IMG/VR virus record: IMGVR_UViG_3300001213_000075
Coordinates: 1-42,983 of that record
DNA: 42,983 nucleotides
Direction: 5' to 3' (one strand)
Source: a virus
How positions within the stretch are numbered: the first letter of the stretch is position 1; each line of letters opens with the position of its first letter. The position numbers and the translations under genes are program-made. Below, one piece after another: positions 1 through 42,983 of this stretch. The notes beneath the pieces were generated by a model. The model was given only the letters and a program-made list of their open reading frames with translations, had not been told where the DNA came from and ran no database searches.

Positions 1-2
1 TT

Positions 3-50
3 TGGTGGACCACTGCGGGCTCGAACCGCAGACCCGCTGATTAAGAGTCA
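3..50. other. attL: attL: 48-bp copy of tRNA-Lys 3' half
   Basis: These 48 bases recur without mismatch at 42935-42982. Read on the minus strand they give the anticodon loop CTCTTAA (anticodon CUU), variable loop, T arm, acceptor strand and CCA of tRNA-Lys. The copy stops inside the anticodon stem: base 51 is c, while the right copy continues with g, which keeps the stem pairing. The bases beyond 51 do not form a D arm. This copy is therefore the phage-supplied 3' half (attL) and not a functional tRNA. Confidence 0.9.
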
Positions 51-251
51 CATGGCGTGCCAGTTTAACAGTATTAAACAGTTCCAAAGTAACCCGTGAA
101 CCGTTGAAAATGCTCGAGATTCCATTTTCTTCCTCTAAAATCAAACTCAAAAAATCCCAAAGTTTTTTAAACTCATTTGTTGCAGATTTGTTGAAAGCCT
201 GCTAGACGTATTTTTTGATCATTAGCATAATAATGCCTTGGAAGTAAAATG
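51..251. other. Non-coding attachment-site arm beside attL
   Basis: No credible gene is seen here. Two near repeats of ATTTGTTG lie at 175-182 and 186-193, and a matching GATTTGTTGCAAA lies beside attR at 42850-42862. Such shared short words flanking both att cores are what integrase arm-type binding sites or host-factor sites would look like. That reading is inference. No obvious terminator for the gene ending at 252 was recognised. Confidence 0.4.
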
Positions 252-1121
252 TTAATCCTCTTCATAATTATCGTTTAAGTAATTATTTTTTACTCCCAAA
301 ATCTCATCATTTTTGGAAACCAGTGGATCAAACCAATCCGCCTTTTCCTTTGCCCATTTTATCCATTCAGTAACCTTTTTGGACTTTTCATTTTTATCTA
401 AATCAGCTTCTATTGCTGCAATAAAATCCCTAATTATTCTGGCTTTGTGCCAATCCATAGCGGTTTCTTCAAGTTCTTTAAATTTTCCCAGTTCTTTACG
501 CTGCAATTCTTCTTGCCTTTGCCTTATTTCTTTTTCTTCTTCCCTACGTTTGTCGGCCGCCTCAAAAGCTTCTTTTCTGATCATGCTATCTTCAGCTGTT
601 TTTATAAGAGCTATAATAAATTCGCCAAGATAATCTTCTACCTTTTTATTTTTCCCATCATTCCAATTTTTCTGTTTTGCACAATAATCATCAAGAATTA
701 ACCCAAGCTCGCCTTTCGGAGTATAATCATAAGGTAGTATTCTATAAAATTGGTCTTTTTCTTTTCTTTTTATCTCTTCCGGAGTAGGTATATGATTTAT
801 TTGATTAAAATGTTCTTTTAGCTTAAAGCCAATTTTTTCCCCATGAATTTTTACAAAAAAATAATTCTTTTTACCGCCAGCATTAATAGTATACCCTAAA
901 TCTTCCAATGCCCCAATTAAGGTATCCAGTATCCGTTTACCTCGATCATAAACATCTTTTGAAATATCAATATTAGCTTTTGAAATCACTGTATGAAATT
1001 TATTAATTTGCTTAGGAATAACAACGCTTGAACATACCTCCTCCAATCGTCTCCGTTCATCTTCATTTAAAAATTTTAGGTCTGAAATTCTTTGGATTAA
1101 TTTAAATGCCTTCACAACCAT
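252..1121 (-). CDS. Uncharacterised charged helical protein, phage-edge accessory gene
   Basis: A 289-residue soluble protein. The N-terminal third contains an 'S...VYDRGKRILDTLIGALEDLGY' type helix followed by short beta strands. The middle has 'PYDYTPKGELGLILDDYC' and 'KNWNDGKNKKVEDYLGEFI'. The C-terminal half is a highly charged helix rich in E, K and R (about residues 190-230), then 'WHKARIIRDFIAAIEAD'. This order recalls a widespread uncharacterised family found in phages and genomic islands. No catalytic motif is visible and no function is proposed. The ATG has GAGGGTGA upstream. The gene runs toward attL, away from all phage modules, as expected of an independently expressed cargo gene. 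Confidence 0.75.
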   Translation of the reverse strand: MVVKAFKLIQRISDLKFLNEDERRRLEEVCSSVVIPKQINKFHTVISKANIDISKDVYDRGKRILDTLIGALEDLGYTINAGGKKNYFFVKIHGEKIGFKLKEHFNQINHIPTPEEIKRKEKDQFYRILPYDYTPKGELGLILDDYCAKQKNWNDGKNKKVEDYLGEFIIALIKTAEDSMIRKEAFEAADKRREEEKEIRQRQEELQRKELGKFKELEETAMDWHKARIIRDFIAAIEADLDKNEKSKKVTEWIKWAKEKADWFDPLVSKNDEILGVKNNYLNDNYEED

Positions 1122-1243
1122 GGTTTATACTCACCCTCGATCTAATCCTTTACTAATAAAATATATATCGGTCATTGCATAACCAAGTATTATATTTGCA
1201 ATGAATGACAATACTTTTATTGGATATATTGCAGGGAGGCCAA

Positions 1244-1440
1244 ATGGCTACTTATGAAGTAACATATAGAGGCAACGCACAAAAAACGGGTTTGACAATG
1301 TTATTTCAAGAACCGCTAGACCAGTTAATAAAACTATTAATCACGGTCCTTTGGTTACGATGATTTACGATTATTTTAATAAAAACGGGATAATTAAAAA
1401 GGAACGCGTTTATATGCCAGATCAAATGGAGGATGAATAA
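1244..1440 (+). pseudogene. Small gene needing a -1 frameshift at an A6 tract
   Basis: ATG 1244 follows a good ribosome site (GGGAGG). Frame 0 begins MATYEVTYRGNAQK but then ends early at a TGA near 1363. A -1 shift at the A6 run 1281-1286 continues as NGFDNVISRTARPVNK and runs to TAA 1438-1440, about 65 residues in all. The second frame looks protein-like, ends with 'YMPDQMEDE', and its stop overlaps the next ATG as TAATG, so it was clearly part of this operon. Either one A has been lost from the tract or the ribosome slips there. No function is recognised. Confidence 0.5.
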
Positions 1441-1670
1441 TGAGCGGTCAATATCAAGACTATCCCGAAATTATGACTGGTCCACAAATGGCAGAATTAT
1501 TTGGAGTATCACCGACAACCATTAGAGACTGGTTCAGAGCAAAAGAATTCCCATTTGGTAAACTTCAGTTTCAAGTTGATTACTTCAAATCCGGGCGTGA
1601 ACTTCGCATTATCAAAGATCGTATCTGTGTGATGGCTGGGATTATACCAAAAAATGCGGGAGGTAGCTAA
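1440..1670 (+). CDS. Small helix-turn-helix DNA-binding protein
   Basis: A 76-residue protein. Residues about 12-35 (MTGPQMAELFGVSPTTIRDW) form a MerR/excisionase-type helix-turn-helix, followed by a basic wing-like stretch ending near residue 60. The ATG overlaps the stop of the upstream reading frame (TAATG) and has GGAGG ahead of it. Its own TAA overlaps the next ATG in the same way. It may regulate the small accessory operon or act as a recombination directionality factor. The sequence does not decide between these, and a better-placed excisionase-like gene lies at 39394-39591. Confidence 0.75.
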   Translation: MSGQYQDYPEIMTGPQMAELFGVSPTTIRDWFRAKEFPFGKLQFQVDYFKSGRELRIIKDRICVMAGIIPKNAGGS

Positions 1671-1795
1671 TGAATAGTTCAAAAAATTATCTGAAATACA
1701 TTCCTTTAGCATCGATGATTGTTGAAATAATGATAAAGAAAGGATATATCAAAATAAGCAGTTGCCTTCATAATGTAAAGCAAAAGGAGAATTAA
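1670..1795 (+). CDS. 41-residue hypothetical protein
   Basis: The ATG overlaps the upstream TAA (TAATG) and GGGAGG lies 5-8 bases before it. The product is a short basic peptide (MNSSKNYLKYIPLASMIVEI then KKGYIKISSCLHNVKQKEN). No domain is recognised. The tight coupling to the gene before it is the main evidence that it is translated. Confidence 0.5.
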   Translation: MNSSKNYLKYIPLASMIVEIMIKKGYIKISSCLHNVKQKEN

Positions 1796-2016
1796 TATAT
1801 ATTGTATAACGAGTATTGCTTTTGATTGTGAAACGTTTATTCACCTTCGAAATGAAATTTCTTGCGCTGGAATTGATAACGAAAAATTAATCTTGATTTC
1901 TATTTCAGGATGATAAACAAAATAAAAAAGAAGTTGAGGTATTACCTACAGAGTTGGCGAATCTTTTTATAAACCTGGAAGCGGGAATGTCAGTTACAAA
2001 GCAAGGAAAGAGATGA
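1791..2016 (+). pseudogene. Probable broken small gene, two frames
   Basis: One frame reads IAFDCETFIHLRNEIS and then GIDNEKLILISIS up to a stop near 1911. A second frame, offset by one base, reads QDDKQNKKEVEVLPTELANL, continues to GMSVTKQGKR and stops at 2014-2016. Joined by a one-base shift near 1900-1908 they make one plausible protein of about 70 residues. There is a ribosome site (AAAAGGAG, 1782-1789) but no ATG, GTG or TTG in the first frame, so the start also appears lost. This reads as a decayed gene. No family is recognised. Confidence 0.35.
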
Positions 2017-2020
2017 ACAA

Positions 2021-2173
2021 ATGGGACTAACAATTTTGATTAACCGAAAAGATTTTTCTTTAATATCATTTCAAAATGGGTCAGATAACGGCAATGAAGA
2101 TTATCTCGATGCAGTTGCAAAAACTTATTTTAAGGCTATAGAACATAAAAAAAGTAAAAAGAGAGACCTCTAA
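2021..2173 (+). CDS. 50-residue hypothetical protein
   Basis: ATG 2021 follows AAGGAAAGAG at 2003-2012. The product begins MGLTILINRKDFSLISFQNG, then an acidic stretch, a predicted helix 'YLDAVAKTYFKAIEHK' and a basic end KKSKKRDL. It is the last gene of the plus-strand small-gene set. No function is recognised. Confidence 0.5.
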   Translation: MGLTILINRKDFSLISFQNGSDNGNEDYLDAVAKTYFKAIEHKKSKKRDL

Positions 2174-2275
2174 TCAATGAACATTATTTGCAAGAAGGCG
2201 CAAAGGATAAGCGGTCCCTCCCCTAAAAATATTTAGAAAAGAGCATCCAAATTATTTCCTAACTGTCAGATTCAA

Positions 2276-2449
2276 TTAAGTATTTTGTAATTCGTCTTTG
2301 GCTTCTTTTATCCATTTTATGAGTAAATCTGCTTGGTCTGGGTGTATGCAAATGATTGCATCATCACTCCCGAAATCACTTTGTTGTATACATATATTAC
2401 CTGTTTCGCTAGTATAAACTCTCACTTGTTGCATTTCATGATCAGCCAT
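2276..2449 (-). CDS. 57-residue hypothetical protein
   Basis: ATG at 2449 lies behind a strong GGGGAGG site. The product MADHEMQQVRVYTSETGNIC continues with acidic 'QQSDFGSDDAIICIHPDQAD' and ends in a helix LLIKWIKEAKDEL. This is a small beta-then-alpha protein of a kind often seen in Bacillota and their phages. Its function is unknown. It is the last gene of the minus-strand group led by the outer-membrane protein at 4054. Confidence 0.65.
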   Translation of the reverse strand: MADHEMQQVRVYTSETGNICIQQSDFGSDDAIICIHPDQADLLIKWIKEAKDELQNT

Positions 2450-2535
2450 AAAATTTTACCTCCCCTCAATTGGTACTTCGATGGGAGAAAATAAATTCCT
2501 TTAAAGAGATGATCGATAAATAATCTAACCCTTAT

Positions 2536-3633
2536 TCATCCCCATTCATAAGCATTTTTTATATAATTAATGATTTTGTTTTTCTCCCAAACTCCTGCAG
2601 CATTCTTCCCGGCTTCAATTTTAATAGCGCCTATTTGTTCCAATAAATCTTTATAATGCCGGAACTCCCGCCAAGTGATTCCCTTACCAATAACATCACG
2701 GTATGCCTGTGTAAAATCTTTAAGTTTTTTAGGAGGATCCAATTCGCTTTCAACATCATACAAAGATTCAGTTACCCATAGCAATTTATTTTGCTTTTCG
2801 GTAATCTCTGACGGTTCTGCCTCTGACACCCCTGGCGAAACCTCGGACAAAGGCCGTGACACTTCTGACAAAACAGCCTTATTAGTCTGCTGTTTTGACG
2901 ATACCCCTGACAGTTCGGATGAAGCTTTGTTAGAGGTTACAGGTTCATCATCGTCATCTATTTCGATTTTCCAATAAGTCAACATTACCCCTAAATAAAT
3001 CATAAAAACCATGTATCCCACTATCAAGAACTTTAAAAATTTTTCCGTTACTCCAATCAAAGGCTTAAAAACTTCTTCGGCATATTTAAAAACATTCCCC
3101 GAAACCTTTTCACTACTTGTATTGTCAGTATTTAGGGGCCTATCTCCCAATGCGTCACGTTTCTCTTCATATTCGGCTATTTTATCCTCAATTCCAATGG
3201 CTTTCGGACCACGCTTATCTGTTTCATTGAGAGCCTGCTTCTGATAGTAGTCTATATTTCGGTTGTATTCATTATATTTAGCCTGCCAATTAGTTTGAGC
3301 CTGTGTTATCTCTTGCACTGCCTCTTCTTTATGACCGACTTCCATTGCAAAAAACCCGACTGCAAAACAAATCCCGATTATCACATAGCCGGAGCAAGCC
3401 AGCCTCAATAAAAAGGCTTTTATTAAGTTTCCGATTTTAGCATAAGCGAAACTGAGGCCCCAGATATATTGTACTTCTATTTCCAAATAAATTCCGAATA
3501 CAAACATAAAGGCTTGAGTTAGCCAGAAATTTGATATCTGAATTAATCCCGAAATTAGCATAATACAGGTAAGACCCATTCCTACTCTATTTATAAACTT
3601 CTTCGCTAAGGTATGGTTAATCAAATAGATCAC
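2536..3633 (-). CDS. Multi-pass inner membrane protein with coiled coil and cytoplasmic tail
   Basis: A 365-residue protein. Hydrophobic segments lie near residues 17-35, 36-54, 72-98 and 198-222. Between the third and fourth is a charged, coiled-coil-like loop of about 100 residues. After the fourth comes an acidic stretch (IEIDDDDEP), a low-complexity Ser/Glu/Val/Pro linker with repeated 'SEVS' units, and a C-terminal 60-residue segment that looks like a winged helix (KGITWREFRHYKDLLEQIGA). GTG start at 3633, four bases after the stop of the upstream gene, so the two are probably translated together. No family is recognised. A sensory or envelope-exclusion role is possible but unproven. Confidence 0.65.
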   Translation of the reverse strand: MIYLINHTLAKKFINRVGMGLTCIMLISGLIQISNFWLTQAFMFVFGIYLEIEVQYIWGLSFAYAKIGNLIKAFLLRLACSGYVIIGICFAVGFFAMEVGHKEEAVQEITQAQTNWQAKYNEYNRNIDYYQKQALNETDKRGPKAIGIEDKIAEYEEKRDALGDRPLNTDNTSSEKVSGNVFKYAEEVFKPLIGVTEKFLKFLIVGYMVFMIYLGVMLTYWKIEIDDDDEPVTSNKASSELSGVSSKQQTNKAVLSEVSRPLSEVSPGVSEAEPSEITEKQNKLLWVTESLYDVESELDPPKKLKDFTQAYRDVIGKGITWREFRHYKDLLEQIGAIKIEAGKNAAGVWEKNKIINYIKNAYEWG

Positions 3634-3637
3634 CTAC

Positions 3638-4054
3638 TTAAAATTCGTATTTACCTTCTATGTAAACTCCACTAGGAACCGATGTTCTATTTAATGTTCC
3701 ACTATAAACAGGATGGTTGCACCATTGAGACAATTTAACAGAAACGTTGTCACCGATATTGAATTGTAAATAAACTTCATATAATTGTCCATTTGGGTAA
3801 AATGCCGGTACTGATGAAAAGTATGTATTATATCCATTCGTAAAAGTCTTTTCTGTCGCTCCTATAGCTAACCAATCTATAAATCGATAATGTAAGTCCA
3901 TTGTCCACACTTGACCGGGGAAGTCATCCGCTAGTTCATAACGAAAACTAGTAAATCCGTGTATACCGCTTTTCTCCATTGCGCTAACCGGCATCACCAC
4001 CAAACAAGTCAAAAATACTATTAAATTTGTCAAAAGTAAGAGGATTTTTTTCAT
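3638..4054 (-). CDS. Predicted small secreted outer-membrane beta-barrel protein
   Basis: A 138-residue protein with a clear Sec signal peptide (basic MKK, hydrophobic core, cleavage near VSA at about residue 25). The mature part consists of alternating short amphipathic strands rich in aromatic residues (FTSFRYEL, VWTMDLHYRF, QLYEVYLQFNIG, VSVKLSQW) and ends YIEGKYEF, a terminal Phe typical of outer-membrane barrels. The length would suit an eight-strand barrel. It leads a minus-strand operon with the inner-membrane protein at 2536-3633. Surface remodelling or superinfection exclusion would be a typical role for such a prophage gene. That is inference. ATG start, GGGGTGA ribosome site. Confidence 0.6.
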   Translation of the reverse strand: MKKILLLLTNLIVFLTCLVVMPVSAMEKSGIHGFTSFRYELADDFPGQVWTMDLHYRFIDWLAIGATEKTFTNGYNTYFSSVPAFYPNGQLYEVYLQFNIGDNVSVKLSQWCNHPVYSGTLNRTSVPSGVYIEGKYEF

Positions 4055-4105
4055 AACTGTTCACCCCGTTTTTGCATATTGTTGCTAATTGTTTGTTATG
4101 TTCTT

Positions 4106-4134
4106 ATTGTAGCATCATGTTATAAAAATAGCAA
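4106..4134 (-). promoter_or_regulatory. Promoter for the outer-membrane protein operon
   Basis: Minus-strand TTGCTA (4129-4134), 17-base spacer, TACAAT (4106-4111). It lies about 50 bases ahead of the ATG at 4054 and back to back with the plus-strand promoter at 4151-4179. Confidence 0.6.
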
Positions 4135-4150
4135 TCACAAATCTAACAGA

Positions 4151-4179
4151 TTGCGACAGAGCTAACTTTATGCTATTAT
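4151..4179 (+). promoter_or_regulatory. Promoter for the plus-strand accessory cassette
   Basis: TTGCGA (4151-4156), 17-base spacer, TATTAT (4174-4179), followed by the ribosome site GAGAGGTGA and the TTG start at 4202. It is divergent from the promoter at 4106-4134, so a regulator bound between them could control both operons. Confidence 0.6.
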
Positions 4180-4201
4180 TTATTTAGAGAGGTGAATCTT
4201 T

Positions 4202-4399
4202 TTGGATGAAATTTTGACTATGGAAGAAGCCGCAGAATTTATTGGAGTTGATCGAACTACGCTTTACCGATGGGCCAAAGCAGGGAAAATTACCATTTAT
4301 AAAAAAGGTAGAAATTCAGTAATTAAAAAGGCTGATGCTGAAAAAGTTAAGGCAGAAAACGAAGAACTAAAACCGCTTTTCCCCCAAAAGCCCGAATAA
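4202..4399 (+). CDS. Excisionase-like helix-turn-helix protein (MerR/HTH_17 type)
   Basis: A 65-residue protein with the classic 'TMEEAAEFIGVDRTTLYRWA' helix-turn-helix, wing 'KITIYKKGRNSVIKKAD' and a short charged tail. The start is TTG 4202, chosen because GAGAGGTGA lies six bases before it. It is the first gene of a short plus-strand cassette and sits next to a divergent promoter pair. A role as local regulator is likelier than excision, since it is 38 kb from the integrase, but this is inference. Confidence 0.8.
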   Translation: MDEILTMEEAAEFIGVDRTTLYRWAKAGKITIYKKGRNSVIKKADAEKVKAENEELKPLFPQKPE

Positions 4400-4422
4400 A
4401 TAATAAATCGGAGGGATAGTTG

Positions 4423-4593
4423 ATGAAAAAATACAAGGCTTTTATCAGTTTTAGAAATACCGACGAAGTTAAAAGTGTTAAGTTTGATAGCCAATTCGAG
4501 TTTCTTGATTATTGCAAGCACTCTTTTTGCATTAAACATTACACTTTAATTGATAACGAAACCCTAAAAGTCATTAAATCAGACGATGTATGA
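4423..4593 (+). CDS. 56-residue hypothetical protein
   Basis: ATG 4423 follows GGAGGGATAG. The product begins MKKYKAFISFRNTDEVKSVK and continues with 'FDSQFEFLDYCKHSFCIKHY'. It looks like a small alpha/beta protein with two cysteines. It belongs to the cassette 4202-5381 and its stop is followed at once by the ribosome site of the next gene. Function unknown. Confidence 0.65.
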   Translation: MKKYKAFISFRNTDEVKSVKFDSQFEFLDYCKHSFCIKHYTLIDNETLKVIKSDDV

Positions 4594-4601
4594 GGTAAAC
4601 G

Positions 4602-4748
4602 ATGGACTTTACATTAGCCTGGCGTGAATGGGTTAAACATAACCTGGATATCAAAGATTGTACTTGTAATGAATGTGATAAGGTCGAAAAGTGTTCATAT
4701 ACTTATGATCTATACAATATCGATGGCGATTGCATAATGGAAAAATAA
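4602..4748 (+). CDS. 48-residue cysteine-rich protein, possible zinc binder
   Basis: ATG 4602 follows GAGGTAAAC. The 48 residues contain five cysteines in the middle and end, including 'DCTCNECDKVEKC', a spacing that suits a small zinc-binding knuckle, although the pattern is not a named family. It sits between two cassette genes with short gaps. Function unknown. Confidence 0.6.
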   Translation: MDFTLAWREWVKHNLDIKDCTCNECDKVEKCSYTYDLYNIDGDCIMEK

Positions 4749-4757
4749 GGAGAACAT

Positions 4758-5381
4758 ATGATATTTTGGAATTGGTTATGTAAGTTGTTTCACCAATTAA
4801 TTTCTCCAGACAATGTCGCAAAACTTTTTATTACCATCCTTGGCGTTTTTCTTGGATATCTACTTTCCATAAAACAATATAAAAAGCACAAAATACAAGA
4901 AGAAAATCAATTAACCTTAAAATATATCGGGTTATTAAAACACGAATTAAGAATGAATCAATCAGTTGTTGATACTTCATTAGGCGTGTTAAACGAAAAA
5001 TACGACACTCCTGCTATAGCCATAAATAATTTTTTAAAAAGTTCTGTTCTGATAAATTCATCTATCTCCGATGAAGCTTTACCGGCGGTTTCTAGAGTTG
5101 GAATTATTAAAATCCTATCCTTGAGTAAGATTATTCACTCTTATATTCAACAAAGAATTTTTTGTTATCAAATTAGTAATGAAAGTCAAATTTTAAGAGC
5201 AGGAATTGAAAGACCTGGAATAGACGTTCCACCGGAAGATAGTCTTTATGAAATGATTAATGATTTTAAATCAATGATGAAAGCACAAATTAAAACGTAT
5301 AAAGAAGCTGTTAAAGAATTAGAAGTATTGGAAGAGTCCCTTTTGAAAGCCAAGAAAAACAAAGGTTCAAAACAAAAATAA
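4758..5381 (+). CDS. Membrane-anchored helical protein, accessory
   Basis: A 207-residue protein with one hydrophobic segment at about residues 20-40 (VAKLFITILGVFLGYLLS), followed by a basic stretch (KQYKKHK) that predicts the rest is cytoplasmic. The remainder is helical, with a lysine-rich coiled coil at the C end (KELEVLEESLLKAKKNK). Strong ribosome site AAGGAG. It is the last gene of the cassette and is followed by a terminator-like hairpin. Membrane-tethered helical proteins of this sort are common prophage cargo. No defence or toxin family is recognised. Confidence 0.65.
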   Translation: MIFWNWLCKLFHQLISPDNVAKLFITILGVFLGYLLSIKQYKKHKIQEENQLTLKYIGLLKHELRMNQSVVDTSLGVLNEKYDTPAIAINNFLKSSVLINSSISDEALPAVSRVGIIKILSLSKIIHSYIQQRIFCYQISNESQILRAGIERPGIDVPPEDSLYEMINDFKSMMKAQIKTYKEAVKELEVLEESLLKAKKNKGSKQK

Positions 5382-5386
5382 ACTCA

Positions 5387-5421
5387 ACAGACTCCTTCGA
5401 TTAAACGATGGAGTCTGTTTA
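5387..5421 (+). terminator. Terminator-like hairpin of the accessory cassette
   Basis: ACAGACTCC (5387-5395) pairs with GGAGTCTGT (5410-5418), and an inner TCG/CGA extends the stem. Only a short T run follows, so termination may be partial. It lies just after the stop at 5381. Confidence 0.6.
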
Positions 5422-5492
5422 TAACCAAATATTAAAAATTATGCCAAACCCATCAAAATTATTTGTATGTATATTATAGACGATTACTTCGT

Positions 5493-6446
5493 TTAATATC
5501 TTAATGGTATCGAAGATTTAGTGATTTTAATATCATTATAACCTTTAGCATCTAAAAAATAACGTATACTATCTTTTGTTATTCGCATTTTTCTTTTTGG
5601 CCCAATCATAATTTCTTCAATATATTTTATTGGAAAAGATAGCTTAATATATGGGATAATTAAGTCATGTGAAACTCTAAATTCTATTTCATTTATATTC
5701 TTTGTCAACATTGGAGTAATTAACCTAAACTCATGTTCATCCTCATACTTTTTATCCTTAGATAAAAGAGCAAATGTAAGTAGATAGAACATTGCAAATT
5801 GCTTTACTTGTTCAAAATCGGCATCTGAAATTAATCCAGCGTCATGCCTTTTATAATAATCTATTAATATTTCTACAAACTTTTTAAATAATTCTTCTTT
5901 CAACCTATCATCATATAATACATTCCTCCCCATAACCATATTTCTTACATGTTTATTATTAATGGTCAAATTTTTTTGGGTAAATAACATATCTTTAAAC
6001 ACAAGACAATATCCATCATTATTAGTATAATTCGACCACAATGTTAAAGAATCTGGTTTATTGCTAAGAGAAATAACAAAAATAAATTTTAATAATTCAT
6101 TACTAACCTCATTGTAATAATTAAAAAACCAATGTGCAAAATCTTTTTCATCTCTATAAAATTCATTTAATACTCTATGTAAAATAGGTTTTAAATGCAA
6201 CACTTCTTTTTTATCATTTAAAAACATACAATTTGTTGCCCATAAACTTTTTTCCACCAAAATCGATTGAAGTGAATTTAGGTTCGTATAATGATAAATT
6301 TTCTCAGGCAATTTTGTGACATTAAGAATAGATCTATCAATTATGTTTATTTTTTCTAAAAATTCGTCAAACAAGCTCTCTGATTCAATCGTTTCCATTT
6401 GCAACCTTTCAAAAAAAATATTTGATATAATATTCCATGAAGTCAA
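5493..6446 (-). CDS. DUF2971-family protein, probable accessory (defence-type) gene
   Basis: A 317-residue protein. The features of DUF2971 are visible in order: 'KIYHYTNLNSLQSILVEKSL' then WATNCMFLNDKKE near residues 48-80, 'SLSNKPDSLTLWSNYTNNDG' then YCLVF near 125-150, and 'DEHEFRLITP' near 235. The biochemical activity of the family is not established. Members often occur on mobile elements. The gene is visibly richer in A and T than the phage structural genes and lies just outside the late-operon terminator, so it was probably acquired separately. TTG 6446 has AGAGGG six bases ahead. ATG 6398, behind GAAAGG, is an equally good start and keeps every motif. Confidence 0.8.
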   Translation of the reverse strand: MTSWNIISNIFFERLQMETIESESLFDEFLEKINIIDRSILNVTKLPEKIYHYTNLNSLQSILVEKSLWATNCMFLNDKKEVLHLKPILHRVLNEFYRDEKDFAHWFFNYYNEVSNELLKFIFVISLSNKPDSLTLWSNYTNNDGYCLVFKDMLFTQKNLTINNKHVRNMVMGRNVLYDDRLKEELFKKFVEILIDYYKRHDAGLISDADFEQVKQFAMFYLLTFALLSKDKKYEDEHEFRLITPMLTKNINEIEFRVSHDLIIPYIKLSFPIKYIEEIMIGPKRKMRITKDSIRYFLDAKGYNDIKITKSSIPLRY

Positions 6447-6476
6447 AATTTACCCTCTAAAAATTTGTAAATGACA

Positions 6477-6511
6477 TAAAAACCCCCACCGCTTAAAAAA
6501 AACAATGGGGG
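6477..6511 (-). terminator. Late-operon terminator
   Basis: On the minus strand CCCCCA (from 6511) pairs with TGGGGG (to 6483) and is followed by TTTTTAT. It lies just after the last lysis gene (stop at 6519) and closes the leftward late transcription unit. Confidence 0.7.
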
Positions 6512-6518
6512 AAATAAT

Positions 6519-6944
6519 TTAAAAAATAGCCGCGATTGTTGCAATAGCAGCCGCAATAATCGCTATATTTCTTTCCCATACCAACTTACTTACCTCTTTT
6601 TTTAATTCCGTCAATGATTCCTTGCTGCTCTGTAATAAGTTTTGCAGACTCATTAGCTGCATCTTGGCTTCGTCCGATGATGCTTTTAATTCCGTCAAGT
6701 CCTGTGTTAACTTGTCCAATTCCGTTTGATATGTTTTTAGTTTGGTCTGAGATTCCGCCAAGTTGTTTTGAGATGTCACCAAGTCGACTGATAGTTGCTG
6801 ATTGAGATTTGATAATCTGCTCGTAATCTCGGATAGTCTGGCTAATTCTTGATCCGTCACCTGATAATTTCCATCCGCAAAGCACACCGCCGGTAATACC
6901 AATAATAAGGCAAATAGAGCCAATGATAAGATATTTTTGCACAC
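6519..6944 (-). CDS. Spanin-like secreted coiled-coil protein with C-terminal membrane anchor
   Basis: A 141-residue protein. N-terminal signal peptide of about 23 residues ending PAVCFA, then a long leucine-rich coiled coil (about residues 30-120, e.g. LAESQTKLKTYQTELDKLT), then a C-terminal hydrophobic segment IAIIAAAIATIAAIF. This topology suggests a spanin that bridges the envelope. The cysteine at 21 has Val at -1, a poor lipobox, so signal peptidase I cleavage after CFA is likelier than lipid attachment. GTG start at 6944 directly after the holin's TAA. The whole gene 6586-6942 lies inside it in another frame. Envelope spanning is inference from topology and position. Confidence 0.6.
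   Translation of the reverse strand: MCKNILSLALFALLLVLPAVCFADGNYQVTDQELARLSEITSRLSNLNQQLSVDLVTSQNNLAESQTKLKTYQTELDKLTQDLTELKASSDEAKMQLMSLQNLLQSSKESLTELKKEVSKLVWERNIAIIAAAIATIAAIF
6586..6942 (-). CDS. Inner-membrane spanin-like protein, fully nested in another frame
   Basis: A 118-residue protein. One N-terminal transmembrane segment (YLIIGSICLIIGITGGVLCG, residues about 4-23), then a periplasm-predicted coiled coil with repeated 'GI.....I' units (e.g. IKSQSATISRLGDISKQLGG) and a basic end KKRGK. This is the architecture of an i-spanin (Rz type). Its GTG start (6942-6940) shares a base with the GTG of the 141-residue gene, as GTGTG, so one ribosome site serves both. Both readings remain open and protein-like for 118 codons. 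It may pair with the 141-residue product in the last step of lysis. Confidence 0.6.
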   Translation of the reverse strand: MQKYLIIGSICLIIGITGGVLCGWKLSGDGSRISQTIRDYEQIIKSQSATISRLGDISKQLGGISDQTKNISNGIGQVNTGLDGIKSIIGRSQDAANESAKLITEQQGIIDGIKKRGK

Positions 6945-7172
6945 TTAAGCCCCTCCTTCAGGTTTGCCTGGGCCGCCTTTATTTTCTTGAACCACCCGGT
7001 AAATATTAATCAAAAACATTCCGGCGCCACCGATCGTCAATGCGATAATGATCGGCCCGGCATTAGAACGAAACATAAATATATTTCCGATGGTTACGGC
7101 GCTAACAAGTAAACCTATCCAGATTAATCCGATGATTAAAATTTTAGTATGGGTACGAGTTTTCCACATCAT
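6945..7172 (-). CDS. Holin, two transmembrane segments
   Basis: A 75-residue protein with two hydrophobic helices (LIIGLIWIGLLVSAVTIGNI and PIIIALTIGGAGMFLINIY) separated by a short polar turn, a basic N terminus and a Gly/Pro/Lys-rich tail. Size, topology and position between the amidase and the spanin-like genes fit a class II holin that opens the inner membrane to release the amidase. It overlaps the amidase end by 4 bases and its stop abuts the spanin starts, so the lysis genes are translationally coupled. Confidence 0.75.
   Translation of the reverse strand: MMWKTRTHTKILIIGLIWIGLLVSAVTIGNIFMFRSNAGPIIIALTIGGAGMFLINIYRVVQENKGGPGKPEGGA
6952..6958 (-). promoter_or_regulatory. Ribosome binding site shared by two overlapping start codons
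   Basis: AAGGAGG on the minus strand ends at 6952. GTG 6944 is 7 bases away and GTG 6942 is 9 bases away, both workable spacings. The holin's TAA (6947-6945) lies between the site and the starts, so re-initiation may also feed both frames. Confidence 0.65.
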
Positions 7173-7711
7173 GATAATTTTTCCCCTTGTCTTATAAATT
7201 GACTCTTGACATCAGCATAAAAAGCATTCGGATCAAATAAATCATTTTTCGGATTCGTTTTTCCATTGCTGAAATCAATCCAACAGAATGGATCGAATGG
7301 CCGGTTCAAGGGGTCATATCTGCTATGCGGTTGCAGATAGTCAGGAGTTGGTTTAAATTTATAGCGCAGAATGATATCTACTATCAAATCCAAAACATTC
7401 TGATAAATTTCCTTTGTAATAGGTTCACAGGTTTCAATTCCAATTGCGTCTCGATTTGCTCCGACGCAATGATAGGCTTGTTCGTTTTCTGGGATGCACC
7501 GAATGATATTCGTAGCGTCCACAAGATAATGGGCGGATGCGAAAGTTTTACCGGCTAACGGCGGATGATTCAAACTTTCAAAATAGTCCCGGTTATTTTT
7601 TGCCGAAGCTCCCGAATTGCCCGTCCTATGGATAATAATTTTTTGCGGGCGCAATAAAAAAGCCGGCCTATTTTTGCCGACTGAAATAAGATCTTCTTTA
7701 ATTGGTATCAT
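7169..7711 (-). CDS. Endolysin: N-acetylmuramoyl-L-alanine amidase (Amidase_2)
   Basis: A 180-residue peptidoglycan amidase that cuts the bond between muramic acid and L-alanine. Visible motifs: 'KIIIHRTGN' (first zinc His), 'FASAHYLVDATNIIRCIPEN', 'AYHCVGANRDAIGIETCEP', and 'LQPHSRYDPLNRPFDPFCW' with the second His and the Cys ligand. No signal peptide or cell-wall-binding domain is present, so release depends on the holin. ATG 7711 (AGCGAGGA upstream) was chosen. The frame is open to a TTG at 7756 that lies inside a GGAGG sequence and lacks its own site. Confidence 0.85.
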   Translation of the reverse strand: MIPIKEDLISVGKNRPAFLLRPQKIIIHRTGNSGASAKNNRDYFESLNHPPLAGKTFASAHYLVDATNIIRCIPENEQAYHCVGANRDAIGIETCEPITKEIYQNVLDLIVDIILRYKFKPTPDYLQPHSRYDPLNRPFDPFCWIDFSNGKTNPKNDLFDPNAFYADVKSQFIRQGEKLS

Positions 7712-7739
7712 TTTATAATTGTCCTCGCTTTCTTTGTTC

Positions 7740-8036
7740 TTATCTCTTTCCTCCAAACCACGCCCCAGCGGCAGCGGCCAATACTATTCCTCCAATAGTT
7801 CCGCCAACTTTGCTAATCCAAATCCATACCGTTTTTTGACCAGCGGAGGTGTCGTTTTCTGATTCAATACTGTCGATACGTTTATTTATTTCTGGAATAG
7901 TTTTATCTTCAAGTTTTGTAACCCTGCTATTAGTTTTCTGCACTTGTATTAATACTTGCTCTAATATTCCATTGGTTTTACCTGATTCTTCAATTAATTT
8001 AATCGCCCAACTCGGTACCTCTTCCATTTCCATCAC
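7740..8036 (-). CDS. XhlA-like lysis protein (coiled coil plus C-terminal membrane segment)
   Basis: A 98-residue protein. Heptad-like helix at residues 25-60 (VQKTNSRVTKLEDKTIPEIN), then one C-terminal hydrophobic segment 'ISKVGGTIGGIVLAAAAGAW' and basic GGKR. This matches the layout of hemolysin XhlA-type phage proteins, which assist holins. It precedes the amidase with a slight frame overlap. Start GTG 8036, with ATG at 8033 and 8027 as alternatives. GGTGAT suits the last of these. Confidence 0.65.
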   Translation of the reverse strand: MMEMEEVPSWAIKLIEESGKTNGILEQVLIQVQKTNSRVTKLEDKTIPEINKRIDSIESENDTSAGQKTVWIWISKVGGTIGGIVLAAAAGAWFGGKR

Positions 8037-8179
8037 CGACTTTCAAGGAATTGTTTTTTACGGCCCTTAACGGCTATTGAATCCATAAGTTTTGAATTTA
8101 CACGCCCCCAGTCGAACAACCTATTTACCCATATTATAGATTTGCTGTGCCGAAGTTTGAAAAAGCCTGAATACGAGCA

Positions 8180-8203
8180 TAAAAAAACCGCCATTGTAGG
8201 CGG
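8180..8203 (-). terminator. Terminator after the lipoprotein moron
   Basis: Minus strand: CCGCC, six-base loop, GGCGG (8203-8188), then seven T (8187-8181). A compact factor-independent terminator between the lipoprotein stop (8222) and the lysis cassette. The remaining gap 8037-8179 holds no other gene that I can support. Confidence 0.8.
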
Positions 8204-8221
8204 CGGCCTTCCGAGTTAACT

Positions 8222-8671
8222 TTAAGGATTCATTTTAGGAATATTATCTCTTTCCATATAAGCCTTTTCTTGTGGTTGCCCCTGGTCGATTCTTTCTAAA
8301 ACAAGCCTCATCTTTTTTATATTGCTTTCAGTCGAGTATGATCCATTCATGGCCCAGGCTGTTTCTCCATCCATTTGAACAGTTTTGGTATAATCAGTTT
8401 TTTCTAAAGTTTCATTATCATAGTTGTAATATTCTTCCCTAACCCTTAATGTACACTGAATATTACTATAGACCGGAAACGACCAAGAATATTTAATAGT
8501 TTGTGTCGGATTCATTTGTTCATCATATTGCCGTTGCTGTCTCCATTCTCCAGTTAAGAAGAAATATTGTTCCTTCACATTATCGTTGTGCTTGATTCCC
8601 CTTCCACCGATACAGCCAGAAAACAACAATGTAACAATAATTAATAAAAACATTAAATTAATTTTTTTCAT
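8222..8671 (-). CDS. Phage-encoded lipoprotein (moron)
   Basis: A 149-residue protein with a lipoprotein signal (MKKINLMFLLIIVTLLFSGC; lipobox LFSG-C) followed by a flexible GGRG stretch. The mature part looks beta-rich, with tryptophan and tyrosine strands (QTIKYSWSFPVYSNIQCTLR). Gly follows the Cys rather than Asp. It is embedded in the late operon but has its own promoter, a structured leader and its own terminator, the hallmark of a moron expressed in the lysogen. A surface or superinfection-exclusion role is inference. ATG with AAGGTGAAG upstream. Confidence 0.75.
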   Translation of the reverse strand: MKKINLMFLLIIVTLLFSGCIGGRGIKHNDNVKEQYFFLTGEWRQQRQYDEQMNPTQTIKYSWSFPVYSNIQCTLRVREEYYNYDNETLEKTDYTKTVQMDGETAWAMNGSYSTESNIKKMRLVLERIDQGQPQEKAYMERDNIPKMNP

Positions 8672-8692
8672 ACTTCACCTTCTTACTAAAAG

Positions 8693-8767
8693 CGGGAAGG
8701 GTATTTAATAATGCCATTTTAAGCAACTTAAAGGGGGTTACTAAAATGAAAAAAATTCCCCTTCCCG
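8693..8767 (-). other. Leader with long inverted repeat upstream of the lipoprotein gene
   Basis: CGGGAAGGG (8693-8701) and CCCTTCCCG (8759-8767) are perfect 9-base arms enclosing 57 bases. Inside, TTTAAG-CAA-CTTAAA forms a second small hairpin, and a G-run next to one arm could pair instead with an internal C-run. The element lies in the 5' untranslated region predicted from the promoter at 8781-8809. Confidence 0.5.
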
Positions 8768-8780
8768 ATATTATTATAAC

Positions 8781-8809
8781 ATTATAAGATAAATAAATAT
8801 AATACAAAA
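8781..8809 (-). promoter_or_regulatory. Promoter for the lipoprotein moron
   Basis: Minus-strand TATAAT at 8781-8786 (plus strand ATTATA), with TTTTGT (8804-8809) 17 bases upstream, or TTGTAT (8802-8807) 15 bases upstream. The -10 is perfect and the -35 weak. It sits just after the tail-fibre stop. Confidence 0.5.
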
Positions 8810-8817
8810 TTCTAAAT

Positions 8818-10173
8818 TTACCATCCTCTGTCAGCTATATACTGAACGTAACTAGCTGTTCCCCCGGTTGATAAAGCGGAAGCCGATCCATAAATCATGA
8901 GTTGAGTTCTTGTAATATTGCCTATTCTCCCAGAAGAAAACTCATTTCTAGTTCCATTACTAGCAGTCATTCCATAACATCTAACCTGAATCAGTGGCGT
9001 ACCGATAGCATGTGTTGAGGTGATGGTTCCGGATGCCGTCATTACGTAAGAGGTAATTCTACCATTTATGGCATAAGTAATTATGCTATTTATACCGCTA
9101 GTACCTGTAACGCATTCTCCCACCATCAACCTAACCTTATCTTCCCATGCTGTTCCATTATATCTTTTCATTTTAAATTGACTTAAATCGAACCAATGTT
9201 GATCGATTGCTGGTGGAATAGGAGCAGTAAGAGAATAAATTGTTTCAAGTTCAGTATAACCACCTGTAATAGTATTAGTCGCTACATCTAAATCAATATA
9301 AAGTTGTAAAAATGATTTATTAGCGGGTAAATTAGTCCATAAAGTGGTTGAGCCAGTAAAGCCAATAATGTAATTTATTTCTCCACACGTTAAATCATAA
9401 CCAGCGGCTAGATTACAAATTACCGGAGCAGTAGGAAGTCCTATTAACATTGCGGATAGACCTGACCACGAAATAAAAATAGCGCCTCCCGAACTGTTAT
9501 CAACCATACCGCTTATTACAGTTTGCCTTCTTGAACCTGGTTTATTTGAAACTGAAGTTGCTTTCTTCACTGTTATTTTATCATCCTCAAATGCGGTTGC
9601 AATTAAATTATTAATTGTCTCTGTGGCGTTATTTGCCGCTTGAGTTGCATTTTGGCTCTGTTGAATTAAAGTCGCTTCCATTCCTGCTGATGTATTATCG
9701 AGATTTATCAATCCATCTCCATTGTTGTTCCAGCCCAATATTTTTCCTGGTATTGGCGAAGGAAAACTGTAACCTTGTCCCTGCTCAGATATGCTTGCAG
9801 TAACCGAGCGGGAATTTGTTTCATCAAGTTCCTGTGCTATTGCCGTTAATTTATCTAATCCCTTTTCCATGTTCTTTGGATCAAAACTTTGAGTCGAAAG
9901 CGTTGTTCCCTGCGTTCTTCCAGTTAAACGGGCAACTGTGATTTTATATCCCGTTGGTCTTGGTTCGCCGGAAGTAGGATATTTAATCCGATTATTATCA
10001 ATTTCCTTTGTTAAATTCTCGGTTATTTCTACCGTATCACCGGTTGAAATATTCGTTTCATATAATTTTATATCCGAACCATCGGTAGTGAATATTTCGA
10101 ACGTATACGGCCAATAGATTGTAGTTCCGTTGGTCGTATAAACATCTTTTCGATTTGTGTTTTGAACTGTCAT
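8818..10173 (-). CDS. Tail fibre / receptor-binding protein
   Basis: A 451-residue protein. Residues 1-130 form a virion-attachment domain of the T7 tail-fibre type (DVYTTNGTTIYWPYTFEIFT, then 'GYKITVARLTGRT', 'QSFDPKNMEKGLDKLTAIAQ'). A Gly-rich segment with 'SFPSPIPGKILGWNNNGDGL' and a short Ala/Thr/Asn helix follow. The C-terminal 250 residues are beta-rich with Gly and Ser and presumably bind the host surface. No chaperone domain or variable repeat is seen. GGAGGGG ribosome site, 40 bases after the ejection gene's terminator. Confidence 0.85.
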   Translation of the reverse strand: MTVQNTNRKDVYTTNGTTIYWPYTFEIFTTDGSDIKLYETNISTGDTVEITENLTKEIDNNRIKYPTSGEPRPTGYKITVARLTGRTQGTTLSTQSFDPKNMEKGLDKLTAIAQELDETNSRSVTASISEQGQGYSFPSPIPGKILGWNNNGDGLINLDNTSAGMEATLIQQSQNATQAANNATETINNLIATAFEDDKITVKKATSVSNKPGSRRQTVISGMVDNSSGGAIFISWSGLSAMLIGLPTAPVICNLAAGYDLTCGEINYIIGFTGSTTLWTNLPANKSFLQLYIDLDVATNTITGGYTELETIYSLTAPIPPAIDQHWFDLSQFKMKRYNGTAWEDKVRLMVGECVTGTSGINSIITYAINGRITSYVMTASGTITSTHAIGTPLIQVRCYGMTASNGTRNEFSSGRIGNITRTQLMIYGSASALSTGGTASYVQYIADRGW

Positions 10174-10189
10174 TTTTACCCCTCCAATT

Positions 10190-10216
10190 TAAAAAAGGAG
10201 CCGCTTTTGCGACCCC
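10190..10216 (-). terminator. Terminator between ejection protein and tail fibre genes
   Basis: Minus strand: GGGGTCGC (from 10216), AAAA loop, GCGGCTCC (to 10197), then a T run (10196-10190). Eight pairs including two G-U. It begins right after the stop of the giant gene and may reduce expression of downstream genes relative to the head genes. Confidence 0.7.
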
Positions 10217-13200
10217 TTAACGTCTATTTCCCGGTTTCGGAAATACCAGATCCCGTAAATAGAAATCCTCACCATTTACCATGGAATCATAGATATTGCC
10301 AACCGTTGTACTTATTTGTTTCGATGGATAATGGAGCCAATAACCTCCGGCCTCGAAACCAGACTTTAATAATTTCTCCGGTTTAATGTCTCCCTGGATA
10401 GTACCCGGCAACATCCCAAGGAATTGAGTTGCTTTTGCAAAGGCATCCGCTGAAGGAACTAAATCAACATCGCCCCGGCCAGTCCCAAACATCTTATCTA
10501 TGGCCGGTGAAATCGCATCACGGGCCAATACAAACGCTCCTGCTGGATACTTCAGAATCGTTGACAGCAACCATTTAACAGTGTCGTCGTCATCATCACC
10601 GCCACCACCCCACCGGCCGGACAATAATTCAGAAACCAGTGCGGGCATGAACCACCAGTAAGCGGCGAATGATATAAGCTGACCGTATTCTCCATTCCGT
10701 TTGGCCCGTTGGAATGCCTCAATCTGGCGGTTCGCATAAACAGAAAAATAGGAATAAAATTGCGTCAATGCCTTGTACCATTCGGAACCGCGCTGGATTC
10801 CGGCCATATTTACAATATCGCCGCTTCCTTGAGTATCCCGTACAACCTGATCGGCGTATCTTATGGCCATTTCATCATTAATCTCTTTGCCGGATTTCAT
10901 CTGTTGCCCTATATGCTGATTGTATGCTTGAATCCATGAAGGCATTGTAACAGCATAGTCAAACAATCCAGTCAAGGCAAAATAAGTATCCTTAATTTCG
11001 TCATATGTTCCGCTATCAATCATCCGTCTTGTTGCATCCCGAATATCCCGATCCCGGTTGTTCATCCGGTTTTTCATCATTTCTGATTTACCGAATACAA
11101 AATTAATTTCTTCACCTGCCTTTCCTGTCATAGCTTTATAGTAGAAATCTAATACGCCGCCCAAAGTTCTTGTCGGGCCGATCCGTTCCATGACCGGAAT
11201 AATCCCGGCAAGCTGTGAAAAGGCGGTCGTAAATTTAATACCCATGTTCACGACCGATGAACCGATCCGGGCCCGTCTTAAAATATTTTCTGCGAAAGCC
11301 CACGGCCCAACGGTAGCCATATCCTTGTTATCCCTGGCGATACCTTGCAGCCACGGCCTAAACTGTTTGTAAACCTCATCGCTCATAGTTTCTTTTATCA
11401 CTTTAGTAACCCGTCCGCTATTTAATACCTTGTCCACATCCCGAATTCCATTACTAAATGATACCGAATGGATAACGGTAGCTAAATGATTATCAATAAC
11501 CGATAAATGTAAATCTAATGGTCTACCTACTACGGCCTGGACGCGTTGCTTTTCAAATCCTCTACGGGTAGAAGGTTTCAAATAACTAAGGTTAAATAGT
11601 TCCTTAATGCTCTCTTCTTCGGCCTGCCGAAATGCCTTTTCGTTTTTACTCGGATCATAAACTACCGGGTAATAACCGCCGCGATAATCACCATATTTTG
11701 TATTGACAATGCTTGCCTCAATCTTTATTGGCTCCACTCCGGTCCGGGTCTTTTTGTCCTGGGCGATTTGCGGCCAGTATGAATCAATGAAATCCCAGAC
11801 ATTTTGGACAAAGTCCCAATCATTTTTATCCAAAACCTGATCAAAGATATCTTGAAACATATCTTCTGAAGCTAAATTTTCCTGATTCTCCGTGTCGTAG
11901 TAGGAATCAACCAGCCGCTGCCGGTTGCCTTCATTCCCCCAATTCAAGGCCATAGCCAAGACATTTTCCTTGGTGAGCCCGCGGGGAAATAAATCTTCAG
12001 TCCCTTTTATGCTTATTTTTTTTCTGGCTAATTGGCTGGTATCATTGCCATAATAGTTCCGGATAATATCGGTTAACTTTTCTCCGGCTTCCCGGCGCAT
12101 TTTATATTCCTTATCCAATCCGCGGAGCATCGGGAGAACAATATAATGCCACGCTGGACCTTGATCTTTGTAACCATCCAGCGCCCTTGCAATCCATTCT
12201 ACTTTTTGATGAGAAGCAACAAATCCCCGGCCCCAATGTTTTGTCATTTCCCCCGGCGCTTTATTGGGATCATAATTTTGCGGGAACAATCTTTTATTCT
12301 GTTGCATACTTCCAACCATATCTTCAATAATCAAATCAAGGTTTCGCTGTTGTTCATCCGTAAGCAGCTTCTTTTCATTCCGGGCGACAGTGTCAATATT
12401 TTTAATCGCATCAACCACGTCCCGGAGTTCTGAAAGGGTTAAATCCTTATATGGCTTTTGGATTGTCTCATCAGCGATAAAATCAGGAATTGCCGCCTCA
12501 TCATATTCTTCCCGGGCCTTTATCCAATCAGCTAAAGGTTCTTCCTGGGTTACGGCATTTGGACCCTGCAAACCGAACCGACCAAGAATATGATCGATTT
12601 GACCCAGATGCTCTTTGGCAATTTCCGGGCGTTTATTCTTTTGCCATTTTTCGATATATTTAAACGCCCTGTCAACCTCTTGCCGGACCTTTAGCGCCTC
12701 CATTGCAAGGGCATGATTCAGCATTCTTTGATCGGCATATTGGGCGGCAGTCCTGATATCCTTTTTAGCATATGACTGGGATTCTTTAACCGCCGCATTC
12801 CGTTCCGCTGCAAAGTATGCGGTTGCCGCCGCCGCTTCCCGGTAGTTTTTATCTGCTATCGTTGTTTTGGCGTATCTTCTTGCAGCTTCCGCCGCAATCC
12901 TGGCCCGTTGCATATTCCACTGCTTTTTGTTTGCCTTGGCATTCTCCTGATGAATCAGATCCGTCAACATTTCCCGTTCCATGGCTAATGCACTGAGTTG
13001 TTCATCATTATGGAGTGCTCTTTCGGCCATAAATTGCAGTTCCTGGGGAGAATCCTTCAATTCCCCAAACTGGGACATATGAACCGCCAGCCGATCATTA
13101 ACCTCCTCTGAAAAATTTCTAGCGCCCATGATATCTCTTGCCAGCTGATCGCCTGATGAATAACCAAACGCATCGGCAATTGCTTCCCACCTGGCGATAC

Positions 13201-16200
13201 CTTCATTAGTTATTTCCCCATTTTGAAGATACCGTGAGGCCAAATCCTTAACATCCTTTTGCATCCCGAAAGTCTGTTTAATGGCTTCCATGACTTGATA
13301 AATGGGCGACTTGGCAACTTCTTCTTCGATAATGGGCGTAACCCGGTCCCGTTCGGCTTGAAGCAGTTCTTCATGACTTGGTTTTAGCTCGTCCATTTGG
13401 GGCTTTAAAAGAGCCTCCACTGCCATTTCGTGGGCCTTGGTTTTAAGGTCCCGAAGCTTTTCGAGAGCATCCGAAGTGGCACTTTTCTCATCGATGAAGT
13501 CCATTAAATAACCGTCCGCTGCTTCCCGTTCCTGGATTTCATCCTCGGTCGCCAGCATTCGGTCCATAACGCCCCGGACCTCATCCGACAGTTGAACATT
13601 CAAACCGGATACACTTTTGTAAATCCGAGTTAACCAACGCCGGAAGGCGGCAAAGGCTTTCCTTAGACCTTCGCTGGGCGCTTTCCCCTCCATCAAATAA
13701 GACTCAAATCCTCGGGCAAATTGTTCCTGCTGGTCAGTTGTAAGCTTGTCCTGATCGCCCTTAATCGCTAGCCAATTCGATAGTGTCTTCCAGTCCTTCA
13801 TATAGTTTTCGTCAGCCTGTCCGGACTTTACATATTGAAAGGTGTCCTCTAAAAACAAGTGCGATGATTCATGTAAAAACGAGCTGGCATCAGCTTTTGA
13901 AAACAAAGTAATAATCGATTGGTCCGGATTAATTTGAACATTGGCTCGAGCATCCTGATAATATTTATTAATGACTTTTACGGCATTGTTGTCAAAAATA
14001 ACATAATTATGAGATCCTTCACCGTCTTTTCTGCTTGTAGCATCTAAATACTTGATTCCTGGAATGTCATGAAGGTTTAAATATTTTGAGGCTTTTTCTT
14101 TGGCTTCCTCTTCAAATAAATCTTTTTCATTGATATAATAATCAACTAATTTGGTATATAAATCCTCACCGGTCATTGAATCATAATTTTTAAAAAGAGA
14201 GGGATATTCAGAAGCAATACTTTGGATTCCTTTTTTTACTTTATCGCTTTGATCAGTTAAAGATTTATCCCAATCCAAAAAATCTTCTTCGTTTGGTGTT
14301 AATGATACTTCAAACAATTTACCTTTGCTTGATTCTGGTGATTTAACATTATCTTTTATAAATTTTATTAACGAATCATCGATATCATAATGCTGTTTTA
14401 TATATTCTTTTGAAGTATCAACTACTTCAGCCAAAAAAGCTCCTAAATGTCCACCTAAATCCCCATTATCGCTGTTCCTGTTCCGTTCATATGTACTAAT
14501 TAATTTATTAGCTTCATCAAAATGTTTATCATAAAAATCATCAAAATACTTTTCGTAATCTGGGAAATTGTGATCTTGGCTTAGTTCCTCTCTATACCAA
14601 TCGGCTATTTCCTTTTTCCCCGCAAAATACAACCCCCAACCATAAGCCTGCTGTCCTTCACCACTTCCAATATGATCGAGCATAAACTTTTCAAAGTCAT
14701 GGGGTGAACCATGCCAGGCGTTAGTCTGATATAATAAAGAACCCGGCTCTTTTGATTGAGTCGGGTTTATTGATTCTGAAGATCTTCTTTCGGGATTATT
14801 CTGACGTGAGTTATTTTCCCGAATTTCCCCTCCGCCTGCAATTTCGTAATGTAATCCGGGAGGTTGGTCCCCGCGGCTCGCAGGTCGAATACCTCCGGAG
14901 ATTTGTTCTCGTTTGTTGTTTTCAAGGGCTGCGTCTGCTGATCTAAGTTCTTCGCCATGTCCGACACCGAAGGTCACTCCTTTTAACTTAATTTTTCGTC
15001 CGTTATTATCTTCTACTTCGATTATACTATTGTCTAGAGCATTTTGCAATTTCTGGGATTTCGCTTGTGCTTCTTCCAATGAATTCGATTGAAACGTAAA
15101 CTCATCCCCGCCAAGACGGAACACAGGGCCAATATCAGCTTTTTGAGTCAAATCTGAAATTGCTTTTAGAACTTCATCCCCGGCTTCGTGCCCCATAGAA
15201 TCATTAATGAACTTGAAGCCATTTAGATCAAACATCGTTTGAAACGGTAACCTCGTTTCAGGATTAGACGTGGCCATTTCATAAGCTGCCCGATTATATA
15301 ATCCGGTCAAACGGTCACTATAAACAGCCTTTACCAGTTCCTCCGGTGTCATCTCTTTTACTTTGGCTTTGAGCTGATCATCAAAATTTATCTGTTGAGG
15401 AACTTTGCTTTGGTCAAAAGAAAAACCCTGGTTTTCACCAAGGTTCTTATTTAGTCCTGATTTTTTTTTCGCCTCGGATTTATTACCTCCGAGGTTTACC
15501 ATTTCGCGTACATTTCCGGTATCCGAATCATACGTTATAATACTGTCATAGCCTTCTTTTTTAATAGCGGCAGTTAGTTTCTTTCCGACCAAGCCCTTAT
15601 ACTTTTGGCTTAAATCAGTTTTCCATCCGCCATGCCCAGTAGTTTTATATTCCATGATAAGAGGATTTTCAAAACTGATGTTACCATATTCATAATTAGG
15701 TAAAGCAAACCCAGGAATCGGATTATCATTGAACCCCATGTATTCTCCGGTAGGCTCGATGTCTTGCCCAAATTGTGATCCCATATAAGGTGATTTTTCA
15801 AGATTACGATAATAAGGGATGGTTTCTCCGTTTTTAATTCTTTCGATTTGAGTCATGTCAAGGTTATTCGATGATTGATTCAAATTTCCTTCTTGTCCTA
15901 ACCTGTTATTACCCATTAATCGATCAATCTTGCCTTTTAAATCATTTATCCCTTTAATTGTGTTTTCTAGTTGAATAAACTCATTGTTTCCGGGGATATT
16001 GTCCGTATCTTCTGAATATCCTTCTTTAAGTTGTTTAATAGCCAATTCCCGCAATTCTCTTTGCGAAGGTTTACGACCATTCTTGGTATAAAAATCCCGA
16101 TACCATTTAGGGTTATTGCTCTGCCTCCCAATCCGATTAATCACATTACCCAATGCATCAGTAATTAAAGAACCTTGTTGAACTCCTTTTCCGCCAGATT

Positions 16201-18478
16201 CATTCAAGTATTTAATCTGTTCATTCAGGATTTTGTTATATTGTTCCTGGATTCCTTTTTGAATCTGTTCGACGGGCTTGTTTTGAGCGGCCAGAGTTTC
16301 AATAAAAGCTCTTTCGTTATCATTTAGTTTTCCAAGTATATCGGGGCTGACTTGATTTGGCATAAAATCAACATTATAAATCTCCGGTTGCATCATCCCC
16401 ATATATAATTCGAGTGGGTTTACTTGCCGCCGGGATCCTTCGGCTACCATCCGGGAAGCAAATACCTGGGCCGAATATTTAGCCTCTCTTTCACTTCGGC
16501 CGGCAGAAACCAATTTATCTTTGATATCGTTATAAATCGATTCATAATTGGTATTCTGTATCTTAGCTTGCTTTTGTTCTTCTTCAATGGCCTTTTTAAC
16601 CCGTTCTTCTTCGACTGCAGCCTGATTCAAAGTAAGACCATCTGCACTAAATTTGATATCGCCTTCGAGTTTTTTATATATCGGAGTCTTGGCGGTCTTT
16701 TCCAGCCAAGTTGCATAGGGAATAGAAAGAGGCTTCCCGGTCTGGGTAGCCTCTTGTAATTGGTCGTTGATTCCTAATTCCTTGGCAACCTCCTGAACAA
16801 CCAACCCCGGGTCGGTCCCTTCCGGAGCCATCGACTGCATGAGGGCAACAAAGGGTTCAGGATCAATATAAATGTTTTCGAGTTTTCCCCCTTGGGTACT
16901 GGCTTCCACAAGAGTGCGCCAGGCTTCCGGCAATCTATCTAGATACTTAGACTTTGCGGCCATCTCGCCGGTTTTCTTATAAATATCCGCATTATCTTTG
17001 GCTTCATTAATAGCAGCGTTGGTTTCGGCGTGGGGAGTCTCTGGCTGCGCCAAATTATTTAACGCAATAACCTGACTTCGGTTCGGGGTCCTTCCAGTCT
17101 CAATAATAGCCTGCGCCATTTGGTGGGCATGACTTGAAAAAGGCAATCCCATGGCATGCATTACCGTAGTCATGGCAAAAGCGCCATAAGCGTCTGATTC
17201 CGCTTGGGGTACGCTAATAACGCCGTTATCTCCAAAGAAAGGCATATCCGGTTGGTAAAGAGTTTTTTTGACCGCCTGAGTTAATGGGGTTGTAATAACT
17301 TCTTGGACTGTTTCTTCCGCAGTATTCTTTAAAAAATCCCATCCGGCTTTTCCAAACTCTTTGACAATATTCTTAATCCCAGCCTGTACAATTTCCTTCG
17401 AGCCGGTCATAGCGATATAGTCCCGGACAAAAGGCAGCTCCGTAACCATTTCAACACTACCGCCATATAAACCATAAGCGGCCTGTTGAGATACGCTAGC
17501 CCCCTCTTGTTTCGCTTGTTCAGCATATTGACCGACAGACTGCACGCCAAAGGGAATCATATCTTTTATTGATTTCAGTAATAAAGAAGCTTCCCCGCCT
17601 AATGTTGGAGCCTCTGCCGCCCCTCCGGTCATAGCACCCATCAGCACAGTGGGCACCATATTGACAGTTGCCGAACCACCTATATAGGCTAATTTCTTTA
17701 CACCTTTCATTGCCTGGCTTTCTTGTTCGGCAGTATCCATAACGGCTTGACTTTCAGCGCTCCGTTCATTCAACCATTTAACGACACTGTTATTTGATCC
17801 AAAAATTGCTTCAATAGGCAAACGACCTAAACCATACATCCCCTGATTAAATTGGGCGGCCCCGGAATAGGCCATCTGTTTCACTGTTTCCCACCAAGAA
17901 GGTTGCCTGGAACCAATCGTTGTATTTTTATATTTATAGTCTGGCCCAATAGTAGAACCGGGATATACTTGTTTGATATTCTGAAAGTGCTGCTCTTGTG
18001 TCGCTAATTCCGGAATCAAATCTTTTGCAGTGGCCATATTCTTGGGATCGCTCAAAAACTGTGAGAGCGTCGGATACTGTTTTGCAATGCCATCCCAATC
18101 TATGGAAGAACTCTTTTTATTATTGAACGCCTCCGCTACCTGCTCCCGCATATCAGGATCAGTCATAAAATATTCAGCGGGAATGCTTAAATCATTGGAC
18201 ATCTTAACATCTTTAACCGCCTGGTCTGGCGTAGTCTGTTCAGCAACCATAGCGGATTGCCGCAAACTATTGGCAGTATCTTCACCCATATTTCTGACTT
18301 CGGGGGGAATATAATTATTGCTATCCGGTTTGATCGCAAATTCATCTAATACTTCATTAGTTTCTGCCCCGGTTAAAGGTGCCGATTTAGATGCAGTGCT
18401 GGGGCTAACATAACTATTTGTCCCAAACTCTTTATTGAATTGGTCCTGTTCATCTTCTGTTAAGGGAATACCCGGCAT
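10217..18478 (-). CDS. Giant polyvalent internal virion / DNA-ejection protein with ART, GGDEF and zincin domains
   Basis: About 2753 residues, in the position of T7 gp16. Approximate order: N-terminal region with a Gly/Ala-rich hydrophobic stretch (260-300); ADP-ribosyltransferase-like domain (890-1000, 'LTAAIKKEGYDSIITYDSDT'); GGDEF domain (1050-1195) with LTGLYNR, 'DLNGFKFINDSMGHEAGDE' and RLGGDEF but no RxxD inhibitory site; a second ART-like domain (1250-1510, 'AWHGSPHDF' to 'GIKYLDATSR' and 'NYVIFD'); zinc peptidase motif HESSH near 1537 with a downstream Glu; long helices (1600-1950); C-terminal segment of the type seen in large polyvalent proteins, with a Trp-rich membrane-like stretch near 2590. 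It probably enters the host with the DNA. No transglycosylase motif is visible. ATG 18478 has GAGGTGA five bases ahead; GTG 18487 is the alternative. Confidence 0.85.
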   Translation of the reverse strand: MPGIPLTEDEQDQFNKEFGTNSYVSPSTASKSAPLTGAETNEVLDEFAIKPDSNNYIPPEVRNMGEDTANSLRQSAMVAEQTTPDQAVKDVKMSNDLSIPAEYFMTDPDMREQVAEAFNNKKSSSIDWDGIAKQYPTLSQFLSDPKNMATAKDLIPELATQEQHFQNIKQVYPGSTIGPDYKYKNTTIGSRQPSWWETVKQMAYSGAAQFNQGMYGLGRLPIEAIFGSNNSVVKWLNERSAESQAVMDTAEQESQAMKGVKKLAYIGGSATVNMVPTVLMGAMTGGAAEAPTLGGEASLLLKSIKDMIPFGVQSVGQYAEQAKQEGASVSQQAAYGLYGGSVEMVTELPFVRDYIAMTGSKEIVQAGIKNIVKEFGKAGWDFLKNTAEETVQEVITTPLTQAVKKTLYQPDMPFFGDNGVISVPQAESDAYGAFAMTTVMHAMGLPFSSHAHQMAQAIIETGRTPNRSQVIALNNLAQPETPHAETNAAINEAKDNADIYKKTGEMAAKSKYLDRLPEAWRTLVEASTQGGKLENIYIDPEPFVALMQSMAPEGTDPGLVVQEVAKELGINDQLQEATQTGKPLSIPYATWLEKTAKTPIYKKLEGDIKFSADGLTLNQAAVEEERVKKAIEEEQKQAKIQNTNYESIYNDIKDKLVSAGRSEREAKYSAQVFASRMVAEGSRRQVNPLELYMGMMQPEIYNVDFMPNQVSPDILGKLNDNERAFIETLAAQNKPVEQIQKGIQEQYNKILNEQIKYLNESGGKGVQQGSLITDALGNVINRIGRQSNNPKWYRDFYTKNGRKPSQRELRELAIKQLKEGYSEDTDNIPGNNEFIQLENTIKGINDLKGKIDRLMGNNRLGQEGNLNQSSNNLDMTQIERIKNGETIPYYRNLEKSPYMGSQFGQDIEPTGEYMGFNDNPIPGFALPNYEYGNISFENPLIMEYKTTGHGGWKTDLSQKYKGLVGKKLTAAIKKEGYDSIITYDSDTGNVREMVNLGGNKSEAKKKSGLNKNLGENQGFSFDQSKVPQQINFDDQLKAKVKEMTPEELVKAVYSDRLTGLYNRAAYEMATSNPETRLPFQTMFDLNGFKFINDSMGHEAGDEVLKAISDLTQKADIGPVFRLGGDEFTFQSNSLEEAQAKSQKLQNALDNSIIEVEDNNGRKIKLKGVTFGVGHGEELRSADAALENNKREQISGGIRPASRGDQPPGLHYEIAGGGEIRENNSRQNNPERRSSESINPTQSKEPGSLLYQTNAWHGSPHDFEKFMLDHIGSGEGQQAYGWGLYFAGKKEIADWYREELSQDHNFPDYEKYFDDFYDKHFDEANKLISTYERNRNSDNGDLGGHLGAFLAEVVDTSKEYIKQHYDIDDSLIKFIKDNVKSPESSKGKLFEVSLTPNEEDFLDWDKSLTDQSDKVKKGIQSIASEYPSLFKNYDSMTGEDLYTKLVDYYINEKDLFEEEAKEKASKYLNLHDIPGIKYLDATSRKDGEGSHNYVIFDNNAVKVINKYYQDARANVQINPDQSIITLFSKADASSFLHESSHLFLEDTFQYVKSGQADENYMKDWKTLSNWLAIKGDQDKLTTDQQEQFARGFESYLMEGKAPSEGLRKAFAAFRRWLTRIYKSVSGLNVQLSDEVRGVMDRMLATEDEIQEREAADGYLMDFIDEKSATSDALEKLRDLKTKAHEMAVEALLKPQMDELKPSHEELLQAERDRVTPIIEEEVAKSPIYQVMEAIKQTFGMQKDVKDLASRYLQNGEITNEGIARWEAIADAFGYSSGDQLARDIMGARNFSEEVNDRLAVHMSQFGELKDSPQELQFMAERALHNDEQLSALAMEREMLTDLIHQENAKANKKQWNMQRARIAAEAARRYAKTTIADKNYREAAAATAYFAAERNAAVKESQSYAKKDIRTAAQYADQRMLNHALAMEALKVRQEVDRAFKYIEKWQKNKRPEIAKEHLGQIDHILGRFGLQGPNAVTQEEPLADWIKAREEYDEAAIPDFIADETIQKPYKDLTLSELRDVVDAIKNIDTVARNEKKLLTDEQQRNLDLIIEDMVGSMQQNKRLFPQNYDPNKAPGEMTKHWGRGFVASHQKVEWIARALDGYKDQGPAWHYIVLPMLRGLDKEYKMRREAGEKLTDIIRNYYGNDTSQLARKKISIKGTEDLFPRGLTKENVLAMALNWGNEGNRQRLVDSYYDTENQENLASEDMFQDIFDQVLDKNDWDFVQNVWDFIDSYWPQIAQDKKTRTGVEPIKIEASIVNTKYGDYRGGYYPVVYDPSKNEKAFRQAEEESIKELFNLSYLKPSTRRGFEKQRVQAVVGRPLDLHLSVIDNHLATVIHSVSFSNGIRDVDKVLNSGRVTKVIKETMSDEVYKQFRPWLQGIARDNKDMATVGPWAFAENILRRARIGSSVVNMGIKFTTAFSQLAGIIPVMERIGPTRTLGGVLDFYYKAMTGKAGEEINFVFGKSEMMKNRMNNRDRDIRDATRRMIDSGTYDEIKDTYFALTGLFDYAVTMPSWIQAYNQHIGQQMKSGKEINDEMAIRYADQVVRDTQGSGDIVNMAGIQRGSEWYKALTQFYSYFSVYANRQIEAFQRAKRNGEYGQLISFAAYWWFMPALVSELLSGRWGGGGDDDDDTVKWLLSTILKYPAGAFVLARDAISPAIDKMFGTGRGDVDLVPSADAFAKATQFLGMLPGTIQGDIKPEKLLKSGFEAGGYWLHYPSKQISTTVGNIYDSMVNGEDFYLRDLVFPKPGNRR

Positions 18479-18491
18479 TCTTATCACCTCA

Positions 18492-20117
18492 TTATGGGTT
18501 ATATTTCATTAAGTTACCGTTTTCGTCTCGGTAAACCCAGGCACTAAGTTTTTTCGACCATTGAGCATCCGGGGGAATATTAAACCTGTGATCTGTTTTA
18601 TTGCCTCCTAATGGCCCTAATTTCCATTTACCAGTTATGGTCTTAGTTAAAGCATCCTGTAGTATTTTGTCCTTTTCTTCCGATGTTGGGGGACGTTTAT
18701 TCTTAAATTGAAAATCGCCTGCAACCCCTGAAACATAGTCCCAAAACTTAGCCTGCTGGTCACTGTCTTTAATACCACTCTTTTTCAATAATGCCGCCCC
18801 ATCTGTGGCTAAATTAAATTTGTTGTAGGGTGAAGTACCGACCGTCCCCATAGAATCCATGGCCTTCCAAAATGTTTTCATATCGTCGAAACTGATCCGG
18901 CTTCCATATTCCTTAAGCATCTCTTGTCTATTGGCAATTTTTCCGGCTTTGATTTTATCGTATAGTTCATACCAGGCTGCCGGATCCGTTTTTATCCCCT
19001 GGCCCGCTTTGGTGAGTTCCGGATAAAGCTGCTTGGCAATTGTGAGCAAACTTGTTTTTACCTGTAATTGGTCAGCGGTCTTTTGCGGCAGGGTATTAAT
19101 GTATTTTACTGCCGTCAACCCGTTCCCGGCTCCTTCAACATTCTTATAATAATAATCAATTTGGGTATTAATAGTAGCCCGTTTTTCTTGTTCACGCAAA
19201 TTATAGGTCGAATGATAGGTATCCAGTAATTCTTTTTGCTTTTCCGGCGTTAAACTAAGATTTTTGATATACTTATCACCCGAGGCTAGGTTTTCGCCAT
19301 ATTTTTTGAGTAAATCATCTGATATTGTTGTTTGTTTGGCACCCCAGTCACCGGCATCAATTTTAGTTTTAATGGTATCGGCGACATCACCCGGCAGATA
19401 ATCTTTGACTTTATCAAATAACCCCTGGGCTCCCTTATAATCTTCCTTTTGGAACAATGATTCAAAGGCCTTTAAAGCCGCTGCGCCGGAAGACGCCTGT
19501 TGATTAAATTTAATACTATCCGGTGTATCTCCGTTATAATCCCCCGTTACCTTGACAATGGCGTTGATGTTTGCAATGGAATCTACCAACGAATACGGGT
19601 TACTTGCAGCATCTTTGATTTTCTGATTGATATTATCCTGCGTGGTTTGTTCCCGGCTGGCCTGCCCTTGCTGCGCCTCATGCCTGACTACCATATTCAT
19701 ATTGGAATCGTACATGCTTTTATAAAGCTGATCAAACTGGGTTTGTTGCTCTTCCCCCGGTACCATCCGGGAATATTTTTGCCGGATCTGTTCAATCTGA
19801 TCTTTAAAATCTTGGGTTACGCCGTTGGCGTTTGCTAAAGTCCGGTTCATAATTCCCACTGGACGGCCATTTTCATCAGTGTCCTGACTATATAAAACGC
19901 CATCAATTTCTTGCCGCATTTGAGTTTCGGCTTCAAGAACTTTCTGAGTATCTTTCTGTTGTTGGAGCTCCTTTGCTCGTTGTTGAAGAAGCTGACCAAT
20001 ATTTGAAGTCGTTTGCCCTAATTGCTGGTTTGCTTGGGCGATATTTACACCAAAGGCATCCGGATTCGGATTAATTGGTTGGATTTGTGCTTGACGTTCA
20101 TAAACAGGTACTTGCAT
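18492..20117 (-). CDS. Internal virion protein, T7 gp15-like position
   Basis: A 541-residue protein, mainly helical and Gln-rich. The N-terminal part (IAQANQQLGQTTSNIGQLLQ, then QRAKELQQQKD) and segments such as 'VRHEAQQGQASREQTTQDNI' are typical of core proteins of short-tailed phages that form the ejection conduit. No enzyme motif is seen. It lies between gp14-like and gp16-like genes, which is the basis for the call. ATG 20117 preferred, with AGGGGTGAT upstream. GTG 20126 lies inside that site. Confidence 0.75.
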   Translation of the reverse strand: MQVPVYERQAQIQPINPNPDAFGVNIAQANQQLGQTTSNIGQLLQQRAKELQQQKDTQKVLEAETQMRQEIDGVLYSQDTDENGRPVGIMNRTLANANGVTQDFKDQIEQIRQKYSRMVPGEEQQTQFDQLYKSMYDSNMNMVVRHEAQQGQASREQTTQDNINQKIKDAASNPYSLVDSIANINAIVKVTGDYNGDTPDSIKFNQQASSGAAALKAFESLFQKEDYKGAQGLFDKVKDYLPGDVADTIKTKIDAGDWGAKQTTISDDLLKKYGENLASGDKYIKNLSLTPEKQKELLDTYHSTYNLREQEKRATINTQIDYYYKNVEGAGNGLTAVKYINTLPQKTADQLQVKTSLLTIAKQLYPELTKAGQGIKTDPAAWYELYDKIKAGKIANRQEMLKEYGSRISFDDMKTFWKAMDSMGTVGTSPYNKFNLATDGAALLKKSGIKDSDQQAKFWDYVSGVAGDFQFKNKRPPTSEEKDKILQDALTKTITGKWKLGPLGGNKTDHRFNIPPDAQWSKKLSAWVYRDENGNLMKYNP

Positions 20118-20129
20118 AAAGATCACCCC

Positions 20130-20693
20130 TTAATCGCGGTAAATTCCAGGCGCTTGATACTTCGACTTTCTTGTAATATAAGCCGTCGTTTCGTCATCAT
20201 AATCATTGACACCCTTAGTACTGCTTGTTTTCCCTTTGCTTGTCTTTGCCCATTGATTCCAGCTATCCGCCACTTGGGTTGCCGTACCCATTAAAGTATT
20301 CGCCGCATTAATCTTCGATGCAGTTCTGGCGTTCTTTCCCGCTTGTCTTGCCTGGAAAGCGTTAACATTTGCGTTATACTTAATCAACAATTCATCCAAA
20401 GAGGATTTCTCCAACGTATCATAGGAAATATCTTCGGCAGTAGCAGAATCTAACGCCATCCCGTTCGCCGCCATAGCCGCCTGCTGTGAGGCAAGGGTCT
20501 GCTGTCCTTGTTTCTTAACTGCTTTTGCCTGTTCATCTCCTTGCTGCAATATCTGATCGGCTTGGAAATTATTCATATCCTGCTGCATCTGGCCCTGTTG
20601 CAATTGAGAATAGGCGCTATAAAATCCACCTATCATATTGGCTGCCGACCCAATGCCCTGCAACGTTCCAGTATTTGTAAAAACGCCTCCCAT
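20130..20693 (-). CDS. Internal virion protein, T7 gp14-like
   Basis: A 187-residue protein with a Gly/Ala-rich hydrophobic N terminus (GIGSAANMIGGFYSAYSQLQ), then a Gln/Ala-rich helix (QQGDEQAKAVKKQGQQTLAS) and 'MAANGMALDSATAEDISYDT', which resemble gp14-type ejection proteins. The C-terminal third is polar (KTSSTKGVNDYDDETTAYIT). In T7-type phages the gp14 homologue forms an outer-membrane pore at infection. Here that is by analogy. Start ATG with GAGGCG. Confidence 0.75.
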   Translation of the reverse strand: MGGVFTNTGTLQGIGSAANMIGGFYSAYSQLQQGQMQQDMNNFQADQILQQGDEQAKAVKKQGQQTLASQQAAMAANGMALDSATAEDISYDTLEKSSLDELLIKYNANVNAFQARQAGKNARTASKINAANTLMGTATQVADSWNQWAKTSKGKTSSTKGVNDYDDETTAYITRKSKYQAPGIYRD

Positions 20694-20695
20694 AT

Positions 20696-21154
20696 TCAGC
20701 GCCTCCTAATTTCGAAATGAAAAAAATCAATCCCGTTAATCTTGGTCATCAAGTCAAACTTAGCGCCTAACCATTTTAACCAACGGATTGATTTGGTATA
20801 GCGGCCATCCACCCAGTTTTCTAGAACCGGGTACTCCTTTAGAAATAAATCAAGATACGGAATACAAAGTTTTTTGATGAATGATACTTTCATCCGTTCT
20901 ATTTCTTCACTGCCCAGCAGCCAGACGGTTGCTGTCTGCCCAAAAAGAGATTTTGGAGCGGCCCCAAACATGGCAATTACCCTTTCGTTCAGTAACAGCG
21001 AGTATCGGAATGAAGATAATTTAAAGGAAGTTGCCAATGCTTCTTCCGGATCCGGTGCTCCCATCGTCAATACTTCCAATTTATCAGGCTCCCGTATAGA
21101 AGGCGATAACGCTGAAGTGTCTTCGAGAGCTGCTTCTCTAATTACAATATCCAT
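20696..21154 (-). CDS. T7 gp13-like internal virion protein A (GNAT-like fold)
   Basis: A 152-residue protein with the appearance of the phage T7 gp13 family: 'MDIVIREAALEDTSALSPSI', 'EEALATSFKLSSFRYSLLLN', 'VIAMFGAAPKSLFGQTATVW' and 'NWVDGRYTKSIRWLKWLGAK'. These follow an acetyltransferase-like fold, but the family acts in virion assembly and no acetylation is implied. It directly precedes the gp14-like gene. ATG behind AAAAGGAAAAGAA. Confidence 0.8.
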   Translation of the reverse strand: MDIVIREAALEDTSALSPSIREPDKLEVLTMGAPDPEEALATSFKLSSFRYSLLLNERVIAMFGAAPKSLFGQTATVWLLGSEEIERMKVSFIKKLCIPYLDLFLKEYPVLENWVDGRYTKSIRWLKWLGAKFDLMTKINGIDFFHFEIRRR

Positions 21155-21166
21155 TTCTTTTCCTTT

Positions 21167-21418
21167 TTAATGTTCCTCCGGTTCCGGCCTGCAAATAAAG
21201 TCATCATTTTCGGCCAAAGTATGCAGAGTATGTTCTTGTATAGCAGCCAAGGCTGCAGCGCTCATGAATGTATCACAATCATAAACGGTCATTGTTGACC
21301 CATCGCTTTTGACATTGCAAATAAAAAGATAATTGTCGATATCATTGAAATTATCTTCAATCCACTTTATTAAGGCTGTTTTTGCCTCCGGATAAATCCG
21401 TTTCACGTTATTTTCCAA
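21167..21418 (-). CDS. 83-residue virion-cluster protein, function unknown
   Basis: A small acidic protein (ENNVKRIYPEAKTALIKWIE ... 'GSTMTVYDCDTFMSAAALAA', ending RPEPEEH). The TTG start at 21418 is supported by GGGAGGG seven bases upstream. It lies between the tail nozzle gene and the gp13-like gene. No family is recognised. It is probably a late structural or assembly accessory. Confidence 0.65.
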   Translation of the reverse strand: MENNVKRIYPEAKTALIKWIEDNFNDIDNYLFICNVKSDGSTMTVYDCDTFMSAAALAAIQEHTLHTLAENDDFICRPEPEEH

Positions 21419-21422
21419 CTTA

Positions 21423-23402
21423 TTACCCTCCCATCGTCACATCCGGAATAATTGCCAAAATTGTCACAGGAAGCGGATCACTTTGTCTAAAACAAATTCT
21501 GCCACCTTTGGTATAACCGCCATCTGCTAATGATTCATCATATTCCCCAGAATAAAGCGGTATTGGAGTTCCACTTGGCTGGCCTGAATATTGATTGACC
21601 TCTTTCATCTTATCAAAATTGGCTCCGATGTATCCGCCTCGGCTATTTTCAAAAATAAGTGTCACATTTGATATTTTTACATTCCGGGATTGAATTGTTC
21701 CATTATTTGTTGCGAAATCGACATTTAAAGTTTCGAAGTCGGAAACATAAGGTAATCCAATGCAAACCTTAGAAGCTTCTCTTGATAAAGTTATCTTTCC
21801 ATTGGTAACCATCAATCCTTTTTCTACATAACCATCCGCTAAGACGTTAACTGTTTTGCCTTCTAAATGATTAAGCCCGGATATTTCATCTGCTGGAACT
21901 CCTTTATATTTCAGCCAACAATCCAGGAAGGTACAATCTGCTGGGTCTGTCGATGGCAGGCGATCCGGTAATCGTTCAACATAGCGTTTACCATCACGGT
22001 TAATGATGAACCATACTTCATCATATCCATTGCCCGGAATAGTACACACTGATTCATAAAGGCCATCGGTTTGTATCGGTGTGCAACCTAAAATCTGCTG
22101 TTCTTTCAGATAAGTCATTGCCACCATGGAACCATCATTGAGAATAATCCAAATAATATGATCCGGTTCCTGCTGATAAGCCATTTCAACAACCGTTTTC
22201 CCTTTAAATAAATGATTTGCAAATATCGATATATCATCTCCTATATAGCCATCCGATTCATAGGAATATCCGATATCTTGCACAATAGTACCCATTGGCT
22301 GAACATATACAGCCCGGTTTTTAATGACAACAGGATCGGCAAGAGAACATCCGGAATGACCATCACACCGCTGCCTTAAAGATGTTGGTTTAATAATCCC
22401 ATCCGACGAACCCGGCCCTACATGCCATTCGGAATCTGAAGTCAAAGCCATAACATCGCCAAGGTCAACCATGTTTCTAATAGCATTGACCTTCCGTGAA
22501 GTCAAATAATTTGTAATGCTATCAGTATCTTGTAAAGTGCCATGACTAATAAAATTATTATAGTCACCGGTTGTCGACATCCAATACCCTTGTGGGTCCG
22601 ATGGTGTATTTCCAAATACTAATTTATCCTGGCAAAACATAACCGATGAAGGCCATCCCCGATAACCGGACCATGCTCCTTCCGCCCAATCATCTGTCAC
22701 GGTTGTAGCTGCTAATGTTGAATATACCGTGGCACTCACAACCGTACTGCTTGTTACGGCAGTTATTTTGACACAGCCATATTGATCACCGTTATTATCG
22801 ATATGGGTTCCAATTCTCCACCAAGATCCAACGTGACCCGGATCAAAAATAGCCGATGAAGCTGTTAACGTGATGTTGCCGGTTGCAGCGCTGGGGGTTA
22901 TTGTAGTGCTGGTGGCGTTGGCTCTCCGGTAGGGACCATTCTTAAATTCATACAAACCAATTGACCAGTTGGTATGTCCCGATCTCGTCAGTGTCCGGGG
23001 TGCATATTTTGGATGGACTAAAAAAAGCACGTCGGCCGATTGAGTAAACTTGATAGATGATAAATCGGCTTCGACAAAAGGTGACGTTATTTCGTATGGA
23101 ACATTATTTAAAAGAATCTGGCCGCCATCCATGAAAAACCGGAAATACTGATCCCCAAACTCTATTGTATATGCTTGTTCTATTGAAAACTCAAAAGGAA
23201 TAATCCTTGACCTTTTTGAATTGTCTTTTGTTGCTGCAATGAATTCAGTTCCCGGCCTATTAGAGGTACCCCCGTGGGGATGAACAATCCAATTCTTTAA
23301 TGCTTTGCAAGCAGTGGCATATCGCTGCAAATCAGTCCGATAACTGAGAGAAGGGGATATTTCACCCCCGGTAAAAGAAGGCTGTAATAAATCCATCCCC
23401 AT
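21423..23402 (-). CDS. Tail tubular protein B-like (nozzle) protein
   Basis: A 659-residue protein starting MGMDLLQPSFTGGEISPSLS and 'YATACKALKNWIVHPHGGTS' then NRPGTEF, the signature start of the short-tail nozzle/stabilisation family (T7 gp12 analogue in the epsilon15/BPP-1 lineage). Later parts show repeated beta-strand elements, including 'GWPSSVMFCQDKLVFGNTPS' typical of the propeller section. It forms the lower tail tube below the adaptor. Ribosome site AAGGGGATGA; the gene follows the adaptor gene after 4 bases. Confidence 0.85.
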   Translation of the reverse strand: MGMDLLQPSFTGGEISPSLSYRTDLQRYATACKALKNWIVHPHGGTSNRPGTEFIAATKDNSKRSRIIPFEFSIEQAYTIEFGDQYFRFFMDGGQILLNNVPYEITSPFVEADLSSIKFTQSADVLFLVHPKYAPRTLTRSGHTNWSIGLYEFKNGPYRRANATSTTITPSAATGNITLTASSAIFDPGHVGSWWRIGTHIDNNGDQYGCVKITAVTSSTVVSATVYSTLAATTVTDDWAEGAWSGYRGWPSSVMFCQDKLVFGNTPSDPQGYWMSTTGDYNNFISHGTLQDTDSITNYLTSRKVNAIRNMVDLGDVMALTSDSEWHVGPGSSDGIIKPTSLRQRCDGHSGCSLADPVVIKNRAVYVQPMGTIVQDIGYSYESDGYIGDDISIFANHLFKGKTVVEMAYQQEPDHIIWIILNDGSMVAMTYLKEQQILGCTPIQTDGLYESVCTIPGNGYDEVWFIINRDGKRYVERLPDRLPSTDPADCTFLDCWLKYKGVPADEISGLNHLEGKTVNVLADGYVEKGLMVTNGKITLSREASKVCIGLPYVSDFETLNVDFATNNGTIQSRNVKISNVTLIFENSRGGYIGANFDKMKEVNQYSGQPSGTPIPLYSGEYDESLADGGYTKGGRICFRQSDPLPVTILAIIPDVTMGG

Positions 23403-23406
23403 AGGT

Positions 23407-24000
23407 TCATCCCCTTGCTTTTAAAAGACTTGATGTTTGTTTCTGAGTTTGATACCCTTCAGAAGCATTATTAACAGAGGCTTTATCAATAACCCGTAAA
23501 TAAGTGTTCATTAAATCTGTTGAAAGAGAAGCGTTTCCCGTTAATGGTTTCGCTAAATTTGCGCCCAATTTCCACGAAAAAGCGTCCACAAAAGAAGCGT
23601 CGAATATTGTAGTATCAGTTATGTTTGCGGTATATCTTATATAAGCAGAATCAAGATTACAAAGGATCAACTTTTTGCTTGAAACGTTTGAAGAAACAAC
23701 CTCATAAGGCGGCAATTCATCTGAATTATAAGTTGCCTCATTAAATATTTTTCTTATAGCTTCACAACTTTTAGGGTAAACATATACATAATCCCAACCA
23801 AAAAAAGTTTCACCATCGACAGGTGCTAAAGCTTCAATTCTTCTTGCAAAGCTCCAATCATAATCTCGAAGGATCGCTTCTTTTGTAGGGTTGAATTCAA
23901 TTTTACATTTTTCTGCGGCGCCGGCTTCATCGATCGAAGAAATCGATTTTTCTCCTAAACGGGATAAAGCCAGATTGCAGATATCAACTACAGAGGCCAT
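23407..24000 (-). CDS. Tail tubular protein A-like (adaptor) protein
   Basis: A 197-residue protein with the family's N terminus (MASVVDICNLALSRLGEKSI, then 'AEKCKIEFNPTKEAILRDYD' and W-SFARR). The T7 gp11-type adaptor sits under the portal ring and joins head to nozzle. A helical middle and C-terminal 'LSTDLMNTYLRVIDKASVNN' complete the usual length. ATG behind AAGGAGG; the gene is adjacent to the nozzle gene. Confidence 0.85.
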   Translation of the reverse strand: MASVVDICNLALSRLGEKSISSIDEAGAAEKCKIEFNPTKEAILRDYDWSFARRIEALAPVDGETFFGWDYVYVYPKSCEAIRKIFNEATYNSDELPPYEVVSSNVSSKKLILCNLDSAYIRYTANITDTTIFDASFVDAFSWKLGANLAKPLTGNASLSTDLMNTYLRVIDKASVNNASEGYQTQKQTSSLLKARG

Positions 24001-24030
24001 GGAAATTCCTCCTTAAAAAGAAAGGGGCGA

Positions 24031-24504
24031 CTATGCGCCGCCCCCTGTTAGTAATTCAATGAGTCCAGCTTTGTTAATGCTCGCAGGATAAGCTATACCC
24101 TTTTCATCAAGTAAAGCCTTGAGTTCATTGTTGGTTTTTCCGATGAGTTCCGGTGGAATGTCTGATTCATTGTTCTCCGGTATAACACTCTTTAAAATAT
24201 TAATCAGTTGCGCCGTACTTGCATTGGATGGATATTCAATCTTTTTTTCGTCCAGCAAGTTACGCAATTCAACATTGGATTTGTCATCCAACTCTTCTGG
24301 TTTAGATGGTTCTTTATTTTCATTAACCACGGGGCCTAATTTTATATATTTAATAATTTCAGTCCCGTCCGGATAGGTAAAATGCTTCATTTCCGGCATT
24401 TTTAATTCCTCGGGTGTAACATTATGGATAATTTCACCGATTTTATCCCAGTGTCTTCCCCGAAATCCATAGGATTTGTTTTTTACTTTAATATCCATAC
24501 TCAT
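24031..24504 (-). CDS. Virion-cluster protein with two tandem HeH/SAP-like motifs
   Basis: A 157-residue protein. Residues 1-70 form a small domain (VKNKSYGFRGRHWDKIGEII ...'PDGTEIIKYIKLGPV'). Two repeats follow: about 78-108 (NVELRNLLDEKKIEYPSNAS) and 120-153 (NNELKALLDEKGIAYPASIN), each a helix-extension-helix motif of the HeH/LEM/SAP kind, associated with nucleic-acid or protein binding. Its place between cement protein and tail adaptor suggests a head-completion or decoration part. AGGAGG ribosome site. Confidence 0.7.
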   Translation of the reverse strand: MSMDIKVKNKSYGFRGRHWDKIGEIIHNVTPEELKMPEMKHFTYPDGTEIIKYIKLGPVVNENKEPSKPEELDDKSNVELRNLLDEKKIEYPSNASTAQLINILKSVIPENNESDIPPELIGKTNNELKALLDEKGIAYPASINKAGLIELLTGGGA

Positions 24505-24510
24505 TACCTC

Positions 24511-24909
24511 CTAAGATAGCATAACGCTCGTATCGAGATAGGCATCAACCTTTCCAGCGGTAAAGGCTTCCGTTGCATTGTCATAATATACCCTGATATA
24601 CCTTTCCAAGCCTTCCGGCAACCGCATTTTGACCAAATTTTTTCCGGCAGTCAAAGCAGCTACTGCAAAGATTTGGCTGGTAAATAAATTCGTAGGCGTA
24701 GTAAAGCTGCTATTATCATCAGTTTGCAACTGAATGGCTAATGTTCCAGTACTATTAGCGGAAGCAAAAGCGGTTTCAACATTTACTACAAGCCATAGCT
24801 CTTCGATTGCCCTTCCTGGTGCTAGAGTATCAACATAGGGTTGAGTTAAACACGCAGAATCCACTGTTATTGCTTGAGCATCGGAAAAAACTAACATGGC
24901 ATCTAGCAT
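24511..24909 (-). CDS. Bbp16-like capsid cement / decoration protein
   Basis: A 132-residue beta-rich protein. Start MLDAMLVFSDAQAITVDSAC, middle 'EELWLVVNVETAFASANSTG' and end 'GLERYIRVYYDNATEAFTAG' match what I know of the BPP-1 Bbp16-type cement protein, a jellyroll that staples capsid hexamers. It sits directly downstream of the major capsid gene behind a hairpin, as cement genes usually do. AAAGGATGA ribosome site. Confidence 0.75.
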   Translation of the reverse strand: MLDAMLVFSDAQAITVDSACLTQPYVDTLAPGRAIEELWLVVNVETAFASANSTGTLAIQLQTDDNSSFTTPTNLFTSQIFAVAALTAGKNLVKMRLPEGLERYIRVYYDNATEAFTAGKVDAYLDTSVMLS

Positions 24910-24936
24910 TTATATCATCCTTTCGATCTTAAAATT

Positions 24937-24964
24937 AATAGGCGGTCTTTTAAGACCGCCTATT
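24937..24964 (-). terminator. Strong hairpin immediately after the capsid gene
   Basis: A 13-base perfect inverted repeat (AATAGGCGGTCTT, 24937-24949; AAGACCGCCTATT, 24952-24964), separated by 2 bases, begins right at the capsid stop. On the minus strand the following bases are AATTTT, a poor T run, so it may be a partial terminator or an mRNA-stabilising end rather than a full stop. On the plus strand it is followed by TTTTTACG. Confidence 0.65.
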
Positions 24965-24965
24965 T

Positions 24966-25985
24966 TTACGCTACAACAGATTCACTATCCAGCAATTGGT
25001 CAAGGCGACCAATCGGAGTTCCCATAAAAGAAAGACGTTTACGCACGATGTTGCCAGCAGTCGTAAAGTCTTCCATTGACAAAAACAAATTATTCTTGTT
25101 GAGTAGTTTCATCTTCAAGGCGGTATGAACGTGTTTACGAGCATAGAAGCAAAGTTTAACACCTTCCATACCTTCTTCCGGAAGACGATCCATAGCTTGA
25201 ATCATTAATTTGAGCAAGTTACAGCTCGTATCGGTAGCGTCTCCGGCGGTCGCTAAATCACTCTTATCAATATTGGCAATCCGAATCGCAAAGCGCCAAT
25301 CCTCAACGCAGATACCGTTATACCAAGTATGATAAGAACGAACTACTTCCCGTTTTTTACCGTTCACTTCCTTAGTTACCCGGCCAAGATCTTCCATTTT
25401 GTACATAGGTTGAGTACCTTGAGGATATAAGCAATGAACCGTTTCGGGACTCCAGCCAATTAACCACATGCTGGTATTGTCGGTTCCGGTTCCACCACCT
25501 GATAAAATATTGTAGCCAATATTGGTTTCCGAGGTAGACATTTTAGAATATCTTGGAGCAAAGCCATGGATTTTTTCAGGTGTTTTCGTTGCATCGGCGT
25601 AAATCATAGCAGCTGCCATTGTTTTACTAAGACCGGATATAAACGCTTTTTCTTTGTTGAACCTCCAACCGGCATCCAGGTTATTTTGCTTCCACATTTC
25701 ATAGTCGATTTCAGAATAAGTCCCCAACATGCCGCAAGTGTCTGCCAACGCTTTGGCCCCAAATTTTTCATCTTCGAAACCATCATTAAACTTAAACCAT
25801 TGGCCGGACGGCTCATCCGTCATCTGATGAAACACATGCTGCGTACCATTATTGCATTGTACATGTGGAGCATCCCAAAGGATTTCATTTGATTCATTAA
25901 GAACCTCGACAATTTTGGTATCGATGCTATTATCGGGATTCTTTTGCCTTGCAATATCAAGCAAGGTTAATACCTCATTTGCCAT
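24966..25985 (-). CDS. Major capsid protein, gp7 type
   Basis: A 339-residue protein with the sequence landmarks of the epsilon15 gp7-type capsid family: N-terminal 'LTLLDIARQKNPDNSIDTKI', 'FHQMTDEPSGQWFKFNDGFE', 'DYEMWKQNNLDAGWRFNKEK' then AFISGL, 'WLIGWSPETVHCLYPQGTQP', and 'YHTWYNGICVEDWRFAIRIA' near residue 220. It has the HK97 fold by family knowledge. The scaffold gene precedes it, and a hairpin and the cement gene follow. ATG behind GAGGCG. Confidence 0.9.
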   Translation of the reverse strand: MANEVLTLLDIARQKNPDNSIDTKIVEVLNESNEILWDAPHVQCNNGTQHVFHQMTDEPSGQWFKFNDGFEDEKFGAKALADTCGMLGTYSEIDYEMWKQNNLDAGWRFNKEKAFISGLSKTMAAAMIYADATKTPEKIHGFAPRYSKMSTSETNIGYNILSGGGTGTDNTSMWLIGWSPETVHCLYPQGTQPMYKMEDLGRVTKEVNGKKREVVRSYHTWYNGICVEDWRFAIRIANIDKSDLATAGDATDTSCNLLKLMIQAMDRLPEEGMEGVKLCFYARKHVHTALKMKLLNKNNLFLSMEDFTTAGNIVRKRLSFMGTPIGRLDQLLDSESVVA

Positions 25986-26010
25986 TGTAAACGCCTCATT
26001 TCTTTAAAAA

Positions 26011-26757
26011 TTATTTTTTGGGAAGGGATTTTGCATAAAACTCTTCCAGAACTTCTTTGTCTGATTTAACGTGAGTTTTTGAACCTTCTTCAAGATGATC
26101 TTCCGCTAGTGCATGTCCTCCATTAATCATCATTTTCACAATCCCAGGATGATTAAAAAGGCCCATTTTGTCCATAAAGTCAGCAGTTTCTTTGTCAATA
26201 AATTGATCGCGGAATTTGGCCCCGAATATCTTCTCTTTGTCCCAGTTATTGCCGTATGCTTTAAGGGTTTCATCCTTCCAGCCTTCGGTGGTCTTATTCC
26301 ATTCAGCCTCGTTACTCTTCTGGACTTCTTTTAAATAATCACCTTCGGCATTGACAAGTTTCTGAGCCTGCTCGTTCGTCAAGTTAAGTTCTTTGAATAA
26401 GCCTGTAACCTTTTCGGTGTTAGCCTCATTCAAGACCATTCCTTCAGGAGCGGTAAACTCATACTTTTCTGGCACGCCTTCGGGTTTTTCCGGTTCTTTT
26501 TTTTCCGGATCTGTTTTTCCAGGATCCTTTGGCGGATCTCCCGGTTTCGGTTCTGGTTCTGTTGGTTTTGGCGGATCGGCGGGAGTTGGTTCCGGTGTCG
26601 GCGGATCTGCAGGTGCCGGGTTAGGGGCAGGGGCAGGAGCCGGATTTGGATCAGCTGCAGGCGGATCACCCAATAAAGAACCGGCATGATGCTGTAAATC
26701 AATGTGTGTTATGGCCTGTACGGTGTCATCCTGTGGGCCATTGAAAGAGTCAATCAT
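26011..26757 (-). CDS. Capsid scaffold / assembly protein
   Basis: A 248-residue protein. An N-terminal 30 residues are followed by a long Pro/Ala/Glu/Lys/Asp-rich low-complexity region (about 30-95, e.g. PAPAPAPNPAPADPPTPEPT). A helical C-terminal half follows (VPEKYEFTAPEGMVLNEANT, ELNLTNEQAQKLVNAEGDYL) ending in the basic KSLPKK. Acidic/proline N region plus helical core and basic tail, directly before the capsid gene, is the usual form of a phage scaffold. ATG with AAGGAGG nine bases upstream. Confidence 0.75.
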   Translation of the reverse strand: MIDSFNGPQDDTVQAITHIDLQHHAGSLLGDPPAADPNPAPAPAPNPAPADPPTPEPTPADPPKPTEPEPKPGDPPKDPGKTDPEKKEPEKPEGVPEKYEFTAPEGMVLNEANTEKVTGLFKELNLTNEQAQKLVNAEGDYLKEVQKSNEAEWNKTTEGWKDETLKAYGNNWDKEKIFGAKFRDQFIDKETADFMDKMGLFNHPGIVKMMINGGHALAEDHLEEGSKTHVKSDKEVLEEFYAKSLPKK

Positions 26758-26771
26758 TGCATAAATCCTCC

Positions 26772-27041
26772 TTAAAGTTTTTCGTTAATAAATACCAAGT
26801 CTGTTTCCAATCGACTAATCATTTGGTCTATCTTTGCAATTAAAAACTCCATCTCGTTACTAGATGGAGCCTTTTCGGAAGCGTCATTGGGATCTACTGG
26901 TCTAGGTAAAAACAATTTACCGTTAATTGAATTCGTCACGCTCTGAGCAGAAACTAAAATGGCCATTACTTTTTCTAAACGTTCTCTAAGAACTGGTTCT
27001 TTAGGAACACCAGCTGTACATTTACTATCACTTTGATTCAT
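26772..27041 (-). CDS. 89-residue head-cluster protein
   Basis: A small helical protein with 'LRERLEKVMAILVSAQSVTN' and a C-terminal helix 'EMEFLIAKIDQMISRLETDL'. It looks like a dimerising assembly factor. The frame opens at ATG 27050, but ATG 27041 has the proper spacing from AAAGGA. It lies between the Acb2/Tad1-like gene and the scaffold gene. No family is recognised. Confidence 0.65.
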   Translation of the reverse strand: MNQSDSKCTAGVPKEPVLRERLEKVMAILVSAQSVTNSINGKLFLPRPVDPNDASEKAPSSNEMEFLIAKIDQMISRLETDLVFINEKL

Positions 27042-27062
27042 TAACAACATTCCTTTCCAAAT

Positions 27063-27575
27063 TTACTTTTTAGAAGTTCCCTCGACATTACGTTTTTCTC
27101 TGTCCGTCTTGCGCTTAAGGCTCCATAATAAAGCCTCATCCAGCTTGGTAATCATCATGCTGGTTTCGCGGCATGGAACACGCTGGTTAAACACAGTCAA
27201 TACATCTTTGGCAAATTCAATAACGTCATCAATCTGGCAGCCATTAACTCCAACCTCTTTAATAGGACCGCCTTGACCGATGAAAGTAACACTTCCATCG
27301 TTGATTATAATATAAGGTTTATACTCTCCATTTGGAAACGGGTAAGCCCTTTCGCCTTCTTTTCTTGTTAAAGATGTTGGATGGTCGATTCGATGATAGG
27401 CCTCTTCGAAAATATCTTTCGGGCTCCAAGAAACATATCCATCTTGATAACCAACCTTATACCCTTCTCGATTTGGGTCTTCATTTTCTGGAATAGTCCA
27501 CCCTCGAAACTTGTTGTAATCGCCTAAATTCATTGGCTCTGCATCGATAATTTTTGTTCCTAAATATTTTTCCAT
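27063..27575 (-). CDS. Acb2/Tad1-type hairpin-domain protein, candidate cyclic-nucleotide sponge (anti-CBASS/anti-Thoeris)
   Basis: A 170-residue protein. N-terminal domain (about 1-60): 'YLGTKIIDAEPMNLGDYNKF' then RGW, 'GYQDGYVSWSPKDIFEEAYH', a form common in phage proteins that carry Tad-type domains. The middle has 'TFIGQGGPIKEVGVNGCQID'. C-terminal helical hairpin (about 112-165): 'VIEFAKDVLTVFNQ' then 'VPCRETSMMITKLDEALLWS' and DREKRNVEGT, which I recognise as the Acb2/Tad1 hairpin. Characterised members soak up cyclic (oligo)nucleotide or cyclic ADP-ribose signals from host immunity. Binding here is unproven. ATG 27575 overlaps the upstream TGA; GGAGG is well spaced. Confidence 0.75.
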   Translation of the reverse strand: MEKYLGTKIIDAEPMNLGDYNKFRGWTIPENEDPNREGYKVGYQDGYVSWSPKDIFEEAYHRIDHPTSLTRKEGERAYPFPNGEYKPYIIINDGSVTFIGQGGPIKEVGVNGCQIDDVIEFAKDVLTVFNQRVPCRETSMMITKLDEALLWSLKRKTDREKRNVEGTSKK

Positions 27576-27889
27576 CAATTTTCCTCCTCTTGTTCTTTTA
27601 ATGCCTTATCCTCTCGATACATTTGATCGAGGGACTTAAACCCGCTTACGTCCATAATCTCTTTTTGCAGACTCTTTCCTATAAACTGTTTTCCCCATTC
27701 ATAAACATCCCGGCTGTTTCCCATAAATCCGGTTTCAAAAGTCATGGCCTTGTTAAGCCATTTCCAAATAAAACGACGACCCCGCGGATCTGAAAGAATC
27801 CATCGAAGGTCGTCTTGTTCTCGCTGTAATTTTTTTTTGGATCGTTCCTCTTGCTTCTTCACCTGTTCGGCGGTTGCTGTTTGATTCAC
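27575..27889 (-). CDS. Bbp19-like protein
   Basis: A 104-residue protein with charged helical ends and the core 'DDLRWILSDPRGRRFIWKWL', 'FETGFMGNSRDVYEWGKQFI' and 'LDQMYREDKAL', which match my memory of the BPP-1 Bbp19-like family found between portal and capsid genes in short-tailed phages. The exact role is not known. GTG start overlapping the portal stop (GTGA), with GGGAGG about ten bases ahead. Confidence 0.75.
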   Translation of the reverse strand: MNQTATAEQVKKQEERSKKKLQREQDDLRWILSDPRGRRFIWKWLNKAMTFETGFMGNSRDVYEWGKQFIGKSLQKEIMDVSGFKSLDQMYREDKALKEQEEEN

Positions 27890-29550
27890 CGCTGCGTACC
27901 ACCTCCCATTAAGGCAGTTAAGGCATTATTACTGCCAAGGTCTGCGCCAGATAACGTTTTAGCGCTATTAGCAACCTGATCCAAGGCTTGCATTTGAGCC
28001 GCAGCCTGCTGCGCTTGATGTTTTTGTTGTCTAATCTTTGCGACATCCTCATCACTTCGAACAACCTTTGGAGGCGTACCATTCATTTCTGCAATTTGGT
28101 CTACTGCTTCATCGGCATCGAACTTATCAACTACATCCGGATAAGCTCCGGCTATTGACATTACAAAAGTCGCAGTCTGTTGAATGGTTGTAATGCTTGA
28201 TGCTTTTTGGGCCATAGCCAGCAATGAGGTATATTCAATCTTTAACTCCATACCTTGAATTTCTTTTGGGGGTTCCGGCAATCTTCCGACACGATTTGCA
28301 ATATTAAATGTTCTTTCCATGCCGGGGTTTAACCCTTCTCCAAATATCCGTTCCAACACTGGACCAAGAATTTGCATTTTTTCCTGCTTCAATTCAATGA
28401 TTTCAGTCGCCGTTTTCCTCGGATCGTCCAGTGTTGATTGAAGCATCAAAAAGATATCAGTATAAAACTTAGCTTTAATTCTGCCCTCAATAGTTGATAT
28501 TCGTTGTTCTATTTCCTGCAAAGGTGGGCTGATTTGATAGACCGGGATAATTTTTTGGTTTTCTGTTTGTCCGTAAGTAGAAATACCTCCAGGTAATGCA
28601 TTAACCATATCAGTACTAGAAGATTTTTGAACTGGTGGATTGATAACTTTATCTAATGCAATTAAATATTGTTCCTCTGCTGTCTGTAGCTCTCTTGAAT
28701 CTCCCAATCCTCTGCGCCCAGGATTATTCTTCCCATATATGTCATTAGCAACAATATCCCATCTGGGAGCAATAATCGGAAATTCTTGATAGCCTCCAAT
28801 TCGCAAATATGTATCTGCCGTACTTCCAGGCTCCCAATAAATAGAACGATATAGCATATTCTTAAAATCTTTACGGCCTTCGATTCTATCATCATTTTCT
28901 TCGATTAAGTGATATGCAGAAAACATAGTCGTAAATGTGCTATTGTCATAAGCTGTTTTTACTGACTCCGAAACATTATCTATACCAAATTTACGCACCA
29001 TCTGTAAGGCGTTCATTTGAATGATTCTAGCGAATGAATTGACTCGACCATCTGCGCCGGTTCCTAAGTAATATTCCCCGGCAGTAAAACACCGACACCG
29101 AATAGTAGTCTTGTAATCTTCTTCAATAATCACCGCAGCAGTTCCAAACGTTCCAAGTTCTTCGTAAAGGGAATACATCACATCGTAAAAATTTGATTTC
29201 GCATAAATATCAAATAAAATCTGCTGAACATCATCCAAATACATCCTAACAGCTTGATATTCTGACAGATCAGGGTCTGAAACTCCCAATCTAAACCATG
29301 GAAGCGCAGGAGAAGTTAAGCCGCCTCTCATTCCTGCAGCAAGGGTTTGAACGGAATCTGTCGGCGTTGAATTCAGTAATATCTTATAATCAATTCCAAC
29401 ATTCGGATCATTCGTAATTTGCCCATCAAAAAAACCCCTTTCGGGGTCTATGTACTTTGATAACTCTTTATATGTCGGTTCCCATTTTTGATACTCCTGC
29501 TTCATGAAATCAAAAGTGCGCTCAAATGGTTTACGGTCCATCCCTTGCAT
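27886..29550 (-). CDS. Portal (head-to-tail connector) protein
   Basis: A 554-residue protein of the podoviral connector family. N terminus 'KPFERTFDFMKQEYQKWEPT' then YKELSKYIDPERG; 'DSVQTLAAGMRGGLTSPALP' then WFRLG; 'YEELGTFGTAAVIIEEDYKT'; 'GRRGLGDSRELQTAEEQYLI'; and 'RKTATEIIELKQEKMQILGP'. These are the well-conserved blocks of the family. The C-terminal 60 residues are Gln/Ala-rich (QHQAQQAAAQMQ type) as in the barrel of such portals. ATG behind AGGTGATCTT. Confidence 0.9.
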   Translation of the reverse strand: MQGMDRKPFERTFDFMKQEYQKWEPTYKELSKYIDPERGFFDGQITNDPNVGIDYKILLNSTPTDSVQTLAAGMRGGLTSPALPWFRLGVSDPDLSEYQAVRMYLDDVQQILFDIYAKSNFYDVMYSLYEELGTFGTAAVIIEEDYKTTIRCRCFTAGEYYLGTGADGRVNSFARIIQMNALQMVRKFGIDNVSESVKTAYDNSTFTTMFSAYHLIEENDDRIEGRKDFKNMLYRSIYWEPGSTADTYLRIGGYQEFPIIAPRWDIVANDIYGKNNPGRRGLGDSRELQTAEEQYLIALDKVINPPVQKSSSTDMVNALPGGISTYGQTENQKIIPVYQISPPLQEIEQRISTIEGRIKAKFYTDIFLMLQSTLDDPRKTATEIIELKQEKMQILGPVLERIFGEGLNPGMERTFNIANRVGRLPEPPKEIQGMELKIEYTSLLAMAQKASSITTIQQTATFVMSIAGAYPDVVDKFDADEAVDQIAEMNGTPPKVVRSDEDVAKIRQQKHQAQQAAAQMQALDQVANSAKTLSGADLGSNNALTALMGGGTQR

Positions 29551-29558
29551 AAGATCAC

Positions 29559-29843
29559 CTACTGTCCTAATAAAGTCTTTTTCCCAATCTGTGCCTGGCT
29601 TAAATCTCCGCTTGTTGAAGTCTTAATGGTTGACATCATCCCCTGGCGCGCTGCAAGTTCTTTGCGCCTTTTTTCAGCTTCCGCCGTTGCTTCTGCTTCT
29701 GTATCAGCCTGCGTCTGCTTTTGGTCATTAATATAAGTTTCTTGCTCTTGCTTAGCCTCTTTAGCGTCTTTAGCAGCCTTATGTTGCTCAACAGCTCCAT
29801 ATATAGCTGTTACTGCCGCAATTACTGCTCCTACCATTCCCAT
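29559..29843 (-). CDS. Small Ala/Glu-rich protein between terminase and portal
   Basis: A 94-residue protein: hydrophobic N terminus (MVGAVIAAVTAIYGAVEQHK), a charged Ala/Glu/Lys helix, then 'ARQGMMSTIKTSTSGDLSQA' and the ending GKKTLLGQ. Small proteins ending in this STI...KKTLLG pattern recur next to podoviral portal genes. The role is unknown. ATG 29843 (AGAGGTGAT upstream) is preferred to GTG 29852. It follows the TerL stop closely. Confidence 0.7.
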   Translation of the reverse strand: MGMVGAVIAAVTAIYGAVEQHKAAKDAKEAKQEQETYINDQKQTQADTEAEATAEAEKRRKELAARQGMMSTIKTSTSGDLSQAQIGKKTLLGQ

Positions 29844-29848
29844 TATAA

Positions 29849-31327
29849 TCACCTCTTGAATGGAGTGTATTTTGTAGTACCATTTGTATAAAACTGTGGT
29901 TTATTACCAAGGCCACTATTCTTCTTTTGAACTGGAAAGGCGAATGACAACGCGAGTGAATCCCCACGGTTTGGCGATGGTAATCCTAAATCATCTTTCA
30001 TTTCTTCTTTTGACATAAGCTGTTTCTTTCCATCAAGTCTCGGTACTGTTTCAGGCCCTATCAGATCTTCATATAAAACTTGATCTTTTGGAATTGAGCC
30101 CCCTTGTTTCAACCATTCTTTGGTTTGGTCCCAAATATAAGCCCTCATATTAAGGCATCCAGGGTCAGGGGATTTCTCATTGAACCAAACTAATAGCCAA
30201 TGTTTCCTGCCCATCGTATGACCGGCGCTTAATATACCTGTTCCATAGCCTCCATCAATAAATACCGCATCGGCTTGCTCTTCATCTTCATACTGAGCGA
30301 TAATATTGGCAATAAGGACATCATTATCATTCTTCTCCATTGTTCGGAGAATCTTAAACGCCAACCCTTGCCGCATTGCTATAACCAATTCGTCATCACC
30401 GGACCAGGCCGGATCGCAGGTAATAATCTTTGGAGCGAAATTATATTGTTCCGGTCGCAAAAACCTTCCATAGGCACCGTCAACCAATACGGTTGAAATG
30501 AATTGTTTTGCCGATTGTGTCGGGAACATACCACGAACACGAACCTTAAAGAAGTCTGAATCTTCGCCATAAGTATTAAGCCACTTTTGGATCTGCTTTT
30601 TATTAGATACTTTAGCTGACCGGCTGTCGACTTCCCATGTTTTCCATAAACCTCTTAACTTCCGCCAGCATTCCCGGAATCGTCCTGTGTTTCTGGTAGG
30701 ATTTCCGAATGCTAACCAAATAATCTGTGTATCGGCATCCGTCAGAGCGCCTTCGGTTACTTCCCAAATCTTATCATCAATAGCTGAAGCCTCATCGAAG
30801 ATAACGATGATTCTTTTTCCCTTGTTATGGAGTCCGGCGAATGCTTCAGTATTATTGACCGACCACGGAACCGCATCGGCACGCCAGTTCTTTTCATGCG
30901 CTTTATCATTTGAATAAATAGCGATAGCAGTACAAACGAATAAATCTTTAGTTAAAGAAAGCCGGTGCCACTTTTGTAGCTCCGGCCAAGTCTTATTTGT
31001 TAATTGCTTTTCGGTGTTTGCTGTTACAACTATTCGAGTATCTTCAAGAGTATCAAGCCCCCATTTAATAACCCAGGCAACCAAAGCAGATTTCCCAATA
31101 CCATGGCCGGAAGCGACAGCCTCTTGAATTACATCTTCAAAATTAACTAACTCACCTTTCTTTAACTTGTCGCCAATATCGATTAAGAGTTTTATTTGCC
31201 ATTCATCAGGACCGTCTTGGTCTGCTAGTTCGCCCTGGCCCCATTCCCAGTTATACATAACATAACCGTAGGGATCTAATTCAAATTGTATTAAATCATT
31301 GATCAATTCCTCTTTGTTTTCTGGCAT
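29849..31327 (-). CDS. terL: Terminase large subunit (ATPase and nuclease)
   Basis: A 492-residue DNA-packaging motor. Walker A 'ASGHGIGKSALVAW', Walker B 'IIVIFDEASAID', coupling motif near 'IIWLAFGNPTRNTGR'. The nuclease domain has 'KIITCDPAWSGDDELV', 'DAVFIDGGYGTGIL' and a C-terminal 'DDLGLPSPNRGDSLALSFAF', the order of an RNase H-type nuclease. ATG 31327 is chosen (GGGAGCG ahead), overlapping terS by 32 bases. The frame is open to a TTG at 31384. Confidence 0.92.
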   Translation of the reverse strand: MPENKEELINDLIQFELDPYGYVMYNWEWGQGELADQDGPDEWQIKLLIDIGDKLKKGELVNFEDVIQEAVASGHGIGKSALVAWVIKWGLDTLEDTRIVVTANTEKQLTNKTWPELQKWHRLSLTKDLFVCTAIAIYSNDKAHEKNWRADAVPWSVNNTEAFAGLHNKGKRIIVIFDEASAIDDKIWEVTEGALTDADTQIIWLAFGNPTRNTGRFRECWRKLRGLWKTWEVDSRSAKVSNKKQIQKWLNTYGEDSDFFKVRVRGMFPTQSAKQFISTVLVDGAYGRFLRPEQYNFAPKIITCDPAWSGDDELVIAMRQGLAFKILRTMEKNDNDVLIANIIAQYEDEEQADAVFIDGGYGTGILSAGHTMGRKHWLLVWFNEKSPDPGCLNMRAYIWDQTKEWLKQGGSIPKDQVLYEDLIGPETVPRLDGKKQLMSKEEMKDDLGLPSPNRGDSLALSFAFPVQKKNSGLGNKPQFYTNGTTKYTPFKR

Positions 31328-31772
31328 TTTTAGCACGCTCCCGGGCGGCCTTATATTTATCAGCGTAATTGGTCGTATCTTCAATCTTCAATTTATCAGC
31401 AAACATTCCCAAGTGTTTTCCTAATAGTTCAAGGGAACGGTTAGCGCCCTTGGAATCAAACATGAATTCTCCGGTTCCAATGAGTTGCCGTTGTTCGTAG
31501 TCCCATTTTTCGATTTCTTCCGGAACTATGCAACGGGAATAAACCCTTTGGAGTTCTTTCAAAACCCATTCTTGGTTTAATCCGATTTTATCGATGACTT
31601 TCTTCTGCAATTCCTCTATACGTGCGGAAACCTTGACATTTCTTAACAATCTACTTGCAATTTGTTCTGCTGTTTTCTCAGAATATCCAGCTCTTATTGC
31701 TGCTTGCTTACCGTTTAAATCAATTATATATTCCTGGCAGAATCTTTCTTGTCTGTCATTTAGGTTAGCCAC
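31296..31772 (-). CDS. terS: Terminase small subunit
   Basis: A 158-residue protein of the Terminase_2 family: 'NLNDRQERFCQEYIIDLNGK' then QAAIRAGYSEKTAEQIASRL and 'LLRNVKVSARIEELQKKVID'. The N-terminal helix-turn-helix recognises the packaging site. A central helix and a basic tail (ARERAKNARKQRG) follow. GTG start with GGGGTGA. It overlaps terL. Confidence 0.9.
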   Translation of the reverse strand: MANLNDRQERFCQEYIIDLNGKQAAIRAGYSEKTAEQIASRLLRNVKVSARIEELQKKVIDKIGLNQEWVLKELQRVYSRCIVPEEIEKWDYEQRQLIGTGEFMFDSKGANRSLELLGKHLGMFADKLKIEDTTNYADKYKAARERAKNARKQRGIDQ

Positions 31773-31778
31773 TTTATT

Positions 31779-31928
31779 TCACCCCAATCGAACGAACCCT
31801 TTTTTACTATCACAATCTATCGTTATATAATCAATATCAATGCAATCATCACAAAAATCGTCTACAAGTTTTATTTCTAATTCTTGATCAAACTCTTTTA
31901 ATTTCTCAATTAGCTCTTTAACTTTCAT
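31779..31928 (-). CDS. 49-residue acidic protein, first gene of the late operon
   Basis: ATG 31928 follows GAAGGAA by about seven bases. The frame is open further upstream to 32051 but without a good site. Product MKVKELIEKLKEFDQELEIK followed by the acidic 'LVDDFCDDCIDIDYITIDCD', with four cysteines. Small proteins of the type 'MKVKELIEKLKEFDQDLEV' occur widely in phages. The function is unknown. Confidence 0.65.
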   Translation of the reverse strand: MKVKELIEKLKEFDQELEIKLVDDFCDDCIDIDYITIDCDSKKGFVRLG

Positions 31929-32228
31929 TTTAAATTCCTTCTTCTGTATATCTCTCCGCTGTATATTAACCATAGGCCCTAAGCCTTTAGTCATACATGA
32001 GCTAGAGTATGAGGAAATGTAATTTCCGAGTTGGCATCGAAGGATCAACAATCACTAAATAACTTAAAAACCCCTGTTTATAATTAATCTTTAACTTGAT
32101 TCAAGTGAGACACTAACCAAGCTGGATTAATATCAGGGGTTTTTACGTGAGTTCTAAGGCTTATCTCACACGCCTTCACAATGACATTTTATCACGGTTT
32201 TAATATCAAAAACGGCAACCTTTCGGAA
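31929..32228. other. Early/late boundary without protein-coding genes
   Basis: These 300 bases separate the RinA-like regulator from the late operon. They hold the large hairpin at 32065-32145. Between 31929 and 32064 I see no gene with a ribosome site, and no promoter good enough to assign. By position this stretch should contain the late promoter or the target of the late regulator. Confidence 0.5.
32065..32145. terminator. Large bidirectional terminator-like structured element
   Basis: Outer stem TAAAAACCCCTG (32065-32076) with CAGGGGTTTTTA (32134-32145), 12 pairs. Second stem ATTAATC (32083-32089) with GATTAAT (32125-32131). Inner hairpin ACTTGA-T-TCAAGT (32094-32106). Each strand ends in GGGGTTTTT, so it can work as a terminator in both directions, with an unusually elaborate 57-base interior. 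It lies just after the RinA-like gene, where regulated read-through into the late operon would occur. Confidence 0.6.
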
Positions 32229-32798
32229 TCATATAACAAATCCTAACCGTTTCGCTACTTCAAAGATTGTTTTGTACTTCCAATTGCGTGCAGTTCTTTC
32301 ACAAATATGTAAATCTATTGCAATCGCTTCAAGTGTTTTTGATTGTTTGAAGTAATATTCCCGTATTAATCGGGCTCGTGAGTTATTGTCCGGGACCGTC
32401 GATTTATCCAAAATTTCCATTACTTCTTCAATCGCATTTATTCGCCTAACTGATTCACGGTGTTCTGTATTGCTTAACAATGTCTGTCGGTATCTTCTTA
32501 CTTGTTCGGCTTTATCGGCTGTCGGATCTCCTGAACTATGAATTGGTTTCCCAATAACCACCCCGGTATTGAATCCTCCTATAAATCTCATTTCCTTTGA
32601 TTCCAAATAAATATTTTCTCGAATATCGGTAGCGGTCGGAGCAGCTATTTCTTCAATCTCTCGAATAGCCCTTTCGATGTCTTTTTTTACTGATTCATAT
32701 GTAAATAAATCCCATTCAATAACTTTTTGAGCTGCCCTTCGTTTTTCTTTAGGCCATGGATTTATCATCTTGCTTCCAGAAAGCGGCTTTTGTTTCAC
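32229..32798 (-). CDS. RinA/ArpU-like late transcription regulator
   Basis: A 189-residue protein. A charged N-terminal half contains 'IEWDLFTYESVKKDIERAIR' and 'AEQVRRYRQTLLSNTEHRES'. A C-terminal sigma-region-4-like helix-turn-helix follows: 'RARLIREYYFKQSKTLEAIA' then 'DLHICERTARNWKYKTIFEV' and AKRLGFVI. This is the form of RinA/ArpU regulators that switch on packaging and structural genes, and the position just ahead of the late operon agrees. GTG start overlaps the upstream TGA; GGAGG is present. Confidence 0.8.
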   Translation of the reverse strand: MKQKPLSGSKMINPWPKEKRRAAQKVIEWDLFTYESVKKDIERAIREIEEIAAPTATDIRENIYLESKEMRFIGGFNTGVVIGKPIHSSGDPTADKAEQVRRYRQTLLSNTEHRESVRRINAIEEVMEILDKSTVPDNNSRARLIREYYFKQSKTLEAIAIDLHICERTARNWKYKTIFEVAKRLGFVI

Positions 32799-33478
32799 TG
32801 TGAGCCTCCAAATATTTGACTTGGATTCTTATAAACACCTGATTTACTTAAAGTATTTGATACTCGATGCCGTATTTTCCCGTTATAAATTGGCTTATCA
32901 ATTCGTACTTTTCCTTTTGTGACCTCAACATCTCTTGGATTAAACAAAATCAATTTAACCCGGTGTTCCTGCTTCTCGGTGAGGAGAAAGTTCTTATTAA
33001 GAATCGATAACAGCTTAAACCATTGTTCAGATAAATAGAGCCCTTTAAATTCATCCGGTTTAATTTGCAAGATATTCGCACAGATTGAGCGAAATTTTAA
33101 AACATATTTTGATTGGGGCTTGTCCATCAAAACTTCTAAAAGTAGTTCCCGGGTGCTCTTGATATCGTTGATTTCCCGTTTCTTCTTCTCGAAGTATCTA
33201 TTGGAATCTTCCTGGCTTCCGATATCCTTAAACCTAATAAACCTTTTAATACAGCTACTTCCAATATTAGCAACCACACCGTTTTTAATATAGCAAATCA
33301 AATAATTATCGTTCAGGTGGGTTTGGCCACAAATAGTACATTCGTTTTCGATTTCTTCATCATCTTCTGTTTTAACAACATCTTGGAGCTCCCATCCATT
33401 ACAGGCTAATTCAAAATCGGACTCACCGGTGATTTCAAGTAATTTGCTTTTTGCTTTCGGACCTTTTCCATTACCCAT
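32795..33478 (-). CDS. Zinc-binding phage protein of unknown function
   Basis: A 227-residue protein with a treble-clef-like motif: 'NECTICGQTHLNDNYLICYI' then 'NGVVANIGSSCIKRFI', giving Cys pairs at about 47/50 and 62/76. This arrangement ('C..CG...' to 'vGs.Ci..f') is frequent in phage and plasmid proteins. The remainder is basic and helical, with a C-terminal 'DKPIYNGKIRHRVSNTLSKS'. It lies between the replicative helicase and the late regulator and probably binds nucleic acid. That is inference. ATG behind GGGAGGGATGA. Confidence 0.7.
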   Translation of the reverse strand: MGNGKGPKAKSKLLEITGESDFELACNGWELQDVVKTEDDEEIENECTICGQTHLNDNYLICYIKNGVVANIGSSCIKRFIRFKDIGSQEDSNRYFEKKKREINDIKSTRELLLEVLMDKPQSKYVLKFRSICANILQIKPDEFKGLYLSEQWFKLLSILNKNFLLTEKQEHRVKLILFNPRDVEVTKGKVRIDKPIYNGKIRHRVSNTLSKSGVYKNPSQIFGGSQ

Positions 33479-33523
33479 ATATTCATCCCTCCCAATCGCT
33501 CAATCGTTACCACCACACTGTTT

Positions 33524-34831
33524 TCAAATTTTTACTTTTGGTGGGCCATCAATTTTAAATGAAGATTTTCGCGGGTTCACTCGAAACTTAACATCAGAAT
33601 TTGCTGGGCCGTATCTGTTTTTTGCAATGTTTCCAGTTATTAAGTCCGGGGCATCGCATTTTGCACGATAAAGAAATGTAATGGTACTCGCCGCCTGTTC
33701 AATGTCCCCACTTTCATTCAGATCGGAGAATATCGGCTTTGGGTCTTTCCGCTTATAAACATCTCGATTTAATTGACAAATAAGGATCAAAGGCAGTTGA
33801 AGTTCTCTCGTCATTTTTTTAAGCATCCGCAGTGATGTATCAACTTCCCGTTTCCGATTCCCATTCAGGTCTCTTTCTGGGTCGATTAACTGTAAATAAT
33901 CAATCGCAATCGCCTTAATATCGTATTTTTTCTTTAACTGTCTCGCTGTTATAAATATTTGAGATGCTTTGTTTTCTGTTGAATCATCAACAACAATTCT
34001 GGATTCACTTACTATTGGGGCAAATTTGTTGCTTAATTTGTCAATATCTCCATCTTTTAGGATATTAAGGTTTCTAAATGCCATGGAGTCGAGTTCGGCT
34101 TCTTGCGCCAACATTTTACCCTGTAATTGTGGCTTTCTTGACATTTCCAATGAAGCGAAATACACATAACCATATTTTTCAGCAATGTTATTTGCAATAT
34201 TAAGAACGAACGTGGTCTTATAGGTTCCAGGACTAGCTGCAATTACATTAATAGTGTCCGGGTCCAATCCCCCAAGGATAAAATCAAATTCGTCGTACCC
34301 TGTACGTAGTCCGGCTATAGCGTTATGAGTTTTCCTTTTTTCGTCGATGTCAGAAATAAAATCCAAAATCCCTTCCCCTAGCAGTTTTATATGGCTATTA
34401 TTACTAGTTCTTTCAATCATATTGGAGTCTTCCAATACTCCTTGGGAAATAATATCTCTGGGGTCAATCCCTTCGGATAACATTTTTATCCGTTCCCTGT
34501 ATCTAGTAATCCCTTGCCTTGCCCAACTCTGCCTCTTAACTACCTGAGCGTACTCAACGATTTTTTCAGGAGCGGGGAATCCACTGGTTAATGATCCAAG
34601 ATAGTGGTAATCAATTGCTTTATTTTTAATAATGTTCATTACTTCATTGATTGATATTGGTTTATTATCCAATGATAATTTGTCAAATGATTCCCAGATA
34701 TCTTGAAATTGATGTTCATAAAAATCTTCCTTAGAAAGCATCTTTTGGACTCTTTCAAAATACTCTTCTCCGTGAGTTAGAATGATATTTAATAAATCAA
34801 CAGACGGTTGTTGGTCGTTAATGCTGATCAT
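33524..34831 (-). CDS. Replicative DNA helicase, DnaB type
   Basis: A 435-residue protein with an N-terminal helical domain (about 1-110) and a RecA-type ATPase domain: 'GLRTGYDEFDFILGGLDPDT', P-loop ASPGTYKTT, 'YVYFASLEMSRKPQLQGKML', Walker B 'IKAIAIDYLQLI', sensor 'LPLILICQLNRDV', and 'SDLNESGDIEQAASTITFLY' then RAK. The motifs are those of DnaB, and the order fits unwinding ahead of the phage fork. The P-loop has Tyr where Gly normally precedes the Lys. The stop overlaps no neighbour, but its start lies inside the end of the initiator gene (34818-34831). Confidence 0.88.
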   Translation of the reverse strand: MISINDQQPSVDLLNIILTHGEEYFERVQKMLSKEDFYEHQFQDIWESFDKLSLDNKPISINEVMNIIKNKAIDYHYLGSLTSGFPAPEKIVEYAQVVKRQSWARQGITRYRERIKMLSEGIDPRDIISQGVLEDSNMIERTSNNSHIKLLGEGILDFISDIDEKRKTHNAIAGLRTGYDEFDFILGGLDPDTINVIAASPGTYKTTFVLNIANNIAEKYGYVYFASLEMSRKPQLQGKMLAQEAELDSMAFRNLNILKDGDIDKLSNKFAPIVSESRIVVDDSTENKASQIFITARQLKKKYDIKAIAIDYLQLIDPERDLNGNRKREVDTSLRMLKKMTRELQLPLILICQLNRDVYKRKDPKPIFSDLNESGDIEQAASTITFLYRAKCDAPDLITGNIAKNRYGPANSDVKFRVNPRKSSFKIDGPPKVKI

Positions 34832-35723
34832 TTAGGTCATCGCCCCTCTTGTTCAGCCCAGCATATTGCCAGTATTCTTCCGCATTCTTCAATCGTTGCT
34901 GTGCATCGATATCAATATCATCATTTGATATAGTAACTGGTTTGTTTTCAGGCGCTTGGTTATCGCTTACAGATAAATAATCCAAAAATGGTTTATCAGG
35001 TCCTAAGAATGTTGGTCCATGCTTAATAAATTTAGGATTATTGTCTTTTTGTTCAATGGCGTAATTTTTAGCGGCTAAAATCATTTGTTCTGCTTTATAT
35101 CCTTCTTTTAACCGGGTTTTCCAACATCTAAAGGCTCCATCCTTACCTTTTTTATTTGGATACTCTTTCCAAAAATTTTCAAATTCTGCTGTATATATAT
35201 TTCTTTCTTTATTTCTTTTACTTATTAAATCTGGTCTCGTTTCTGGTACCGTTTCTGGTCTCGTCTCTGGTATCGCTGATGTCTGATTCTCCAATTCTGA
35301 CAATTCTTTTTCTGGTCTCGTCTCTAGTATTATTTCTGGTACCGTTTCTGGTCTCGCGTTGGTCTCGTTGCTGGTATCGCCACCTTGATAAAAATCATAA
35401 TTAACAATGGTTATTCTGGTCTCGCTTCTGGTGCAAGCAGTTATTTTAATCATGTTTTCGCTTTCAAGTAATTTTAAAAAGCGTCGTATTCTTTCCCGGC
35501 TCCATTTCCAATCATCAGCTAATTTACGTTCAAAGCATATGAACTCGCCACGTTTAACTAAAATAAGCCTTCCCTTAACTTGAACCTTGGTATCCATATA
35601 CTCCGCCCTAAAAAGCATATCTTCCCAGGCTTCGAGGCGCGTATAAGCACGCCCCTTCGGCCAAAGAAAATTATGTTTTATCCGGCGATATAGTTTCATA
35701 TAACCACCCGTCGGATAATCCAT
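34818..35723 (-). CDS. Phage replication initiator (winged-helix, replisome organiser type)
   Basis: A 301-residue protein. N-terminal winged-helix domain (about 9-110: 'MKLYRRIKHNFLWPKGRAYT', 'RLILVKRGEFICFERKLADD', 'WSRERIRRFLKLLESENMIK'). A linker of repeated ETRPETVPE units (about 115-170). C-terminal domain 'FENFWKEYPNKKGKDGAFRC' and 'HGPTFLGPDKPFLDYL', common at the end of phage initiators and helicase loaders. The coding sequence holds an iteron-like array at 35230-35436, so the gene probably contains its own origin, as lambda O does. The ATG follows the upstream TAA directly; ATG at codon 9 is an alternative. Confidence 0.8.
   Translation of the reverse strand: MDYPTGGYMKLYRRIKHNFLWPKGRAYTRLEAWEDMLFRAEYMDTKVQVKGRLILVKRGEFICFERKLADDWKWSRERIRRFLKLLESENMIKITACTRSETRITIVNYDFYQGGDTSNETNARPETVPEIILETRPEKELSELENQTSAIPETRPETVPETRPDLISKRNKERNIYTAEFENFWKEYPNKKGKDGAFRCWKTRLKEGYKAEQMILAAKNYAIEQKDNNPKFIKHGPTFLGPDKPFLDYLSVSDNQAPENKPVTISNDDIDIDAQQRLKNAEEYWQYAGLNKRGDDLNDQH
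35230..35436. repeat. Iteron-like array: candidate replication origin
   Basis: Twelve copies of a 10-base unit close to TCTGGT(C/A)TCG, mostly on a 12-base period: starts near 35230, 35242, 35254, 35266; 35311, 35323, 35335, 35347, 35358, 35370; 35415 and 35427. Copies in a block are in phase with the DNA helix and encode the ETRP/ETVP linker. An A+T-rich stretch (about 35385-35414) lies between the second and third blocks. Iterons plus A+T-rich DNA inside an initiator gene is the lambda-type origin plan. Confidence 0.65.
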
Positions 35724-36134
35724 TTAATTACCACTCTCCAACGCAGTGGTTGCCCGTACAAAATAAGTCAATTTGTTTGCACGAATTAAATATTTCATAT
35801 CTTCTGGGCTATCAATAGTAGCCCCGACGCGATTAGCATATTCCACAGACATTAGTTCCACTGCTTTCTCCCAAATTTGTTCATTTGACGGAACCATTCT
35901 TAAAGCCCGTTCCACCATCGCCTGTGACTTTTCGCCGTGCTTTTCACCGGACAGTACCATTGAATTTAATAGCCCAATAGTCTCTTTATAAATTTTTCTT
36001 TCTTTTTTGTGTCGACTGATTACGTCCTTAAGTTCCATATACCAAATGTTACTTTCGAGAGAATGGCCGTTTTTATCCTTAAAATCACCAACGGCTATGC
36101 GTTCGGTTATTTTGCTGATATCCTCATATTCCAT
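35724..36134 (-). CDS. 136-residue early protein, function unknown
   Basis: A helical, charged protein: 'YEDISKITERIAVGDFKDKN', 'ELKDVISRHKKERKIYKETI', 'QAMVERALRMVPSNEQIWEK' and 'KYLIRANKLTYFVRATTALE'. It abuts the replication initiator (stop TAA next to the ATG). It resembles no enzyme that I know. A helicase-loader partner role would be speculative. ATG behind GAGGTAATT. Confidence 0.65.
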   Translation of the reverse strand: MEYEDISKITERIAVGDFKDKNGHSLESNIWYMELKDVISRHKKERKIYKETIGLLNSMVLSGEKHGEKSQAMVERALRMVPSNEQIWEKAVELMSVEYANRVGATIDSPEDMKYLIRANKLTYFVRATTALESGN

Positions 36135-36163
36135 TGTAATTACCTCAAATTTTTTAACCTAAC

Positions 36164-36613
36164 TCAAATTGATTTTAGTCCACAATTATCCTTCAATTTC
36201 CACTTTTCCTTAAAGTACTTAACCAGTCCCTTGACGCAAAGCTCATCCTTATAAGAGCAGCGAGTTTTGACATCACGAAGTGGACAATCGGCGCATCTTA
36301 TAAACTCGGTAGCCAACTCCAAAGCTTTCTCATAATCAACGCCGGACAATAACGGTTTATAATAGCTTTGGGTCGAATGGTGGATAAACATCGTATCGTT
36401 ATGTACCCGCCAAGAAATATCGCCCGGACTATCCGGTTCAAACTCGCCATATGTAAGCCTAACCAATGCCCTAGCGCCGTATCGTTGTTTGGCCTCATAT
36501 TTTACGGTGTCCTTGAACCATTTTTCGGTCTTTCGTTTCAATAAAGCCCTATTAAGAATGGTTGATGATAAATCGGCAATACTGTTCTGCTTTTCTTCAG
36601 TTAAATCAGTCAA
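36164..36613 (-). CDS. 149-residue early protein with C-terminal cysteine cluster
   Basis: The N-terminal half is helical and basic (NRALLKRKTEKWFKDTVKYE). The middle contains 'GDISWRVHNDTMFIHHSTQS' and the C-terminal part has 'CADCPLRDVKTRCSYKDELC', four cysteines that could bind zinc or a cluster. TTG 36613 is preferred: GAGGGG is five bases ahead and TTGA overlaps the upstream stop. The frame is open to GTG 36634. Unknown function. Confidence 0.65.
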   Translation of the reverse strand: MTDLTEEKQNSIADLSSTILNRALLKRKTEKWFKDTVKYEAKQRYGARALVRLTYGEFEPDSPGDISWRVHNDTMFIHHSTQSYYKPLLSGVDYEKALELATEFIRCADCPLRDVKTRCSYKDELCVKGLVKYFKEKWKLKDNCGLKSI

Positions 36614-36867
36614 ACCGATCCCCTCGCAATGCACGTTACTTCAGAATCATTACCGGCATGCTTCTGTAATTTATCAACAACTTCTTCATAGCTCAATTCT
36701 GGGGCCACCATAAGTACTGCGATTGAATCTTTTTTAACCTCACAAAATACTGAAGTGATCTTTTCGGGCATTTCAGGACAACGGCAAACTTCAAAATCCT
36801 GATACTGTTCTTTAAATTTTTCCGGCATATGTTCCGGCTTGATTGCAATTTGTTCCGTAGTCATCAT
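36610..36867 (-). CDS. 85-residue early protein
   Basis: A small alpha/beta protein (MMTTEQIAIKPEHMPEKFKE, 'VFCEVKKDSIAVLMVAPELS', 'YEEVVDKLQKHAGNDSEVTC') with three cysteines. It is tightly packed between neighbours, with four-base overlaps on both sides. No family is recognised. Confidence 0.65.
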   Translation of the reverse strand: MMTTEQIAIKPEHMPEKFKEQYQDFEVCRCPEMPEKITSVFCEVKKDSIAVLMVAPELSYEEVVDKLQKHAGNDSEVTCIARGSV

Positions 36868-37154
36868 TCAAGCCCCCTTTCCATAAGTGCTTTCAATTCC
36901 AATCCATCTTTCAATCCTTGCAGGTAATAAAATTCCTGAACCCGGCATACCAAAGACCATATCTCGTTATCTAATTCCCTTACTATTGGTTGAGCATCCG
37001 GGGAAAGTTTATAAATCAATTCATATTTTTCATCAATTTTCTTGCGTTGCCCGATATATTGTGGATTTTCTTTAATTTTGGTTTCCACTTCTTCCAAGCG
37101 GTCTAAAAATTTATCTTGCATGCTGCGGATCTCGCCGTTGAATTGAATACTCAT
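36864..37154 (-). CDS. 96-residue helical early protein
   Basis: An almost wholly helical, charged protein ('DRLEEVETKIKENPQYIGQR', ending 'QEFYYLQGLKDGLELKALME'). Small phage and mobile-element proteins with a 'fyyLqGLkDGlel' end are common. The function is unknown. ATG follows GGAGGTATT. Confidence 0.65.
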   Translation of the reverse strand: MSIQFNGEIRSMQDKFLDRLEEVETKIKENPQYIGQRKKIDEKYELIYKLSPDAQPIVRELDNEIWSLVCRVQEFYYLQGLKDGLELKALMERGLE

Positions 37155-37181
37155 TTTTTAATACCTCCATTTTCTAAAATA

Positions 37182-37244
37182 TGGTATAATGATTTTGGAA
37201 AATTTTTTTCGTGTGCGCCCCGGCTGGTTACCGGAGCGTTTTTT
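37182..37244 (+). ncRNA. Candidate small transcript opposite to the early operon
   Basis: An extended -10 promoter TGGTATAAT (37182-37190) faces right, against the early genes. About 25 bases beyond the expected start is an 8-pair hairpin (CGCCCCGG 37216-37223, CCGGAGCG 37231-37238) followed by TTTTTT. This would give an RNA of about 45-50 bases from a 91-base gap between two minus-strand genes. No -35 is seen. It may simply be a stray promoter plus a terminator that blocks antisense transcription. Confidence 0.35.
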
Positions 37245-37245
37245 C

Positions 37246-37521
37246 TTATTCAGAATAAATTATAAGTTCGTCATAGCTCGAATCGCCGGTGATAATGATA
37301 ATCGATTCATCTATATATTTGGCATATTTGGCTTCCAGTATCGCTCCACCACCATCAACAAAAATAAAGGTTACTGAAAATTTATTTTCCTCACAGTCGA
37401 TCCTGGATTTTTCAACCTTTGGAAGCCTGATTTCATTTGCTGTAACGGTTTTAGCTCTTTCGAGCATCATCTTCAAATAATCATTGGCCTGATCGAGCTT
37501 GTCCTCTTCGACAACAAACAC
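37246..37521 (-). CDS. 91-residue early protein
   Basis: An alpha/beta protein ('DYLKMMLERAKTVTANEIRL', 'FSVTFIFVDGGGAILEAKYA', 'IIIITGDSSYDELIIYSE'). GTG 37521 is chosen because AGGAGG is nine bases ahead. The TTG at 37530 touches that site. No family is recognised. Confidence 0.65.
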   Translation of the reverse strand: MFVVEEDKLDQANDYLKMMLERAKTVTANEIRLPKVEKSRIDCEENKFSVTFIFVDGGGAILEAKYAKYIDESIIIITGDSSYDELIIYSE

Positions 37522-37540
37522 ATTAATCAACCTCCTTTCG

Positions 37541-38170
37541 TTAAATTAACTTCAAATATCGCGGTATTTTCTTTTTAAATCCTATTGATTTGCCAGTTTG
37601 GTTATTAACTATAAATTCCTTGCCGGACAGCTCGGTATATTTGGTGAACGTGGTTATCCCGTTTTTTGTGGCAAATTCTTCCATTATACCGGGTTCGCCA
37701 TATACCTGTTGAATATCGCTGAGAATTCCAATCTCTTGAGCAACAAATAATCTGGTTTGAATATTCATATAGTCCCAAAGCAAATCGTCGATCTTGTCGC
37801 CAATGGGCTTGTCCATCTCAAATTTTTGAAGCATTTCCATAGATGAAAAATAATCTTTGCTTTGGTAGCGTTCGCCGTCATATCGCTTGTCCAATGGAAA
37901 AACGTTCAAAAGTTCGGCTGGAGTTAGCCAAGATATTTGCTCTTTAATCTTTTCGATAATTTCAAGCACTACGGATAATTCATCCAGGCTTTCATTTCCG
38001 GTTCTTTTCATGGTATTGATATACCTAACACCATAAAAAATAAGCGATTTGACGGCTTGATTATCTGGGTTGTTAATACACATACGGTATTTACGAATAT
38101 AAGCATCATGATATAATTGATAATAATCTGGTTTTTTTGTGGGCGCGCCGCTTAATAAACGCAATATCAT
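37541..38170 (-). CDS. 209-residue early protein, function unknown
   Basis: A helical protein beginning MILRLLSGAPTKKPDYYQLY, with 'VVLEIIEKIKEQISWLTPAE' and 'FEMDKPIGDKIDDLLWDYMN'. It ends 'GKSIGFKKKIPRYLKLI'. Its start overlaps the stop of the upstream gene by 4 bases, so the two are coupled. No enzymatic motif is visible. Confidence 0.65.
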   Translation of the reverse strand: MILRLLSGAPTKKPDYYQLYHDAYIRKYRMCINNPDNQAVKSLIFYGVRYINTMKRTGNESLDELSVVLEIIEKIKEQISWLTPAELLNVFPLDKRYDGERYQSKDYFSSMEMLQKFEMDKPIGDKIDDLLWDYMNIQTRLFVAQEIGILSDIQQVYGEPGIMEEFATKNGITTFTKYTELSGKEFIVNNQTGKSIGFKKKIPRYLKLI

Positions 38171-38565
38171 TTCATTTCCTTTCGGCGAAAATGAGCAAAG
38201 TTTTTAAACAACCGGTATTTTATATTCTGAATCAAATTTGTAATTTTGTTCAATTCATCGATATATGGGATAGGATTCGAGATAATATCCCATATTTGCG
38301 AAGTACCGATGCTATCAATGAATGAATTCCAGGCTCTCTCTTCTTCATCGAATCCATCAGCATTTTCAAATAAATTTACAAGCTCATCAGAAGTGTATTC
38401 CGTCAGATTGTATTTTTCGGCGTTCTCGTTAGTCAACAAATAGGCGGCGTAAATAGCTAATATATATAAGATTTCCGCCTCTTTTTCATGACCGCTAACA
38501 TGTTGGATAAAACAATCGATCTGATCACTTTTTGGTAAATCCTCAAATTTGGTTGCATCTTTCAT
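38167..38565 (-). CDS. 132-residue early protein, function unknown
   Basis: An acidic helical protein ('DLPKSDQIDCFIQHVSGHEK', 'EAEILYILAIYAAYLLTNEN', 'DELVNLFENADGFDEEERAW') with a basic C end (FAHFRRKEMK). It might be a pair with the next gene. Strong AAGGAGATGG ribosome site. No family is recognised. Confidence 0.65.
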   Translation of the reverse strand: MKDATKFEDLPKSDQIDCFIQHVSGHEKEAEILYILAIYAAYLLTNENAEKYNLTEYTSDELVNLFENADGFDEEERAWNSFIDSIGTSQIWDIISNPIPYIDELNKITNLIQNIKYRLFKNFAHFRRKEMK

Positions 38566-38587
38566 TCATGCCATCTCCTTTTTATTT

Positions 38588-39388
38588 TTAAATAAGCGTT
38601 TCATATGCTTGCCGTATTGCAATGAATTGTTTCGGATCACCTCCCGCATCCGGATGAAATTTCTTTACCAGTCGCCGAAATGCTGATTTAATTTCTGATT
38701 TACTAGCCCCTACTGGTAATTCTAGGGTTCTATATGCGGATTCAGTATTTTGCTGTGGAACCGTGTACGTATAATGATAGGTACGCCGCCATTCATCAAA
38801 TTGCCGTTCTTTTTCCTGTCGCATTTTTTCGCGTTCAATATCGACCTTCTTCTTTACGATTTCTGCCAACCGAATAGTTTCGTTTAACCACCCTATTCGC
38901 TCACCTTCTGGTATGTTTAACCATTCAATCACAAGGCCTATTTTAGAAAAATTTATTTTCCCTATTCGCTCAAATAATCGTTCCTCTTCTGAACAATCCA
39001 ACAAGGGCCATGGCGCTTCACATACAATTTGCTTAAGATATTCAATCTTTTGGCGCTCATCAGAGGGAATCTTCAGGTATTCATCCCGCAGTCGCCTTTG
39101 CCGCTCGGCTTCCCTCTTGCGCTGTTCGTTATACCAATCGTTGATAGTTTGAAGATGTCGAACCAATTCATCAACTAGCACGAATTCTACTGTTGAAGGA
39201 ATATCCTTAGCAGTTATCTTTTTGACCTTACGATTTTTAACATACTCGGCCAACCGTTCAGCATCTTTTAACCAGAAGGATGGTTTATATTCTTCCAACC
39301 ATTTAGTAAATTCCTTAACTGGTTTAATGGAACGAGGAAGGGATCTTAATATGTATTGCCAACTATCAGATTTTGGTTTTCTCGTCAT
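38588..39388 (-). CDS. Phage protein with C-terminal DnaJ (J) domain
   Basis: A 266-residue protein. Residues 1-210 are charged and helical (e.g. IKPVKEFTKWLEEYKPSFWL, NEQRKREAERQRRLRDEYLK). Residues about 217-266 form a J domain: 'AYRTLELPVGASKSEIKSAF', then RRLVKKFHPDAGGDPKQF with the HPD tripeptide that activates Hsp70 (DnaK), and 'IAIRQAYETL'. It may recruit host DnaK to phage replication complexes, as lambda uses DnaJ/DnaK. That is inference. The J domain is at the C end, the reverse of classical DnaJ. Confidence 0.8.
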   Translation of the reverse strand: MTRKPKSDSWQYILRSLPRSIKPVKEFTKWLEEYKPSFWLKDAERLAEYVKNRKVKKITAKDIPSTVEFVLVDELVRHLQTINDWYNEQRKREAERQRRLRDEYLKIPSDERQKIEYLKQIVCEAPWPLLDCSEEERLFERIGKINFSKIGLVIEWLNIPEGERIGWLNETIRLAEIVKKKVDIEREKMRQEKERQFDEWRRTYHYTYTVPQQNTESAYRTLELPVGASKSEIKSAFRRLVKKFHPDAGGDPKQFIAIRQAYETLI

Positions 39389-39393
39389 AGCCT

Positions 39394-39591
39394 TTACCCT
39401 TCGTTTGGTTTTCCGGACCGGAGATAATTAATTGCATCATCCCGGTATATCCGCCACCTAGTCCCAAATTTTTTACCAGGTACTTTACCGGATTCTAGAA
39501 GCTCCAATGCTTTGATAGTACCGATCCGCAAAAATTTTTTAAGTTCAGGAAGTGACATTACTTCCCGGGTAAGTTGCTTTTCACGTGGCAT
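39394..39591 (-). CDS. Excisionase-like helix-turn-helix protein
   Basis: A 65-residue protein of the HTH_17/excisionase type: 'VMSLPELKKFLRIGTIKALE' helix-turn-helix then 'VPGKKFGTRWRIYRDDAINY' wing. It is the second gene of the leftward early operon, close to the switch and 2 kb from the integrase, a usual place for a directionality factor. ATG 39591 (AAAGGAG nine bases ahead) is preferred to TTG 39600. Confidence 0.8.
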   Translation of the reverse strand: MPREKQLTREVMSLPELKKFLRIGTIKALELLESGKVPGKKFGTRWRIYRDDAINYLRSGKPNEG

Positions 39592-39605
39592 TTCGAACAA
39601 CTCCT

Positions 39606-39887
39606 TTAAAATTGTTCATTTTTTCGATTCCTTTTCTCGTTACAGTTTTGTAATTCATCATGCAAAAAAAATAGCCCTTCAAACGGTCCTAACACGTTGA
39701 TTAGTTTATCACGAGAAACTTGTCCCAACTCAACGCGCCTTGGATCGTTAATAGGCAAACATGCTTTCCAAAGCGACGGTCTTGATATTCCTGTCATCTT
39801 TGAAGTTTTACTTAAATTCCATCCCTTTTTCCTTCTACGACTGGTAAATTCTTCGATATTTAAAACAAATTCCGATTGTTTTCCCAT
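39606..39887 (-). CDS. Cro-like / XRE-type early regulator
   Basis: A 93-residue protein with a helix-turn-helix 'KGWNLSKTSKMTGISRPSLW' at about residues 20-40 and a charged C end. First gene of the early operon, divergent from the CI-like repressor, the position of Cro. An operator-like site lies inside its 3' end (39639-39654). ATG 39887 is chosen for spacing from AAGGAG. ATG 39908 overlaps that site. Confidence 0.75.
   Translation of the reverse strand: MGKQSEFVLNIEEFTSRRRKKGWNLSKTSKMTGISRPSLWKACLPINDPRRVELGQVSRDKLINVLGPFEGLFFLHDELQNCNEKRNRKNEQF
39639..39654. promoter_or_regulatory. Operator-like site inside the Cro-like gene
   Basis: GTTACAGTTTTGTAAT matches the switch operator ATTACAA-N2-TTGTAAT at 14 of 16 positions. 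It could be an auxiliary site for looping by the repressor, or a roadblock within the early operon. A chance match in A+T-rich DNA is possible. Confidence 0.4.
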
Positions 39888-39916
39888 AAAGTTTTTCTCC
39901 TTCCTCATAACTACTC

Positions 39917-40010
39917 ATTACAACTTTGTAATTTCATAGTATCACACTCATTACAGTTTTGCAATAATTGGTTCCCACTTTGTAATAAATAATTGTTGCA
40001 AAGATGTAAT
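39917..40010. promoter_or_regulatory. Operator array of the lysis-lysogeny switch
   Basis: Four related 16-base sites: O1 39917-39932 (ATTACAACTTTGTAAT, perfect dyad), O2 39950-39965 (ATTACAGTTTTGCAAT), O3 39971-39986 (right half TTTGTAAT intact, left half degenerate), and O4 39995-40010 (GTTGCAAAGATGTAAT). Centres lie about 33, 21 and 24 bases apart. O2 and O4 cover the -35 boxes of the two divergent promoters and O1 lies just downstream of the leftward -10. Confidence 0.75.
39936..39964 (-). promoter_or_regulatory. Leftward early promoter
   Basis: Minus strand: TTGCAA (39964-39959), 17 bases, TACTAT (39941-39936). The start would fall in O1. It drives the Cro-like gene and the early/replication operon. 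Confidence 0.7.
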
Positions 40011-40024
40011 TGGTATGCTACTAT
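39996..40024 (+). promoter_or_regulatory. Rightward promoter for the repressor operon
   Basis: TTGCAA (39996-40001), 17 bases, TACTAT (40019-40024), the same sequence as the leftward promoter. The -35 lies in O4, so repressor at O4 should limit its own synthesis. Confidence 0.7.
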
Positions 40025-40046
40025 TTATTTGAAAGGAGTGACCGTA

Positions 40047-40424
40047 ATGAATGATAATATTGATTTTGGGAAATATTTATCCGAATTACGAAATAGGAAC
40101 AACATAGAAACCCAAAGAGAACTTGCAGATAAATCTGGTTTAAGCACAGCGACTATTTCAAGAATAGAAGCTGGACTTCAAAAGGCAAAACCCGAGCATC
40201 TAAAAAAAATCGCGCCTTATTTAAAAACGCCTTATGAAGAATTAATGAAAGCGGCTGGCTATCTAGATGAAAAAAATGTTGATGAAGAGATAAAAAACTC
40301 TAGACTTATTAAAGTCATGGCCAGAGCAGAAGAATTGCCAGATGACAAAATTAAATATGTTGTAAATGTTGTAGAAGGAATTATCAAAGCACATGAAGAG
40401 GAGCAAAATAATACAAAAAAATGA
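40047..40424 (+). CDS. CI-like repressor (XRE family)
   Basis: A 125-residue protein. N-terminal XRE domain (about 8-68): 'GKYLSELRNRNNIETQRELA', 'KSGLSTATISRIEAGLQKAK', 'HLKKIAPYLKTPYEELMKAA'. A short helical C-terminal part follows and no LexA-type peptidase domain. Lack of self-cleavage, together with the ImmA gene next to it, indicates removal by ImmA as in ICEBs1-type elements. ATG 40047 (AAAGGAGTGACC ahead) is preferred. The frame is open to 39993, but that part overlaps the promoter. Confidence 0.9.
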   Translation: MNDNIDFGKYLSELRNRNNIETQRELADKSGLSTATISRIEAGLQKAKPEHLKKIAPYLKTPYEELMKAAGYLDEKNVDEEIKNSRLIKVMARAEELPDDKIKYVVNVVEGIIKAHEEEQNNTKK

Positions 40425-41422
40425 TGAAGCCAGAAATCCCGCATGAGGCACGCTGGGATTACGCCACTGAAAAAGCTCAGAATTTCATCATAGATTCAAA
40501 TATCAACAAACTCCCAGTCGATCCCTTTGCTTTATACAAAAATAATAATTGGAAACTTATTAAATTATCTGACCTGGAGAAATCTAACTATTCCTCTGCA
40601 GAAGATATTGCCCAAACAATCGTACTTTTTAAAAATGATAAAAATCACATTGATGCTTTAACTTTTAACTGCCACAATGAATTTTATTTAACAATATACG
40701 ATGATAGTGTTTCCGACTATAGAATTCATTGGACTTTGGGTCATGAAATAGGCCATATAATTTTAGAGCATTTTTCTTTTCTTAAAACAGGAATTAAATT
40801 TCTAGATAATGTTCTTTTCCGAAGTGATATTACAAATGATGAATATCAGGCTCTTGAAGGTGAAGCTCATGCATTTGCAGCAGAATTACTTGCGCCTGAA
40901 ATTGTTTTAAAAAATATAGGAGCAATAAGTAAAGACGAAATTCAAAATCTCTGTTATATTTCAAATACAGCAGCGGGAAAAAGAGAACGCTACTTATCAA
41001 GATATCCAGATCATGTAAATATTTACGATGATGAACAATCAGAAAGACTTGAAAAAATATATAACTATTTCACCGATTATATAAACTCATTAGTGTATTG
41101 TTCTAAGAATAGCAAAATTAAAAACGATAAAATTTATAGGACTCATTGGCAATTAATGCCCAAAAAAGCTTCACATCAGCCTAGCTTTCTGAGTGTTGAT
41201 AACCAAGGAAGATTTACTGCTTGCCCGAGATGTGGGCAAAAACACTTTTCTACAGAAGCTAACTATTGTAAAACATGTGGCTTTTATCTATTTATTTGTA
41301 ATGACTATGATAATTTGCCTAAATTTAAAAATTGTGGTATGAAAAACCCTAAAGATGCTCATTATTGTGAATGTTGTGGCGCAATAACTATTTTTAATAT
41401 ACCTGATTTCAAAAGCAATTAA
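40421..41422 (+). CDS. immA: ImmA/IrrE-type metallopeptidase with C-terminal zinc ribbons
   Basis: A 333-residue protein. N-terminal ImmA domain with 'HWTLGHEIGHIILEHF' (HExxH zinc site near residue 110) and 'GEAHAFAAELLAPE' (third ligand Glu). The C-terminal 70 residues contain two CxxC knuckles: 'CPRCGQKHF'/'CKTCGF' and 'CECCGA'. ImmA proteins cleave the phage repressor on induction. ATG overlaps the repressor stop (ATGA), so the two are made together. The ribbon tail is unusual and might sense or bind something. That is inference. Confidence 0.88.
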   Translation: MMKPEIPHEARWDYATEKAQNFIIDSNINKLPVDPFALYKNNNWKLIKLSDLEKSNYSSAEDIAQTIVLFKNDKNHIDALTFNCHNEFYLTIYDDSVSDYRIHWTLGHEIGHIILEHFSFLKTGIKFLDNVLFRSDITNDEYQALEGEAHAFAAELLAPEIVLKNIGAISKDEIQNLCYISNTAAGKRERYLSRYPDHVNIYDDEQSERLEKIYNYFTDYINSLVYCSKNSKIKNDKIYRTHWQLMPKKASHQPSFLSVDNQGRFTACPRCGQKHFSTEANYCKTCGFYLFICNDYDNLPKFKNCGMKNPKDAHYCECCGAITIFNIPDFKSN

Positions 41423-41447
41423 AATTAATAAAAATTATTGCATCAAG

Positions 41448-41474
41448 AATGACTTTCAAAAGGAGTCATTTTTA
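41448..41474 (+). terminator. Terminator between immA and integrase
   Basis: AATGACT (41448-41454), nine-base loop, AGTCATT (41464-41470), then a T run to 41474. It separates repressor/immA transcripts from the integrase gene, which starts 19 bases later. Confidence 0.75.
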
Positions 41475-41492
41475 TTATAAGGAGGCGATTTT

Positions 41493-42818
41493 ATGGCAGG
41501 GGAAGGTACCCTATTCCAAAAGAAAACGAATAGTAAATGGTATTGGCTCATCAGTACGGGATGGGACCCAACATTAAAAGGCGGGAAAGGGGGTTACGGC
41601 CGAGAGTGGATTGATCTTGAAACTACCGATAAGAAGCAAGCTATTGAAAACAAAAAGAAAACCCTCGGTCAAATGGAAAACAAAGGCGGTCGCTATGATA
41701 AGCCAACCGATAAAACGGTGGGCGAATGGCTTGATTTCTGGTTAAACGAAGTTATTAAACCAAAATATAATGAAGAAGAAGGATCATCTACCTATGATTT
41801 CTACGAATATATAATTAGAGTGCATATCAAGCCAAAAATCGGGAGCATCCTTTTAAAAAAACTAAGTCCGGAAGATATTCAAAAGTTCTTTAATCAGAAA
41901 CGGGTCGAGAAGAAACTTAGCAAAAAGAAGGATGATAAAGGTAATTACATACCAAGCAATGATCCACTTTCTAAAAGAACAATCCACGGTATCGAAGGTG
42001 TCCTTTCAATGGCGTTAATTAAAGCCGTGGGGATGCGAAAAATTCCTGATAATCCTATGGCCGGGATAGACCGAATTGATTATACACGGCCCCAAGTGAA
42101 GTATATGACCACCGAACAGGTCGCAGATTTTTTAGGAAAGATCAGATTTGACCCATGGTATTTTGCTTATCTAACAACTTTAGGAACCGGCGTTAGATTG
42201 AGCGAATTGGCGGCTCTTAAATGGGATGATGTCGATTTGGCAAATAAGCAAATGAGAATTGACGAAGGGCGAGTTGAAGTAAATACTTACGCTGAAGAAG
42301 GTCCCAAAACCAAACTCATTACCAAAGATCCGAAAAGTGAAAAAGGAAACCGGACGATTCCCTTACCCAATGATGTTGTTGCCGGCTTAAAAAAATGGAG
42401 AGAAATACAAATTAAGGAACGTTGGGAATGGGAAAACAAGCGGCTAAAAGAGGAACAAGAAACAGAAGCAAAGCCTTGGAAAAAACCAAAACGTATGTTT
42501 AAAAGGCTAGAATATTTTCAATCAGGCTATGTTTTTACCAAACCGGATGGGTATCCGCCACGGCCAGATCGTTTATCAAAACATTTTTTAGAATTAGTTC
42601 GTGAACACGGTTACGAAGGATTAACATTCCATAAGCAGCGACATTCTTACGTTACGATGCTATTGGAAACCGAAAAGGTAGATTGGAAAACCATTCAAGA
42701 AAATCTCGGGGATGCTACTTTTCAAGTAGTTACAGACACATACGCTCACATCCCGGCAGCATTAAAGAAAAAATCTGTTGAAAATTTAAATGGCTTTTCT
42801 GAGAAGAAAGCAAATTAA
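41493..42818 (+). CDS. int: Tyrosine recombinase, phage integrase
   Basis: A 441-residue protein. N-terminal arm-binding domain (1-65), core-binding SAM-like domain (70-150: VGEWLDFWLNEVIKPKYNEE), catalytic domain (about 215-430) with 'TLGTGVRLSELAALKWDDVD' (first Arg), 'LTFHKQRHSYVTMLLETEKV' (His-x-x-Arg) and 'FQVVTDTYAHIPA' (nucleophile Tyr). It recombines attP with the tRNA-Lys 3' end. It lies immediately beside attR. ATG behind AAGGAGG. Confidence 0.93.
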   Translation: MAGEGTLFQKKTNSKWYWLISTGWDPTLKGGKGGYGREWIDLETTDKKQAIENKKKTLGQMENKGGRYDKPTDKTVGEWLDFWLNEVIKPKYNEEEGSSTYDFYEYIIRVHIKPKIGSILLKKLSPEDIQKFFNQKRVEKKLSKKKDDKGNYIPSNDPLSKRTIHGIEGVLSMALIKAVGMRKIPDNPMAGIDRIDYTRPQVKYMTTEQVADFLGKIRFDPWYFAYLTTLGTGVRLSELAALKWDDVDLANKQMRIDEGRVEVNTYAEEGPKTKLITKDPKSEKGNRTIPLPNDVVAGLKKWREIQIKERWEWENKRLKEEQETEAKPWKKPKRMFKRLEYFQSGYVFTKPDGYPPRPDRLSKHFLELVREHGYEGLTFHKQRHSYVTMLLETEKVDWKTIQENLGDATFQVVTDTYAHIPAALKKKSVENLNGFSEKKAN

Positions 42819-42934
42819 TTCAAGCCCTCGGAACTAGAGAGTTTGCAAAGATTTGTTGCAAAATTCGTAGAAAATGGCATTTTGAGTATAAAAAAACGGC
42901 TTTACGAAATCTCGCAAACCGTTGTTGTTCTTAA
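42819..42934. other. Attachment-site arm between int and attR
   Basis: No gene is present. GATTTGTTGCAAA at 42850-42862 echoes the repeats beside attL. An imperfect hairpin (42895-42923; AACGG with CCGTT, inner TTT/AAA and CG/CG pairs) may terminate int, but no clear T run follows. Confidence 0.45.
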
Positions 42935-42983
42935 TGGTGGACCACTGCGGGCTCGAACCGCAGACCCGCTGATTAAGAGTCAG
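42935..42983 (-). tRNA. attR: 3' part of host tRNA-Lys(CUU), truncated by window edge
   Basis: Minus-strand reading from the right edge: anticodon stem CTGA, loop CTCTTAA (anticodon CUU, lysine), TCAGC, variable loop GGGT, T stem and TTCGAGC loop, acceptor strand, discriminator A and CCA. Base 42983 keeps the stem pairing that the left copy breaks, so the intact gene continues outside the window. Positions 42935-42982 equal 3-50. Confidence 0.9.

Follow-up and report, generated by a model that had tools for sequence, protein, structure and literature searches.

A fully overprinted gene pair in the lysis cassettes of phages of two-membraned Firmicutes is a likely lipid-free analogue of two-component spanins

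In the published survey of phage spanins an outer membrane lipoprotein is required, and the genes of the pairs are embedded, overlapped or separated; o-spanins integrated in overlapped pairs are reported in the +1 frame, and Firmicutes are absent from the text of that survey (PMC6139136). In phage lambda, the Rz/Rz1 pair stands after the endolysin in the lysis cassette and combines an inner membrane coiled-coil subunit with an N-terminal helix and a second subunit encoded in the +1 frame (PMC6139136, PMC5295617). Rz1 is a short, proline-rich, Lol-sorted lipoprotein nested inside Rz. The unimolecular spanin gp11 of phage T1 is exported, carries an N-terminal lipid anchor and a C-terminal hydrophobic segment, and acts alone. 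Veillonella and Megasphaera are known diderms (PMC5007114). Negativicutes are reported to lack LolA and LolB, and diderm Terrabacteria to lack Lol or outer membrane lipoproteins (PMC5007114, PMC11784454, PMC10665443, PMC5491611), the mass spectrometry of the last study being called not conclusive there. No route is known by which a lipoprotein o-spanin could reach the outer membrane in such hosts, and no description of spanins in Negativicutes, Veillonella or diderms was found in the literature or family libraries searched. The gene pair described here is a candidate answer to how phages of two-membraned Firmicutes, with neither Lol nor known outer membrane lipoproteins, break the outer membrane. 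We consider it likely that the pair, fully overprinted, serves without a lipid anchor as the analogue of a two-component spanin in the lysis cassette of a temperate phage whose host is a diderm Firmicute without detectable LolA and LolB.

The window, by which we mean the whole 42,983-nucleotide stretch of viral DNA analysed (IMG/VR record IMGVR_UViG_3300001213_000075), is a prophage with an integrase, replication genes, a major head protein, a head-tail adaptor and tail proteins. On its minus strand, GTGTGC at 6944-6939 provides two GTG start codons two bases apart (6944-6942 and 6942-6940), downstream of a single Shine-Dalgarno sequence, AAGGAGG (6952-6958), that both share. The first start opens F1 (6519-6944, stop ending at 6519), 141 residues with a signal peptide, a coiled coil of about 90 residues and a weak C-terminal hydrophobic tail, a candidate lipid-free outer spanin subunit. 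The second opens F2 (6586-6942, stop ending at 6586), 118 residues with an N-terminal membrane helix and a coiled coil, a candidate inner (i-)spanin subunit. The first-pass annotation had described the twin starts and both protein architectures in these terms, and the sequence bears it out. It had also stated that nearly the whole length is shared; F1, however, ends 67 nt past the end of F2, so its C-terminal tail, VWERNIAIIAAAIATIAAIF (6522-6581, encoded downstream of the F2 stop), is the sole part not double-coded. The signal peptide of F1, MCKNILSLALFALLLVLPAVCFA|DG (6873-6944), has no consensus lipobox. A cysteine near its end (AVCFA) makes a poor one, and the predicted cleavage site (CFA|DG) reads as a signal peptidase I site. 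The coiled coil of F2 ends in a conserved C-terminal motif, SAKLITEQQGIIDGIKKRGK (6589-6648), whose form in the family is LI-x-E-C/G-Q-x-I-L-x-x-[IV]-R-x-R-G. In AlphaFold2 (AF2) models built from 63-sequence alignments, F1 forms a single 110-residue helix (31-140, mean pLDDT 91.9) and F2 consists of helices 2-23 (membrane) and 33-117 (85 residues; mean pLDDT 71.8), single long helices that hold little fold information.

The genes upstream of the pair, on the same strand, form a lysis cassette. A 75-residue two-helix membrane protein (6945-7172), whose TAA stop codon abuts the GTG of F1, is a holin candidate, and no family match to it was found in the Pfam and PHROG scans. It is preceded by an endolysin (7169-7756), an N-acetylmuramoyl-L-alanine amidase of the Amidase_2 family (Pfam PF01510, E 4.7e-17; PHROG endolysins, down to 1.8e-21), and this in turn by a 98-residue coiled coil with a C-terminal membrane segment (7740-8036), a possible XhlA- or holin-like lysis accessory with weak matches to phrog_1193 'hemolysin' (E 0.003) and DUF2951 (E 0.006). 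When the upstream ORFs of 74 loci were compared with Pfam, peptidoglycan hydrolases of seven families were found just upstream of the pair in about 60: Amidase_3 in 19, Amidase_2 in 18, GH25 in 15, a VgrG3-like C-terminal domain in 4, glucosaminidase in 2 and two M15 families in 1 each, the total being the sum of the family counts, in which a protein that matches two families is counted twice. The family of the upstream lysin is swapped while the pair remains, so that the pair is a constant part of the cassette. A separate lipoprotein o-spanin nearby was also considered and rejected, as ORFs with a lipobox on the same strand (8 of 111) were in no notable excess over the control strand (3 of 111). 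Three other genes of the window, all on the minus strand, may be mentioned. Upstream of the cassette, 8222-8671 encodes a 149-residue predicted lipoprotein (LLFSGC), possibly a moron, with a weak match to a superinfection-exclusion PHROG (E 0.1). Just after the pair, in AT-rich DNA, lies a gene for a DUF2971 protein (5493-6446, E 8.6e-8), a possible accessory gene. A 544-residue protein encoded among the tail genes (18492-20126), with a weak endolysin match (phrog_1044, E 1e-6), is possibly a tail-associated lysin.

The nearby predicted lipoprotein, and the fact that secreted coiled-coil proteins of prophages can be morons, would fit a pair that excludes superinfecting phages or alters the host surface and stands beside the endolysin by chance. 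We regard such an envelope moron as quite improbable, because the pair stays directly behind the lysin although the lysin family changes.

Scans that used single window proteins as queries detected no relatives in viral contigs, genome contigs, phages or plasmids. Relatives were reached through a profile built from paralogues in the window's own genome and in its family, followed by searches with Negativicutes sequences as queries. The window's own assembly contains a second, worn copy (L002), and a third (L003) occurs in another genus of its family; each has the two frames in the same phase. The profile from these copies led to pairs in Megasphaera-type and other Negativicutes prophages, the named carriers being Megasphaera massiliensis NP3, Megasphaera sp. 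NM10, Veillonella parvula SKV38 and V. atypica KON ATCC 17744. F1 matches at E <= 1e-4 were present in 154 of 380 Negativicutes genomes, some of them coiled-coil noise, and about 110 loci were read. The resulting set of 112 distinct loci, mostly Negativicutes prophages, was chosen on F1 criteria only. L004/L010, L054/L055 and proteins of about 390 residues were left out as coiled-coil false positives, and matches to SMC, EzrA, tropomyosin and similar proteins in Pfam, NCBIfam and PDB were below cutoffs and dismissed as noise of the same kind. The genome of the window lies outside the Negativicutes and shares with Megasphaera the phylum alone. In a 398-genome sample of this phylum, full-length F2 matches occurred solely in the window's genome and in Negativicutes genomes, the rest being short or coiled-coil proteins of about 390 residues. 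The first-pass annotation underestimated the scope: instead of a single odd locus, the pair belongs to a whole family of phages whose hosts are two-membraned Firmicutes, with Veillonella, Megasphaera and many more among them.

In all 112 loci F1 is in the +1 frame of F2, which keeps its phase throughout and is open across 73% or more of the F1 match, with a median of 86%; for the third frame the median is 22% and the maximum 58%. F2 usually ends 50-90 nt ahead of F1 in the relatives. Negativicutes profiles from which the window, L003 and L041 had been left out matched window F1 with an E-value of 1.9e-30 and window F2 with 4.3e-21, against best values of 0.02 (F1) and 0.1 (F2) for shuffled decoys. 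In the reverse search the strong matches to the F2 profile coincided with F1 loci, and where an F2 match was absent from the F1 list an F1 was present there too, in sizes from 91/107 to 190/206 residues. The two proteins lengthen or shorten together over this range in L190, L191, L194 and L195, which suggests in-phase gain and loss of repeats in the double-coding region. The best-supported starts of F1 and F2 are at most 10 nt apart in 72 of 108 loci, as picked by a simple Shine-Dalgarno rule that is wrong for some relatives. The commonest arrangements are ATGWATG, with F1 starting 4 nt after F2, and RTGTG, with F1 starting 2 nt before F2, each with one purine-rich site upstream, and a minority of loci apparently have a separate F2 start 25-60 nt upstream.

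If only F1 or only F2 were a real gene, the other frame would be open because of codon bias. When the F1 protein was kept and its codons were resampled by window usage, the F2 frame was open in 0 of 20,000 trials, and in 0.3% of trials when the synonymous codons of window F1 itself were shuffled; with F2 kept and the F1 frame scored, the values were 0 and 1.7%. Across the relatives, shuffling of F1 synonymous codons left F2 open in a median of 2.6% of trials per locus and in up to 78% at one locus, so composition alone is sometimes enough. Selection was assessed in 26 independent pairs with 70-98% DNA identity. The proportion of differences was 0.655 for changes silent in both frames, 0.236 for those silent in F1 alone (SN), 0.146 for those silent in F2 alone (NS) and 0.121 for those silent in neither (NN). 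Double-silent changes thus occurred about 3-5 times as often as those silent in a single frame, and both proteins are therefore under purifying selection. Omega was 0.51 (0.43-0.60) for F1 and 0.83 (0.67-0.97) for F2, the latter modestly below 1 by the NN/NS contrast; relative to double-silent sites, a small class of 50 sites, the values were 0.22 and 0.36. The synonymous change of F1 was 0.21 within the overlap and 0.34 in the F1-only tail (p 1e-5). The repeated interruption of one frame that the first-pass annotation had named as refuting its claim of overprinting was not seen in the 112 F1-selected relatives. Its claim is strongly supported: both genes are real, with a conserved phase and purifying selection on each. 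The reading of a single real gene, which the shuffling results could favor, is contradicted by the conservation of phase, membrane helix and C-terminal motif at every locus, by the matches of the lineage-excluded profiles and by the suppression of single-frame-silent changes, so that its probability is next to nothing and F2 as a by-product of F1 codon bias was ruled out.

The absence of a good lipobox from the outer partner, pointed out in the window by the same annotation together with a C-terminal anchor, holds family-wide: a strict lipobox was found in 3 of 112 F1 proteins and a relaxed one in 11. The F1 tail follows the pattern R/K-x-Q-R-N/D, then about 15 hydrophobic residues and usually a lysine (K/R end in 105 of 112); the basic cluster ahead of it amounts to 421 K/R against 96 D/E, and the tail is less hydrophobic than the F2 helix in 109 of 112. 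Basic residues precede the membrane helix of F2 in 87 of 112 loci. The mature N-terminus of F1 carries the conserved motif Y-x-[IV]-T-x-x-E-L-x-x-L (L37, T30, E33). Cysteines, the residues of the intermolecular disulfides of two-component spanins, occur in the coils of F2 in 60 of 112 loci and of F1 in 26, with 15 loci having both. Omp85 was detected in all seven genomes tested, the window's own included; LolA and LolB were not found by Pfam model in these seven, although control models did match. The missing lipobox and the C-terminal tail across the family are explained by this host biology, namely no LolA/LolB detected in these genomes and no Lol or outer membrane lipoproteins reported for diderm Terrabacteria.

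Position, architecture and host distribution together point to a spanin role for F1 and F2. F2 would be an inner membrane i-spanin with its N-terminus inside, a membrane helix and a periplasmic coil. F1 would leave the cytoplasm through Sec, lose its signal peptide to signal peptidase I and act as a lipid-free outer subunit, attached by its weak, basic-flanked C-terminal helix to the outer membrane on the periplasmic side. After the endolysin has cleared the wall, F1 and F2 would zip into a helical bundle; if they pair antiparallel, which is a guess, the N-terminal anchor of F2 and the C-terminal tail of F1 would come to lie at the same end. The bundle would pull the inner and outer membranes towards each other and disrupt or fuse the latter. 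Replacement of the lipid anchor by a C-terminal tail would adapt the phages to hosts in which lipoproteins are not sorted to the outer membrane. In this way the pair probably disrupts that membrane and does without the lipoprotein on which all known two-part phage spanins depend.

The main doubt is which membrane takes the F1 tail. A C-terminal helix after an export signal normally yields an inner membrane protein, and both subunits might be anchored there, with F1 fixed by its tail as a stop-transfer anchor and touching, through its conserved mature N-terminus, an outer membrane protein such as OmpM or Omp85. Conservation of L37, T30 and E33 in that N-terminus would fit such a contact, as would the tethering of the outer membrane through OmpM in these diderm bacteria (PMC5491611). 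We find this arrangement rather unlikely, because the tail is weakly hydrophobic and has a strong positive charge ahead of it, contrary to the positive-inside rule for a type I anchor; a weak tail that is positive on the periplasmic side argues against ordinary inner membrane stop-transfer, and leaves insertion into the outer membrane unproven.

The place of the pair within the lysis cassette is also compatible with a holin/antiholin or another inner membrane module of lysis timing, since lysis accessories include small coiled-coil membrane proteins, XhlA among them, and there were weak matches to XhlA and holins. XhlA (PF10779) likewise combines a coiled coil with a membrane segment at its C-terminus and belongs to the lysis region; unlike F1 it has no export signal, and the match scored 18.9 against a curated cutoff of 34.7 bits. 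Separate holin candidates are present in the window (the 75-residue protein) and in L039, where a holin_4-like gene, read by eye, lies upstream of the endolysin, and the restriction of full-length matches to Negativicutes and the window's genome in the phylum sample points to the outer membrane. A timing module is accordingly improbable.

Compared with the described systems, the pair reads as a two-component spanin in its i-spanin-type F2, its place in the lysis cassette, its diderm hosts and its overlapped architecture, with F1 in +1 as in the overlapped pairs of the survey. The lipobox of the o-spanin is what the F1 family does not have; thus the pair seems to work like two-component spanins yet to fail one defining feature, the outer membrane lipoprotein. 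Whereas Rz1 is short, proline-rich and nested inside Rz, F1 is as long as F2 or longer, is started from the same ribosome site, is almost free of proline (0.33 per 100 residues) and has a signal-peptidase-I-type signal and a C-terminal tail. F1 resembles T1 gp11 in being exported with a C-terminal hydrophobic segment, but it is always paired with F2, and it falls outside the unimolecular spanins, defined by N-terminal lipoylation plus a C-terminal membrane domain. No homology was detected by tblastn in 50,697 phage records. Matches to PHROG 'Rz-like spanin' were weak (best 2e-4) and of the kind that coiled coils give, none to named spanins being above cutoff. Phrog_18860, annotated as of unknown function and with the second frame unnoted, covers the full length of the Veillonella F2 (E 7e-58); one lobe of F2 has thus already been clustered, without a function. 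Window F2 did not match it at E<1. We give slightly less than an even chance to the tentative proposal that this is a class of outer membrane disruption in its own right, not derived from the lipoprotein spanins: to break an outer membrane that receives no lipoproteins, phages of diderm Bacillota would use two co-started, fully overprinted helical proteins, of which one would push a short, weak helix into that membrane from the periplasmic side.

If the spanin reading is true, the job of a spanin is possible without lipidation. The overprinting itself is unusually deep and broad, with two same-length proteins from one ribosome site at more than 100 divergent loci, and the pair should be useful for the study of mutual constraint between two reading frames. 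A gene finder limited to a single frame per locus is likely to overlook one of the partners. A copy is present in Veillonella parvula SKV38, a strain described as genetically tractable, and the pair is thereby open to testing.

Some further copies were read. Several diverged copies, four of which were read in each case, are present in each of two genomes, G491 (L080, L102-L104) and G718 (L097, L106, L110, L157), and represent several prophages or remnants. In the worn second copy of the window's assembly (L002/L038, G000:C385) both N-termini are apparently shifted by one base and have no start, and L037 (2291-2452, G000:C257) is a C-terminal F1 fragment, IRQRNIATIWAIIPTIAYIKEPP; these two are decayed prophage remnants. 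At about 2050-2300 of L003 (G005) the pair directly adjoins a CRISPR-like array with the repeat GTTTCAATCCACACTCCTGTGCAAGGAGTGAC.
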